50,874 nt of DNA from a virus, in IMG/VR virus record IMGVR_UViG_3300021371_000024, positions 1 to 50,874 of that record. One strand, given 5' to 3'. Positions 1 through 50,874 of this stretch are shown here, one piece after another (position 1 is the stretch's first letter; each line of letters opens with the position of its first letter). Below the pieces are notes generated by a model. It saw nothing but the letters and a program-made list of their open reading frames with translations. It had not been told where the DNA came from and did no database searches. The position numbers and the translations under genes are program-made.

Positions 1-68
1 CACCCCATCCCCTCTGGGGCAATCCGCATGATCCTACAAGCCACGTGCTGCTCTGCCAATGGTTCAAG

Positions 69-90
69 TTAAGTCCGACGTTGGACCTAT
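69..90. repeat. Palindromic repeat copy 1 (diverged)
   Basis: This is a copy of the 22-bp palindrome whose core is TCCAACGTTGGA. Here the core is TCCGACGTTGGA (one mismatch), flanked by TTAAG and CCTAT. It lies in the left non-coding region. A 21-codon frame from ATG 59 would read it as KSDVGP, the same frame as copies 2, 3 and 6, but that frame has no other support as a gene. Confidence 0.8.
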
Positions 91-298
91 AACATCTTTG
101 ATGTTGCTAAAATGTCACAGTTAGAGTGGTGAAGCTGCAAGTTGAGGTCGCAAGTTTAGCGCATGAGTTTCAGAAAAATATTATCGAAGAGAATATTATT
201 TCTTGCAACAGCGTGTGAAACGGCAGGCGCAGAGGATCGCAAGGCAACTTTCCAACCTCCAAAACTTATACTATCTTCTTACATTTTTAATGATAGAA

Positions 299-327
299 CT
301 ATATCTCACTTCTTGTGAGAGATATAG
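299..327. promoter_or_regulatory. Hairpin ahead of the first gene
   Basis: CTATATCTC (299-307) pairs perfectly with GAGATATAG (319-327) around an 11-nt loop, and CAC/GTG inside the loop could extend the stem. It sits inside a longer-range stem (271-279 with 346-354) and 44 bases before the first start codon. A weak promoter (TTGTGA 313-318, 18 nt, TATAAA 337-342) overlaps its right arm. No T-tract follows, so it is more likely a leader structure or operator than a terminator. Confidence 0.5.
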
Positions 328-370
328 ATTCTCTCATATAAAAATAGAAGATAGATAAAGGAAGCTCAAA

Positions 371-958
371 ATGGCAAATCTCGAAATTCAAAACATCTCA
401 ACTCTCGAAGATCAAGGCAAGGTTCTTTCAGAACAGTGGGCTAAAATCGAAGCTGCTGATAAGAAAAGATTCACTCTTTCAACCAAAGCTGAAGGCTTTG
501 ATACACAGCTTGGAAAGCTGATGGTCGAGCTTAAAGCTGAATCTGGTGGTGAAAGAATTTCACGTCAGAGAATTCGTGAATGTCATCTTCATTTGATCGA
601 CAAACGGCGTAGAAGCGAAGCTCTATGGTTTGTTGAGAATGAAGTAGAATGCAGAGCATTCATTGAAACCTCAAAGAAAGGTTTTACTTCACTGTCTGCT
701 TTGCAGAGAGCAATGAAACAGAAAGCTGCTACCTCTAAAGAGGTAACTGAGACAGCCAGCGAAGCTGCACCAACCAGCGAAGCTGAGACAGTCAGCGAAG
801 CTGTTGTTAAGTCCAACGTTGGACCAGTTACCAAGCAGGTTGTCTTCGACAAGCTTATCAAGGTTTGCTTGGCAAATGACATTGATCCCTTGGATCTGGC
901 TGAAATGCTCATGGAATATGACAGCGTATCAGCAGCAGAAGAAAAGGCTGCAGCATGA
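371..958 (+). CDS. Hypothetical early protein, 195 aa
   Basis: This is the first gene of the rightward arm, with ribosome-binding site AAGGAAG 7-8 nt before ATG 371. Function is not recognised. Residues 1-120 look helical and charged (RQRIRECHLHLIDKRRR), as in nucleic-acid binding proteins. Residues 125-145 hold three 6-aa units ending SEA (ETASEA, APTSEA, ETVSEA). The palindromic repeat then encodes VKSNVGP (about 146-152), and a short acidic helical C-terminal part follows. The repeat thus sits in the low-complexity linker between two probable domains. The stop overlaps the next start (ATGA). Confidence 0.75.
   Translation: MANLEIQNISTLEDQGKVLSEQWAKIEAADKKRFTLSTKAEGFDTQLGKLMVELKAESGGERISRQRIRECHLHLIDKRRRSEALWFVENEVECRAFIETSKKGFTSLSALQRAMKQKAATSKEVTETASEAAPTSEAETVSEAVVKSNVGPVTKQVVFDKLIKVCLANDIDPLDLAEMLMEYDSVSAAEEKAAA
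757..803 (+). repeat. Three 18-bp tandem units in the first gene
   Basis: CAGCGAAGCTG recurs at 757, 775 and 793 with an exact 18-base period. It encodes the three SEA-ending 6-aa units of the linker. The array ends four bases before palindrome copy 2. Confidence 0.75.
807..828. repeat. Palindromic repeat copy 2, inside a gene
   Basis: The core TCCAACGTTGGA is at 812-823, flanked by TTAAG on the left and CCAGT on the right (the right arm is degraded). It is read in frame as K-S-N-V-G-P in the 195-aa protein. Confidence 0.9.
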
Positions 959-1176
959 GATACAAGCAACACACATTCACCAAGGCAGAGGTGCGCTCAC
1001 AGCGTGCCAATGCCCTTCGTGCGCGTCTGGATGAGGCGAGACAGCTTAAGTCCAACGTTGGACCTAAACCATTCACAAGTGTGGATGACCTGATGGAATC
1101 GTCTAAGCCTAAAGGCGCACTCGTGCCAATGATGGGCAAGATGGTGATTGATAGCGGTTGGAAAGATCCAGCTTGA
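955..1176 (+). CDS. Hypothetical protein, 73 aa
   Basis: A small basic protein starting at ATG 955, overlapping the previous stop by four bases (ATGA), which implies translational coupling. The N-terminal half is rich in Arg and Ala and looks helical. Palindrome copy 3 encodes LKSNVGPK around residues 30-37, and a separate C-terminal part follows (SVDDLMESSKPKGALVPMM). Function is not recognised. The palindrome again falls at what looks like a junction between two parts. Confidence 0.65.
   Translation: MRYKQHTFTKAEVRSQRANALRARLDEARQLKSNVGPKPFTSVDDLMESSKPKGALVPMMGKMVIDSGWKDPA
1046..1067. repeat. Palindromic repeat copy 3, inside a gene
   Basis: Full copy, core at 1051-1062, with TTAAG on the left and CCTAA on the right. 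It is in frame in the 73-aa gene as K-S-N-V-G-P. Confidence 0.9.
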
Positions 1177-1182
1177 CAAACT

Positions 1183-1249
1183 CTATGTATAGTATAAGTT
1201 ATTTATACTTGATATTTATTGAAAGTATAAATAACGTATACATATACTA
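1183..1249 (+). promoter_or_regulatory. Dyad plus promoter cassette A
   Basis: GTTATTTATACTT (1198-1210) pairs over 13 bp with AAGTATAAATAAC (1223-1235). An outer stem TAGTATA (1190-1196)/TATACTA (1243-1249) is possible. A sigma70-like promoter overlaps the right arm: TTGAAA 1219-1224, 18 nt, TATACT 1243-1248, leading into the gene at 1263. A near-identical cassette lies at 2019-2084 with one compensated base pair in the stem. An operator over the promoter, or an RNA stem, would both fit. There is no U-tract. Confidence 0.6.
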
Positions 1250-1262
1250 GAAAGGAAGTAAA

Positions 1263-1394
1263 ATGAATACGATTAAAGTTATCACAGATCAGTATGGTTT
1301 CTGGCATGTTTACCGTACTTGTAAAGTCACAGGTCAGCGCTCTATCTCCTTCTTTAAGAATGTGGATGAAGCTAAAGCTGCCCTGCGTAAGTAA
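1263..1394 (+). CDS. Hypothetical micro-protein, 43 aa
   Basis: A short gene with a strong ribosome-binding site (AAAGGAAG, 6-8 nt before ATG 1263). It begins MNTIKVITDQYGFWHVYRTC and ends KNVDEAKAALRK. The pattern of a strand pair, FF and a short helix suggests a small folded phage protein with a beta-hairpin and one helix. Function is unknown. It sits directly behind promoter cassette A. Confidence 0.6.
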   Translation: MNTIKVITDQYGFWHVYRTCKVTGQRSISFFKNVDEAKAALRK

Positions 1395-1395
1395 G

Positions 1396-1440
1396 AAACT
1401 TAAGTCCAACGTTGGACCTAACTAAAGGAAAGTTAAAATG
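1396..1440 (+). repeat. Duplicated 45-bp leader, copy A
   Basis: These 45 bases recur exactly at 2097-2141. They contain AAAC, the full palindrome (1400-1421), the ribosome-binding site AAAGGAAAG and the start codon of the gene at 1438. The identity indicates a recent duplication or gene conversion of a regulatory leader. In RNA the palindrome could form a stem GUCCA/UGGAC with loop ACGU, ending about four bases before the Shine-Dalgarno sequence. Confidence 0.85.
1400..1421. repeat. Palindromic repeat copy 4, in a leader
   Basis: Full copy, core at 1405-1416, located between a stop codon (1392-1394) and the ribosome-binding site of the next gene. It is not in an open frame here. Confidence 0.9.
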
Positions 1441-1701
1441 ATGTATCAAAACTTGTGCCAAACATACTCTGATGTTTACAAAGACTTTCATGGTGTGCGT
1501 CCACCGTCAGGTCATGGCATGTCCTTTATCGAATTGTCAGAGCAAATTGATATGTACCAAAAGTACATAGAAGAAGATCTGGCAGCAGAACGTGCCATTG
1601 AAGATGCAAGCATAAATGCTTGTATGGATCATGGTGCCCCAGATATAGACACCGCCATGCGGTGGCTTGAACAAGCTAACATCCATGCTGAGTGGGTGTA
1701 A
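1438..1701 (+). CDS. Hypothetical protein, 87 aa
   Basis: Starts at ATG 1438 (a second ATG follows directly) behind the duplicated leader. It is an acidic, mainly helical protein with the segments SFIELSEQIDMYQKYIEEDL and DIDTAMRWLEQANIHAEWV. Function is not recognised. Its stop codon TAA is the first part of the long stem of the structured element that follows. Confidence 0.65.
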   Translation: MMYQNLCQTYSDVYKDFHGVRPPSGHGMSFIELSEQIDMYQKYIEEDLAAERAIEDASINACMDHGAPDIDTAMRWLEQANIHAEWV

Positions 1702-1809
1702 GCAGATATAAGTACACTTGGAAGTTATATACATAACTTTCACTATACATAATCAATGGTGTGGAGATAGGCCGACAGTCTACAACCCAAGTGTACTTTT
1801 ACCTGCTTA
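1699..1809 (+). ncRNA. Candidate structured RNA (three-way junction)
   Basis: Bases 1699-1721 and 1787-1809 form a 23-position stem with only two mismatches (A1706/C1802 and T1709/T1799). Inside it, AAGTTAT (1722-1728) and ATAACTT (1733-1739) make a perfect 7-bp hairpin with loop ATAC. GTGTGGA (1759-1765) can pair with TCTACA plus C1786 (1779-1786, A1785 bulged, one G-U). The result would be a three-way junction with a 19-nt joining strand. It lies wholly between genes and ends 22 bases before ATG 1832. I do not recognise a known riboswitch class. It could be a leader regulator, a processed small RNA or an RNase III site. Confidence 0.5.
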
Positions 1810-1831
1810 CCAACTAAACGGAGTTTAAAAA

Positions 1832-2026
1832 ATGTTGGAAATTACTCGTAGATCAATCGTTTCTGGTGCTAAAAACACAATGAAACTTGACGTTACTATG
1901 CATGAGTACTTGCTATGGCGAGAGGGTATGCTCATTCAAGAGGCAATGCCTAACTTGTCTGTAGTGGAACGTGAGTTCCTCATTACTGGAATGAGTGAAG
2001 CGGAGCAAGCTGAACTTTATGTATAG
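1832..2026 (+). CDS. Hypothetical protein, 64 aa
   Basis: Preceded by CGGAG about 10 nt before ATG 1832 and by the structured element. It reads MLEITRRSIVSGAKNTMKLD and then helical segments YLLWREGMLIQEAMPNLS and EREFLITGMSEAEQAEL. Function is unknown. Its stop TAG lies inside the start of the second dyad cassette, so the cassette's left edge provides the C-terminus. Confidence 0.6.
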   Translation: MLEITRRSIVSGAKNTMKLDVTMHEYLLWREGMLIQEAMPNLSVVEREFLITGMSEAEQAELYV

Positions 2027-2084
2027 TATAAGTTATATATACTTGATACTTTAGTGAAAGTATATATAACGTATACATATACTA
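2019..2084 (+). promoter_or_regulatory. Dyad plus promoter cassette B
   Basis: This is a second copy of the 1183-1249 cassette. GTTATATATACTT (2032-2044) pairs with AAGTATATATAAC (2058-2070), followed by the same GTATACATATACTA (2071-2084) carrying TATACT (2078-2083). The -35 equivalent is the weaker GTGAAA (2054-2059). Compared with cassette A, one stem position changed from T-A to A-T on both arms, so symmetry is kept. Palindrome copy 5 follows 16 bases later, in the predicted leader of the gene at 2139. Confidence 0.6.
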
Positions 2085-2096
2085 ACTACCAAATCG

Positions 2097-2141
2097 AAAC
2101 TTAAGTCCAACGTTGGACCTAACTAAAGGAAAGTTAAAATG
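2097..2141 (+). repeat. Duplicated 45-bp leader, copy B
   Basis: Identical to 1396-1440. It contains palindrome copy 5, the AAAGGAAAG ribosome-binding site and the start codon at 2139. Confidence 0.85.
2101..2122. repeat. Palindromic repeat copy 5, in a leader
   Basis: Full copy, core at 2106-2117. It lies between TATACT (2078-2083) and the ribosome-binding site, roughly 10-30 bases after the expected transcription start. An operator or a leader stem would act at such a position. Confidence 0.9.
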
Positions 2142-2351
2142 AATATCTTAGATAAGATAGACGCCCAGCAACAAGCAGCCCATGAAGCATGGCAAGTGAT
2201 GCAAGATCTGCGTGACATACATCGTGACTTGACACGTATTCACAGCTTTGCTACCCCTATTGCAACTGGCGATTTGTTGTCGCCTTCTATAAAAGAAAGC
2301 ATGAACAATATTGTTGAAGCTTGTGAAACATTAATTGGAGAATTGGTATAA
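2139..2351 (+). CDS. Hypothetical protein, 70 aa
   Basis: A small, mostly helical protein beginning MNILDKIDAQQQAAHEAW, likely one or two long helices. Function is unknown. It starts behind duplicated leader B, and its stop shares one base with the next start (TAATG), so the two genes are coupled. Confidence 0.65.
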   Translation: MNILDKIDAQQQAAHEAWQVMQDLRDIHRDLTRIHSFATPIATGDLLSPSIKESMNNIVEACETLIGELV

Positions 2352-2980
2352 TGTATCAACGTGATGTAAATGAAATTAAAGCCTTCGTAAAATGGCGTGG
2401 TCCTGCTGCGTTAGCAAACACTGGCCTGTTTGTGCTGCTTACAATACAAGCTGGCTTATCCACAGTGCGTGGCAGCATGGTCAAGGTCGAGAACAATGGC
2501 TATGATGCAGACTGCCTATGGGGTAAAAAGTCTGATGGCTACAAGTATCTTGTAGATAATGCTGAGTTTCTCTATGGCAAGCTGTATCACATAGCAGATA
2601 CGAAAGGATATGAAAGCGTAGAGGCGTGTGCTGATGTCATCCAGTTGTTCATGCAAGTACCTAACCTTGGCATGGTCAAAGCTGCCTTCCTAGCTCAATG
2701 CTTAGGCTTCAATGTGGCATGTATCGACAGCCACAATATCAAGCGGTTAGGTATATCACCTAACCTTGTGAAGACGCCACCATCAGGCATGAAACCCGCT
2801 ACAGTACGCAAGAAAGTTGAACAGTATGTCGAACTGACACAGCAAGAGGGCAGTGAATACTGGTGGAATACATGGTGCGAATACGTGGCTGGCAATCGTG
2901 CCAATCGTGCCTTAGATACTGGTGACGTTGTGTCTAGGTATCACGTAGAATGCGTAACATATGGATTTGAGCATGGCTAA
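2351..2980 (+). CDS. HhH-GPD-like protein (possible DNA glycosylase relative), 209 aa
   Basis: Residues about 95-132 read FMQVPNLGMVKAAFLAQCLG followed by FNVACIDSHNIKRLG. This resembles the helix-hairpin-helix plus Gly/Pro-Asp signature of base-excision glycosylases (LPGVGRKTA ... VDTHV). The catalytic Asp has a counterpart in CIDSH. The EndoIII-type catalytic Lys position aligns with Val, with a Lys one residue later, so a classical lyase is doubtful. The N-terminal part contains the hydrophobic run ALANTGLFVLLTIQAGL. It could be a DNA repair or damage-recognition protein, or a repurposed fold. The assignment rests on the motif only. Confidence 0.45.
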   Translation: MYQRDVNEIKAFVKWRGPAALANTGLFVLLTIQAGLSTVRGSMVKVENNGYDADCLWGKKSDGYKYLVDNAEFLYGKLYHIADTKGYESVEACADVIQLFMQVPNLGMVKAAFLAQCLGFNVACIDSHNIKRLGISPNLVKTPPSGMKPATVRKKVEQYVELTQQEGSEYWWNTWCEYVAGNRANRALDTGDVVSRYHVECVTYGFEHG

Positions 2981-3143
2981 GAAAACTTCTGTAACATACC
3001 GTAACCCTGTGGCAAAGGCTATGTTACAGGAGCGCAAATCACCACAGGTCGTGCCGCCCAAGAAGGGTGGCAAGGCTAAACGAAACCGCAAACAGGAGAA
3101 GATTGATGCGATACGAAATGCAAAACTTCATCAAGATGACTAA
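2973..3143 (+). CDS. Hypothetical basic protein, 56 aa
   Basis: The start at ATG 2973 (MAKKTSVTYRNPVAKAML) overlaps the end of the previous gene by eight bases. An upstream in-frame ATG at 2961 is possible but lies deeper in that gene. The sequence is strongly basic and Pro/Lys-rich (SPQVVPPKKGGKAKRNRKQ), as in small nucleic-acid-binding proteins. Function is unknown. Confidence 0.6.
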   Translation: MAKKTSVTYRNPVAKAMLQERKSPQVVPPKKGGKAKRNRKQEKIDAIRNAKLHQDD

Positions 3144-3270
3144 GGTTAAGTCCAACGTTGGACCTAATCGAAGGCGGCAAGAGTGGAAGATCGAAAGAAA
3201 GAAAGATCGTTCACGTAAATTAACCCTGCGCAACAGCGCAACCAACTATCGTTCAAACAAAATATCGTAA
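3106..3270 (+). CDS. Possible basic protein carrying the palindrome, 54 aa
   Basis: ATG 3106 follows CAGGAGAAGATTG, a good ribosome-binding site with 7-nt spacing, inside the preceding gene. The product starts MRYEMQNFIKMTKVKSNVGP and continues very basic (NRRRQEWKIERKKDRSRK). Palindrome copy 6 is read in the same frame (KSNVGP) as in the two upstream genes. It overlaps the preceding gene by 38 bases. It may be a real gene or a chance open frame; the Shine-Dalgarno sequence and the shared frame argue for it. Confidence 0.4.
   Translation: MRYEMQNFIKMTKVKSNVGPNRRRQEWKIERKKDRSRKLTLRNSATNYRSNKIS
3146..3167. repeat. Palindromic repeat copy 6
   Basis: Full copy, core at 3151-3162, three bases after the stop of the 56-aa gene and about 120 bases before the gene for a helix-turn-helix protein. 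No further copies were seen to the right of this point. Confidence 0.9.
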
Positions 3271-3282
3271 GGAGATATACAC

Positions 3283-3621
3283 ATGACTAACTCAACAGCA
3301 ACAGCACCCGTAGTAAAAACAGCACACCCAGAATTGTATGCCAACCATACATTTCACATGAGCAAGGCACGTAAGTATACCTACAACTACGCTGTAATTG
3401 ACGAGGTTATCAACGAGCTTTGGGGTGAAATGACTATGGCTGAGATTGCGAAGGTACTCAATGAGTATCCTAACCGCATTGCCTATCGTGTGAAGGTACT
3501 CAAAGACCTTGGTATGATTGAAGGCAAGTACAACATGGAGCGTGGCAAGCTGATGCGTATGCGTAAGATCCTGATCACCTTCTTGGATGATGTGGATGAG
3601 CAGTTGAAAAAGACAGGCTAA
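3283..3621 (+). CDS. Winged-helix/HTH DNA-binding protein, 112 aa
   Basis: A strong ribosome-binding site (AAGGAGATATACAC) precedes ATG 3283. Residues about 48-82 (MTMAEIAKVLNEYPNRIAYR, then VKVLKDLGMIEGKYN) have the form of a helix-turn-helix followed by a wing: the MAEIA helix, a turn, then a recognition helix and LGMIEG. The C-terminus is an acidic helix. It is the only clear regulator-like protein in the early cluster and lies just after the last palindrome copy. It is therefore the best local candidate to bind that palindrome, but this is inference. Confidence 0.6.
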   Translation: MTNSTATAPVVKTAHPELYANHTFHMSKARKYTYNYAVIDEVINELWGEMTMAEIAKVLNEYPNRIAYRVKVLKDLGMIEGKYNMERGKLMRMRKILITFLDDVDEQLKKTG

Positions 3622-3622
3622 T

Positions 3623-3808
3623 ATGATATACCTATTGTTCACACCCTTCGTAGGTTACTTTGCTATGCTGCTCACAGTTGTTATCATGTACACTGTAGGC
3701 TATGACGTAAAGGGTGTGGACACCTTCACTATCTGGTGTATACACATGCAGATATACGTATACTTATTTGTGATAACAAAACTGAAAGGTAAGTCAGATG
3801 AGAGTTGA
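3623..3808 (+). CDS. Small membrane protein, 61 aa
   Basis: Two hydrophobic segments are visible: residues 2-25 (YLLFTPFVGYFAMLLTVVIM) and about 36-53 (TIWCIHMQIYVYLFVI), with a charged tail KLKGKSDES. The start is one base after the previous stop. The length and two-helix form fit a holin or other inner-membrane early protein. A wall hydrolase lies 1.6 kb downstream, but no direct pairing can be shown. Confidence 0.55.
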   Translation: MIYLLFTPFVGYFAMLLTVVIMYTVGYDVKGVDTFTIWCIHMQIYVYLFVITKLKGKSDES

Positions 3809-3974
3809 ACTTGAACAAGAGCTAACTAACGCTATTCAACAGTATGTTGATATGTTAAGCTTTGAGCAAATGATAGACATCATTAGCGATAATCTGTGGG
3901 ATTATTATAGAGACGGTGCAGATGAAGAAGAAACACGTACTTTCATACAAGAAGTTAAGGATCTGACACAATGA
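3798..3974 (+). CDS. Hypothetical acidic protein, 58 aa
   Basis: Starts at ATG 3798, overlapping the previous gene by 11 bases, and ends at TGA 3974, overlapping the next start (ATGA). It begins MRVELEQELTNAIQQYVDML and continues FEQMIDIISDNLWDYY with an acidic run DGADEEE. It is helical and of unknown function. The overlaps on both sides support a real gene. Confidence 0.6.
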   Translation: MRVELEQELTNAIQQYVDMLSFEQMIDIISDNLWDYYRDGADEEETRTFIQEVKDLTQ

Positions 3975-4366
3975 GAGTTGAAGTTTATTTCAATCTACAT
4001 AAACACATATGGTCTGTTCGTTCATGCAAGACGGGCAGAGTAATGTTACACACTGACGAAGTACACATAGACAATCCTACGTTTGTAGTACGTAAGGCAG
4101 GGCGTGAGCGTGTATTGCGTGAGGGCAAGAAGAATGTTCATGCGTTTGTACGTGGTGACATAACTGTGTTTAATGACTTTAATCCAGACGGTCTGGACTA
4201 CACAATTGTGTCGTACAATCCATACAAGTTTGACACGTTTGTAGATGTCACAGATACAAGACCTGTTCGTACAGCCAAACGTGCAGTGTTACGAATACAA
4301 CCAAGTGTGGTGGTATATGATACCGTAAACAAACCATACCTATATGCAGAAGGAGCAAAACCATGA
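3971..4366 (+). CDS. Hypothetical protein, 131 aa
   Basis: Coupled to its neighbours by ATGA overlaps at both ends. It is rich in beta-strand patterns (MRVEVYFNLHKHIWSVRSCK, HAFVRGDITVF, YTIVSYNPYKFDTF) and strongly basic. The early part (KAGRERVLREGKKNVHAFVRG) is a pattern common in small uncharacterised phage proteins. Function is unknown. Confidence 0.65.
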   Translation: MRVEVYFNLHKHIWSVRSCKTGRVMLHTDEVHIDNPTFVVRKAGRERVLREGKKNVHAFVRGDITVFNDFNPDGLDYTIVSYNPYKFDTFVDVTDTRPVRTAKRAVLRIQPSVVVYDTVNKPYLYAEGAKP

Positions 4367-4635
4367 CTAAATTAAAAACAAAACTAACTCGTGAGGAAGT
4401 ACAACAACTATGTGACTTGTACAACGCAATGGACAGCATCTTAAATGATGCAGGTGAAACGTTTGACGTTAACCTAAGTGATCTGCATTGCTTGCGCGAC
4501 GAGGCATGGAAATTGCGTGGTATGTTTGAATTCAAAAGTCAGAAGCATGACGAAGATCCAAACAGACCTGCACACTGGTTGCCACAGGTATTACCTGACG
4601 ATGATCGTGCTTGGTACTACAATGCCAGCAATTAA
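4363..4635 (+). CDS. Hypothetical protein, 90 aa
   Basis: Begins at ATG 4363 (ATGA overlap). The N-terminal 50 residues are helical (LTREEVQQLCDLYNAMDSIL, LHCLRDEAWKLRGMFEF) and the tail is Pro/Asp/Trp-rich (PAHWLPQVLPDDDRAWYY). Function is unknown. Confidence 0.6.
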   Translation: MTKLKTKLTREEVQQLCDLYNAMDSILNDAGETFDVNLSDLHCLRDEAWKLRGMFEFKSQKHDEDPNRPAHWLPQVLPDDDRAWYYNASN

Positions 4636-4864
4636 ATCTTATGAGATTCACCTACAGATTGATGGTGTTGATAGTATCATTGCATTAGATGATACCTATC
4701 CTGCTGTTAATTCTTGGTCGGATGCAGCTAACTTTGCAATCTTGATGGCGCGTCATGCCCATCAGGATGCAACCAACGTAGAGTTTATCGACTGCCAAGA
4801 GTATGAGGCAGAAGAATATAAAGACATAGAATATGTATATGAAACACCAATGAGGTTACAATGA
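4622..4864 (+). CDS. Hypothetical protein, 80 aa
   Basis: The start chosen is ATG 4622 (MPAIKSYEIHLQIDGVDSI), which overlaps the previous gene by 14 bases. Earlier in-frame starts would lie deep inside that gene. The sequence mixes strands and helices (WSDAANFAILMARHAHQDAT) and is acidic at its C-terminus (YEAEEYKDIEYVYE). It ends in an ATGA overlap. Function is unknown. Confidence 0.6.
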   Translation: MPAIKSYEIHLQIDGVDSIIALDDTYPAVNSWSDAANFAILMARHAHQDATNVEFIDCQEYEAEEYKDIEYVYETPMRLQ

Positions 4865-5253
4865 CAGATGCTAGAATAAAACTGACTAACACGATGCTTG
4901 ATAAGAGCATCATAGATGCCAACAAAACTGTGCAAAGTTTTTTGCTAGAGGACTTTGGCATGGACTATACAGATAAATTTTTCACTGAAGCGTACTTCAA
5001 CGCTGAGAAAGATAAGTGGGAACGTAACAAGTTTACTGTTATGGGTGAATACATTGACGGTGAAGAAGCTAAGATTACATTCTATCGCAGCGGTAAGCGA
5101 GGTGATAGACGCATTAGCATCCAGAAGCTAAGGCAATATGCAGATGCAGGTAATGAAGTACGCCTCATCTCAGATAGTGAAAGCGATGGCGATGGAACAC
5201 GTATCTATATATCAGTCTACACATCAGGAGAAGAATCCAGTGCCAACGGATGA
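4861..5253 (+). CDS. Hypothetical protein, 130 aa
   Basis: Coupled to the previous gene (ATGA). It is an acidic protein with a probable helical N-terminus (residues 1-35) and a beta-rich remainder (FTVMGEYIDGEEAKITFYRS, RLISDSESDGDGTRIYISVY). Function is not recognised. Confidence 0.65.
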   Translation: MTDARIKLTNTMLDKSIIDANKTVQSFLLEDFGMDYTDKFFTEAYFNAEKDKWERNKFTVMGEYIDGEEAKITFYRSGKRGDRRISIQKLRQYADAGNEVRLISDSESDGDGTRIYISVYTSGEESSANG

Positions 5254-5308
5254 CCCCTGTGATGATTGGTCAAGCACACCTTTACCTAAACCAAAGGAGA
5301 AAACATGA
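5186..5308 (+). CDS. Possible overlapping micro-protein, 40 aa
   Basis: An open frame from ATG 5186 (or ATG 5192) ends at TGA 5308, overlapping the previous gene by 68 bases and the next start by four (ATGA). The C-terminal part, VPTDDPCDDWSSTPLPKPKE, is Pro/Asp-rich and looks like a protein rather than random translation. The ATGA junction supports it. It is too short to be certain. Confidence 0.35.
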   Translation: MAMEHVSIYQSTHQEKNPVPTDDPCDDWSSTPLPKPKEKT

Positions 5309-5448
5309 GGAGACTAAAGACGTGTGAAAACTGTGGTGATGAAGAAGAAGAACTGCACTACACAGAATGGAATAGCGGCACTGAGTGTGGTGATCTATGT
5401 GAAGTGTGCGTTGAAATGTTTATGAGTATGGAGACAGAAGATGATTGA
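5305..5448 (+). CDS. Zinc-ribbon micro-protein, 47 aa
   Basis: AAAGGAGAAAAC precedes ATG 5305. The product has CENC (7-10), then C28, C32 and C35 (CGDLCEVC), giving a probable four-cysteine zinc site, with acidic stretches between. Function is unknown; small zinc ribbons often bind nucleic acid or act as protein adaptors. It overlaps the next start by eight bases. Confidence 0.6.
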   Translation: MRRLKTCENCGDEEEELHYTEWNSGTECGDLCEVCVEMFMSMETEDD

Positions 5449-5827
5449 AGCAGCATTGATGTGCCTTGCACTCAACGTATACTTTGAGGCACGTAGTGAT
5501 ACCATGACGGGGCAGTATGCCGTAGCGCATGTAGTCATCAATCGTGTACAGAGTGACAAGTTCCCAGACGATGTATGCTCTGTGGTCAAGCAGTCACGTA
5601 ATGATGGCACGTGCCAGTTCAGTTGGTACTGCGATGGTAAATCTGACAGGCCACGTGAGCCGTATGCATGGGCCTATGCCCAGATGGTAGCAGCAGACGT
5701 AATGCAGGGTGACGTGACTGACATCACACTAGGTGCAACCCATTACCATGCGAACTATGTACGCCCATATTGGGCTGACAAACTAAAGTACACTGTGACT
5801 TATGGGTCACACCTGTTCTACAAATAG
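5441..5827 (+). CDS. SleB-type cell wall hydrolase (Hydrolase_2 family), 128 aa
   Basis: The whole protein matches the SleB/CwlJ pattern: ALNVYFEARSD with the catalytic Glu at residue 16, then GQYAVAHVVINRV, FPDDVCSVVKQ, CQFSWYCDGKSD, LGATHYHANYVRPYWADKL and GSHLFYK. Enzymes of this family cleave peptidoglycan glycan strands. There is no signal peptide. It is encoded in the rightward arm, about as far as possible from the endolysin at 49868. Roles in late lysis support, entry or superinfection control are all possible. Confidence 0.85.
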   Translation: MIEAALMCLALNVYFEARSDTMTGQYAVAHVVINRVQSDKFPDDVCSVVKQSRNDGTCQFSWYCDGKSDRPREPYAWAYAQMVAADVMQGDVTDITLGATHYHANYVRPYWADKLKYTVTYGSHLFYK

Positions 5828-5843
5828 CTTATCGTTACTAGTA

Positions 5844-5861
5844 TAGGGGTAGTATCCCCTA
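5844..5861. promoter_or_regulatory. GC-rich hairpin ahead of the DUF932 gene
   Basis: TAGGGG (5844-5849) pairs with CCCCTA (5856-5861) around the loop TAGTAT in the 82-base gap before ATG 5910. No T-run follows on either strand, so it is a weak or non-canonical terminator, or a leader stem. Confidence 0.45.
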
Positions 5862-5909
5862 CATAACTATGGCACAGTTGCCGCATACTAAACATAAGGA
5901 GAAAATAGT

Positions 5910-6758
5910 ATGGCTTTTGATATTATTAACAACGACATCATCCCTGAGTACATGGACTTTGAGGTTGAGTTTGAACCTACCAAAGTAAAGGACAAGAAGT
6001 ATGTCATCAATGCTACATCAGGTGAGTATCTTGGTGTAGTAGGTAGCACGTTTACTTGTGCATCACATGGTGACTTCTATCGTGGTGTCCTTGACACAGT
6101 GACTGAGGAACTATCCTTTGATGAAGTAAAGGATGCAAAAATGAACTGGCGTACCGCACGTAATGGTGCATGGGCTATGCTTGACATCACCCTGCCCAAC
6201 ATGAAGACTGTCATTGAGACAGACAAACACAGCACAGAGATTGGCAATCGTATTATATCATTACATGGTATTGATGGATCATGCAGCAATCAGGTGTACT
6301 TTGGTGCCATTGATTTCTTTTGTACCAATGGTATGATTAGAGGAGAGTATGACAAAGTGCGTAAGAAGAACACATCTAACTTTACTATGGAAAGTTTTAT
6401 CTATGAACTGACACGTGCACGTAAGGACTTCTACGAAGAAGCCAGCAAGATGCAAGTGTGGGCACAAACTGACCTCACGTATGTAGATGTAAGCTCACTG
6501 CTTGACAGCATGATTTCATCTAGCCGTAAAGCTGAGAAGATGTACAGCTTGTATATGCAAGAGGCTTCACAGCGTGGGCATAACAAGTGGGCACTGTATT
6601 CTGCCTTTACCAACTATGCCTCGTATGCTGATGAACGTAACGGTTTCAACTTGCGTAACACAGGCAACGACACACAAGCTGTAAGCATGTGGTCACGTGA
6701 GCAAGAGGTATCTAAGTTGGTATCTGATGATCGTTTCATTCAGTTGGAGGCTGCGTAA
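5910..6758 (+). CDS. DUF932-type phage/plasmid protein, 282 aa
   Basis: AAGGAGAAAATAGT gives a good ribosome-binding site before ATG 5910. The pattern fits the DUF932 (phage/plasmid-like TIGR03299) family: an N-terminal region with VINATSGEYLGVVGSTFTCA, a central SLHGIDGSCSNQVYFGAIDF followed by CTNGMI, and a helical C-terminal half. The family is widespread on phages and plasmids, but its biochemical role is not settled. It lies directly before the integrase, whose ribosome-binding site is inside its last codons. Confidence 0.65.
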   Translation: MAFDIINNDIIPEYMDFEVEFEPTKVKDKKYVINATSGEYLGVVGSTFTCASHGDFYRGVLDTVTEELSFDEVKDAKMNWRTARNGAWAMLDITLPNMKTVIETDKHSTEIGNRIISLHGIDGSCSNQVYFGAIDFFCTNGMIRGEYDKVRKKNTSNFTMESFIYELTRARKDFYEEASKMQVWAQTDLTYVDVSSLLDSMISSSRKAEKMYSLYMQEASQRGHNKWALYSAFTNYASYADERNGFNLRNTGNDTQAVSMWSREQEVSKLVSDDRFIQLEAA

Positions 6759-7850
6759 TTGCCTAAACTTCCACGCTATGTACAAGAAAGAGTATCACCC
6801 TCTGGGGTGATCTCATACCGCTTCAACCCACCTCAGATGCTAGTCGATGAGGGTCTAGTCAAACGAGAGGAGTATGGGAGTGACCTAAAACAGGTGCGAC
6901 AGATTGTTCGTAAGCACAACAAGGCTATTGATGTGTGGCGTGAAGAACAACTTAAGGTTGGGCACATCAAGTCGAACAGCAAGGTCACAGATCTTATTAA
7001 CTTTTACTACAGGTCTAACGATTTCAATATGTTACGTGACTCTACTAAGGTAGATTACAGGTACTTTCTTACCATACTACACCAGACAATGGGTGGTCGT
7101 AAGTTTGAACACGTTACCGCTAAGGTTGCAAAGAGAGCATATGAGGAATGGGTCAAACGCGGCGTCAGTTTTGCCAACCATGCGGCAACCTGTGCAAGTA
7201 GGGTGTACAACTATGCGATACAGATGGAGCATACTGCGTACAATCCTTGGGCTAACATCAAGCGTAAGTCTCCACCTCAACGTAAGGTGGTATGGACACA
7301 CGACAATGTGGTTAGATTTCTTGAGGTTGCTTACAGTGACTTTGAGTACAGGAGTGTGGGTCTGATTGTTCAGATGGCATACGAGTGGTGTCAGCGACTA
7401 GGTGACATGCGTATGCTACAGTGGCATAGCCTAGACCTTGAAGGTAAGAGGCTTAACCTTGAGCAGAGTAAGCGTAGATCTGATGTGTCACTACCAATAT
7501 CAGATGATCTGTGTGATATGTTGAAGGAGCAACAGGCTATGTACCAGACGCTTACCCATTTCGTAGTACCCCATCCTAGACCTATGGGTAGGGTATATAA
7601 ACCTTATGCTATGGAACGACTATCCAAAGTGGGTAGAAGGGTCATGCGGTTAGCTGAACTACCAGAAGAGCTACGTCTTATGGACTTGCGTAGGACTGGT
7701 GTAACACAGATGGTTGAGGCAGGTGTACCATTGCCCCAAGTTATGGCAGTGACAGGGCACAATCATGTGTCTTCTGTGAAACCATACGTGAAACATACTT
7801 ACGTCAGTGCAAATAATGCATTGACACAACGAAACGAATCACTTATATAA
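6759..7850 (+). CDS. int: Tyrosine recombinase / integrase, 363 aa
   Basis: The start is TTG 6759, supported by GGAGG eight nt upstream inside the preceding gene. The N-terminal 60 residues resemble an arm-binding segment and residues about 75-165 the core-binding domain. The catalytic part has R213 (CQRLGDMRML), K238, R311 in LMDLRRTGVT, H334 in TGHNH and Y343 in KPYVKH. The usual box II His three residues before R311 is Met308 here. It should join phage and host DNA at att sites. No attP core or lysogeny repressor was identified next to it, so temperate growth is not shown. Confidence 0.85.
   Translation: MPKLPRYVQERVSPSGVISYRFNPPQMLVDEGLVKREEYGSDLKQVRQIVRKHNKAIDVWREEQLKVGHIKSNSKVTDLINFYYRSNDFNMLRDSTKVDYRYFLTILHQTMGGRKFEHVTAKVAKRAYEEWVKRGVSFANHAATCASRVYNYAIQMEHTAYNPWANIKRKSPPQRKVVWTHDNVVRFLEVAYSDFEYRSVGLIVQMAYEWCQRLGDMRMLQWHSLDLEGKRLNLEQSKRRSDVSLPISDDLCDMLKEQQAMYQTLTHFVVPHPRPMGRVYKPYAMERLSKVGRRVMRLAELPEELRLMDLRRTGVTQMVEAGVPLPQVMAVTGHNHVSSVKPYVKHTYVSANNALTQRNESLI
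7821..7849 (+). promoter_or_regulatory. Sigma70 promoter for the replication module
   Basis: TTGACA (7821-7826) is followed 17 nt on by TATATA (7844-7849). TATAAT (7846-7851) overlaps it with a 19-nt spacer. It sits in the last codons of the integrase gene and would start RNA near 7857, giving a short leader to the primase gene at 7885. Confidence 0.65.
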
Positions 7851-7884
7851 TCGAACTAAGTGAGCAACATAGAAAGATTATACA

Positions 7885-8652
7885 ATGAATATTAACAGTA
7901 TACTAAATACTATATCACTATCTAATGGTGAAACTAAACGTATGACATGTCCTAAATGTAATGGGCGTAATACGTTTACGATCACTAACAATATGGGATC
8001 TATTATTTGGAACTGTTACAAGGCTGGGTGCGGTACATCAGGTGGTACTCGTACTCAGCTATCTGCTGATGACATACGTAAGAGCTTAGGTGCTGTTGCA
8101 GAAGAGACACACGCTGTATCTTTTTCCAAGCCAGACTATTTGGTGCGGGATCACTTCAAGATACGTGACTTCTGTGACAAATGGGATCTTGACCCCAAGA
8201 TATTGGGTCTTATGTATGACGTAAAAGAACATCGTGTAGTGTTTCCTGTTATACACGATGGAGTAATGGTCGATGCCACAGGCAGAGCGTTAGGCAACCG
8301 CCTTCCTAAGTGGAAACGCTATGGAAAAAACAGATTGCCCTACGCTCATGGATGTGGTAAAACGGCTGTAGTGGTTGAGGACTGCGTAAGTGCAGCGGCT
8401 ATTGGTAGTGATGTATTTGTCGGGGTGGCAGTGTTGGGTACATCACTAACTGACGCACACAAAACGTACTTGTCGCAGTTCTCAACTATTATTATTGCGC
8501 TTGACCCTGACGCACTACCTAAGACACTGCAATTTGCAAGAGAATTACGTGGCTACGTATCCACGATAAAAGTTTTACGTATCAATGACGATCTAAAGTA
8601 TCGTGACCCCACAGACATACTAAGTCTGACAACACTAGGAGATAATGTATAA
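7885..8652 (+). CDS. Toprim DNA primase with zinc-binding domain, 255 aa
   Basis: The N-terminus has CPKC (residues 22-25) and a second pair in WNCYKAGCG, the T7 gp4-type zinc-binding site that reads template. A Toprim fold follows: VVVEDCVSAAAIGSD carries the catalytic Glu, and IIIALDPDAL the DxD metal site. Primase and helicase are separate adjacent genes here rather than one T7-like fusion; the stop and the next start overlap (TAATG). It would synthesise primers for phage replication together with the helicase. Confidence 0.85.
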   Translation: MNINSILNTISLSNGETKRMTCPKCNGRNTFTITNNMGSIIWNCYKAGCGTSGGTRTQLSADDIRKSLGAVAEETHAVSFSKPDYLVRDHFKIRDFCDKWDLDPKILGLMYDVKEHRVVFPVIHDGVMVDATGRALGNRLPKWKRYGKNRLPYAHGCGKTAVVVEDCVSAAAIGSDVFVGVAVLGTSLTDAHKTYLSQFSTIIIALDPDALPKTLQFARELRGYVSTIKVLRINDDLKYRDPTDILSLTTLGDNV

Positions 8653-9875
8653 TGGAACTATCACTCATCCGCAGTCTTATGGACAAGGAATTTTACGACG
8701 AGCATCGTGGTGCACGTTGTCCTGATCGCCTGTTCAGTAAAGACGTTCAGAAGATCAAGCAGTCTATTGATAAGGCTATGATAACCTACGAGCGTAGCAT
8801 CACCCCTGCTGAGATTGAAGCCTTGTTTATGGCTAACAACCCTACGCTTACTACAGCACAGAAACAGGCGTACTCTGCCTTGTTCTACAAGGTAGCCAAA
8901 GAAGTACCTATGGGCAGTGACGTAGCACAAGAGGTGTTATCTAAACTATTCCAACAGGTAATTGGTGAGGACATTGCCAACCTTGGTTTTGATTACGTCA
9001 ACGGTAGCAAGTCTACGTTGGAGCCATTGCGGCTTATGCTTGAGCAATACGGCGATGACTTCACACCTAACCTCAAGGTGGAGTGGGAAGACATTGACCT
9101 TGACACTATCCTTGCACTCAATGACCTTGAGACACGTTGGACATTCAACATCCCAACCCTTACACGTAAGGTTGAGGGCATCAACGCTGGTCACTTAGTA
9201 GAGGTAGGTGCCCGTCCTAACACAGGTAAGACATCCTTCCACGCCTCACTTGTAGCTGGGCCTAATGGCTTCTGCGAACAGGGTGCACGTGTCGTTATCA
9301 TGTGCAATGAAGAAGGCTATCATCGTGTAGTACACCGCTACATTACAGCGTGTACTGGTATGGACAAGTATGAGGTAGCTAAGAACAGAGACAAGGCTCT
9401 AGCTATGTTCAACAAGATACGTCCACAGTTGATGTTCAAGGATGCAACAGGACGCGACATGAACTGGGTCGAGTCTGTGTGCAAGTCATACAAACCTGAC
9501 ATAGTTATACTAGACATGGGTGACAAGTTTGCTCGCACTGCTGGCTTCTCACGTCCTGACGAAGCACTCAAAGCTAACGCTATTCATGCAAGGCAGATCG
9601 CCAAGCAACAAGAGTGCGCTATGTTCTACATGTCGCAGCTATCTGCTGATGCAGAGGGTAAGGTTGTACTCAACCAAGCTATGATGGAAGGCTCACGTAC
9701 AGGTAAGGCAGCGGAAGCTGACCTGATGTTGATGATTTCTAAGAACCCTACAGTTGAGGGGCAAGAGGAAGAAGATAACCAACGCCACATCAATGTGGTA
9801 AAGAACAAATTGTCAGGGTGGCATGGGATTGTACACACTGATCTGGAATACAAGATAGGAAGGTACGTAGCATGA
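8652..9875 (+). CDS. DnaB/gp4-like replicative helicase, 407 aa
   Basis: Residues 1-150 form a helical N-terminal domain. A RecA-type motor follows, with Walker A GARPNTGKTS (about 187-196), VVIMCNEE, a Walker B region PDIVILDMGDKFAR and MFYMSQLSADAEGK. Its stop overlaps the next start (ATGA). It should be the ring helicase that unwinds DNA ahead of the phage polymerase. The N-terminal domain may bind the separate primase. Confidence 0.85.
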   Translation: MELSLIRSLMDKEFYDEHRGARCPDRLFSKDVQKIKQSIDKAMITYERSITPAEIEALFMANNPTLTTAQKQAYSALFYKVAKEVPMGSDVAQEVLSKLFQQVIGEDIANLGFDYVNGSKSTLEPLRLMLEQYGDDFTPNLKVEWEDIDLDTILALNDLETRWTFNIPTLTRKVEGINAGHLVEVGARPNTGKTSFHASLVAGPNGFCEQGARVVIMCNEEGYHRVVHRYITACTGMDKYEVAKNRDKALAMFNKIRPQLMFKDATGRDMNWVESVCKSYKPDIVILDMGDKFARTAGFSRPDEALKANAIHARQIAKQQECAMFYMSQLSADAEGKVVLNQAMMEGSRTGKAAEADLMLMISKNPTVEGQEEEDNQRHINVVKNKLSGWHGIVHTDLEYKIGRYVA

Positions 9876-10105
9876 GAGATTCGTTAATGAAATATATATT
9901 AGTTATGCCTTATGATGCGTGGGAACCAGAGTACGGCGATGTCGAAAAGCATGACTATACTTTTTTTGAAACGCCTGAAAAAGCTATGAAGTATCTGCAC
10001 GATAATATATATGATGCGTATAATGAATATCCTTTGAGATATGAAACGTGGAAAGAGTGGGCAGAAAAACAAGACATTTATTTATATGAGAGGAGTGCAG
10101 TATGA
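9872..10105 (+). CDS. Hypothetical protein, 77 aa
   Basis: Coupled to the helicase (ATGA) and to thyX (ATGA). It is an acidic, aromatic-rich small protein: MKYILVMPYDAWEPEYGDVE, then FFETPEKAMKYLHDNIYDAY and WKEWAEKQDIYLYER. No family is recognised. An in-frame ATG at residue 6 is an alternative start. Confidence 0.6.
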   Translation: MRDSLMKYILVMPYDAWEPEYGDVEKHDYTFFETPEKAMKYLHDNIYDAYNEYPLRYETWKEWAEKQDIYLYERSAV

Positions 10106-10746
10106 TACAAACATTTTATGTAGATCACATGGGTACAGATTTATCTGTGGCTAATGCGGCAAGAGTAAGTTTTGGTAAGCGTAGCGAGATGGATACGAGT
10201 GACGTATGGGGGCCACCTAAGCTGAAAGACAAAGATGCAAAGCTCATACGTTACTTAGCTAAGCACAAACACATCAGCCCCTTTGGGCATTGCTTCGCAT
10301 CCTTCCACGTTAAAGCACCAGTGTTTGTCGCTAGGCAATTAGTTAAACATAAGTTCCTACGTTGGAATGAAATAAGTAGGAGATACGTGGACGATGAGCC
10401 TGAGTTTTACACACCAACTGTATGGCGTGGACGTAGCGCTGATAAGAAGCAAGGTAGTGCAGGTAACGTAACTGTATCTGACAACGGCTTTAATGAAATT
10501 GCAATGACTGAGTATGAGTTCCTACTAGACGTAGGGGTATGTCCTGAACAAGCCCGTATGGTGCTGCCACAGAGCATGGTCACTGAGTGGTACTGGTCAG
10601 GTAGCTTGGATGCATTTGCTGACATGTGTAACCTACGCTGTAAGCCTGACACCCAGTATGAGACACAAATTGTAGCTGGGCACATTGACACAGAGATGTT
10701 TAAACTATTTCCTGTGTCGTGGATGGCATTGAGGGAGAACGAATGA
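10102..10746 (+). CDS. thyX: Flavin-dependent thymidylate synthase ThyX, 214 aa
   Basis: The ThyX signature region is RQLVKHKFLRWNEISRRY (residues 79-95), with ISPFGHCFASFHVKAPVFVA before it and VCPEQARMVLPQS after it. The usual motif R-H-R-x7-S appears as K-H-K-x7-S (82-92). ThyX makes dTMP from dUMP using FAD, NADPH and methylene-tetrahydrofolate, so it supplies thymidine to the polymerase encoded 0.5 kb downstream. It forms a continuous overlapping gene string with its neighbours. Confidence 0.9.
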   Translation: MIQTFYVDHMGTDLSVANAARVSFGKRSEMDTSDVWGPPKLKDKDAKLIRYLAKHKHISPFGHCFASFHVKAPVFVARQLVKHKFLRWNEISRRYVDDEPEFYTPTVWRGRSADKKQGSAGNVTVSDNGFNEIAMTEYEFLLDVGVCPEQARMVLPQSMVTEWYWSGSLDAFADMCNLRCKPDTQYETQIVAGHIDTEMFKLFPVSWMALRENE

Positions 10747-10961
10747 TGAATGAAATAAAAGTAACAGACATAGAAGAACACGAGGATGGCAGTGCTACAC
10801 TACAAGTAGAGTGTGACCCTAAGATATTCGCAGCTATCTTTAACGCAGGGTTTGTTGAGTTAATAAAAAAAGGTCTGGAAGGTGAGCAGTGGCAGACCTG
10901 TGTAAGCTGCGGTGGCCCAGCGCTGAGTGACATGTGTGGCTTCTGCTTAAAGGAAGAGTAA
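10743..10961 (+). CDS. Hypothetical protein with C-terminal zinc ribbon, 72 aa
   Basis: The start at ATG 10743 overlaps the thyX stop (ATGA), with GGGAG upstream. The N-terminal part (KVTDIEEHEDGSATLQVECD) looks like a small beta fold and is followed by a helix. The C-terminus has CVSCGGPALSDMCGFC, a four-Cys zinc site. Function is unknown. Confidence 0.6.
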   Translation: MMNEIKVTDIEEHEDGSATLQVECDPKIFAAIFNAGFVELIKKGLEGEQWQTCVSCGGPALSDMCGFCLKEE

Positions 10962-10962
10962 T

Positions 10963-11217
10963 ATGATTAGACCTATGACACAAGAAGAAAGAGAACGTGC
11001 AACTGAGAGGAGACTTAGTAATATGACTACAGCAAAATCAATATGTGAGATACGTTTACACAATGCAATGGTACGTAACAAACTTACACTAGAGGAGTGC
11101 ATAAATGCCATAGATACTTTTGCAGAAGATAAAAAGTTTCACGAGCATCTTGACAAGGTATACAAGAATGGAATAGAAGATGATTGGGATACATGGCATG
11201 ATGGCAATATAGCTTAG
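10963..11217 (+). CDS. Hypothetical protein, 84 aa
   Basis: A mostly helical, charged protein (MIRPMTQEERERATERRLSN, then KSICEIRLHNAMVRNKLTLE). It starts two bases after the previous stop and ends nine bases before the polymerase gene. Function is unknown; it may be an accessory of replication by position only. Confidence 0.55.
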   Translation: MIRPMTQEERERATERRLSNMTTAKSICEIRLHNAMVRNKLTLEECINAIDTFAEDKKFHEHLDKVYKNGIEDDWDTWHDGNIA

Positions 11218-11225
11218 GAGATAAT

Positions 11226-13268
11226 ATGATACTGACCCTCGACGTAGAAAACACAACAGTAAAACGAAACAAGAAACTACACCTAGATCCATTTGAACCA
11301 GAGAACTCTTTGGTTATGGTGGGTATGTTAGGTACTGATGGCACTACAGATGTGATTACATTTGATCATGCAGATGTAGAGCCTACCCCTGATGGGCATA
11401 AGATGGTACAAGACACGCTTGACCTTACTACACTGCTCATTGCTCACAATGCTACACACGATCTAGTATGGTTGTGGGAATCAGGCTTCACATATGATGG
11501 GCCTGTTTACGACACCATGCTGGGTGAGTATGTATTGCAGCGTGGACAGAAAGAACCTCTGTCACTTGAGGCATGTGCTGAACGCCATGAGCTTGAGACA
11601 CAGAAGCAGGACAGCCTCAAGGCATGGCTCAAGGATGGTAAGTCAGTACGTGAGATGCCACATGACGAACTATCTTCATACCTAATCTCTGACCTACAGG
11701 CTACGTACCAGTTGTATCAGAATCAGGGCGCACGTTATGAAGAGTCCAAAGGTCTTATACCTACACTCAAGCTAACGCAGCAACTTGTTGTTCACCTTGC
11801 CCGTATCTATCAGCGGGGCTTCAAGGTTGACATGGAAGAGTTGTACAGAGTTAAGGATGACTTTGAACGTGAGCGTAATGAGCTACTGTTTGCCTTAGAA
11901 GAACAGGCCAGTGATCTAATGGGTGACAGACCTATCAACGTCAACAGCACAGAGCAGTTGTCTATGGTTATATACAGCCGCAAGCCATACGACAAGAAGG
12001 TTTGGTCTGACCTGTTTGACGAGCGTATGCCTGACTCTGAGTACAGATCTACTGTTACGCAACACTCAGAGAAACTATTCAAGCAGAAGGCACATCAATG
12101 CAGAGACTGCTATGGTACTGGTCAGATACGAAAGGTAAAGAAAGATGGAACTCCATTCGCTAGAACTAATAGATGTAATAACTGTGACGCTACTGGCTTT
12201 GTATACACTGATACCAACGCTGTTGCTGGACTGAGGTTCGTTGCACCTACAGCTAAGTGGATCAGCAACGCTGGCTGGGGCACCAGTAAAGACAATCTCG
12301 TACACCTTGAGAGTGTAGCTAGGTCTAAGGGCATGAAGGATGCGGAACGTTTCTTACAGAATGTACGCAGACTATCTGCTGTCGAGACTTACCTTAAGAG
12401 TTTTGTTGGTGGTATCGAAGACTTCACTAAGTCTAACGGTATGCTGCACGTGAACTTGCAACAGCACCGCACCTCTACTGGTCGGTTGTCAGGTCGCAAT
12501 CCTAACATGCAGAACATGCCACGTGGTGGTACGTTCCCAGTCAAACGTGTATTCATATCACGTTGGGAAGGCGGTAAAGTTATTGAAGCTGACATGGCCC
12601 AGCTTGAGTTTCGTGTCGCTGCATTCCTAGCGCAAGACGCTACAGCTATCAAAGAAGTGTCTACGGGCTTCGACGTTCATAGCTACACCGCCAAGGTTAT
12701 CAGTGAGGCGGGTCAGCCTATGACCAGACAGGAAGCCAAGGCTCACACATTCGCACCCTTGTATGGTGCAAGTGGCTTTGGTAGGTCTAAGGCAGAGGCT
12801 GCATACTACAACCAGTTCACTACTAAGTACTCAGGTATTGGTATGTGGCATCAGGCTCTAGCCAAAGAGGCACTCAACACAGGCAAGATCACTACACCAT
12901 CTGGACGTGAGTTCGCATTCCCAGATGTAACCAGACGTAAGCATGGGGGTGTGACATTTTTCACACAGATTAAAAATTATCCTGTGCAATCGTTCGCAAC
13001 CGCTGACATCGTACCTATATCTCTGATATATGTAGACAAGATGCTTACAGCTAACAAGATGCAATCATGTGTCGTAAACTCTGTACACGATTCCTTAGTG
13101 ATAGATGTACACCCAGACGAAGAGGACAAAGTACTACGCATTATCAACTCTGCCAACGACAGGTTAGCAGAACTGGTAAATGTTAAGTGGGGTATAGACT
13201 TTAACGTACCCTTATTATTAGAAGCAAAGATAGGGCCAAATTGGCTTGACACAAAAGACGTACTGTGA
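11226..13268 (+). CDS. Family A DNA polymerase with DnaJ-type zinc motif, 680 aa
   Basis: The N-terminal 3'-5' exonuclease has LTLDVENT (DxE), LLIAHNATHDL and YLISDLQATY. The polymerase has motif A in EADMAQLEFRVAAF (about 454-467), motif B in RQEAKAHTFAPLYGASGFG and motif C in VVNSVHDSLVIDV (about 615-627). Between them CRDCYGTG (from 292) and CNNCDATG (from 317) form a zinc site like the central domain of DnaJ. This insertion is known from HMO-2011-type marine phages. The enzyme would be the main replicative polymerase, working with the primase and helicase upstream. Confidence 0.95.
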   Translation: MILTLDVENTTVKRNKKLHLDPFEPENSLVMVGMLGTDGTTDVITFDHADVEPTPDGHKMVQDTLDLTTLLIAHNATHDLVWLWESGFTYDGPVYDTMLGEYVLQRGQKEPLSLEACAERHELETQKQDSLKAWLKDGKSVREMPHDELSSYLISDLQATYQLYQNQGARYEESKGLIPTLKLTQQLVVHLARIYQRGFKVDMEELYRVKDDFERERNELLFALEEQASDLMGDRPINVNSTEQLSMVIYSRKPYDKKVWSDLFDERMPDSEYRSTVTQHSEKLFKQKAHQCRDCYGTGQIRKVKKDGTPFARTNRCNNCDATGFVYTDTNAVAGLRFVAPTAKWISNAGWGTSKDNLVHLESVARSKGMKDAERFLQNVRRLSAVETYLKSFVGGIEDFTKSNGMLHVNLQQHRTSTGRLSGRNPNMQNMPRGGTFPVKRVFISRWEGGKVIEADMAQLEFRVAAFLAQDATAIKEVSTGFDVHSYTAKVISEAGQPMTRQEAKAHTFAPLYGASGFGRSKAEAAYYNQFTTKYSGIGMWHQALAKEALNTGKITTPSGREFAFPDVTRRKHGGVTFFTQIKNYPVQSFATADIVPISLIYVDKMLTANKMQSCVVNSVHDSLVIDVHPDEEDKVLRIINSANDRLAELVNVKWGIDFNVPLLLEAKIGPNWLDTKDVL

Positions 13269-13274
13269 TATAAC
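13246..13274 (+). promoter_or_regulatory. Sigma70 promoter before the SSB-like gene
   Basis: TTGACA (13246-13251), 17 nt, TATAAC (13269-13274). It spans the end of the polymerase gene and would start RNA near 13281, about 32 bases before the next start codon. The same -10 sequence TATAAC is used by the capsid and tail promoters. Confidence 0.65.
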
Positions 13275-13312
13275 CACCGTCTGTCTTAAATGAAATATAG
13301 GAGAATATAAAC

Positions 13313-14209
13313 ATGACACAAGTAACAACAGCAACAGATAACTATGCAGCAATGGCCCAGCAGATGGGTATGTCAACCGCTATGCCTTCCTCTGAGAAGA
13401 AGAAGTCTAGCAACCTTCCACGTTTGCGTATCCACCACAACCCATTGATGGGTGAGATGGAAGTAAAAGATAAGATGGTAAAGGTTGAGGTAGTCGATGG
13501 TGGTACATACAAACTAGAAGTACCAGAAGATCAGACCTACTATGCTACTAGTGCAATCATTCGTCCATTCTTGCAGCGCTTTATGTACAAGCGTTTCATC
13601 ATGGGCACTGATAACTCACCTAATCGTTATGTCAAAACTGTTATGGCTAATGACCTTAACAGTGACATGAAGGACAACGATGGCGGCTTCAACTGTGGTA
13701 AACCCTCTGGTTGGATTGAAGACTTCGCTGCGTTGCCTGACACGATGAAGGATCTTATTCGTTCTATCAAACGAGCGCGTGTTCTGCTTGGTACAGTAGA
13801 GCTTGTAGATCCTGTAGATGAAGATGGTAACAGCGTAACACTTGCGCCTAGCCCATTCATCTGGGAGATTGAGAATCGTGACGCCTTCAAAACAGTTGGC
13901 GGCATCTTTACTCAACTCTCAAAAATGCGGCACCTACCACCGCAGCACAACTTCATTGCTACGACAGAGAAGCGTGAGCTACCTAACGGTAATTGCTTTT
14001 ACCTTCCTAAAGTGCAGTTAGATGCTTCAAAGACTATCGACATTTCAGATAGTGAATCACAAGAAACGTTGGCTAACTTTCTAGCTTGGATCGCAAACTA
14101 TAACGAGTACATCTTAGGTGCTTGGGATGAAAACAAGCATAAGAATGATGACGTTGATGAAGATCTTGTTGACTCTTTCGTTGACATCGACGCTGACGAG
14201 TTCGTGTAA
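13313..14209 (+). CDS. Probable single-stranded DNA-binding protein, 298 aa
   Basis: It lies between the DNA polymerase and the exonuclease/endonuclease genes, behind its own promoter. The first 35 residues are low complexity (Ala/Met/Gln/Ser). The body is mixed alpha/beta with MEVKDKMVKVEVVDGGTYKL and a segment FIMGTDNSPNRYV. The last 25 residues are very acidic (KNDDVDEDLVDSFVDIDADE), as in phage SSB proteins that recruit partners by an acidic tail. No OB-fold motif can be read by eye, so the role is inferred from position and tail. Confidence 0.5.
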   Translation: MTQVTTATDNYAAMAQQMGMSTAMPSSEKKKSSNLPRLRIHHNPLMGEMEVKDKMVKVEVVDGGTYKLEVPEDQTYYATSAIIRPFLQRFMYKRFIMGTDNSPNRYVKTVMANDLNSDMKDNDGGFNCGKPSGWIEDFAALPDTMKDLIRSIKRARVLLGTVELVDPVDEDGNSVTLAPSPFIWEIENRDAFKTVGGIFTQLSKMRHLPPQHNFIATTEKRELPNGNCFYLPKVQLDASKTIDISDSESQETLANFLAWIANYNEYILGAWDENKHKNDDVDEDLVDSFVDIDADEFV

Positions 14210-15048
14210 TGAACCATCCTGCTGAACTGTCTATTCATTCTTACTTGGTCAATGCGACTAAGGGTGAGTCCTCTATGTCAGAGGAAACCATCCAACAAGT
14301 AGGCGCAGAAGTTATGGAAGCAATGCGTAAACAGTTTGGTGGGGGCAATAAGCGTGACGGGTTTCGCTTACGTATGTCTAACATAGGTAGGCCAACCTGT
14401 CAGCTTTGGTTTGAGAAGAACAAGCCAGAGACTGCGTTGCCCAAGCCAACCACATTTGTAATGAACATGTTACTAGGAGATATAGTTGAGGCTGCTTTCA
14501 AGGGCATATTAAAAGAAGCAGGTGTATCATATCGTGATGCAGAACATGTGACGCTTGAGTTAGACAAGACAAAAGTAAATGGTACGTATGATCTAATTAT
14601 AGACGGTGCCGTAGACGATGTTAAGTCTGCCTCTGATTGGAGTTACAGAAACAAGTTCGAGTCTTTTGATACACTAAAGAACAGTGATCCATTTGGATAT
14701 GTAGGACAGTTAGCTGGCTACGCTAAGGCATCAGGCACTAAGGCTGGTGGCTGGTGGGTAGTAAATAAAGCTAATGGAAATATTAAATATGTTCCTGCTG
14801 ATACCCTTGACATGGAAGAAGAAATCACTACATTAAATAAGACAGTCGATACTGTCGAGAGTAATGAGTTTAAACGTTGCTTCAGCCCTGTACCTGAAAC
14901 ATTCAGGGGGAAGGCAACGGGTAATACCATTCTCAATGATAGCTGTAAGTTCTGTGACTACAGGTTCAGTTGCTTTGAAGGGTTGACAGAGACTGAATCA
15001 CGAGTGTCACAGGCTAAGAACAAACCTACAGTTGCGTACATAGATTAA
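14209..15048 (+). CDS. Cas4/RecB-like PD-(D/E)XK exonuclease with iron-sulfur cysteines, 279 aa
   Basis: Nuclease residues: E94 in LLGDIVEAAF, D132 in LIIDGAVDDVKSA, and the D137-x-K139 pair, then YVGQLAGYAKA (Q...Y motif of RecB nucleases). Cysteine C64 (GRPTCQLWFE) and C246, C249, C255 (CKFCDYRFSC) fit the 4Fe-4S cluster of Cas4/AddB-type enzymes. The start shares a base with the previous stop (TAATG); a second Met at residue 23 is possible. It would resect DNA ends in phage recombination or host DNA breakdown. Confidence 0.8.
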   Translation: MNHPAELSIHSYLVNATKGESSMSEETIQQVGAEVMEAMRKQFGGGNKRDGFRLRMSNIGRPTCQLWFEKNKPETALPKPTTFVMNMLLGDIVEAAFKGILKEAGVSYRDAEHVTLELDKTKVNGTYDLIIDGAVDDVKSASDWSYRNKFESFDTLKNSDPFGYVGQLAGYAKASGTKAGGWWVVNKANGNIKYVPADTLDMEEEITTLNKTVDTVESNEFKRCFSPVPETFRGKATGNTILNDSCKFCDYRFSCFEGLTETESRVSQAKNKPTVAYID

Positions 15049-15059
15049 AGGAGAAACAT

Positions 15060-15287
15060 ATGTTAGGTGATGACGAAATTAAAGAGATGCAGGATCAGAT
15101 TACTGCTATGGAAAAGGATCTTGCGGAGCGTAAGAAGCAGCTACACGAAGCTAGGTATGCAGGACTACGTTCAGCTATGGAAGCACGTAAGGCTGCAGAC
15201 GATGCGGTGCGACAAGAGCTACGGTCATTAGGTGTATCTACTGTAAGTAGTTTGCCTAGTCCTTGGAATGGGTTGTGGCGTATCTAA
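15060..15287 (+). CDS. Hypothetical coiled-coil protein, 75 aa
   Basis: AAAGGAGAAAC precedes ATG 15060. Residues 5-58 form a continuous charged helix with heptad spacing (EIKEMQDQITAMEKDLAERK), followed by a short tail with SSLPSPWNGLWRI. It is placed between two nucleases. Function is unknown; it could be a small adaptor. Confidence 0.6.
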   Translation: MLGDDEIKEMQDQITAMEKDLAERKKQLHEARYAGLRSAMEARKAADDAVRQELRSLGVSTVSSLPSPWNGLWRI

Positions 15288-15740
15288 ATGCGGGGTAAGC
15301 AATACTCTGCTGCCCTAAAACATGGGTATAGGAGTGGTCTTGAGGTAAGAAACAAAGACTATCTTAACGAACTTGGACATCCCTTCAAGTACGAAGCTAT
15401 TAAGATAGAGTGGGAAGACCTCATGTACCGCACCTATACTCCTGACTTTATTTTAAAGAATGGTATTATCATTGAAACTAAAGGCAGGTTTACAGCAGAC
15501 GATAGGCGCAAACATTTAATGATACAGAAGCAACATCCTAAGTTGGATATACGTTTCGTATTTACCAGTAGCAGAGCTAAACTAAGTAAGGGTGCTAAGA
15601 CTACGTATGGACAGTGGTGCGAGAAGAATAAATTCCTGTACCATGATCGCATTATTCCAGAGGAATGGCTGCACGAAAAGGGTAAGGATAAACATCCACC
15701 CTTGATACAGTTCCCTCTAAAGAAAATAAAAAGGAGATAA
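15288..15740 (+). CDS. Endonuclease I (T7 gp3-type Holliday junction resolvase), 150 aa
   Basis: It carries the T7 endonuclease I active-site set: RSGLE with E19, YTPDF with D53, and IIETKGR with E63 and K65. The length equals T7 gp3 (149 aa). The enzyme cuts branched DNA and, in T7, helps degrade host DNA and resolve replication intermediates before packaging. It starts directly after the previous stop. Confidence 0.9.
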   Translation: MRGKQYSAALKHGYRSGLEVRNKDYLNELGHPFKYEAIKIEWEDLMYRTYTPDFILKNGIIIETKGRFTADDRRKHLMIQKQHPKLDIRFVFTSSRAKLSKGAKTTYGQWCEKNKFLYHDRIIPEEWLHEKGKDKHPPLIQFPLKKIKRR

Positions 15741-15741
15741 C

Positions 15742-16104
15742 ATGAGCGGTGAAAAAATATTTATGGACTTTGATCAGAACGATTACATCATACGACTAAG
15801 CCCCTTCTTAAATAAAAAAGGTGAGTGGACAGGAGAAATAATGGTAGGCACTTGCACTACAGATGACAATGTGTTATCAGACTTTGACCATGCACAACTA
15901 ATGAAGCTGTCTCATATGATGTGTGCGTCACTTCCTGTAATGGAAGAAGACTCAGCGGTACGTAGGTTACTAGAGAATGAGGTAGAGCGAACCATTGATG
16001 ATGCACTAGAGGAAGAAAAGGAAAAGCCAGCCATTGAGGTTGCAGGAGTTTCAGATAATGTAATATCTGTATTATTTAATAGCAAAGGAGACACAGATGG
16101 TTGA
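15742..16104 (+). CDS. Hypothetical acidic protein, 120 aa
   Basis: The ribosome-binding site AAAAAGGAGATAAC lies in the end of the endonuclease gene. The N-terminal half has strand patterns (IFMDFDQNDYIIRLSPFLN, EWTGEIMVGTC) and the C-terminal half is a highly acidic helix (VERTIDDALEEEKEKPAIE). Function is unknown. It overlaps the next gene by eight bases. Confidence 0.6.
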   Translation: MSGEKIFMDFDQNDYIIRLSPFLNKKGEWTGEIMVGTCTTDDNVLSDFDHAQLMKLSHMMCASLPVMEEDSAVRRLLENEVERTIDDALEEEKEKPAIEVAGVSDNVISVLFNSKGDTDG

Positions 16105-16327
16105 CGTAGTAAACAAGCCACCACATTACAATACCTCTAACATAGAATGCATTGACGCTATGGCAGCTATGGTAGAGGACGCTGATGTAACAGCACACGA
16201 AGCATACTGTTGGCAGAATAGCTTCAAGTATCTGTGGCGTTGGAACTACAAGAACGGAATAGAGGATCTACAAAAAGCTAAGTGGTACATAGAGCGTTTG
16301 ATTGAGGAAGTGGACAGTAGGAAATGA
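16097..16327 (+). CDS. DUF3310 family protein, 76 aa
   Basis: The motif order PPHYNTSNIECIDAM, then CWQNSFKYLWRWNYKNG and DLQKAKWYIERLI is that of the DUF3310 proteins often labelled 'nucleotide kinase' in phages, a label without firm biochemical support. It is almost all domain. It overlaps the genes on both sides. Confidence 0.8.
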   Translation: MVDVVNKPPHYNTSNIECIDAMAAMVEDADVTAHEAYCWQNSFKYLWRWNYKNGIEDLQKAKWYIERLIEEVDSRK

Positions 16328-16482
16328 TAATCAAAACATTTCTTACACTTGAACTTGATGAGGACGATTACCCTGTACCATCTGACGGGAATATTGAAGA
16401 AGAAATTAGGGCATTGATTCTTGAATACATATATGATATTGATGGCCTAAACGTAAAACATTTGAAACTATTTATGGAGTAA
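16324..16482 (+). CDS. Hypothetical acidic protein, 52 aa
   Basis: ATG 16324 overlaps the previous stop (ATGA). The product begins MIIKTFLTLELDEDDYPVPS and continues with an acidic helix (EEEIRALILEYIYDI), ending LKLFME. Function is unknown. It ends eight bases before the reductase gene, whose Shine-Dalgarno GGAG is in its last codons. Confidence 0.6.
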   Translation: MIIKTFLTLELDEDDYPVPSDGNIEEEIRALILEYIYDIDGLNVKHLKLFME

Positions 16483-16489
16483 TGATAAT

Positions 16490-18397
16490 ATGAATAACTA
16501 TTTACCAACCGACTACCAGTCGTTCATCCACAAATCCCGCTATGCTAGGTGGATACAGGATGCAGGAAGGCGTGAGACATGGGATGAAACTGTAGGCAGA
16601 TACATCGACAACGTAGTAAGACGTGTGCTACCTGACAGCTTACATAACCTTGCGTTAGAATGTGAGCAAGCTATTTTAGGCTTAGAGGTAGCACCTTCTA
16701 TGCGAGCTATGATGACAGCAGGGCCAGCCCTCGACAGAGATAACACTGCTGGCTACAACTGTAGCTATCTACCCGTAGATGACCCTAAGTCCTTCGATGA
16801 GGCTATGTACATCCTCTTGTGTGGCACTGGTGTCGGGTTCAGTGTGGAGCGTCAGTACGTCAGTAAGCTCCCTGAGATTCCGCAACTCTTCTATAGTGAT
16901 ACTACAGTCGTTGTCAAAGACAGTAAGGAAGGTTGGGCTAAAGCGTTCCGTCAAGTTCTTGCTCTCCTCTGGGCTGGTGAGATTCCTAAGTGGGATGTAT
17001 CTCGCGTTCGTCCTGCTGGTGCTAGACTAAAAATATTTGGCGGCAGAGCCAGTGGTCCAGCGCCGTTAGTTGAACTATTTAACTTCGCTATCACAACGTT
17101 TAAGAATGCACAGGGCCGTAAGCTTACAAGCATCGAGTGCCATGATCTTATGTGCTTTATTGGTCAGATCGTTGTGGTTGGTGGTGTACGCCGTTCAGCT
17201 ATGATTAGTTTATCTAACCTATCTGATGATCGTATGCGTCACGCTAAGTCAGGCCAGTGGTGGGAGACTGCAGCTTGGCGAGCGTTAGCAAACAACTCAG
17301 TTAGTTATACAGAGAAGCCTGACATGGAAACATTCATGCGTGAGTGGCAAGCATTAGTAGAAAGTAAATCAGGAGAGCGTGGTGTATTCAATAGACAAGC
17401 AAGTAAAAATCAAGCTAAGAAATATAAAAGGCGTGATCCTAACTACGAGTTTGGAACTAACCCTTGTAGTGAGATTATACTTAGGCCGTATCAGTTCTGT
17501 AACCTTACAGAGGTTGTCATTCGTGCCACAGATACTCTTGCGGATCTGGAAAGAAAGGTTCGTATCGCAACGATCCTTGGAACAATCCAATCATCTCTCA
17601 CAAACTTTCCATACTTGCGTAAGGTGTGGAGCAAGAACACAGAAGAGGAGCGTTTGCTGGGTGTGTCGCTTACAGGAATAATGGACAACCCTCTTACTAC
17701 ATCAGAAAACAAAGGATTGGAGAAGACCCTTGCACATCTTCGTGGAGTTGCTGTCAATACTAACGCTGAACTTGCTGACACTCTTGGTATACCTCATAGC
17801 ACTGCAATTACATGCGTCAAACCATCAGGCACAGTCTCGCAACTGGTGGATTCAGCCTCTGGGATACATGCTCGCCATAGTGCCTATTATATCCGTACTG
17901 TTCGTGGTGATAACAAAGATCCATTGACACAGTTTATGAAGGATCAAGGCATCCCTAATGAGCCATGTGTTATGAAGGGAGACACGACTACTGTGTTTAG
18001 TTTCCCTGTCAAGTCACCTCGCAAGTCAATCACTCGCAATGATATGACAGCGATTGAGCAGCTAGAGACTTGGTTAATGTATCAACGGCACTGGTGTGAA
18101 CATAAACCAAGCGTAACTATCTCAGTTCGTGATGACGAGTGGATGGAAGTGGGTGCATTTGTGTACAAACACTTTGATGAAATGTCAGGTGTGTCTTTCT
18201 TGCCACACTCAGATCATACATATCAACAGGCACCCTACCAAGATGTAGACAAGGACGCATATAGTGTGCTACTAAAGTCTATGCCTAAGAAGATTGATTG
18301 GGCTGGGCTGTCTGAGTACGAGAAAGACGATAACACCGCTGCAATGCAAACTATGGCTTGTACTGGTGATGCATGTGAAATAGTAGACATAACATAA
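16490..18397 (+). CDS. nrdJ: Adenosylcobalamin-dependent (class II) ribonucleotide reductase, 635 aa
   Basis: It fits the monomeric B12-dependent type. NTAGYNCSYLPVDD carries the N-terminal redox Cys (C91), GTGVGFSVERQ follows, then GRASGPAPLVELFNF, NPCSEIILRPYQFCNLTEV (C326) and the C-terminal redox pair CTGDAC (624-629). It converts ribonucleotides to deoxyribonucleotides and needs no separate small subunit but needs host cobalamin. The glutaredoxin encoded just downstream is a likely electron donor. Its size is that of single-chain triphosphate reductases. Confidence 0.9.
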   Translation: MNNYLPTDYQSFIHKSRYARWIQDAGRRETWDETVGRYIDNVVRRVLPDSLHNLALECEQAILGLEVAPSMRAMMTAGPALDRDNTAGYNCSYLPVDDPKSFDEAMYILLCGTGVGFSVERQYVSKLPEIPQLFYSDTTVVVKDSKEGWAKAFRQVLALLWAGEIPKWDVSRVRPAGARLKIFGGRASGPAPLVELFNFAITTFKNAQGRKLTSIECHDLMCFIGQIVVVGGVRRSAMISLSNLSDDRMRHAKSGQWWETAAWRALANNSVSYTEKPDMETFMREWQALVESKSGERGVFNRQASKNQAKKYKRRDPNYEFGTNPCSEIILRPYQFCNLTEVVIRATDTLADLERKVRIATILGTIQSSLTNFPYLRKVWSKNTEEERLLGVSLTGIMDNPLTTSENKGLEKTLAHLRGVAVNTNAELADTLGIPHSTAITCVKPSGTVSQLVDSASGIHARHSAYYIRTVRGDNKDPLTQFMKDQGIPNEPCVMKGDTTTVFSFPVKSPRKSITRNDMTAIEQLETWLMYQRHWCEHKPSVTISVRDDEWMEVGAFVYKHFDEMSGVSFLPHSDHTYQQAPYQDVDKDAYSVLLKSMPKKIDWAGLSEYEKDDNTAAMQTMACTGDACEIVDIT

Positions 18398-18410
18398 AAG
18401 GAGATATACT

Positions 18411-18626
18411 ATGGCTAAATTAAATATAGATGGTGTGGATGTTTACACTGATGACTTCGATGAAGATCAAGTTAAAATCTTTCAAGAGGTGCAGCAGATA
18501 GCATCTGAACTGGCTAGGCTAGAGTTTTTGACACATTGCTTAAAGCAACGTCAGAGTGCCCTAGCACCCCTTCTTTTACCTAAAGAAGAAACGAAAGAAG
18601 AAACAAAAAAGGATAGTAAAAAATAA
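18411..18626 (+). CDS. Hypothetical protein, 71 aa
   Basis: AAAAGGAGATATACT precedes ATG 18411. The N-terminus MAKLNIDGVDVYTDDFDEDQ is a pattern seen in small phage proteins of DUF6447 type (low confidence). A helical stretch and a Lys/Glu-rich tail (KEETKEETKKDSKK) follow. Function is unknown. Its stop overlaps the next start (TAATG). Confidence 0.6.
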   Translation: MAKLNIDGVDVYTDDFDEDQVKIFQEVQQIASELARLEFLTHCLKQRQSALAPLLLPKEETKEETKKDSKK

Positions 18627-18850
18627 TGTACACTGTAATTTCACGTAACGAATGCATTTTTTGTGACAAGGCTAAGGAGTTGTTAAATGTAGATCGCATT
18701 GGTTACGTGGAGTACAACGTACAATCCCCCAGCAGCAAGTGGTTGTTGCATCTTTTAAAACAAGCAAACATAAAAACTGTACCCCAGATATTTGACAGTA
18801 ATGGAAAGCATATTGGTGGGTACACAGAACTCAAGGAGTATTTAAAATGA
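18626..18850 (+). CDS. Glutaredoxin, 74 aa
   Basis: The active site CIFC (C10, C13) is followed by the cis-Pro loop KTVPQIF and the glutathione-site GGY in KHIGGYTELKEYL. The length is that of short phage glutaredoxins. It probably reduces the ribonucleotide reductase encoded 230 bases upstream. It overlaps the next gene by four bases. Confidence 0.9.
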   Translation: MYTVISRNECIFCDKAKELLNVDRIGYVEYNVQSPSSKWLLHLLKQANIKTVPQIFDSNGKHIGGYTELKEYLK

Positions 18851-19347
18851 TTATTGAAGTACCAGTTACAGAAGAAATGATTATTGAAGCAACAAAAAAA
18901 GCCAGAGAGATGGGCCAACTCAAAGGTTCAATGATGAACGGTGGGCGCAATCTTTCTGGCTTTCTAGGAGAACTGGCAGTGCATTCTCTGTTGGGTGGGG
19001 AGATCCATAATACATACGATTATGACATCCTTCTCAACGGTAAGAAGATAGACGTAAAAGCTAAGAGTACCAACTACAAACCTAAACCTGAGTATGCAGC
19101 TACGATCTTTAAGTACTCTGAAAAACAAGGCTGCGATTACTTTGTGTTTACAAATGTAAAGAAAGACTTGTCTAAGGTGTGGGTGTGTGGTACATATGAA
19201 CGTGACGGGTTCGTAAAGGATAGTGTACTAAAGCGTAAGGGTGAAAAGTTCTACGCAGGTACTAGAGAAATCGAATATCGTAGAGATAACTACGAAATGA
19301 AGATAGGTGATCTTAAGCCTATAGATGTACTAAAAGAAGCAGCATAA
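18847..19347 (+). CDS. PD-(D/E)XK nuclease-like protein, 166 aa
   Basis: Residues 37-73 show a restriction-endonuclease-like core: SGFLGELAVHSLLGG with E42, then DYDILLNGKKIDVKAKS with D60 and D69-x-K71. A following FKYSEKQGCDYFVFTNV fits the next strand and helix. It may act on DNA during host takeover or recombination. The fold assignment is by motif only. It lies between glutaredoxin and MazG in the nucleotide-supply cluster. Confidence 0.55.
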   Translation: MIIEVPVTEEMIIEATKKAREMGQLKGSMMNGGRNLSGFLGELAVHSLLGGEIHNTYDYDILLNGKKIDVKAKSTNYKPKPEYAATIFKYSEKQGCDYFVFTNVKKDLSKVWVCGTYERDGFVKDSVLKRKGEKFYAGTREIEYRRDNYEMKIGDLKPIDVLKEAA

Positions 19348-19357
19348 GGAGAGTATA

Positions 19358-19615
19358 ATGGGCAACAATAAAAACATGAGAAAGCAACGTGGATTAGGGA
19401 AGCACGATGCACCATTGCGTGTCCAGTACAATCAGGGGTCACAAGACTTCAGAGCAGGGCGTGTCACTAACCCATTCCATAAAGACACAATGCAGTACAG
19501 GGAATGGGAGAGAGGGTTTAGCAAATCCTATTTTGAAACATTGAAACGGCAGAAGGAATATGAATCTAAAAGAAGAAGCGAACAAATTTCTACAGGAGAA
19601 GTACAACATGTCTGA
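19358..19615 (+). CDS. Hypothetical basic protein with Rmf/CrpP-like segment, 85 aa
   Basis: Residues about 21-56 (GSQDFRAGRVTNPFHKDT then MQYREWERGFSKSYF) resemble the short pattern of ribosome-modulation-factor-like phage proteins (Gly...GR...NPF...WxxGF). The rest is basic and helical. A ribosome or RNA role would be inference. Its last eight bases overlap the mazG start. Confidence 0.5.
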   Translation: MGNNKNMRKQRGLGKHDAPLRVQYNQGSQDFRAGRVTNPFHKDTMQYREWERGFSKSYFETLKRQKEYESKRRSEQISTGEVQHV

Positions 19616-19937
19616 CTTTAATTCGTATCAGCGTAATGCAAGTACAACTGCCATCTACCCAGAGGAGCATCGCATCCTCTACCCTGCATTAGGGTTAGCT
19701 GGTGAGGCAGGTGAAGTAGCCAACAAAGTAAAGAAGCTTATACGTGATGGACCTGAAAAGCGTCCTGATACATGGCGAGAAGACATAGCCAGTGAGATTG
19801 GTGATGTACTTTGGTACTGCGCTGCATTAGCTACTGATCTGAACTTGTCATTAGGTATGATAGCAGGGCAGAACGAAAAGAAACTAGGGCAACGAAAACA
19901 ATCTGGAACTCTAGGCGGCAGTGGTGACACACGATAA
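19608..19937 (+). CDS. mazG: MazG-like nucleotide pyrophosphohydrolase, 109 aa
   Basis: The start is ATG 19608, with AGGAG nine nt upstream; an open extension upstream overlaps the previous gene. MazG features: LGLAGEAGEVANKVKKLIRD (ExxE) and EDIASEIGDVLWY (ExxD). These enzymes hydrolyse NTP/dNTP or alarmones such as ppGpp to monophosphates, helping to reset host metabolism or sanitise the nucleotide pool. It is the last gene of the rightward arm. Confidence 0.85.
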   Translation: MSDFNSYQRNASTTAIYPEEHRILYPALGLAGEAGEVANKVKKLIRDGPEKRPDTWREDIASEIGDVLWYCAALATDLNLSLGMIAGQNEKKLGQRKQSGTLGGSGDTR

Positions 19938-19942
19938 ACTAA

Positions 19943-19970
19943 AGGGGGCTTAATCGCCCCCTCTTTTATT
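19943..19970 (+). terminator. Rho-independent terminator between converging arms
   Basis: AGGGGGC (19943-19949), loop TTAATC, GCCCCCT (19956-19962), then CTTTTATTT. It is a clear terminator for the rightward arm. The stem also lies just past the stop of the last leftward gene (19966), with a weaker T-rich stretch on that strand, so it may work in both directions. Confidence 0.9.
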
Positions 19971-22900
19971 TACTAAGTACGCCTTTGTAGATCCTTCCTA
20001 GCTCTATCAGAGCCTCGACTTCACTTGCGTCTGACATCTCAGGCGGCTCACCATTCTGGCGCATCCACTCACTCATAGCAAGCTTACGTGTATCCTTATC
20101 AAGCTTACGAAACTTCTCATGTGCTAGTAGTAGCGGATCAGTTCTAGCGTTACTAACTTTTTTAGCTGCTTCTAAGAACTTATTCTTCTGTGCCTTGAGG
20201 TAAGGAACAATACGCTTGTTTACAAACTTATCTACACTTTCAGACTCTCTTACGGCTCGCATGTCAGGATCTGTACTGTTTAAGTACTCTTTACGCAACG
20301 CTGTTTCATAAGACTTTGACATGTCTACAAGTGCAGGTACTGCTTCTTGCATGTATGCATTCTCAATACGCTTACGTGATGGTATTTTAGATTTGCTACC
20401 CATTTCCCAATCATTGAAGCCCTTGTCTTTAAGGTATTCTCCTGATGGGGTGTCCATTGAATACTGCGTAATACCTGCGACAAGACCCAAGCCCATAGCC
20501 TTACGTTCTTTATCAGGTTGAAATATATCTACACGCTCTTCTCTTTCAAATTCTTTTGATGGCGTAAATACATTAGTCAACCCAGCCTGTCTAAATGACC
20601 TAGAGGTTTCCTCTAAAGAAGCATCTAAATAACTTTCTGTTAGTGTGGCTCTATCATCAGCTTGATCTGCGTACCACGCAGGTCTGTATCCTGTAGCCCT
20701 CTGTAACTCAGGTATTTGTGTGAGAGGTATAGCCCATGTACGTAAGTAATCTGCAACGCCTCTTGATACAAGCTTCTTAGCAGACTCGCTAGACACTAAG
20801 TCTTTCTCACTTGCAATGATGTTACGTATTTCTTCTACGTAAATGTTTGCAACTCCTGTTCTTGCAGCAGTACCCAAGAAAGTTTCTTGCACATCCTTTA
20901 CGTCAAACCAAGATCCAAAAGTACCTTCACTCAATCTACGTGCACCTTCAGCTATCCATAGCGCCTGACGCATAGGGAAAAAGGAAGTAGCATCCCAGAC
21001 TGTGCCCTCTTCTGTTTGTATCTCTTTATAGTCAGCAGGTGCGTCATCAGAATTTCTGTATTGCATTGCTGCTAGTATGCCTAAACCACCAGTTAAGTTA
21101 CGTGCTATATTCTGCCTGTCTTTACGGTCAAATTTATCACCAAACTTTTTACCGTCAATATTAAAGGCACGTTTAATCATAGGATTGGCGGCACCACCAC
21201 CATACTGACCCATAAGTTCTAGTGATTTAAACATGAAGCGTGGGAAAGGAGTGGTAACTGCCGTAAGACCGTTGCGAGTTAAGAAGTTACTTATGTTATT
21301 AAATACAGGTACTTCAGGTGGACTTGCATACGTAATGTCTAACGCCCTTCTGGTACTGTCTTCAATTAATTCCTCAAAGGCAGGTGCACCTTTAGGTCTA
21401 ACCTTACTACTGTTAGCAATAAGATCGTCTATCTTTCCTTCTTTAAGAAGCTCCATCAGATCTTTACCGTAGTCACGTTTTACTAGACGCTCTAGCTCAC
21501 CAATAAACGCAGCCCTACGTATTGTAAATTCTTGTATTCTGTTTGGTGTATTAAGTAGTGTTACTGCATCTTCTACTTTAGATAAACCCTTATCAATAAA
21601 ACCACCTTTACCTCTACCTGTAGCAGTCTGATACTCATTAACTAGATCAAACATATTAGTGTGCTGCTTCATAAACTCAGGGCGTTTAAGTACAAAGTCT
21701 GTAACTTCTTTAGACAGCACAGGGTTTAAATACATTCTCTGTAGCATTCGAGTGCTACCAGCATAACTATCCCAGCTTGCTAGTGTTCTACCACCTGCAC
21801 CCAATGCTTTAGCGCCAGCCTTTAATACGCCTATATCACCTCTCTTTTGAAACTGATCAGACATATTTAGTAAGATGTTATCAAAAACATTTTCAAGTGT
21901 TTCTAGTGGAGTACGTATAGCCGCAGATCCAGCGTTACGAAACGCAGTTTTAACCATAGATACCATGCCACCACGACGAATGTTTTCAATTCGACGCCAA
22001 CCTTTTACAAACCTGTTTTGTTTGTCAGCCTGTACCTTTTCTTTAGCTCTAGTTAAATCATCTAGTGATGCAGCCTTACGTATCTGCGATAGCTTATTAA
22101 GTATTTTACCAGCTTCTGATCCACCAGAAACAACCATGTGCACGTAGTCATCAAACGACAGGCCGTACTTAGACAGAACATCAGCCAACTCTTGACTGTC
22201 TGCAAAGCCACTATCTACATCTGTAGTCAGTCTAAACAGACCCTCAATAATTGTTTCATTTTTACGGAATGCTTTAGGGTTTTTCTTTTTAAACTCAGAG
22301 GCTACCGCTACAATAGCATTAAACTTTTCTGGTTTAAGTAATGGGTTGACTAATTCATCAGCTTCATCTGTTAAACCAGTTAATGCTTTTTCTTCTGTTA
22401 CTTTATATTTACGTTCAGCCGTAACCCTATCACTTACAAAGTCAGCAGCACGTATGTCCTGCATAGCCTTCACATCTTCTGCAACCTCAAGGCCATGTGC
22501 TTTAGCTGCATTAAAGTCTAGTGTCTTTTTACCATTAACTGTCTTTGAAATTACAACAGCTTTACCTGTAGCCTCAGATATACTGGCTTCGTATTCGTCA
22601 ATAAGCTGATCTGCAATGTCAGAGTTTTCGTCAGCTACCTTTTTAGCTTCTGCTTGTTTAGCAGCCGTAACAGAAGCAGAGTTTTTCTCTATCTCTGCCA
22701 TAGTACGAGCGCCTGTAGTCTTGTTCTTAAGACCTTTTAGTACAGGTGCTGCTAGTTGTTTAGTGGATGTTATAGTAGCAAATAATTCTACTGCAGTGAT
22801 GCCCATATTAGCAAGCATAACTCCATACTCTTCATCTTCGTATGCTTGTCTTGCAGCCGCTACATTTTCAGGAATGTCAGCGATGCCCATAGCAGCGCCT

Positions 22901-23505
22901 AAAAAGGGCGACCATGCAGCACCTTCCATTATATAAGTAATGGTTAAGGGTGAATAACCTTGGTCCACTAGAGTAGTGGCTAACTCACTACGTATAGGGT
23001 TGTCACTATTTATCATTTCGTTTACCATGTAGGCACGATCTTGACGCTCTATCATATAATCACGTAAAACTTCTTCACGTGTAGGTTTTCTTACATCATC
23101 CCCTAATTGTATATTAGTAATATCTTCTACTTCTACTTTATAATATCTATCATCTTTTAATACACGCTCACGTTCCCAATTAGCTACTGCTGTAGCGTAA
23201 ATATTATCTATGTTTTCTTCTGCAAAGTCAAAGTCTTTATTCATCAGAGCGTCTACACGAGGGTCTAATCCCTCTGGCTCTTCTGTTACTTCCTGTTGCT
23301 GCTGCTGCTGTTGGTATTTTTCGTAGATACTTTTATCAGGAGCCTTATATAAAGGAGCTTCCTCCTCAACTGTAGCTATTGCGGGTGCAAAACTATCCTC
23401 TATAATAGTAGAGTCAACAACAGGGCTTGGCTCAAAAAGATCATCATCTCTTTGTTCCTCTGCACCATCAAAAGATGGTAGCTTAGGTGCAAACATATCT
23501 TCCAT
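19966..23505 (-). CDS. Large internal virion / DNA-ejection protein, 1179 aa
   Basis: The start is ATG at 23505 (MEDMFAPKLPSFDGAEEQ), sharing one base with the previous stop (TAATG); an upstream TTG is less likely. The first 130 residues are acidic with a run of eight Gln. One Gly/Ala-rich hydrophobic segment appears near residues 205-230 (GAAWSPFLGAAMGIADIPE), and long helical stretches follow. Position (last of the late arm), size and helical content fit the T7 gp16-type ejection proteins. No lytic transglycosylase motif was seen. Confidence 0.6.
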   Translation of the reverse strand: MEDMFAPKLPSFDGAEEQRDDDLFEPSPVVDSTIIEDSFAPAIATVEEEAPLYKAPDKSIYEKYQQQQQQQEVTEEPEGLDPRVDALMNKDFDFAEENIDNIYATAVANWERERVLKDDRYYKVEVEDITNIQLGDDVRKPTREEVLRDYMIERQDRAYMVNEMINSDNPIRSELATTLVDQGYSPLTITYIMEGAAWSPFLGAAMGIADIPENVAAARQAYEDEEYGVMLANMGITAVELFATITSTKQLAAPVLKGLKNKTTGARTMAEIEKNSASVTAAKQAEAKKVADENSDIADQLIDEYEASISEATGKAVVISKTVNGKKTLDFNAAKAHGLEVAEDVKAMQDIRAADFVSDRVTAERKYKVTEEKALTGLTDEADELVNPLLKPEKFNAIVAVASEFKKKNPKAFRKNETIIEGLFRLTTDVDSGFADSQELADVLSKYGLSFDDYVHMVVSGGSEAGKILNKLSQIRKAASLDDLTRAKEKVQADKQNRFVKGWRRIENIRRGGMVSMVKTAFRNAGSAAIRTPLETLENVFDNILLNMSDQFQKRGDIGVLKAGAKALGAGGRTLASWDSYAGSTRMLQRMYLNPVLSKEVTDFVLKRPEFMKQHTNMFDLVNEYQTATGRGKGGFIDKGLSKVEDAVTLLNTPNRIQEFTIRRAAFIGELERLVKRDYGKDLMELLKEGKIDDLIANSSKVRPKGAPAFEELIEDSTRRALDITYASPPEVPVFNNISNFLTRNGLTAVTTPFPRFMFKSLELMGQYGGGAANPMIKRAFNIDGKKFGDKFDRKDRQNIARNLTGGLGILAAMQYRNSDDAPADYKEIQTEEGTVWDATSFFPMRQALWIAEGARRLSEGTFGSWFDVKDVQETFLGTAARTGVANIYVEEIRNIIASEKDLVSSESAKKLVSRGVADYLRTWAIPLTQIPELQRATGYRPAWYADQADDRATLTESYLDASLEETSRSFRQAGLTNVFTPSKEFEREERVDIFQPDKERKAMGLGLVAGITQYSMDTPSGEYLKDKGFNDWEMGSKSKIPSRKRIENAYMQEAVPALVDMSKSYETALRKEYLNSTDPDMRAVRESESVDKFVNKRIVPYLKAQKNKFLEAAKKVSNARTDPLLLAHEKFRKLDKDTRKLAMSEWMRQNGEPPEMSDASEVEALIELGRIYKGVLSK

Positions 23506-24680
23506 TAACCTTGATGACCCCAAAGTAAATTACCAAATGAAGTTTTTACTGCGCTATACACTCTTCCATCGTGAACGTATTGTATAACAGTATTAGCATC
23601 ATAGCTTCGTTTTTCTACCTTTACATCAGAAACGGTACGAGGTGTTCCATCAGATTTGGTAAAAGGTTTAAAATTACCAGTACCATTAACTTGTAATTCA
23701 GCAGCTAAAACTCGATCATCTGCATCACCTGCATTTAATTCTGCAATCTGAGTAATGTAGTCAGTCTCCGCTCTATTAACTAAAGTTGCTTTATACTTAG
23801 TGTATTCTTTAAGCACTTCATTAATAGCAGTCTTAGCACCTTCGTCATCTTTCCAAGGCTCTGCTTGTCTGCGAGCCTCTAATGCTAAATAAGAGTCTAG
23901 GTATAGCGCTGCAACATCGCCTTCATTACCACGCTGAAAAGATTTAATCAGACCTTCAGGAGTTAGTTCTACAAACTCTTTGCCTCTAAACTTACTCTTA
24001 ACAGCATTATTAACAATACTATCTAAAGATTGTTTACTAAAATAATCTCCACCTAAATCATTTTTCTTTTTAAACTCTAGGTATTTTTCGTGTGTATTCT
24101 TGTACATACTTTCAAGAGCTTCTTTTTCATCCGCATCTTCTGCTTGTGACATAGCAAAATCTAGTTCAACTAATCTAGCTTCAAATGTTTTAGCCTTAGT
24201 TGTTAATGTTTTAGGTAAAGGTTTAAACTTTTCTGAAAAAGGAATAGCTCTTCCTTGCGTAACTGCTGGCCCCGCCTTATCCTCAGTACGTAAGCTTGTA
24301 GCAACAGGGGAAACCTCTGAACGCTCTAACTCATAGTCCTGTACTTCATACATTGTTCTAGGGTCTAAGTCTTGTGCGCTATAACCTTCAGCTTTATTTA
24401 AAGCAAACTGCGCTCCTGCCTTACCAGTCTTAAGTATATTGGTTGTTTGCTCTGGGCTATAGTATAAAGCTAACTGCCCTGTAAGTAGCTCTAGTTCACG
24501 CTCTTGCTTTCGTCTATCTGCTTCATCAGCCCTTGCTGCAGCACGTGCTTCTTTATCTATCATGCGTTGCTCAAGACGCTCTTCCTCACGTATACGTGCA
24601 GCTTCTTTATTGCTCTCTTGTATACGTGCTGATACGGCCTGTGAAAAGCCCCCTATGAATGCAGCTGCATTAAACGCCAT
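23505..24680 (-). CDS. Internal virion protein, 391 aa
   Basis: AGGAGATAACA precedes ATG 24680. A short hydrophobic N-terminus (MAFNAAAFIGGFSQAVSARI) leads into a strongly charged coiled coil (EEERLEQRMIDKEARAAARA), then helical domains. It is coupled by one base to the large ejection protein. By analogy with T7 gp14/gp15 it may be an internal core or ejection component. Confidence 0.5.
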   Translation of the reverse strand: MAFNAAAFIGGFSQAVSARIQESNKEAARIREEERLEQRMIDKEARAAARADEADRRKQERELELLTGQLALYYSPEQTTNILKTGKAGAQFALNKAEGYSAQDLDPRTMYEVQDYELERSEVSPVATSLRTEDKAGPAVTQGRAIPFSEKFKPLPKTLTTKAKTFEARLVELDFAMSQAEDADEKEALESMYKNTHEKYLEFKKKNDLGGDYFSKQSLDSIVNNAVKSKFRGKEFVELTPEGLIKSFQRGNEGDVAALYLDSYLALEARRQAEPWKDDEGAKTAINEVLKEYTKYKATLVNRAETDYITQIAELNAGDADDRVLAAELQVNGTGNFKPFTKSDGTPRTVSDVKVEKRSYDANTVIQYVHDGRVYSAVKTSFGNLLWGHQG

Positions 24681-24682
24681 TG

Positions 24683-25195
24683 TTATCTCCTAGCCATTAA
24701 ACCTTTTACGCTGTCTACTACATCTTCAGCAACAGCTTCTACGTTTTCTTCCTCACCCTGCTCTACCTCATCATCTTCCTTCATGTTTTTTCTAGCACGT
24801 TTTACTGCCAGAGCAATCTTGGAATCTGGAAACTTATCAGGATCAATGTCGGGATCACGTAATCCCATGTCGTATTTAACACCATTCTTATCGCCTACAA
24901 AGGCAAGCATTTCTAGTATGACTGGTTGTATAAGTATACCAACATCTAATGTGTGCAGCCCCTGCATTACACCACCTAGTTGAATTGAATTGGATAACGC
25001 AGCAAGCGGCGTACCTAGTTCCATAACATCAAGCAGTTGATCCTGAAACTGTGGTTCTAACAAACGAGAAGAATAAAACTCTAACGCTTCATCTATTGTA
25101 TTATACTTAGCGGGTTGCTGCCAAGGCATACTGCCCATCTCAGCTACCATTCCTTGTCCACCTATGGGTGCGTCAAAGCTTGGACCTTTATCCAT
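24683..25195 (-). CDS. Hypothetical virion-module protein, 170 aa
   Basis: Starts at ATG 25195, overlapping the previous stop by eight bases. The middle part is hydrophobic and helical (LGTPLAALSNSIQLGGVMQG). The C-terminus is acidic (KEDDEVEQGEEENVEAVAED) with a short basic end. Function is unknown; it belongs to the internal-protein operon. Confidence 0.55.
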   Translation of the reverse strand: MDKGPSFDAPIGGQGMVAEMGSMPWQQPAKYNTIDEALEFYSSRLLEPQFQDQLLDVMELGTPLAALSNSIQLGGVMQGLHTLDVGILIQPVILEMLAFVGDKNGVKYDMGLRDPDIDPDKFPDSKIALAVKRARKNMKEDDEVEQGEEENVEAVAEDVVDSVKGLMARR

Positions 25196-25394
25196 CTGCT
25201 AGTGCCTTTCTTGCCATGTTAATTTCACGTACATATTCAACAACCATTTCACTAGGCTCTTTAGTAGACTCCGTTTCTTCTGGTTTCATTGACCTACGTA
25301 ACAGCCCACCTTTTTCTGATGTAGTTCCTGTAGCTACTTTTTTAGCTTGTGCTTTACGTAGTACATTTAAGTACGCTGTTCTATGATTATTCAT
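25188..25394 (-). CDS. Hypothetical protein, 68 aa
   Basis: AAGGAGATATATT precedes ATG 25394. It is a basic, helical small protein (RTAYLNVLRKAQAKKVATG, VVEYVREINMARKALADG). Function is unknown. It is located between two internal virion protein genes. Confidence 0.6.
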   Translation of the reverse strand: MNNHRTAYLNVLRKAQAKKVATGTTSEKGGLLRRSMKPEETESTKEPSEMVVEYVREINMARKALADG

Positions 25395-25409
25395 AATATA
25401 TCTCCTTAC

Positions 25410-27326
25410 TTAAAACCAACTACCAACAATAGAATTTGCATCTGCAGTTAGGATACTACCTACAAGACCACCAGCAGCTTCCCACCAACCCGCATTAGCT
25501 TCGTCATCAGCACGATCTTTATATCCTTTCTGACGCATTTCTTCCATAGTCATATTGGCTATTCTATCTTTTTCATTTTCAGAAGCATCGAATGCCCACT
25601 TCATCGTGTCACTATAGAAGCTAAACATATTATTATAGGCAGTGTTAGATATGTCTAAAGCATTCTTTGCGTTTAATTCGTTGACTCTATTTACAGTAGC
25701 GTTGTCTACAGTAGCAATTTGTCTACGCCAGTTAGCATTAAACTGATCTACTACTAATCTGTTGTTAGCATTAAATTGCTCACGTTGATTTTGTACGTTA
25801 GCATTAAACTGAGACATAGCATTCTTCTGGCCTGAATTATACTGTGCTATAGCGTTAGCTTGGGTTGAATTGAACTGATTAACTTGTGTACTTAAATTAT
25901 CATAGAACTGATTAGTTTGATTTTCTGATGTAGCGTTAAATGCATTAGCAGCATTTTCAGCGGCAGCATCAGTAAACATACTCTGTACCCTAGACTGAGC
26001 TTGGAACATATTAGCAGCCTGTTGATTAGACAAGTTAGCCATATCCATTGTCATAAAGTTCTGTGCATTTTGCACAGCAGCCTGTTGACGGTTACTAAGG
26101 TTAGCCATATCTAAGTTAGATAGCGCAGCAGCTTCAGCCATAACCATAGCTTGTTTATTATTTAAGTTAGCTAAGTTCATTGTGTTAGCAATGCGACTAT
26201 TCTCTAATGCAATAGTCTGCTCTGCAGTAAAGTTCATGTTAGCTACGTCAGATATTTTACTTGCATTCATAACACGAGCTTGGAATGCCTGATCAAACTC
26301 TTGTCCAATAAACTGTGCACGTTGCTGTGCTGCTAACATAGCACGTTGCTGGCGGTTAGATAAGTTCTGAGCTTCAAACTGTGCGAAGGTAGATGCATCA
26401 GCTTGTGCAATAGGCAGTGCGCTTTCCATTGCAGCTTGAACCATAGCCTGACCTGCCATGCTGGATGCAGATATACCACGAGAAGCCATCTTAGACATAA
26501 CACCTCGCAGCGCACCCGCCGCCCATGCAGGAGGATTGTTAGCATCAAAGTCTTTTGTTAGCTCTCCTAGCTGTCCTTGTACAGTAGCTTTCTCAGAAGG
26601 TGTAGCTGTTGCAGCCTGTATTTCTTCTGTAAACTTAGCAGCCTTTTGTGCATTAGCTGCGCCTGATATAAGTTCACCGTCCTGTATCTCACGCTGTACA
26701 GGATTTTCCATTAGAATAGCTTCACCTTGTTCCGCTTCTAAATCAGATACAGCACTTTCTGTTTCTTGAGCAGCTTCTACTTGTGCTTTATCTGAGACTT
26801 CACCCTTAGCTACATCAACTTTTGCAGCCTCATCAACTTTGTCTTCAGTAGTAACTGCGTCTACTTTAGCAGCATCTCTAGGATCTACAGCGTCAACCTT
26901 AGATACGGTGTCTACGGTAGAGACTGTTCCAGTTGTAGCTTCACCAACCTGCCCTGCATCTTCACCTACATCTTGATCTGTTGATGTTTCTACTTTTACA
27001 GCATCTACTGTAGTACCTTCTGGCATTGATCCCGTAGGATCTAAAGCTTTTTCAGTAGTAAGTTCTGCAACAGTTTTACCCTTGTCTTCTGCTGGTGGAT
27101 TTGTACCCACTTCATCATCATCAGTAGCAGTACCGCCTTCGTTATACTTTTTAACCATACCACCTTTAGCCATAGCCATAGCTGCTTGTCTGTATGAGTC
27201 CATCTTTTGCAAGGCACTAGGATTACTCTGTAAGTATTGATCAAAGTTATTCATGTCTCCTGTATACCCAAGAGAACCCGCAATACGATTCATTGCCTCT
27301 GGCTTAAATCCTTTAAACTGCATCAT
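25410..27326 (-). CDS. Asn/Gln-rich helical internal virion protein, 638 aa
   Basis: AAGGAAGTAACACA precedes ATG 27326. The region up to about residue 240 is acidic and repetitive in Val, Asp, Lys and Thr (KVDAVDPRDAAKVDAVTTED). Residues about 330-560 contain degenerate repeats of roughly 11-22 aa with MANLSNRQQAAVQNA, QFNANVQNQREQFNANN and similar. Such Ala/Asn/Gln heptad-like repeats suggest a long helical bundle as in phage ejection proteins. A perfect-consensus promoter lies 65 bases upstream. Confidence 0.55.
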   Translation of the reverse strand: MMQFKGFKPEAMNRIAGSLGYTGDMNNFDQYLQSNPSALQKMDSYRQAAMAMAKGGMVKKYNEGGTATDDDEVGTNPPAEDKGKTVAELTTEKALDPTGSMPEGTTVDAVKVETSTDQDVGEDAGQVGEATTGTVSTVDTVSKVDAVDPRDAAKVDAVTTEDKVDEAAKVDVAKGEVSDKAQVEAAQETESAVSDLEAEQGEAILMENPVQREIQDGELISGAANAQKAAKFTEEIQAATATPSEKATVQGQLGELTKDFDANNPPAWAAGALRGVMSKMASRGISASSMAGQAMVQAAMESALPIAQADASTFAQFEAQNLSNRQQRAMLAAQQRAQFIGQEFDQAFQARVMNASKISDVANMNFTAEQTIALENSRIANTMNLANLNNKQAMVMAEAAALSNLDMANLSNRQQAAVQNAQNFMTMDMANLSNQQAANMFQAQSRVQSMFTDAAAENAANAFNATSENQTNQFYDNLSTQVNQFNSTQANAIAQYNSGQKNAMSQFNANVQNQREQFNANNRLVVDQFNANWRRQIATVDNATVNRVNELNAKNALDISNTAYNNMFSFYSDTMKWAFDASENEKDRIANMTMEEMRQKGYKDRADDEANAGWWEAAGGLVGSILTADANSIVGSWF

Positions 27327-27341
27327 TGTGTTACTTCCTTA

Positions 27342-27809
27342 TTATCCATTTACTACTTCGTTTAATCCCCAAGTCATAGCGCCTAAGCCTATTATAAATA
27401 TTAGTACACCTGCTGTCAAGGATAAACCCCAAAATAATTTATCTCTAGCAGCAGCCTGTTTCTCTAAAGCCTCTTTGTGACGTTGCCTAGCAGCAGCTTG
27501 TTCCTTGACTACTAGATCCCACATTCCTGGTGGTCCATACAACTGACATGCTGAACGCAATTCATCCATTGCTTCTTTGTGTTTCATCTTAGCTTGGGCT
27601 ATTGCAAACCCTTCTTCTTCAGATGAAGACAACCTACCTAGTGGGCCTTTGTGTTTACCTTTTTCAGCAAGTTGTATTTCAGAGTCAAGCTTTGCTAGTC
27701 TACCAAAGTGGGGTAGTAGATCAGCTACATCACCACCAGCTTTGACTGCAGAACTAACCGCACCTGCTATCTTAGTGACTGCGCCAGCAAGTGCTAGTAC
27801 TTCAATCAT
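27342..27809 (-). CDS. Membrane-anchored coiled-coil protein, 155 aa
   Basis: The N-terminal 25 residues are hydrophobic (MIEVLALAGAVTKIAGAVSS). A long charged helix (residues 70-125) follows, then a clear membrane segment FWGLSLTAGVLIFIIGLGAM (about 127-146) and a short tail. With the adjacent 82-aa membrane protein it could form a lysis (holin/spanin) or tail-membrane pair. Codons of its last helix contain the promoter at 27391-27419. Confidence 0.5.
   Translation of the reverse strand: MIEVLALAGAVTKIAGAVSSAVKAGGDVADLLPHFGRLAKLDSEIQLAEKGKHKGPLGRLSSSEEEGFAIAQAKMKHKEAMDELRSACQLYGPPGMWDLVVKEQAAARQRHKEALEKQAAARDKLFWGLSLTAGVLIFIIGLGAMTWGLNEVVNG
27391..27419 (-). promoter_or_regulatory. Perfect-consensus sigma70 promoter, internal proteins
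   Basis: On the minus strand TTGACA (27419-27414), 17 nt, TATAAT (27396-27391). It lies within the 3' part of the 155-aa gene and would start RNA near 27384, giving a leader of about 58 bases to the 638-aa internal protein gene and those after it. Confidence 0.65.
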
Positions 27810-28058
27810 TTATTTTCCTACTTGCATCCACACAGCAGTAGCTATAAAGGTTAGTACTGCAACTGTTCCTAATTGTACGAGTGTCTTCCATATACTTTTC
27901 TTTGTATCACGCCACGAGTCTAACAGACCACGTAACTCTTTAATATCATTAGCTGCATCCATATCAGCTAACCCTAAGTCACACAAAGCTTGCCTAGCAC
28001 CCTTCTTAGCGGCTCTATCTAGCATAGCTTCTAGTTGCTCTGGCGTTAAAGTATTCAT
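27810..28058 (-). CDS. Small C-terminally anchored membrane protein (holin candidate), 82 aa
   Basis: An N-terminal helical, charged part (LTPEQLEAMLDRAAKKGARQ) is followed by WRDTKKSIWKTLVQLGTVAV and LTFIATAVWMQVGK, a single membrane segment near the C-terminus. Size and position between the fibre gene and the other membrane protein are compatible with a holin. The pattern also resembles small DUF6127-type phage proteins. The lysis role is inferred. Confidence 0.45.
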   Translation of the reverse strand: MNTLTPEQLEAMLDRAAKKGARQALCDLGLADMDAANDIKELRGLLDSWRDTKKSIWKTLVQLGTVAVLTFIATAVWMQVGK

Positions 28059-29846
28059 TTACAGATTACCATATGCGGTTACATTATCATCTACAGTAAG
28101 CGCACCTGCAGTAGTAAGTTTAAACAGAATATTAGTACCATACTTAATTATAAGGTTGTTACTTCCATCTACCTCAAATGACCAGTCTGAAGCACCCGCT
28201 GTGAGTTTAACAGTTCCACCTGCTTTAACATCAGTACCTGCTTCAATATCCGCAACAGCGTAGATGTCATTATCAGTAGGGGCTGTAGTATCACCAACAC
28301 GTAACCCTTGTACTACATTGACGCCAGATGTTGTTATTTTTAAAGTTTCTGTAACGGAAGAACCTGCATGAAAATCTAAAGTATCTGCAGTTTGAACATC
28401 TAAAAAACCTCTTGTAACATTACCAGATTGAAAATAAATTTGACCGCCATTAGCATCTAAAGTTAAATCTTGACCAGTTGAAATACGAAAACCTTGTGTA
28501 CCTGAAAATACCATGTTTTCACTGTTGTCAAACGCCATATTAAAAGTGCCGCCGCCTGTACCATTTTTAAATTTAAAGTTAGAAATACCACCATTATTGT
28601 CAGCATCTAACACGATGTTACCAGAAGCATCTACAGTAAAATCACCAGATCTTGTAACGTCACCCGTTAAAGCTGCAGCAGTAGATGCTGATGATGCGTT
28701 ACCTGTTAGATCTGCTGTTACTGTATTAAACGTAACATTAGATGTAGTACCAACAGCTTGACCAATAGAAATAGTAGGCGACCAACCTTCACCAGCAGTA
28801 CCTGATATAGAAACACCTGTACCCGCCGTAACACCTGCTACATAATTACCTGTAGTATCTGTACCCAAAGCAACTTTGTTTGCAGCTACAGTAGTATCAA
28901 TACTAACATTTCCTAAATTTGTCATAGTACCAGTACCAGTGACATCTCCTGTTAAAGTAATTACAGGGTCTTTAGTTAATGCAAAATCTAATTTGCCGTT
29001 GGTATCATCATATGTAACAGAAAGTCCAGTTTCAGTATTACCTGCTACCATACCACCTACAGTATCCTGAACATACTCTTCAATGGTATCTGAACCTACA
29101 TTTACATCGCCAGAAAAAGTAGTAGCACCAGTAATACCTAAAGTACCTCCTAGTGTAGTGTTACCCGTAACGTCTAGATCACCACCTACTGTAGTGTTAC
29201 TTGTAATACCAAGAGTACCACTAAAAGTACTATTACCTGTGACCCCTAATGTACCTCCTACTGTAGCGTTGTTTGTAACTGCAGCACTATCTAATGTTGA
29301 TGCGCCAGTAACACCTAAAGTACCACCTACAGTAGTATTTCCAGTAACACCTAAAGTACCACCTACAGTAGCATTATTGGTAACTGCAGCGCTATCTAAT
29401 GTAGACGCACCTGTTACACCTAGTGTACCACCTACTGTAGTGTTACCTGTAATAGCTGCAGTACTAGAGAGTGTGGTTGCACCTGTAACCCCTAATGTTC
29501 CACCGACAGTAACGTTGCCTGATAGAGTAGAACCTGCTGTCACAGTAAGATCATCTGTTACTACAGTACCATCAAAGTAACCATCTTTAAACTTTGCAGC
29601 ATTAGAACCTAAGTCTAATGTGTTTGGCGTCTTAGGTAAAACAGTACTGGGTGATACAATAAGATCTTGGCTTGGCCCTACCTTTGTGATAGGGGCACCT
29701 TCACCTGCACTCCCATCATGTTTATGCCCTGTAGAAGCATTAAACACAGATTCAATAGCGTTGTATTCTGCGTCAAAATCATCAGCATCAATAACATTAC
29801 CATTAGCAATATTGTTTGCGGTGTCTTGTCTTGTATAACCTGCCAT
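28059..29846 (-). CDS. Repeat-rich tail fibre protein, 595 aa
   Basis: The N-terminus (MAGYTRQDTANNIANGNVID, then NASTGHKHDGSAGEGAPI) is a common virion-attachment head of marine phage fibres. Residues about 105-245 are repeats built on TVGGTLGVTG plus variable links such as ASTLDSAAVTNNA. The C-terminal half resembles phage fibre shafts and ends SNNLIIKYGTNILFKLTTA. It probably forms a trimeric fibre. A segment with SIGQAVGTTSNVTFNTVTAD is shared with the 1518-aa fibre (SIGQDVATSANVTFNQVTAA). Confidence 0.75.
   Translation of the reverse strand: MAGYTRQDTANNIANGNVIDADDFDAEYNAIESVFNASTGHKHDGSAGEGAPITKVGPSQDLIVSPSTVLPKTPNTLDLGSNAAKFKDGYFDGTVVTDDLTVTAGSTLSGNVTVGGTLGVTGATTLSSTAAITGNTTVGGTLGVTGASTLDSAAVTNNATVGGTLGVTGNTTVGGTLGVTGASTLDSAAVTNNATVGGTLGVTGNSTFSGTLGITSNTTVGGDLDVTGNTTLGGTLGITGATTFSGDVNVGSDTIEEYVQDTVGGMVAGNTETGLSVTYDDTNGKLDFALTKDPVITLTGDVTGTGTMTNLGNVSIDTTVAANKVALGTDTTGNYVAGVTAGTGVSISGTAGEGWSPTISIGQAVGTTSNVTFNTVTADLTGNASSASTAAALTGDVTRSGDFTVDASGNIVLDADNNGGISNFKFKNGTGGGTFNMAFDNSENMVFSGTQGFRISTGQDLTLDANGGQIYFQSGNVTRGFLDVQTADTLDFHAGSSVTETLKITTSGVNVVQGLRVGDTTAPTDNDIYAVADIEAGTDVKAGGTVKLTAGASDWSFEVDGSNNLIIKYGTNILFKLTTAGALTVDDNVTAYGNL
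29110..29530 (-). repeat. Tandem repeats in the tail fibre gene
   Basis: The gene segment encoding the TVGGTLGVTG-type units repeats many times in DNA with small variations, and two blocks around 29270-29410 are almost the same unit pair. Such arrays are prone to length change by recombination or slippage. On the opposite strand they give a long Pro/Val-rich open frame that is not a gene. Confidence 0.75.
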
Positions 29847-29855
29847 GTTTTTTCC

Positions 29856-31766
29856 TTATTGTCTATCTTCTTGGCTGTATTCTAATAGGGCAGTGTCTAA
29901 TGTAAAGGTAGGGTTAGTAGAAAAATCTTCTAGCCTTATTGCCACAGTCTTACCAGAACCAATAATATTGGTATTATAAACTTTATCTAATTCCCCACCA
30001 AATTTACTAGCATTAGAAACATCACCACCAACTGGTAGTACGTAAATTTCTATAGTGTCTGTTGTTAAAACACCACTAGATAAAACAACTGTAGTATCAT
30101 ATGCTGTAGCTGTAACAGCGGGGGATACGGTCACAACAGTATTATTAAAATTAGATACAACTGCTGCTTTAATAGTTTCAGTAGTTGATACAGTAGAGAC
30201 ACTATATCCAGATTGAATTGCGCCATTTTTATATACTACAATTCTTGATGCATCTGTTCCTACATCATACTTTACTTTTTGTATTAAAAAATTTGTTTGT
30301 CCATTTGTGGGGGGCGTATATCCTGTTGCAGTTTTCCATACAGCCAGTTTGTAAAATACTGAAGATGATGCGCCCAAAAAAAACACCTCACTACCAGTAC
30401 TAGCTATTTGTTGCGTAGAGGGCTGAACTACTTTTGTGTCTGTAGCTGATGCAAAATCATATTTAATATTTAAATCTAACGACATATTTGCAGTAGGCTC
30501 TGCATACAAAGTCATCTTGTAAAATGTCTTACGTACTTGTGGATCTGATATAGGCATAAAAGGCGACTCGTAAATAGCTTCTATAGAGGCACCATCAAAG
30601 TTAGAACCTGTTTCCATAACATAAATATAACCATCATTATTAGCAAAAGCTAAAGTCTCTAATGTAGATGTGTATCTGCTATCTGCAATAAAAGCTTTTA
30701 TACCCTTAACAGTAGACCACGCTAATCCACCCGCACCCTGAGATATAAATTTAGTTGCTATTAAACCTTTAGCAGCTTCTGGCTGTTCAGATTCAATATA
30801 TGAAAATATTCTATACTGAGCTTTTTCTTTTAATACAACAGAACAGTAGTTAGGAGACTGCGCTAAAAATTTAGTTGCATCTTTTACTATGGAATCAGAT
30901 GCAATATCCAAACCAAAGTCACCAATACGATCTGTTGCACTTAATAGTCTTATACCATCAGGGGCGAGATACATAATATCACCGCCAACTTCCTGAATAG
31001 TATCACCGTTGATACAACCAATACGGTCTGTAATAGGCGATACTTGAAAGTCTGCGGAACTACTTCCAGTAAGTCTTTTAATTGTATCAGTAGTAAATAT
31101 AATAAGTTGTTCACGAAAAACTGCTAACCCTGTAATATCGTTTGCTACGTTTATACTTCCTGCACCATTAGCTACATTAAAATCATGTGTACTAAAAGGA
31201 GCAGTAAAGTATAGATTATTTCCTTTAGCGTAAAAGGCAGTGTTTTTAAAAATAGCTACGTCTGAAGCGCCTTGTGGATCATTTGTTCCAATGTCATACG
31301 TATCCCCACTACTATCATTTTTAAAAAAGTCAAAAGTATTGCCTGATGTATTGTATATAGCAGGAAAGTTTTTACTATCTACAAATATAACTTTATCATC
31401 ACCATCTAAATTATACAAAATACTTTTGGCTTTACTACCATTAGTAAGTGCACTTTCACCTAGACTAGCCCATGTAGTACCAGTACCATAATAGTATTCA
31501 GTTTTATTGTTACTATTTTTACGTGCAGTTACGATACGACCTGAACTAATAACTTTAAGTGCTAGTATAGTACCGCTACCTGCAACTTGTGTTGTACTAT
31601 ACTTTGAGTATCCTTTTAACTTAGAGTAACCACCCTCTTTATTTACCTCAAAGTTTTGTAGTAACGTAGCAGAACCTACAGCATTAGTACCCTGCTGTAG
31701 TGCAGTAAGATTAGAGATAAGACCACCTCTAAACTCAATAGGAAATGTCTGCCATTGTGTTGCCAT
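29856..31766 (-). CDS. Tail tube B-like (nozzle) protein, 636 aa
   Basis: The N-terminus (FPIEFRGGLISNLTALQQGT then LLQNFEVNKEGGYSKLKGYS) is typical of T7 gp12-like and related podovirus tail tubular B proteins, which form the nozzle. The body is beta-rich with propeller-like spacing (ALKVISSGRIVTARKN, IYNTSGNTFDFF, YLAPDGIRLLSATD). It is coupled by one base to the tube A-like gene before it. Confidence 0.7.
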   Translation of the reverse strand: MATQWQTFPIEFRGGLISNLTALQQGTNAVGSATLLQNFEVNKEGGYSKLKGYSKYSTTQVAGSGTILALKVISSGRIVTARKNSNNKTEYYYGTGTTWASLGESALTNGSKAKSILYNLDGDDKVIFVDSKNFPAIYNTSGNTFDFFKNDSSGDTYDIGTNDPQGASDVAIFKNTAFYAKGNNLYFTAPFSTHDFNVANGAGSINVANDITGLAVFREQLIIFTTDTIKRLTGSSSADFQVSPITDRIGCINGDTIQEVGGDIMYLAPDGIRLLSATDRIGDFGLDIASDSIVKDATKFLAQSPNYCSVVLKEKAQYRIFSYIESEQPEAAKGLIATKFISQGAGGLAWSTVKGIKAFIADSRYTSTLETLAFANNDGYIYVMETGSNFDGASIEAIYESPFMPISDPQVRKTFYKMTLYAEPTANMSLDLNIKYDFASATDTKVVQPSTQQIASTGSEVFFLGASSSVFYKLAVWKTATGYTPPTNGQTNFLIQKVKYDVGTDASRIVVYKNGAIQSGYSVSTVSTTETIKAAVVSNFNNTVVTVSPAVTATAYDTTVVLSSGVLTTDTIEIYVLPVGGDVSNASKFGGELDKVYNTNIIGSGKTVAIRLEDFSTNPTFTLDTALLEYSQEDRQ

Positions 31767-32449
31767 TAAAAGTGTACTCGCAAGTCACGTACATACTCTG
31801 TACGATTTATATTTATACTACGTAAATGCTTAATGCCCTGTGTAAATTTTTGCATAGCTAATTGCGATGCTTGCATATCACCTCTAAATTGATATACATA
31901 GTACATTGCACCATCTACTATAACATAGCGATACTGTTCAGGAAGATTAGGTACATCAGAATGTAACTCAAGATCAAATCCCATTGTATAATACTCGTAA
32001 ATTAACTCATAGTCTTTATCAGGAGTAGGTACTACTAACAACTCTCGACTAGGGGCACGTACTATATAACGTGGAGTTCCTGTACTACTAGAGTTATACT
32101 CAGTATCTACATGTTTGTCAAGGTATTCTTCATAGCTAAGTACTTTAAGTTTAATAGTATTTGTTGCTAGGGTATCATCACGTTTAATTCTAAAACTATT
32201 CATGTTAATTGTTTTTGCATCATAAGGATAGCTATAGCGAGTTTCACCTGCAAGCAATACTTCTGTTTCTTCTACGTGATTCCAAGGCCATTCATACTCT
32301 TCTTGTTGTATGTGACGAATAGCAGAGTTTACTGCATCTTTAGCGAAACTATAAAAACCTGTAGTAACAGTAAAGTTAGAAGAAGTTAATTCGACTTCAT
32401 TAAGCCTACGATTTATATCATTAACTAATCCTAGATAATCGTATGCCAT
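31766..32449 (-). CDS. Tail tube A-like (gatekeeper/adaptor) protein, 227 aa
   Basis: MAYDYLGLVNDINRRLNEVE, then FAKDAVNSAIRHIQQEEYEW, fits the helical start of T7 gp11-like proteins. A beta part (YSYPYDAKTINMNSFRI) and a helical end (MQASQLAMQKFTQGIKHL) follow. It would connect the portal to the nozzle protein. The codons around 32093-32121 contain a consensus promoter directed at the nozzle and downstream genes. Confidence 0.7.
   Translation of the reverse strand: MAYDYLGLVNDINRRLNEVELTSSNFTVTTGFYSFAKDAVNSAIRHIQQEEYEWPWNHVEETEVLLAGETRYSYPYDAKTINMNSFRIKRDDTLATNTIKLKVLSYEEYLDKHVDTEYNSSSTGTPRYIVRAPSRELLVVPTPDKDYELIYEYYTMGFDLELHSDVPNLPEQYRYVIVDGAMYYVYQFRGDMQASQLAMQKFTQGIKHLRSININRTEYVRDLRVHF
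32093..32121 (-). promoter_or_regulatory. Sigma70 promoter inside the tail tube A gene
   Basis: On the minus strand TTGACA (32121-32116), 17 nt, TATAAC (32098-32093). It would start RNA near 32086, inside the gene, and drive the tail-nozzle gene (29856-31766), the fibre and the membrane proteins. The same -10 sequence is found at 13269 and 42135. Confidence 0.6.
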
Positions 32450-32450
32450 A

Positions 32451-32768
32451 TTACTTCTCCTTTACACGTAAAAATACAGAACGTTCATACTGCAATGCAC
32501 CTACTGTAGTTATTTTACAAGTAATCTTATATCGCTTATTGTTAGTTCCTAAACTTAATCTAATAGTAGCTACGGTTAATGTGTTTGTAGCTTGTACAAA
32601 CTGTAGTCCATTTACAACTTGTGCAGGGCTTACTTCTGTTTTAACATTGTTTGCATCATCTATAAACCAATCGACACCAGAAATAGTGTCTGTACCTAAG
32701 AAACGTGACCAATCAATATTATAGTCAAGTAATTCATCTTTATCTTTATCAGGCCATTTGTATGACAT
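32451..32768 (-). CDS. Hypothetical tail-associated beta protein, 105 aa
   Basis: It begins MSYKWPDKDKDELLDYNIDW and continues as beta strands (LTVATIRLSLGTNNKRYKIT, ALQYERSVFLRVKEK), a pattern of Ig-like phage tail adaptor proteins that hold fibres. It lies between tail tube and fibre-type genes. The adaptor role is inferred. Confidence 0.55.
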   Translation of the reverse strand: MSYKWPDKDKDELLDYNIDWSRFLGTDTISGVDWFIDDANNVKTEVSPAQVVNGLQFVQATNTLTVATIRLSLGTNNKRYKITCKITTVGALQYERSVFLRVKEK

Positions 32769-32778
32769 TGTTCATCCT

Positions 32779-33711
32779 TTAAGCTGCTATGTAAACAGTA
32801 TTGTTAGTTAGGCTACGTTCTATGTAAACAGAACGATCTTCTACTTGTATATGCACTACATTGCTTGTAGTTAAACTAGGAGAATTAGTTGTACGTAATT
32901 CTGTACCATGCGATTTTTGTCTAAGTATATACAGCACACGAGATTTGGAATATTGTTCTGCGTATGGACCATAATCAAATATTACTCCCGTAGGTGTACC
33001 TATATTAGCAGAAGAAGACAGTAAGGTTGTATCTAATGTTGTATTAGCTTTACCTGTTACATCTGCAAAAGAAGTGACTGAACCAGTAAATGTTGCAGAC
33101 GGTATTGTTATATTTGCCTTAGCATCTACTTTTTCAAAATCATTTGCAGTAATATCGCTGAGTATTGAAGCTATAGTTAAATTAGCTTTTGCATCAAAGC
33201 TAAGTGTATCCACAACTGTTGTAGCGCTTACACTATTTGAAATTATATTTGCAGCACCAATACCTATAACATCTTCAGCAGATATAGTAGAAACAATACT
33301 ATTTAAACTAGTATTAGCTTTAGCCTCTACACTTGCAAAATCATTTACGCTAAATACAGATGCAGTACTGGGTATTGTAAAGTTAGCTAGGCCAGTACCT
33401 AACAGTTGACCTGTAGTAAAAGAGGCAGTAGTTGGACTTAATGTAAAGTTAGCCTTACCAGATACAGAAATAAAATCATTTACTGTTGTAGTAGCTTCAG
33501 TACCTGTTACATTAGAAGTAGCTTTTGCATCAAAGTCAATATTTAAAGAAAATGTAGCTACAGTAGAGTCTGCTGTTACATTAGCAGTACCTTCAAATAA
33601 AAGACTACTAGCAGTTAATGTAACTAAACTGGTAGGTAAAAATCCTAATGCAGCAGCACTGGTAGTAGCCTGAGATATAGGTGTCTCTGATATGGCAGAA
33701 AAGCCTAGCAT
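32779..33711 (-). CDS. Tail-associated protein with about nine 20-24-aa repeats, 310 aa
   Basis: After a short N-terminus, residues about 35-240 repeat units starting with G/D/E-x-(K/A)-A-N, for example GKANFTLSPTTASFTTGQLL, EAKANTSLNSIVSTISAEDV, DAKANLTIASILSDITANDF. They are rich in Thr/Ser/Val and look like beta strands of a fibre or beta-solenoid. A distinct C-terminal part (VIFDYGPYAEQYSKSRVLYI ... NTVYIAA) is conserved-looking. It is probably a minor tail component; the family is not recognised. Confidence 0.6.
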   Translation of the reverse strand: MLGFSAISETPISQATTSAAALGFLPTSLVTLTASSLLFEGTANVTADSTVATFSLNIDFDAKATSNVTGTEATTTVNDFISVSGKANFTLSPTTASFTTGQLLGTGLANFTIPSTASVFSVNDFASVEAKANTSLNSIVSTISAEDVIGIGAANIISNSVSATTVVDTLSFDAKANLTIASILSDITANDFEKVDAKANITIPSATFTGSVTSFADVTGKANTTLDTTLLSSSANIGTPTGVIFDYGPYAEQYSKSRVLYILRQKSHGTELRTTNSPSLTTSNVVHIQVEDRSVYIERSLTNNTVYIAA

Positions 33712-33726
33712 ATGTTTAAAAGCCTA

Positions 33727-34284
33727 TTATCTATAGTTAGCAGCAAAAGTTATTCGTTCTTTCATATTCAATCCCCTGCCAACTGCGTGAGGTATGTACG
33801 ATCTAAAAAGAACCAGCCTTCTTTCCAAAGGTTCAATATGTACAAAGTTTGGTTCTTCTGGAAACGGCATCATATTTTTATAGGGAGAAATAAAGGTTGT
33901 AGGCGCTGAACCTTCTGGTGAAGTACAGTAGTATATAGCACTTACTCTTGAGTTAGTATGTATGTGTTCTTCTACATAATCGTCAGCTTTATTAAAATTT
34001 ACCCAACTTCCTACATCTTCTAAACTTTCTTTACATCCATGCCTTTCAGCAAAATAGTTTACTGCTTTTTCAATTTTATTAAAAAGTAATCTAAACTTTT
34101 TATGTTTACTAGGTGAGTAATTACTAAATGTTGAAAAGTTTTGAGTGCCCCAATTTTCTGGCGTTCCATTTTCTAAAGTTTTTCTTAGCTCTTTGCACAT
34201 ATTATAAATGATTTTATTTTCTTCAAAAGAAACAATATCATCTTGTATTGCAAAGCTATGTCCTAAAAGACTTAATTCGTTCAA
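33727..34284 (-). CDS. 2-oxoglutarate/Fe(II)-dependent oxygenase, 185 aa
   Basis: It has the form of phage 2OG-FeII_Oxy_5 enzymes: VEEHIHTNSRVSAIYYC with metal-site candidates H107 and H109, and SYIPHAVGRGLNMKERITFA with H166 and the 2-oxoglutarate-binding R177. Such enzymes hydroxylate proteins, nucleobases or small molecules. The gene sits among tail genes, which suggests modification of a virion protein or co-expression with late genes. It overlaps the previous gene by four bases. Confidence 0.75.
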   Translation of the reverse strand: MNELSLLGHSFAIQDDIVSFEENKIIYNMCKELRKTLENGTPENWGTQNFSTFSNYSPSKHKKFRLLFNKIEKAVNYFAERHGCKESLEDVGSWVNFNKADDYVEEHIHTNSRVSAIYYCTSPEGSAPTTFISPYKNMMPFPEEPNFVHIEPLERRLVLFRSYIPHAVGRGLNMKERITFAANYR

Positions 34285-34763
34285 GGTAAAGCCTCAAATA
34301 TTGTAGTGGGAGTAATTTTTGTTATAATGACTTTATCAGAAGATAAGTCAGGTTTATTACCCGCCCAATCCCCATCTAAAGGATGTGAAAATTTAGTTAT
34401 TTCCCTTAAGTTATAATGTCTAATTTTGTTTTCGTAACAAGTAACATAGTGCTCACGTAACTCTGTTATATTTACACCAAGAGCATTAAACTCTGTAGTA
34501 TTACAATTAATTGAAAACATTCTTTCGTCATTAACATCTATATCTTTTACTAATTCAGATATAGTTTCTACGGGAATTAACCAAGAACCATCAGGATTTT
34601 GTGTAACTACTTGAATTTCACAGCACCAATTATGGGTAGCTGTAGTTTCTAATAAAACCTGATTAGCTGCGTCTTGAGCTTCTGCCTCAGTTACGTAGAT
34701 ACTTTGATTATAGTGATATTCATCCCATGTTTGCATTTTATGTAGACCCGTAAATTGTGCCAT
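34281..34763 (-). CDS. Hypothetical tail-module protein, 160 aa
   Basis: The start at ATG 34763 overlaps the glycine-rich gene by 26 bases. It is mixed alpha/beta (VTEAEAQDAANQVLLETTAT, HNWCCEIQVVTQNPDGSWLI) and contains several Cys and Trp. Function is not recognised. Overlaps on both sides place it in one operon with the oxygenase. Confidence 0.55.
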   Translation of the reverse strand: MAQFTGLHKMQTWDEYHYNQSIYVTEAEAQDAANQVLLETTATHNWCCEIQVVTQNPDGSWLIPVETISELVKDIDVNDERMFSINCNTTEFNALGVNITELREHYVTCYENKIRHYNLREITKFSHPLDGDWAGNKPDLSSDKVIITKITPTTIFEALP

Positions 34764-35706
34764 TATTAGTTAAACTATAACTAGTTGTTTTAGCAATACC
34801 TGCTCCACCCGCAGCACCAGTACCACCATTCTGACTACTTCCAGGGCCGCCACCTGAAGATCCCCAGCCACCGCCGCCACCTCCATCATAGTAGCCACCG
34901 CCCCAAGCGCCTGCTTCTCCACCTGCGCCACCATAACTATTTGATCTAGTGTCTCTAACCCCTGGAAGTAAACGACCTCCTCCGTTGCCACCTACTGTCG
35001 AATAGTACGCAGACCCTCCTGCTTCCGCACCTGTGTAAGTGCCAGTAGAATGTAGGCTTGACCCTTTTTCATTTGGATAACGTCCACCTCTACCATAGTT
35101 ACTACCGCTAGTAGAACCTCGACCAGCGTCACCTCCTCCAGCACCGCCGCCGCCGCCAGCTTGCCTGTCTCTGCTAGTATCCCATCTGGACGCGCCCCCG
35201 CCACCGCCACCGCCAGCAATGTAAGCACCAGAATAGTTAATAATAGTAACACCAGAAGATGTTACGTTTACAGCAGGTCCACCTGTAAATCCATTTCTTT
35301 CAGGTGTACCAGAATAAGCATTATAACGACCTGCAGTACCACCCCTTCCAATAATTTTTCCATAATTTTTAATAGTACATGGAATATCTACAGTTAATGC
35401 AGCTACTGTTCTATCATCTGACCAAACCCAAATACTACTTGGAATAACAAGTGTTCCACCACTTGAGATGAAACTAGATACGCTAATTTCTTGCCTTTGT
35501 GCAACGCCATTCACGGTGCCACCACTTGTTAGTGTAGTTTCCGCAGAGGCACCATACCATTCGTTAAATGACATTGTAGCGCCAGAGCTTTTACCAATAA
35601 GTCCTCGAATATCACTGTCGTTTATAGATGCGGATGTACCTGATGACCCCCCTACTTCTACATGAATATCGTTAAGAGATATTTGACCACTAGTTTGTAA
35701 TGCCAT
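34738..35706 (-). CDS. Glycine-rich tail (adhesin-like) protein, 322 aa
   Basis: The first 50 residues (SLNDIHVEVGGSSGTSASIN, DSDIRGLIGKSSGATMSFNE) are a common phage tail start. The middle has beta strands with VDIPCTIKNYGKIIGRGG. From about residue 165 it is dominated by Gly blocks (GGGGGGGASRW, GGAGGEAGAWGGGYYDGGGG), as in polyglycine-helix adhesins such as T4-type gp38. It probably caps or decorates a fibre and contacts the host surface. Confidence 0.7.
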   Translation of the reverse strand: MALQTSGQISLNDIHVEVGGSSGTSASINDSDIRGLIGKSSGATMSFNEWYGASAETTLTSGGTVNGVAQRQEISVSSFISSGGTLVIPSSIWVWSDDRTVAALTVDIPCTIKNYGKIIGRGGTAGRYNAYSGTPERNGFTGGPAVNVTSSGVTIINYSGAYIAGGGGGGGASRWDTSRDRQAGGGGGAGGGDAGRGSTSGSNYGRGGRYPNEKGSSLHSTGTYTGAEAGGSAYYSTVGGNGGGRLLPGVRDTRSNSYGGAGGEAGAWGGGYYDGGGGGGWGSSGGGPGSSQNGGTGAAGGAGIAKTTSYSLTNNGTIYGST

Positions 35707-35710
35707 ATTC

Positions 35711-38700
35711 TTACTTTAACCTCTTTTTTAATTCATTAATTTGTTCTTGTTGCTCTTTAATTGCTTCTATTAAAATAGAAACCATGTTACCATAAGCAAC
35801 CGCTTTATTTCCATCTTTACCACTTACGACTTCTGGTAAAACTTTTTCGACTTCTTGAGCAACAACCCCTGCTTGTCTTAGTACTTCTGGAGCTTCTGGA
35901 TCTTCTTCATCCTTTACGTAGTCTGTTCTTTCATATGTATAACCATTGAGAGAACAAACTTTTTCAAGAGCATTTGGTATTTTTACAAGGTTAGTTTTAA
36001 CTGCAATATCTGAATAGGCTGTCACATTACCTGAAGTCCATATACCATCGCCAATAGCTGCAGTTAAGGTTCCATTACGTCTATGTTGAAGTTGATGGCT
36101 TAATCCAGATATAGATTGGTTTGTTCCTGTACCTATATTAGTATGCGTATATGTAAGGCCATACATATTTCCATATGAAGTACCATCATCGCTAGTCTTA
36201 TACGATGTTCCCATTGACCAAACATGTTGATAACGAGTAGAGCTATATAAACCAAAAACACCTCTACCAAAATTTCCTGCAACTAGAGCCAGTTGTGTAC
36301 CCATAGTCAATTGACCAGTAAAAGTATCATTAGCATTACTACGAAGAAGTGTGCTGTAATCAGAAGCACCAGCAATTGTGCCGCCAATAAAATTTCCTGA
36401 CCCGTTTATGCCTTTGGTAGTATCATCAACAAAAAAGCCGCCATCTGCCCTAATATATCTTGGAGTATAAATGTTTTTGGCAGTCACTTGGTTAATACGC
36501 AGCCACGATGTATCTTGGCAGCCAATCTCGCCTATGCGGGTTGTGCCGTTGTAAAACTGAATATGATCGCTGACGTTGTTATCAGCTTTGTAAATTCTTA
36601 TTTCCGCATCAGATTGCGTTCCAGTACCAACATCAAGACGGTTCTTGGCAGTTAAATTAGCTTCAACAATCCAGTTTCCTGAATCCTCGCTATATGCACC
36701 CCAACCGTTGCTACTATTTAAAAAACCAATACGGTTACTATTACAGTGAATGCGGCGTTCACCGTGATCAGCATCAGACATATAAATATCTGAGGAACTG
36801 TGTGAGGGCGCGCCAACTCGTATCCCATTTATGCCAATAGTACGCAGACTTTCTGAGCCGTTATGATACAGTCTAGTATCAGCGTTTCTAAGACATAATA
36901 TCGCCCATTCGTTATCAGTATCGTTGTAAATGCCCGCTTCTCCTGCGCCATTTGACATAAACACCCAATCGTCACGAATGGCATATCCAGCCCAACCACC
37001 AGAAACACCACGATCATCGTCTACTTTAACTGTGCCGTAATTGCCTGTGGCAACATCAATGTAGTTGGGGCCATTATCATTGAAAGATGTGCTAAGTGAA
37101 GCATTGCCAGTGCCATCCCAGCTTACTGAACCTGTTACAGCACCCGTTAAAGAAAGGGTGCGGCTAGTAATCCAACCTGCTGCTTTGCCAGACTGTAAAT
37201 CACCATTATTATCAATATATGATTTATCAGAGCCATCGCGTCTAAACTGAACAATTCTATTTGATGACTGATCTGCAACAATATACCAACGATTAGAATG
37301 GTATTGTATTTTACCAACTGTCCCTGGATTTCCTGTCCAAGTAGGGTTTGATTGCGCTGATCTAATATCACTATTATTTAAGGTTATAGCACCAGCACCA
37401 CCGCTAATTGTAAGATCGCCCGTCATAGTGCCGCCACTCAATGGCAGCTTGGTGCTGTCAGCTACAGTGATATTAGCAGAGCCGTTAAACGATACTCCAT
37501 TAATGGTTCGTGCAGTTGTTAGTGTGTCAGCATTAGGGTGATAGCCATCGTGGAATACTCGCTGATATGTAGCGCCCTTTGACCAGCCACCAACAACAAA
37601 GTCATTTATGCCGCCATGCAGACCAAAGTACGCTGCGTAATCACCACCAATGTGGAATGCCATAAATGCATCATGTCCAGCATTGTCTTGGAAAACCTCT
37701 AAAGAAGCATGATAGGCAGAAGCAGTATCTATTGCGTTTTCTGATTGGAAGCGTAGCAAGTTGGAGTTGCCTGTGGCTGTCCAAGTATAGCCAACGCCTT
37801 TTCTGATAAAACTAGATTCGTGGTAGCCATCCAACAGGTCAGCATCTAAGCCAGAACCAGAACCGTCATTGCCAGCATGCCATATGTTGTTATTGTTATA
37901 CTGAAATGACGCACCTGTAAAATCAATGTTACCGCTGGAATCAATCGTCTGACGTACCACTGGTGTTACACCTGTAGAGATACGAACACCTGTGTTTGAA
38001 GTGGTTCTTGATACAAGGCTTAACCAACTTTGGTCTGCTACAAGTGTAATACCATTTGGTAGATAAGTGGTGTTGGCGGTAACGCTACCCCCTGTTTGCA
38101 ATAAATAACCTGCGCTGGCACCATTAGAGCCTATAAACTGAAAGCCGCCGTAGCTGGAAGCGCTATCTGGTCTTAACTGCGTTCCATAACCGTACCGTTG
38201 ACCATTTGTAATATTAGCCCAAGAGTGCGTATGACTATCATTAGCCACAGTCACACTCAGTGTAGCATTAGCAGAGCCATCCCAAGAGACAGAACCAGAT
38301 GCGTCACCAGAGAGTGATAGGGTACGGGAGGTAGTCCACTTGTCTGCGTTGGGGTGGTAGCCATCGTGGAAAACACGTTGATTACCACTACCTTCATTAA
38401 CCAAAAATTGATGGGCTGCATTTATTTGTGCTCTATGAACACCGTCAACATCGTCATAGGCCATATAGAAAATGCTGTCGCCTACACCTATAGAGTAGCG
38501 AGTGTTTGTGGTTCCAGAGCCATCGCCTCTGAAGTGTAATACACCGTAGCCACCACCACCGTCTATACTTACTTCTGTGTTGCCGTAAAGATCATCACTC
38601 CAAGCAGTGTCTGTAGCTGTGCCACCAATACCTAAATGACCATTAATAGTTGTATTAGCATCAATTGTAGTTGCACCGTTGAGATATGTCGTGCCGTTAT

Positions 38701-40267
38701 TGTAGAAATCATAGGACGTATTTGATGAACCTACATACAGTCCAGCCGCTTGAAGATCACCCGTCATAATGTCGCCAGTGACATTTACGTAACGACTGTC
38801 AAAACCTGTATAGCTGCTATCAATAGCTATATCATTAGCATTAACAGTAATACCACTACCGCCGCCTACAGTAAGCGTTCTGTTAGCTGATAAGTCTCCA
38901 CCACCCGTAAGACCATTACCTGCAGTAATAATACGTGACGTAGGTACTTTAGCATCTAGTGCTGACTGTAAGCCATCTACATTACTAATTACATGTGCAT
39001 GTGAATCGTCTTGTACTGCAGCAGTAATGTTAATATTAGCAGACCCATCAAAAGATGCGCTTCCTGTAACGTCACCTGATAGCTGAATAGTACGTGCTGT
39101 TTCTAAAGCTGTAGCTGTATCAGCGTTACCTGTAACATCACCTGTCAGATTACCCGTTACGTTACCAATAATAGCTGCTGTGACTTGATTGAACGTAACG
39201 TTAGCTGATGTTGCTACATCTTGCCCAATAGAAAACGTAGTACCAGTTAAAGTAATACCTGTACCACCAGAGTATACAGTTGTCTCAGCTACTTCTGAAA
39301 ATACAATATTAGTAGTACCAAATACGATTGTACCTGCTGTACTTAAAACATCTAAGTGACCTGCGTTAGTAGAACCTTCTTTGATGAAGAAAGCATCACC
39401 CTTACCAAAGGCATCAGGGTCAGACGGTGCTGCAGTATCTGTATCTGTAGAGCGTGTAAGTACCCAAGCAGTAGAGCCATCACCTACTGTCGTTACTGTA
39501 TATACACCATTTTGTGTTTGGTTTGTTTGGTTAGCGACAAGAACACGATCATTTAATACCATGCTTACGCTGTCTATAACTAATGCTGCATTTGTTCCTG
39601 CATTAGTAAGCGTAGCCCCTACACCTGACGAACCATTGTTGTAAGTAGCATTTAGGTTACTAGGATGTTCAGCACGTACTGGGGCATGATAGTGTATACC
39701 AGCAGAGGCAATCGTATCAACATACTGTTTTGTTGCGGCCCCTAATGCTGCGTTGGGATCAGTATTAAGAATAAGGTTGCCTGTCATAGTGCCGCCAGAC
39801 CTCATTAAAGCCCCAGCAGCAGCTACAGTAACAGCGTCTGTTACATCTGCACTTGTGTCGATACCATCAAGTTTAGAACCATCTGTTGCAACATCGCGTC
39901 CATCAACTGTACCTGTTACAGTAATATCTGCGAAAGTGACATCCTCACCTACTACAGCAGCTTTGCTTGCAGGGTAGGTCATAAAAATATCTTTAGTACC
40001 AGCAGAAAGATCTACTGCAGATGTACCGTTAGAACCCGCCAATACTGTAGTACGTGAAAGTGTGTTGCCAGTATTCCACGTACCTAGACCTACTTCCCAC
40101 TCATCAACACCAGAAGATGTATGAGCAATGGCATAAAAAGTCGTGTCTCCATTCGTAAGATAAGATTGAAATGTATCGAAAGTAGCAGAAGCACCGCCAA
40201 GACTTATGTTGCCAGTGCCTGTAGTAGTGCTATTTTCTTTTACACGATCTTTTAATATAAATGCCAT
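35711..40267 (-). CDS. Long tail fibre with peptidase S74 chaperone domain, 1518 aa
   Basis: The N-terminal attachment part begins MAFILKDRVKENSTTTGTGN. The shaft contains motifs such as RVFHDGYHPNAD (twice), LSGDASGSVSWDGSAN and WHAGNDGSGSGLDADLLDGY. The last 110 residues are an intramolecular chaperone: S1419 and K1424 (SDIAVK) match the autocleavage dyad, then QAGVVAQEVEKVLPEVV and a C-terminal coiled coil (EAIKEQQEQINELKKRLK). Family members fold as trimers and cut off this domain. It is the main host-recognition candidate. Confidence 0.9.
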   Translation of the reverse strand: MAFILKDRVKENSTTTGTGNISLGGASATFDTFQSYLTNGDTTFYAIAHTSSGVDEWEVGLGTWNTGNTLSRTTVLAGSNGTSAVDLSAGTKDIFMTYPASKAAVVGEDVTFADITVTGTVDGRDVATDGSKLDGIDTSADVTDAVTVAAAGALMRSGGTMTGNLILNTDPNAALGAATKQYVDTIASAGIHYHAPVRAEHPSNLNATYNNGSSGVGATLTNAGTNAALVIDSVSMVLNDRVLVANQTNQTQNGVYTVTTVGDGSTAWVLTRSTDTDTAAPSDPDAFGKGDAFFIKEGSTNAGHLDVLSTAGTIVFGTTNIVFSEVAETTVYSGGTGITLTGTTFSIGQDVATSANVTFNQVTAAIIGNVTGNLTGDVTGNADTATALETARTIQLSGDVTGSASFDGSANINITAAVQDDSHAHVISNVDGLQSALDAKVPTSRIITAGNGLTGGGDLSANRTLTVGGGSGITVNANDIAIDSSYTGFDSRYVNVTGDIMTGDLQAAGLYVGSSNTSYDFYNNGTTYLNGATTIDANTTINGHLGIGGTATDTAWSDDLYGNTEVSIDGGGGYGVLHFRGDGSGTTNTRYSIGVGDSIFYMAYDDVDGVHRAQINAAHQFLVNEGSGNQRVFHDGYHPNADKWTTSRTLSLSGDASGSVSWDGSANATLSVTVANDSHTHSWANITNGQRYGYGTQLRPDSASSYGGFQFIGSNGASAGYLLQTGGSVTANTTYLPNGITLVADQSWLSLVSRTTSNTGVRISTGVTPVVRQTIDSSGNIDFTGASFQYNNNNIWHAGNDGSGSGLDADLLDGYHESSFIRKGVGYTWTATGNSNLLRFQSENAIDTASAYHASLEVFQDNAGHDAFMAFHIGGDYAAYFGLHGGINDFVVGGWSKGATYQRVFHDGYHPNADTLTTARTINGVSFNGSANITVADSTKLPLSGGTMTGDLTISGGAGAITLNNSDIRSAQSNPTWTGNPGTVGKIQYHSNRWYIVADQSSNRIVQFRRDGSDKSYIDNNGDLQSGKAAGWITSRTLSLTGAVTGSVSWDGTGNASLSTSFNDNGPNYIDVATGNYGTVKVDDDRGVSGGWAGYAIRDDWVFMSNGAGEAGIYNDTDNEWAILCLRNADTRLYHNGSESLRTIGINGIRVGAPSHSSSDIYMSDADHGERRIHCNSNRIGFLNSSNGWGAYSEDSGNWIVEANLTAKNRLDVGTGTQSDAEIRIYKADNNVSDHIQFYNGTTRIGEIGCQDTSWLRINQVTAKNIYTPRYIRADGGFFVDDTTKGINGSGNFIGGTIAGASDYSTLLRSNANDTFTGQLTMGTQLALVAGNFGRGVFGLYSSTRYQHVWSMGTSYKTSDDGTSYGNMYGLTYTHTNIGTGTNQSISGLSHQLQHRRNGTLTAAIGDGIWTSGNVTAYSDIAVKTNLVKIPNALEKVCSLNGYTYERTDYVKDEEDPEAPEVLRQAGVVAQEVEKVLPEVVSGKDGNKAVAYGNMVSILIEAIKEQQEQINELKKRLK

Positions 40268-40283
40268 TTAGTACAACCTTGTA

Positions 40284-40733
40284 TTAGGTAATGCGAATTA
40301 CCGCATTTGAAGCGTCTTGCGCAGGAAATACAACTGTGAAATCACCTGCAGTAGAAGTTACTGTAGAACCAAAGTTAAATACTGCAATAGCTTTGTCTCC
40401 TTGTGAGGCATTATATATTAATGCACCATCTGCAGAAATAGTTAAATTAGAAAATACTTCATCTACAAAATCAACAAAAGCAGTAGCGCCTGATAAGTTA
40501 ATTATGCTTGATGATCCATCTGTAGGAGCAGTAATTACCTGTCCACCTGATGTATAATTCGTTCCTGTAGCTTCGTCAGCACCTAAGTCAGAATAGTTAG
40601 TAGTAGATGCACCATATGTACCTGTTGGTGAAGCTTTAATTAGAGCTATTTTTAAACTGTCTGTATCTAAGTCGTGAACACCGCCAAGTAGCTCTTGCTT
40701 AAACGTGTTGCACATTGCTGTAGTAATTGCCAT
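40284..40733 (-). CDS. Virion-associated protein next to the capsid gene, 149 aa
   Basis: MAITTAMCNTFKQELLGGVH, then LKIALIKASPTGTYGASTTN, a Thr/Ser-rich beta protein of a type often found beside capsid or fibre genes of marine phages. It could be a decoration or tail-assembly protein. It follows the capsid terminator in the leftward direction. Confidence 0.55.
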   Translation of the reverse strand: MAITTAMCNTFKQELLGGVHDLDTDSLKIALIKASPTGTYGASTTNYSDLGADEATGTNYTSGGQVITAPTDGSSSIINLSGATAFVDFVDEVFSNLTISADGALIYNASQGDKAIAVFNFGSTVTSTAGDFTVVFPAQDASNAVIRIT

Positions 40734-40758
40734 TTGAGGGTATCCTTTATATGCAAAG

Positions 40759-40790
40759 AAAGATAGGCCACAGTTAAGCAGCCTATCTTT
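40759..40790 (-). terminator. Terminator after the capsid gene
   Basis: AAAGATAGGC (40790-40781 on the minus strand) pairs over 10 bp with GCCTATCTTT (40768-40759), followed by CTTTG. It starts 13 bases past the capsid stop. The T-run is interrupted, so termination may be partial. Confidence 0.65.
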
Positions 40791-40802
40791 GTAAGTGTAT
40801 TA

Positions 40803-41900
40803 TCAGGCGATATTATATTTCGCTGATACCAGACCTTCTGGACGAAGGATCTTGCGACCGTATAGGTGCATACCACGCACAATATCTGCGAATGAGTCTG
40901 GGTCACGATAAGTCTCAGTTTTGTTGATCTGCTCTGCAGATGCAACGGCTGAGTCGTGTCCAGCACAAATCACACCATAGTTAGCGTTCTGGTTGTCTGT
41001 ACCTGAAGTTCCTGCACCAGTACCTACTGATGGTAAGTTTGAAGATACATAGACGCGGAAGCCATGAAAGTTATTCAGAACCAAACCGTTCTGCAATCCT
41101 GAGCCACCAAAGTCTGCGTTCAACAAACGTGAATCTTCGTCGCGCATGATTTCCATCAACACTGGGTCAATTACAAGCCACCGACCAGATGAGTCAACCT
41201 GCTGTTGATCCAACAAACGTGCCATACGAGATACAATCATCGCAGGAGACACAGTTGCTGTTGGTAATGCTGTAGCACCAGGAAGACGTGCAGCTACTGG
41301 AATCGAATGATCCGCAGCAGAAGCAGTAGTGATGTTACCAAAGTCACCTTTTTTCAGCTTGTTAGCTGCGAGCAATTCGTCGCCGTTAGCCGCTGAGTTA
41401 GCTTTGGTTCCGTTGATAACGTCATTTACGGTATCAGCAGTTTCATCTTCCAAGATGTTACCAGTTGCACCAGCAGCAGGTGTTTGCTTATAACCCGCCA
41501 TGTAACCAAGTACATCTTTGTCAAACTGATCAGCCAAACGATAGGCTGCACGATCTGACGCAAGGCTTTGGAAATTGACGTGACTATGCGCGTCCTCAAT
41601 ATCATCGACCTTGAAGGCAAAATAATTGGCCTTATCAATTTGAAGAGTAAAGTCAGAGTCAATCAAATCTTGTGCGGCAACAGTTGTACCACGCAAATAA
41701 GGCTTGACTTCTACTTCAGGCTCTTTAACGATTTTCACGCTATCTCCCATGTTGGCAATCTCGCCAAAATAGTCGTTGTTAGTAATTGCTTCACAGATAG
41801 CAGACTTGCGGAATGCAAGTTGTACCTGTTTGCTGTAGATTACTGGTGACCAAACCCCATTGGGAAGGTTACCATATCCACTCGCTGATCCAAATGCCAT
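40803..41900 (-). CDS. Major capsid protein, 365 aa
   Basis: AAAGGAATAAACA precedes ATG 41900. SGYGNLPNGVWSPVIYSKQV and SAICEAITNNDYFGEIANMG, then VKIVKEPEVEVKPYL, are typical of the HK97-fold capsid proteins of P22/T7-like marine phages. SRMARLLDQQQVDSSGRWLV and LVLNNFHGFRVYVSSNLP are family landmarks in the C-terminal half. It has a dedicated promoter, a hairpin leader and a terminator, which fits very high late expression. Confidence 0.85.
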   Translation of the reverse strand: MAFGSASGYGNLPNGVWSPVIYSKQVQLAFRKSAICEAITNNDYFGEIANMGDSVKIVKEPEVEVKPYLRGTTVAAQDLIDSDFTLQIDKANYFAFKVDDIEDAHSHVNFQSLASDRAAYRLADQFDKDVLGYMAGYKQTPAAGATGNILEDETADTVNDVINGTKANSAANGDELLAANKLKKGDFGNITTASAADHSIPVAARLPGATALPTATVSPAMIVSRMARLLDQQQVDSSGRWLVIDPVLMEIMRDEDSRLLNADFGGSGLQNGLVLNNFHGFRVYVSSNLPSVGTGAGTSGTDNQNANYGVICAGHDSAVASAEQINKTETYRDPDSFADIVRGMHLYGRKILRPEGLVSAKYNIA

Positions 41901-41977
41901 TGTTTATTCCTTTCGCATTATTGGTTCCAAGATACAAACTAAAACAATTTCAAGTTTAGAGGCTAATATACTGGGTG

Positions 41978-42013
41978 CATTGTCTATAAGAATGGCCTTT
42001 CTTATATGCAATG
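41978..42013 (-). promoter_or_regulatory. Leader hairpin 2 of the capsid mRNA
   Basis: TATAAGAA (41985-41992) and TTCTTATA (41999-42006) pair perfectly around a 6-nt loop. CATTG (41978-41982) with CAATG (42009-42013) extends the stem after a symmetric 2x2 internal loop. It lies 78 bases before the capsid start. It could protect the 5' end or be a processing site. Confidence 0.6.
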
Positions 42014-42074
42014 GGCCAATAGGGATTAGGTAGTTCCGTAAGAGTATTGCTGTTTGTGAATAGTAAAGTTTAAT

Positions 42075-42119
42075 TTAGTATAGAGTAGGTTGCTATTTAA
42101 TAGGGCTACCCTATACTAA
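42075..42119 (-). promoter_or_regulatory. Leader hairpin 1 of the capsid mRNA
   Basis: TTAGTATAGGGTAG on the minus strand (42119-42106) pairs with CTACTCTATACTAA (42088-42075) over 14 positions, one of them G-U. A small inner CTAT/ATAG hairpin fits in the loop. It begins about ten bases after the expected transcription start of the capsid promoter. Confidence 0.65.
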
Positions 42120-42134
42120 GGGATTGTACATATA

Positions 42135-42162
42135 GTTATACCATAGTATTTCTATATGTCAA
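42135..42162 (-). promoter_or_regulatory. Sigma70 promoter for the major capsid gene
   Basis: On the minus strand TTGACA (42162-42157), 16 nt, TATAAC (42140-42135), with TGG before the -10. It directly follows the scaffold stop codon and gives a leader of about 228 bases to the capsid start. Confidence 0.75.
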
Positions 42163-42166
42163 TAGC

Positions 42167-43045
42167 TTAACGAGCATTTCCTGAAATATCATAAATAAAT
42201 TTTCCAGTACGAATAGATTCCATAATATCATCCGCATATTTCTCGTATTCTTGTGGAGACATTTTATTTACCTGAGATTCTTTTAGGTAGTTACTTGTCT
42301 CATCTGTTTCAGGGCGAGTACGTGTAGATTTAGTTCCTACTGATCTCGCCGCATCTTTGTCAGTATTTTTACTTTTAGTTTTTGTAATGCCCCTATCAAT
42401 TTTGTATAGGTCGATAGCACGAGAAGCTGAACGAGCATCTTCAGTATTTTCATACAAAGCATCTTGAACCCATTTAGGCTGCTCTTCAGCCCACTCATGG
42501 AAGTCATCGCTGTCACGTATTTCACCAAAGTCTGGGTGTATCCGCATAAGCTCTGCTTCAGCTTTTTCACGTGTGGCCTCATATCGCATTTCATCAATAG
42601 CTTTAACACGATCTTCTAATTCCTTTGATTGTTCTCTTGCTTTTTTAATTGCAATAGTTTCTACGATGGCTGCTACATCAGGGTATTCTGCTGCCCACTT
42701 ATCTAAGTCTTCATCGCTAGTAGGTAGTTTAATTCCTTGTGCTGCAGATTCGTTAAGTTGTTCTTCTAGCTTTTTAATTCGATCTTCGTAGCTACGTTCT
42801 TTTTCTTGAGTATGTCTACGTAAATCACCATAGCGTTTTTTAAAGCTACGCTCTTCTGCTGTTTCAGGTACTTTATCTTCTTGCTGTACCTCTTCATTTT
42901 CTTTTTCAGAATTACTTTGTTCATCCAATAATTTCTGTAGTTCTTCTTCTTCTAGTTTTCGTTTATCTTCGTTTGAGTATTTGCGATTTGCAAATGCTAC
43001 TTTTTTTGGCGATTCCATTTCGCCAGCCATTATTGTATCGTTCAT
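42167..43045 (-). CDS. Scaffolding protein, 292 aa
   Basis: It is highly charged and helical throughout: KYSNEDKRKLEEEELQKLLD, then a long coiled coil (RSYEDRIKKLEEQLNESAAQ) and REQSKELEDRVKAIDEMRYE. A C-terminal segment with MSPQEYEKYADDIMESIRTG follows. Position directly before the capsid gene and composition fit a podovirus scaffold that leaves the head on maturation. A second Met at residue 6 is an alternative start. Confidence 0.8.
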   Translation of the reverse strand: MNDTIMAGEMESPKKVAFANRKYSNEDKRKLEEEELQKLLDEQSNSEKENEEVQQEDKVPETAEERSFKKRYGDLRRHTQEKERSYEDRIKKLEEQLNESAAQGIKLPTSDEDLDKWAAEYPDVAAIVETIAIKKAREQSKELEDRVKAIDEMRYEATREKAEAELMRIHPDFGEIRDSDDFHEWAEEQPKWVQDALYENTEDARSASRAIDLYKIDRGITKTKSKNTDKDAARSVGTKSTRTRPETDETSNYLKESQVNKMSPQEYEKYADDIMESIRTGKFIYDISGNAR

Positions 43046-43123
43046 TTATTTACTTTCTTTTCTGGGGCCACCGTAGCCTAGTGTTGTTGTTAGGGGGATG
43101 AGTAGCCAGACAAATGTAACAGA

Positions 43124-45361
43124 TTACTTACGTGCTGCTAAACCACGTTTCTTTTTAGGCATACCGCCTTTTGCTAAACCTGATATGCCGTATGCTTTAT
43201 CTAATTCTGCACCACCTGTTTTTTGTGTAGGTGATAAGTTAGCTGTTTTTATTTTAGCTTCTTTAGTCGCTTTCTTCGCAGCTTGTTTTGGAGTAGGTCT
43301 TGATATTGGAGAGCTATCTCTATCTCTGTCTCTATCCCTACTTACGGGTGGCGGTGTTGTAGTAGCTCCCGCACGACTTTGTGGTTTAGGTTCAGATGGC
43401 CTTGAAGGTGTCAATGCAGCGGCTTGTATCCCAGATTCTCTAGGAGTGCTTCCATCTACTTCCATTGTTGTTCCAACTAAAGGAGCAGTAACCTGTGTAC
43501 CTGTAACTGCATTTTTAACTACGTCAAGTACATTTTGAGCAGCTTGTGCTTGTATATCTGCAAGTTGTTGTTTAGCTTGGTTGCTTTCTGCAGATGCCAC
43601 TATTGGAAGTAAAGCTCTACTTCCTGTTGTCATACCCGCATCCGCAGGTCTATCTAATGGATACCCACTTAATACTTGAGGAGCAGCAACAGGTATTTGT
43701 GGGGCCGTAGATGTATCTGCAATACCTAGTGCTGGTGAGGCACCATACAGTGTAGGTGTTACAGGTTCACTTTGAGATTGTATTGCGGGAGAGAGTCCTT
43801 GCGACCTATCAAATGAAGCTTCTTGATTTTTAAGCGCAGTAGTCTCTGCAGTTGATTTTCTATCAAAAGAAGCTTCTTGCTGTTTTTTAGCTATGTAATC
43901 ATATGCATCTATAAGATCATTAGTAGGATCTATTTTAGTTTCTGGCGGTACTCCTAATGCTGCTTTTTCTTCTGGGGATAAGTCATCTTCAATAGAAAGT
44001 TCAAAAGGAGTTTGCGTTGAAGTTGCAGTTAAACTTGGTGATAAAGGAATAGCACTACTATCTACAGGTGTAACATCTTTAGGCGGCTTTTCAATTTTAC
44101 CTATATTAGACGCCGTAGTTGTAGCTGTTTTAACTTGTTCATCATTAAGACCTAACGCACCCTTTACTGTATTTATAATTTTACCAAATATAGATGTGTT
44201 TTCTTTTTCACCCTTTATTAATTTGTCTTTAGCAGCACGTAAGGCAGCTACTTGACCTACTACATCAGTCTTTTTAGCTTGTTCGATACGCTCATCAATA
44301 GTAGCTAATATTTGTTTTTTATTAAACTTATTACCAGCATACACTGCTGCACCAATTAATGGACCACCCAATGCACTAGCAAGTCCTGCAACAACAGATG
44401 GAGTATATCCAGTAAACTTATCTAGTTCTTTAATGTACATATCTAGTGGAGCGTCTTTCCAACTACCTGCTTCAACAAATGGATTCTTAGGTGCAGGTTG
44501 GCCTGAGCTACTACCATCACCACCCTGACGTACTACAGGTTCAGGTGTAACTTCTTCTCCTGTAAATAATACATAACCATCAGGTATGGTGTCAAGAGGT
44601 TTATCGCCTTGGAACCTAATATTTATTTTATTACCAGCTTCATTAATATATACTTTAGTTTCAATAGGAACATCTGCAGGAGATACAGGCCACTGAATAC
44701 CACCGACAGCAAAGTTATTCTCTTCGCTATCGTCTTCATCTTCTACAATAATTAAGTCAGCCATACCAAATGGTAAGTCATCAGGCATAGTAGCTTCGTC
44801 AGAGTTACCCATCTGACCCATAGCTTCCATTTCTTTTAAACCCATCTTAGCCATCTGACGCATTTGCATAAGTTTTTCAAGTCCAATAAACCTAACTACA
44901 TCTGCAGGAAAAATAAACTCACCTTCGCTAATGTTAGCTGGAATATCATCACGAACTTCTTTACGTGTACTTCCAGATGGAACTTCGTTACCAGATACTT
45001 CATCCACCATACCGCCTTCATCTTTTAGTCCACCGTCTTCAAAGAAGCTCATTTGATCTTTCATAGCAGTTCCACCCTTGTTAAATTTTAAATTATCACT
45101 ACGCTTACGTGCAGCTTGTTCTGCATCTTCTCTACTTTTATGTGAGCTAGTAGGCTTAATAATTTCTGCCTCTAGCATAAGTTTTAATGTAGCATCATCA
45201 TATTTATGACCATTATGTATACTAGGAATGTTTATCCACATACCCTTATACTTAAATGTAGTAGATTTTTCAGATACCATTTTACCTTCAGGAGTTTTAT
45301 AAACATCCCTACCTGCTTGTGTTTTTTTACCTGTACTTGTACCTACTTTTTTATCTGCCAT
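43124..45361 (-). CDS. Large virion-module protein of unknown function, 745 aa
   Basis: Residues about 90-200 include FNKGGTAMKDQMSFFEDGG and EVPSGSTRKEVRDDIPANIS, then EGEFIFPADVVRFIGLEKLM. This block is conserved in marine T7-like phages, usually without a function. A Gly/Ala-rich segment (VVAGLASALGGPLIGAAVYA, about 305-325) may enter a membrane. The rest is low complexity, Pro/Ser/Thr-rich. It lies between portal and scaffold and is probably a head or ejection component. Confidence 0.55.
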   Translation of the reverse strand: MADKKVGTSTGKKTQAGRDVYKTPEGKMVSEKSTTFKYKGMWINIPSIHNGHKYDDATLKLMLEAEIIKPTSSHKSREDAEQAARKRSDNLKFNKGGTAMKDQMSFFEDGGLKDEGGMVDEVSGNEVPSGSTRKEVRDDIPANISEGEFIFPADVVRFIGLEKLMQMRQMAKMGLKEMEAMGQMGNSDEATMPDDLPFGMADLIIVEDEDDSEENNFAVGGIQWPVSPADVPIETKVYINEAGNKINIRFQGDKPLDTIPDGYVLFTGEEVTPEPVVRQGGDGSSSGQPAPKNPFVEAGSWKDAPLDMYIKELDKFTGYTPSVVAGLASALGGPLIGAAVYAGNKFNKKQILATIDERIEQAKKTDVVGQVAALRAAKDKLIKGEKENTSIFGKIINTVKGALGLNDEQVKTATTTASNIGKIEKPPKDVTPVDSSAIPLSPSLTATSTQTPFELSIEDDLSPEEKAALGVPPETKIDPTNDLIDAYDYIAKKQQEASFDRKSTAETTALKNQEASFDRSQGLSPAIQSQSEPVTPTLYGASPALGIADTSTAPQIPVAAPQVLSGYPLDRPADAGMTTGSRALLPIVASAESNQAKQQLADIQAQAAQNVLDVVKNAVTGTQVTAPLVGTTMEVDGSTPRESGIQAAALTPSRPSEPKPQSRAGATTTPPPVSRDRDRDRDSSPISRPTPKQAAKKATKEAKIKTANLSPTQKTGGAELDKAYGISGLAKGGMPKKKRGLAARK

Positions 45362-45572
45362 TTAGTACTTCATCTTTCAATAACTTTAATCTACGTAATT
45401 GATTTATTGCACCCTGCGCCCTATGCACAACAGTAATACTATCTGTTTGTTCCATTATTCTGTGTTGTTCAGTAATAAGATAGTCAAAGTATTCCTCTAA
45501 CGCATTAGCCTGTTGGGGGTTGCCCAGCGTTGGCTTGAGGCGGTTGAGCAGTTGGTCCTTGTTCATTTCCAC
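45351..45572 (-). CDS. Hypothetical helical protein, 73 aa
   Basis: It overlaps the portal end by 68 bases and the next start by 11. The first codon is GTG at 45572 (AAGGA upstream); ATG two codons later is an alternative. It is two helices long (NALEEYFDYLITEQHRIMEQ, AQGAINQLRRLKLLKDEVLN). The small head-tail or scaffold-like protein between portal and capsid genes in T7-type phages has a similar size and place. Function is not shown. Confidence 0.55.
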   Translation of the reverse strand: MEMNKDQLLNRLKPTLGNPQQANALEEYFDYLITEQHRIMEQTDSITVVHRAQGAINQLRRLKLLKDEVLNGR

Positions 45573-47628
45573 TAAATCCTTGTTCTTGAGGTGTAGGTAC
45601 TTGACCTGTTCCTATGTTACCACCCCCTGCTCCTGTAGGATCTAAAGGGTTGGCTCCCTGTTGTTGTTGCTCTTGGGCTGGGGCTGCAAAGCCTTTCATA
45701 AGCTCTGCTTGTATTGCTGCCTCATCCATGTTGTTAGTTACTTTATCTGGGTCTAGCTCCATTGACTTAGCAATTTCTCTAATAATATACTGGAACTTAG
45801 CATATGGCGCTAGTGAAGGATTAGATGCTACTTGTAAAAACTGCATCAAACGCTGGCTACGTACTTCATTAGCCATAAGACTTTCTGTACCACGAGCTTT
45901 AACTTCTAAGTCTCCACGCAACTCAGGATCATAACTAAACTGCATGTTAAAACTAAACAAGCCTTCACCTAATGGTCGAAGTAAGTAATCATCAATGTTT
46001 TTAATTACTGTTTTTATACCGCCCTGTGCGGCACCCATAAGCATAGAAATGCCAGAAGCAGTACGACCCACGCCACTGACCCCTGTTTGACCATGAGCGA
46101 AAGATGGAAATCCAGTTGACTCATCTGCTAATACCCTTGCCTTATCAAATAGCTGCAGATTTTCTCCTGCAACATTAGGAAATTTAGTTCCAAACACTGC
46201 CTGTCCTGGGGCACCACCTTGGCGTCTAAATACCTTCCCAGGATATACTGATAGATCTTGGCCTGGAACTAAGTTAGTTTCATCTACTTCAATCAATAGG
46301 TTACCAGATAATACAGCATTGTCAACTGCCATTCGCATAAAACCATTCATTAAAGTTTGCGTATCATCCATATTTTCTGCTAGACCTACGCCAAAGAAGC
46401 CATAAGGATTTAGTTCATACGGAGAGGCATGATACGGAATCTTAGCAGGTTTGAAAGGATTAAGTACCATGCGTAGTAGTTTACCATTACAGATCCAAAC
46501 GTTTGCTTGCAGTTCATCAAAGCCAGACAGTTCACTAGGAATATCTACGCCTTGCTCTTCTAGTAGCTCTACGTCTACCATACCCCAATACTCTAGTACT
46601 TCAAAACGATCAATACCATGTTCAGGTGCGAAGTCAGCTAAGTCATGCTCCCAATCTTTTCGTGTATAATCTTCACCATAACCAATAGCTTCGTCAATTA
46701 AAGATGCTCTAAAGTAAGGACGCTTCTTGAGGGCACGTAGTTGTGTGCGTGATAGTTTATGTCGCTCAATAACAAACTGAGCTTCATCCATGTTACTTGC
46801 ATCTGGATCTGGGTAAAAGTTCCATACAGATACGTGAGATACCTGTGGTACTGTTTTAATCATAGGAGAGTATTCGCCATCTTCATTCCAATTAGCGTAC
46901 TCTTTATCTACAGCAAATGGACCTTTCATTACGCCAGTACCAAACAATGCCATTTCAAATACTGTGCTACGTAAATGTTTACCTGCACTTGACTCATCTA
47001 ACTGATCGTGTATTTTCTTTTGCATTTTTTTAGCTGCAATCATTGCGGGGCTAAATGTAATAGCAGAAGGCGTAAGTCCTGTAGTACCCTTTAGATTATC
47101 TATATCTTCTAGTTTTTCTTTTAGTGGCCCAAGACTTTCCATAAGGGTCTTTTCTGTCGCACCCTTAACCCACTCTTTACCATCTCCCTTATAGCCATAT
47201 GGAGATACAATATCATTCTTAGTATCTTTACGTAGTTGTTCAGGTTCTTTAGGATCAAAACTAACATCTGCTACAACACCATCTGGTAACTCTGTAGGAT
47301 CTACGCTTAATGGGAATCTATTGTTAGCAAATAGTACATCAATCATTTGACCATATGCAGCTAATGTTTTTGTTTTAGTTACTTTAATAAACACACGAGA
47401 CTTTTCAGCTTCTGTAAATTGTACGTCAGAACCATACAGTCCTCTATAGTTTCTGTACGATTTAAGCCAGCGTTGTTCGTCCTGCTCACGATAATCCTCA
47501 GAACGTTTATATCTTTCCATAATAAATGGAATTATTTTAGATGCACCATAGTCTTCAACATCAGAGTTTTCTGTGTCTTCAAGGGCAATGGAATCGTCCT
47601 CAATAAAAATTTCATCAATATCTGACAT
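45505..47628 (-). CDS. Portal protein, 707 aa
   Basis: ATG 47628 (MSDIDEIFIEDDSIAL) is chosen because AAGGAAAG lies seven nt upstream, just past the TerL stop; an upstream TTG would overlap TerL. SVWNFYPDPDASNMDEAQFV, VLEYWGMVDVELLEEQGV and PYHASPYELNPYGFFGVGLA are landmarks of the P22-like portal family. The last 60 residues are Gln/Gly/Pro-rich. It forms the DNA entry ring and binds the terminase. Confidence 0.85.
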   Translation of the reverse strand: MSDIDEIFIEDDSIALEDTENSDVEDYGASKIIPFIMERYKRSEDYREQDEQRWLKSYRNYRGLYGSDVQFTEAEKSRVFIKVTKTKTLAAYGQMIDVLFANNRFPLSVDPTELPDGVVADVSFDPKEPEQLRKDTKNDIVSPYGYKGDGKEWVKGATEKTLMESLGPLKEKLEDIDNLKGTTGLTPSAITFSPAMIAAKKMQKKIHDQLDESSAGKHLRSTVFEMALFGTGVMKGPFAVDKEYANWNEDGEYSPMIKTVPQVSHVSVWNFYPDPDASNMDEAQFVIERHKLSRTQLRALKKRPYFRASLIDEAIGYGEDYTRKDWEHDLADFAPEHGIDRFEVLEYWGMVDVELLEEQGVDIPSELSGFDELQANVWICNGKLLRMVLNPFKPAKIPYHASPYELNPYGFFGVGLAENMDDTQTLMNGFMRMAVDNAVLSGNLLIEVDETNLVPGQDLSVYPGKVFRRQGGAPGQAVFGTKFPNVAGENLQLFDKARVLADESTGFPSFAHGQTGVSGVGRTASGISMLMGAAQGGIKTVIKNIDDYLLRPLGEGLFSFNMQFSYDPELRGDLEVKARGTESLMANEVRSQRLMQFLQVASNPSLAPYAKFQYIIREIAKSMELDPDKVTNNMDEAAIQAELMKGFAAPAQEQQQQGANPLDPTGAGGGNIGTGQVPTPQEQGFSGNEQGPTAQPPQANAGQPPTG

Positions 47629-47641
47629 ATAGTTTCTTTCC

Positions 47642-49219
47642 TTAATATCCAAATGTTGCGTCTGCTACTTGCATACCGCTTGCCATAGTAGGGCCACCAA
47701 ATTCAAAGTTAGTAAATCGTGGTCGTGACATGATACCGTATCTTAAAGCATCGTACAAGTGATCTTCTGAGGTTGTGTCAATATCCTCTGGGTTTCGTTT
47801 GTCGATGGGTAAGGCTGGAAGCTGTGCAATAAGATTGTGGCAAGTATTAAAGAAAACCATACGAGGCTCTTCTGTGTATTCGTCAACTTGCAATCTCCTG
47901 TGTACTTCGTTCTTACCAGCTACACGAGAGCCTCTTGATCTGTCGGATGGACGCCAGCGACATCCTTTCATAATCATTTGTTCAGCCAATGACGGGCCAG
48001 TATCACCACGCTTGTGCCATAAAGAACTATCCAAAACACCATATCTAATTGAGCCATCTTCAGCCTCTGCATCCAATACCATATCAGCTAGATCTGTAGC
48101 TAATACTTTTCCTACATATAATTCTCTATATACTACTAACTGTTCACTAGGAGATACTGCAAACCAAATAACCCCTGACTTACTTCCATACCCATAGTCA
48201 CATGCTCTAAACTTAACCCAGTTATGAGGTATAGCAAAAGGTTCAACTACGTGTATATGTCTGTTAAACTCTGTAAAGGCTGCGCCTTCTTTAATATCCC
48301 AGTCACCTTCTAGTAACTGTCTACGCTGCTGTTCAGGTAGTGACAGAAGCATTGCTTCATAGTCGCCTTGTTTAGCTAGGTAAGGATTGTCGGAAAGACG
48401 GGCAGGTATAAACCTACGTTTGAATAAAGGTTTGCCAGCTTTCGAGTGTCCAGCAGGATAGCGTAATACTTCGCCTGTTTCAATATCAGTTGCATCAAAT
48501 GATTCTCCAGCGGAGGCAGGGTCAATAAACATTTTTTTAACCCAATGATGACCCCTACCTCCTGGGTTTGTAGTAGCCCTCATGTATACTGGTAAATCAC
48601 TTGCTGTAGACCTTAAGCGACTTCGCATATAATTCCACGCGAATGGGGTAGGCCACTGAGTTAGTTCGTCGAAACCTATCCAGCTAAACGCAAGACCTTG
48701 GTATCTTAATACATCATCTTCTCTATCTAAGTAAGACATCCATAGTCTGGCACCAGATGGTGCAGTCCATTGCATCTTACGTTCTGACCACTTAATTCCA
48801 GGCCAGATCTTAGGGTACATTTCCTGAGATTTAAATATAAGTTCTCTTAGTTCTTCTGTGGTATGCCGTAGGAGCAATCCTGAAAAGGCTGGGTGCCCCA
48901 TAAAGCGTAAAGGGTCAGCTAACATCGCATATGACTTACCCCCACCTGCAGAACCACCATATAAAACTTCACGCTCACCTGCAGCTAAGAAATCAGTTTG
49001 TGGGCCAGCGTTAGGTTTAAATATTACATTATGTTCTTCCTCAACCTGCTGAGTAAACTCTTCTATAATGTCATGCTGCGGATTGGGTGCTTTCGCTTTG
49101 CGTTTTTGCTGTGGCTCCTGTGCGACTATTTTCGATCTCTTCCGCTTTGGCGATTGCCTTTTTCGCATAGTCTGCCCATCTGCGTAAGCTGCCAGCTTTG
49201 TTTTTTCTTCTTCGTTCAT
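47642..49219 (-). CDS. terL: Large terminase subunit TerL, 525 aa
   Basis: ATPase: Walker A GGSAGGGKS (88-96) and Walker B FSWIGFDELTQW (178-189). Nuclease: FRACDYGYG (D341), YGVLDSSLW (D397) and EDHLYDALRYG (D486/D490). The first 60 residues are very basic and Gln-rich, and their codons overlap the previous gene in another frame by 149 bases. Met18 is the only later Met before the ATPase core and is also inside the overlap. It pumps DNA into the prohead and cuts concatemers. Confidence 0.95.
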   Translation of the reverse strand: MNEEEKTKLAAYADGQTMRKRQSPKRKRSKIVAQEPQQKRKAKAPNPQHDIIEEFTQQVEEEHNVIFKPNAGPQTDFLAAGEREVLYGGSAGGGKSYAMLADPLRFMGHPAFSGLLLRHTTEELRELIFKSQEMYPKIWPGIKWSERKMQWTAPSGARLWMSYLDREDDVLRYQGLAFSWIGFDELTQWPTPFAWNYMRSRLRSTASDLPVYMRATTNPGGRGHHWVKKMFIDPASAGESFDATDIETGEVLRYPAGHSKAGKPLFKRRFIPARLSDNPYLAKQGDYEAMLLSLPEQQRRQLLEGDWDIKEGAAFTEFNRHIHVVEPFAIPHNWVKFRACDYGYGSKSGVIWFAVSPSEQLVVYRELYVGKVLATDLADMVLDAEAEDGSIRYGVLDSSLWHKRGDTGPSLAEQMIMKGCRWRPSDRSRGSRVAGKNEVHRRLQVDEYTEEPRMVFFNTCHNLIAQLPALPIDKRNPEDIDTTSEDHLYDALRYGIMSRPRFTNFEFGGPTMASGMQVADATFGY

Positions 49220-49499
49220 TATCCAACCGTTTCTTGAGTCCTACATGCGAAATAGTTCTACCTGTATTTCTGGTCAACCAGTTCGCTACTTCACGATACG
49301 AATACTGTTTAAGATACTGTTTCGCTTCCTCAAGCATATCAAGTTCTAAACTAATTGGCAAGAGTATTCCGTCATCTTCTGGATTTAATTTATATCCAAA
49401 TGGAACTGTTCTTGCTACTCGTGGGATAGGTGTCCACTCATTATCTTCTTTAAGGTCTGTTGGTTGGGGTAGTTTCCATTTACCTAATGGCTTAGTCAT
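49071..49499 (-). CDS. Helix-turn-helix protein beside terminase, 142 aa
   Basis: Residues about 64-95 (YSYREVANWLTRNTGRTISH then VGLKKRLDNERRRK) form a recombinase/homeodomain-like helix-turn-helix followed by a basic coiled region (RRWADYAKKAIAKAEEI). It overlaps the TerS-like gene by eight bases and TerL by 149. It may bind pac DNA as part of, or in place of, a small terminase. Confidence 0.6.
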   Translation of the reverse strand: MTKPLGKWKLPQPTDLKEDNEWTPIPRVARTVPFGYKLNPEDDGILLPISLELDMLEEAKQYLKQYSYREVANWLTRNTGRTISHVGLKKRLDNERRRKNKAGSLRRWADYAKKAIAKAEEIENSRTGATAKTQSESTQSAA

Positions 49500-49866
49500 C
49501 TTCTTCCTGTACTTGTTTGGCTGGCATTAACATAACACCACCCTTAGCTTCTACCTGCATCTTTTCAGTTTTAACTAAACCAGTACGATCTAGTAATTCT
49601 TTAGCTGCTGCCATTTTATCACGAATGCCTAGCTCAGTAGGATAATACAAAGCACTAACCATAGCCATTGCAGCTTTAGGTACATTACGTGCTAAGTAAC
49701 TGTGTGTAACATCTAGGATCTCTTCCTTAAGACTGTTAGTAATTTCAGTGTTAGTAGTATTAGGTGAGTATCCTGCCAGCTTCTTAGCCATAGTAATATC
49801 GCCACCTGCCTCATCCATAAGGACAGCAAGAAACTTTTGTTGGCGCTCTGTTAGTTCTCGTGCCAT
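49492..49866 (-). CDS. terS: Small terminase subunit-like protein TerS, 124 aa
   Basis: LTERQQKFLAVLMDEAGGDI then TMAKKLAGYSPN is the DNA-binding start of many TerS proteins (LTxKQ..F...AGYS). A helical middle (SLKEEILDVTHSYLARNVPK) and an acidic tail follow. It is two genes upstream of TerL. The protein would select the packaging site; the neighbouring HTH protein is an alternative or partner. Confidence 0.7.
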   Translation of the reverse strand: MARELTERQQKFLAVLMDEAGGDITMAKKLAGYSPNTTNTEITNSLKEEILDVTHSYLARNVPKAAMAMVSALYYPTELGIRDKMAAAKELLDRTGLVKTEKMQVEAKGGVMLMPAKQVQEEDD

Positions 49867-49867
49867 A

Positions 49868-50383
49868 TTATTCCTCTATCATACGGAGTGCTTGCTCCAA
49901 TGTTTCTTTGTTGCGGCGTGTCCAACCGCGACCAAATGTCTCAAATGTTTTTAACGACTCATAAAATGATTGACGTTGTGTATACACATTTTCAACAATA
50001 GCTTTAGGTTCTTTATTCATAATAGCCTGTAGTGTACGTGGTCCTATAGCACCATCTGGTGTTGCTCCAACAGCACGTTGAATAGCTTTAGCTGGGCGAC
50101 CGCTACCAGAATTAACGGCCCAGTCAAAGGCGCACCAGTCAACACCGCTAGGAAGATCATCACCTCGTACCCTATCCCAATAATTTTTCTTATAGATAGG
50201 AGCTACATCTACAGATGTTAAGGCTCGCATCTCTTCTTCTGTAGATTCCCTACCTATCCACTTATCATAGACAGCTTTAGTAACGCCAAGGTTAGTCATA
50301 CCCCCAGGATCTTTAGGGTGATTTACGAATCCACCTTCGTGATGGAGTAACATAGATAAACATTTGTTAAAATTTTTATGCAT
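49868..50383 (-). CDS. GH108 lysozyme-type endolysin, 171 aa
   Basis: LLHHEGGFVNHPKDPGGMTN has the catalytic Glu at residue 16 of the glycoside hydrolase 108 family. GVTKAVYDKWIG, YKKNYWDRVRGDDLPSGVDW and FDWAVNSGSGRPAKAIQRAV complete the catalytic domain. The C-terminal part (GATPDGAIGPRTLQAI) is the peptidoglycan-binding type 3 domain. It cleaves the glycan backbone of peptidoglycan at lysis. There is no signal peptide, so a holin is required. Confidence 0.9.
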   Translation of the reverse strand: MHKNFNKCLSMLLHHEGGFVNHPKDPGGMTNLGVTKAVYDKWIGRESTEEEMRALTSVDVAPIYKKNYWDRVRGDDLPSGVDWCAFDWAVNSGSGRPAKAIQRAVGATPDGAIGPRTLQAIMNKEPKAIVENVYTQRQSFYESLKTFETFGRGWTRRNKETLEQALRMIEE

Positions 50384-50384
50384 A

Positions 50385-50874
50385 TTATTTAGGCTTTCTT
50401 GGTGGGCGCATAGATCCTGCTGCTGCAGGTTTATTAGGTGGACGCTTACTAGGTGTACCAGTAGAATTAAACGTTTTAGCTTTTGCTACTTCTTTTTCAA
50501 TACGAGTTTGTAGCTGTGCGCGTTTTTTAGCGTCAGTTTCAGCCTTAAGTTTTTTACGCATTTCTGCTAACTTAGCTGCCTGTGCTTGTCTTTGGGCTTT
50601 AGTCTTATCACTTATAACCTTTGCTGCACCAGCAGCGCCAGATGCTACACCTACGCCAAATCCAATACGTTGAGCTTTACGTGAAGCACGTTGTCCTCTA
50701 GTCGCTTGCTCTACTTGACGTTGACCAGCTTTAGGCTTAGTAGCCATATCTTTAGCGTGTTTAGCACCTTGCTGTGCCAGTTTTTTACCGTATCTTTTAA
50801 CTGCTGCTGCCATACCTTTACTAGCAATATACCTAGCTACGGTTGCTACTCCTGCTGCTATTAGTGGTGCTACC
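50385..50874 (-). CDS. Partial basic protein at the right edge
   Basis: The frame is open to the window end, so the N-terminus is missing here; an internal ATG at 50813 is possible but not needed. The visible part starts with a hydrophobic stretch (VAPLIAAGVATVARYIASKG), then basic helices (KRYGKKLAQQGAKHAKD), a Gly/Ala segment (GFGVGVASGAAGAAKVI), a coiled coil and a Pro-rich end. Function is unknown. If the window ends join, it continues into bases 29-1 and starts MRIAPEGMGW. Confidence 0.6.
   Translation of the reverse strand, partial: VAPLIAAGVATVARYIASKGMAAAVKRYGKKLAQQGAKHAKDMATKPKAGQRQVEQATRGQRASRKAQRIGFGVGVASGAAGAAKVISDKTKAQRQAQAAKLAEMRKKLKAETDAKKRAQLQTRIEKEVAKAKTFNSTGTPSKRPPNKPAAAGSMRPPRKPK

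Follow-up and report, generated by a model that had tools for sequence, protein, structure and literature searches.

The stretch of DNA analyzed here (the window, 50,874 nucleotides) contains six copies of a palindrome within its left 3.2 kb, together with the gene of a proposed regulator, a structured leader RNA and several small open reading frames (Table 1). The consensus is TTAAGTCC[A/G]ACGTTGGACC, and all copies have the sequence TTAAGTCCAACGTTGGACC except that at position 69, which carries one A→G change. A search of all 50,874 nucleotides allowing up to three mismatches yielded no further copy, with 0 expected from 100 shuffles. These values agree with a preliminary description of the sequence, which had reported six copies confined to the left 3.2 kb and a single core change in one of them. 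Its other observations were reproduced as well: CCTAA follows four copies (1046, 1400, 2101 and 3146) on the right, the 22-bp palindrome is perfect save for one position pair, which is pair 4/19, and the irregular spacing of the single sites (239–1045 bases) is that of neither a CRISPR nor a simple tandem array. Among perfect 14-bp palindromes, the core, GTCCAACGTTGGAC, is the only one occurring more than once in the window. The actual unit is 14 bp long, GTCC-RA-nn-TY-GGAC, with flanks that are specific to each clade. The copies embedded in open reading frames (807, 1046 and 3146) are all in the frame reading -SNVG-; the longer frame -K-S-N/D-V-G-P- can be read at four of the six copies, at site 69 only in a leader frame of 21 codons.

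Table 1. Features at the left end of the window, in window positions
Feature	Position	Strand	Remarks
Leader site	69..90, core 73-86 GTCCGACGTTGGAC	.	half-converted; upstream of the regulator gene
Conserved structured leader RNA	140..241	+	between leader site and regulator gene; ~90 nt
Proposed palindrome-binding regulator gene	371..958	+	195 aa; residues 12-123 helical domain, 124-151 disordered linker, then a small C-terminal helical part
Proposed recognition helix, codons 106-117	686..721	+	candidate specificity residues 109, 113, 116
In-gene site	807..828	.	regulator codons 146-151 (KSNVGP), disordered linker
Site inside ORF 955-1176	1046..1067	.	codon 31, frame KSNVGP
Intergenic site	1400..1421	.	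immediately 5' of SD + ATG, ORF 1438-1701
Intergenic site	2101..2122	.	immediately 5' of SD + ATG, ORF 2139-2351
Site close to small-ORF start (ORF 3136-3270)	3146..3167	.	frame KSNVGP
Winged-helix-like protein	3283..3621	+	112 aa; HTH-like profile matches; candidate binder ranked below the 371-958 product

The gene at 371–958 and the sites in related phages

The window can be placed with the HMO-2011-type phages, which rank with the most abundant phages of the ocean: its DNA polymerase is 72% identical to that of CRP-345, 70% to that of CRP-1 and 62% to that of HMO-2011, and its integrase and replication modules resemble those outlined in the consulted sections of two reports on such phages (PMC9038755, PMC6918029). 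The same sections do not mention palindromes, a repressor or a leader RNA, and they annotate HMO-2011 gp74 and CRP-1 gp01 as 'hypothetical protein'; according to PMC6918029, host integration occurs in a relative, CRP-3, and lysogeny is unproven for CRP-1. We found no published account of early-gene or lysogeny control in this group.

Comparison of the left arms identified the gene at 371–958 as the one that tracks the sites. A profile of its protein found HMO-2011 gp74 (E 4e-17), CRP-1 gp01 and CRP-345 gp01, and gave no match in nine site-less isolates, so that among 12 isolates the gene and five to six sites occur together in HMO-2011, CRP-1 and CRP-345, while the other nine (CRP-2, 3, 9, 207, 212, 235, 603, 738 and HTVC033P) have neither the gene nor more than 0–1 chance-level occurrences of GTCC-N6-GGAC each; CRP-3 is thus one of those lacking both. 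HMO-2011 does not contain the exact core; its five sites follow the same plan, GTCCGACAGCGGAC, and one is inverted. Among IMG/VR contigs, the core is clustered in several copies in about 30 besides the window, as it is in CRP-345 and CRP-1. Because a bare 14-mer search of IMG/VR yields many single matches arising by chance, only multi-copy or protein-bearing contigs were used.

The association also held when 80 IMG/VR loci were collected by protein relationship alone, as all of them carry sites. At least two GTCC-N6-GGAC sites are present in 76, one locus cut by the contig end has a single site, and each of the remaining three has five CCCC-N6-GGGG sites at corresponding places (TAACCCCAACGTTGGGGCTAA in L199 and L200, TAACCCCGATGTCGGGGCTAA in L217). 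Of 30 records with the gene, 23 yielded an integrase, among them every searched record of at least 40 kb; a scan of 84,980 species genomes yielded no prophage with a gene of this type.

The protein itself has no significant match in Pfam, PHROG, NCBIfam or PDB and no recognizable domain, and a search for an HTH_3/CI domain detected none. AlphaFold2, given 56 sequences, predicts a confident helical domain at about residues 12–123 (pLDDT ~90), followed by a disordered, low-confidence stretch at 124–151 that includes the in-gene site and, at the C terminus, by a smaller helical region. A fold search of PDB with this model gave no match, and the best match in BFVD is a viral protein of 205 amino acids, the same length as HMO-2011 gp74. 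The six palindromes are very probably binding sites of the 371–958 product, which would be a regulator not described before.

The conserved leader RNA, located between leader site and gene, has compensatory changes at 8 of its 15 predicted pairs, one pair being A-U 26 times and G-C 11 times without exception. It is present in CRP-345, CRP-1 and HMO-2011; searches of the nine module-less isolates and of some gene-bearing lineages did not detect it, and it has no match in Rfam.

Placement and polarity of the sites

The leader site, the structured leader RNA, the gene corresponding to 371–958 and, over the next ~4 kb, usually 4–7 sites form a conserved module in HMO-2011-type phages. In total, 364 sites were counted in 79 genomes, usually 3–7 per genome, and were assigned automatically to classes according to the open reading frames. 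Intergenic sites account for 124, of which 118 are located 14–34 nt before an ATG with a Shine–Dalgarno sequence (SD). The regulator gene harbors 64 sites, all but one (63/64) in the SNVG frame, and 60 are leader sites, found upstream of the gene in 59 of the 79 genomes. The remainder lie in other open reading frames, 93 in the same (SNVG) frame and 23 in other frames. The sequences next to the sites are constant within a clade and differ between clades (TTAA/CTAA, AAACC/ACTTT, AACTA/TTAA, AACAA/AATTT). When the sites are followed into related phages, they are conserved at corresponding places.

The sites are also polar. When the intergenic sites are grouped into 50 independent flank clusters, the central TG is found on the coding strand in 43 (TG:CA 43:7, p ~1e-7), and an upstream T.AA signal, likewise polar, accompanies the sites. 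Base composition lends no support to strand-specific deamination as the cause of the TG polarity (A > T). We sought a conserved promoter-like signal upstream of the intergenic sites and found none. A rule allowing only a central YR step (CG, TG or CA) was dropped, since good sites with GG and CC centers exist. CTTCGG- and CTTTGG-centered GTCC/GGAC matches (L198, L262) were set aside as tetraloop hairpins; a further sequence, GTCCAAGGTTGGAC, present at about codon 286 of several integrase genes and absent from the window, specifies SKVG within a conserved protein segment and probably reflects coding coincidence.

Joint changes of sites and protein

In 11 of the 79 distinct genomes, all or nearly all sites have GTCCGA..TCGGAC in place of GTCCAA..TTGGAC, positions 5/10 being G/C rather than A/T. 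Mapped onto the protein tree, the base-5 switch amounts to nine changes, at least seven of them forced by supported branches, and the number is again nine when suspect columns are masked. Considering seven phylogenetically independent pairs, T109 is lost in 7/7, K113 accompanies G in 6.6 and A116 in 4.5, making residues 109, 113 and 116 the top three of 156 columns (median 0.89). Sign tests gave p values of 0.016 (113) and 0.031 (109), uncorrected and with 584 traits scanned; the weight of the covariation comes from the location of all three top columns on one face of one helix (spacing i, i+4, i+7 on predicted helix 108–127) rather than from these p values. The fourth-ranked column is residue 149, whose codon overlaps the in-gene site and which provides a built-in positive control.

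The sister pair L200/L217 illustrates the switch, with neighboring DNA mostly ~92–98% identical. Nine of the 210 residues distinguish their proteins, five of them in the proposed recognition helix (S107N, T109S, R113K, K116A and Q117K, in window numbering), in addition to N149D and three in the linker; their sites (CCCCAACGTTGGGG and CCCCGATGTCGGGG) differ at base 5 in all five. The window clade has an intermediate helix, S109/R113/K116, and half-converted sites (e.g. GTCCG..TGGAC) in 6/6 phages, which outside this clade occur in only about three genomes, of T109 phages. The change of the half-site from GTCC to CCCC is a single event, and the clade concerned also differs at residues 77–79, which begin predicted helix 78–89. 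The recurrent switching of all sites within a genome makes this a clear natural case of regulator–operator co-evolution, and natural pairs (L200/L217, L245/L248, L207/L210 and L233/L228) isolate the residues that would set specificity.

Proposed mechanism and alternatives

Direct binding of the palindromes by the 371–958 product is, on these sequence data, very probable; it is the only reading that explains the concerted change of all sites with the helix residues. Taken as a whole, the best explanation is probably that this product attaches to the palindromes and, most likely, keeps early transcription off or halts it, in the way of a temperate-phage immunity repressor with stoperators. The N-terminal helical domain would read the half-site GTCCR, with residues 109, 113 and 116 contacting base 5 and residues 77–79 possibly bases 1–2; given the two-fold symmetry of the site, two subunits would occupy each site, as on the 14-bp operators of 434. 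Since one site lies in the leader and another within the gene itself, the regulator would control its own synthesis, and the other sites, which precede ribosome-binding sites or fall where the coding sequence of the early operon tolerates them, would most likely act like stoperators and stop early transcription. The outcome would be repression and superinfection immunity in integrase-bearing phages. Repressor and stoperator use fits where the sites lie, the presence of an integrase and of putative autoregulatory sites, and the repeated switches, which are expected from immunity, and it looks as if these phages invent new immunity types over and over. We infer less strongly that the target is DNA and that dimerization, repression and immunity are involved. 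Counting against the preferred reading are the TG polarity, unexpected for a plain two-fold DNA site, the lack of a matching domain or PDB fold, of a conserved promoter and of a prophage in the searches described, and the single occurrence of the GTCC→CCCC change. The suggestion in the preliminary description that the copies form the operator set of an early regulon is strongly supported by their conserved placement and their co-evolution with an early protein encoded among them.

The same protein could instead bind an RNA hairpin (GUCCR-AYGU-YGGAC) in the early transcript and act through translation control, RNA stability or nut/boxB-like antitermination. This is unlikely, although the sites occur in transcribed regions with the TG in the sense orientation at 43:7, nearly all intergenic ones have the close spacing to SD and ATG given above, most half-converted sites have the G.U-compatible form GTCCG..TGGAC, and a structured leader RNA adjoins the leader site. 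Pair 6/9 (A/T) is conserved yet unable to close a normal hairpin loop, and the would-be loop at the center is the least conserved part. In an RNA stem, individual sites could exchange pairs, yet the changes are genome-wide only; the flank symmetry, moreover, extends past mismatched positions, and translation control hardly explains sites in the middle of genes. The more specific proposal that the hairpins and the leader RNA constitute polar antitermination or riboregulation by a new protein family, with repeatedly switched specificity, appears slightly more doubtful still; if true, it would mean phage-specific regulatory types in some of the commonest phages of the ocean. In lambda, N recognizes short hairpin-capable sites in the early transcript (nut/boxB) as phage-specific protein/site pairs; unlike N, a short arginine-rich peptide, the protein here has a predicted folded domain of ~110 residues and many sites, and no boxA was found by eye.

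That the sites serve replication or partition, with the same protein bound at a dispersed origin or at parS-like sites, is improbable. They do cluster near one end beside replication genes, and dispersed partition sites are known from N15, but such a role leaves the position before SDs unexplained. Of this earlier suggestion, tandem origin iterons are not supported, as the sites are single, 0.2–1 kb apart and without close tandem repeats, and partition is unsupported, a non-exhaustive scan of left-arm proteins having revealed no ParA-like protein. It is very improbable that the binder is the winged-helix-like protein encoded at 3283–3621, downstream of the last site: its HTH-like profile matches, its position next to the array and its occurrence in many site-bearing phages speak for it, but it was not detected in several site-bearing loci, would leave the covariation at 109/113/116 of the other protein unexplained and was given up as a candidate after searches failed to detect it in HMO-2011, which has five sites. 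The small mobile palindromic element (REP- or RPE-like) also proposed earlier, inserting in intergenic and coding DNA, could account for a multi-copy palindrome that is also found in frame within ORFs; it is contradicted by the concerted change of sites within genomes and their fixed, corresponding places in divergent phages, where REP/RPE copies would lie at unrelated ones, and with no copies elsewhere in the window and flanks unlike those of one inserted unit, it is extremely improbable.

Under the preferred reading, direct binding by the 371–958 product, these results provide a candidate master regulator of HMO-2011-type phages and its putative sites, making lysogeny and superinfection immunity in streamlined marine bacteria, a long-standing question, testable. 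In phage 434, the outer half-sites of the 14-bp operator are conserved, the center is variable and a few helix residues change specificity. As in 434 and lambda CI, a DNA-binding domain, a linker and a C-terminal part would suit a dimer; unlike CI, the protein has no CI/HTH_3 domain, and the sites extend over kilobases instead of being paired at two divergent promoters. In temperate cluster A mycobacteriophages of the L5 type, numerous repressor sites are scattered over the short gaps between early-operon genes, and site specificity and immunity vary among related phages (PMC9283540, PMC6550527); these stoperators are polar relative to transcription (PMC9283540). The present sites are similarly multiple, dispersed and found in early intergenic gaps (124/364 in the 79 genomes). 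They differ in being palindromes, with polar center and flanks, as opposed to the asymmetric 13-bp site of L5, in their usual number of 4–7 per genome, several in genes, compared with >20 in L5, and in being associated with an unrelated protein family, the L5 repressor being a monomer with an HTH.

Structured leader RNA preceding the proposed regulator gene

A conserved, structured leader RNA lies upstream of the regulator gene in the window, with counterparts in HMO-2011, CRP-345 and CRP-1. AGUUU and GAAAC are both invariant, possibly forming kissing loops or a pseudoknot, and the central helix covaries. Comparison with Rfam matched no family, and the leader is a candidate new RNA class.

Coordinates of the leader RNA and of the AT-rich inverted repeats
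Feature	Sequence	Positions
Structured leader RNA	Window	140-241
Leader RNA counterpart	HMO-2011	53952-54036
Leader RNA counterpart	CRP-345	54508-54592
Leader RNA counterpart	CRP-1	53834-53918
AT-rich inverted repeat, ~65 bp	Window	1179-1249; 2013-2084
AT-rich inverted repeat, ~65 bp	L199 (IMG/VR locus encoding a regulator relative)	6645-6719; 6965-7039

Other features of the early left arm

The window has a second repeat type, imperfect and AT-rich, which lies 5' of small early ORFs and includes a promoter-like TTGAAA/GTGAAA-18-TATACT. Between two small early ORFs sits a 24-nt inverted repeat (1698-1721/1787-1810), whose arms, separated by 65 nt, are 92% complementary. An endolysin/cell-wall-hydrolase-like gene (5441-5827) lies within this arm, apart from the structural genes.

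Further palindromes and apparently disrupted genes

In CRP-345 (MZ892990.1), a lone GTCCAACATTGGAC site occurs at 14469-14482, distant from the early array. GTCCAAGGTTGGAC lies within integrase genes at codon ~286 (SKVG) in CRP-345 (7079), CRP-1 (6868) and relatives; kept in several phages and absent from the window, it is probably a coding coincidence, or else an extra site. A split integrase is made up of two overlapping frames in G005, a further comparison record (31500-32580). In L247, another locus encoding a regulator relative, the N-terminal part of that gene is apparently frameshifted (~300-1100), with seven sites still present; this appears to reflect a sequencing error or a virulent derivative.
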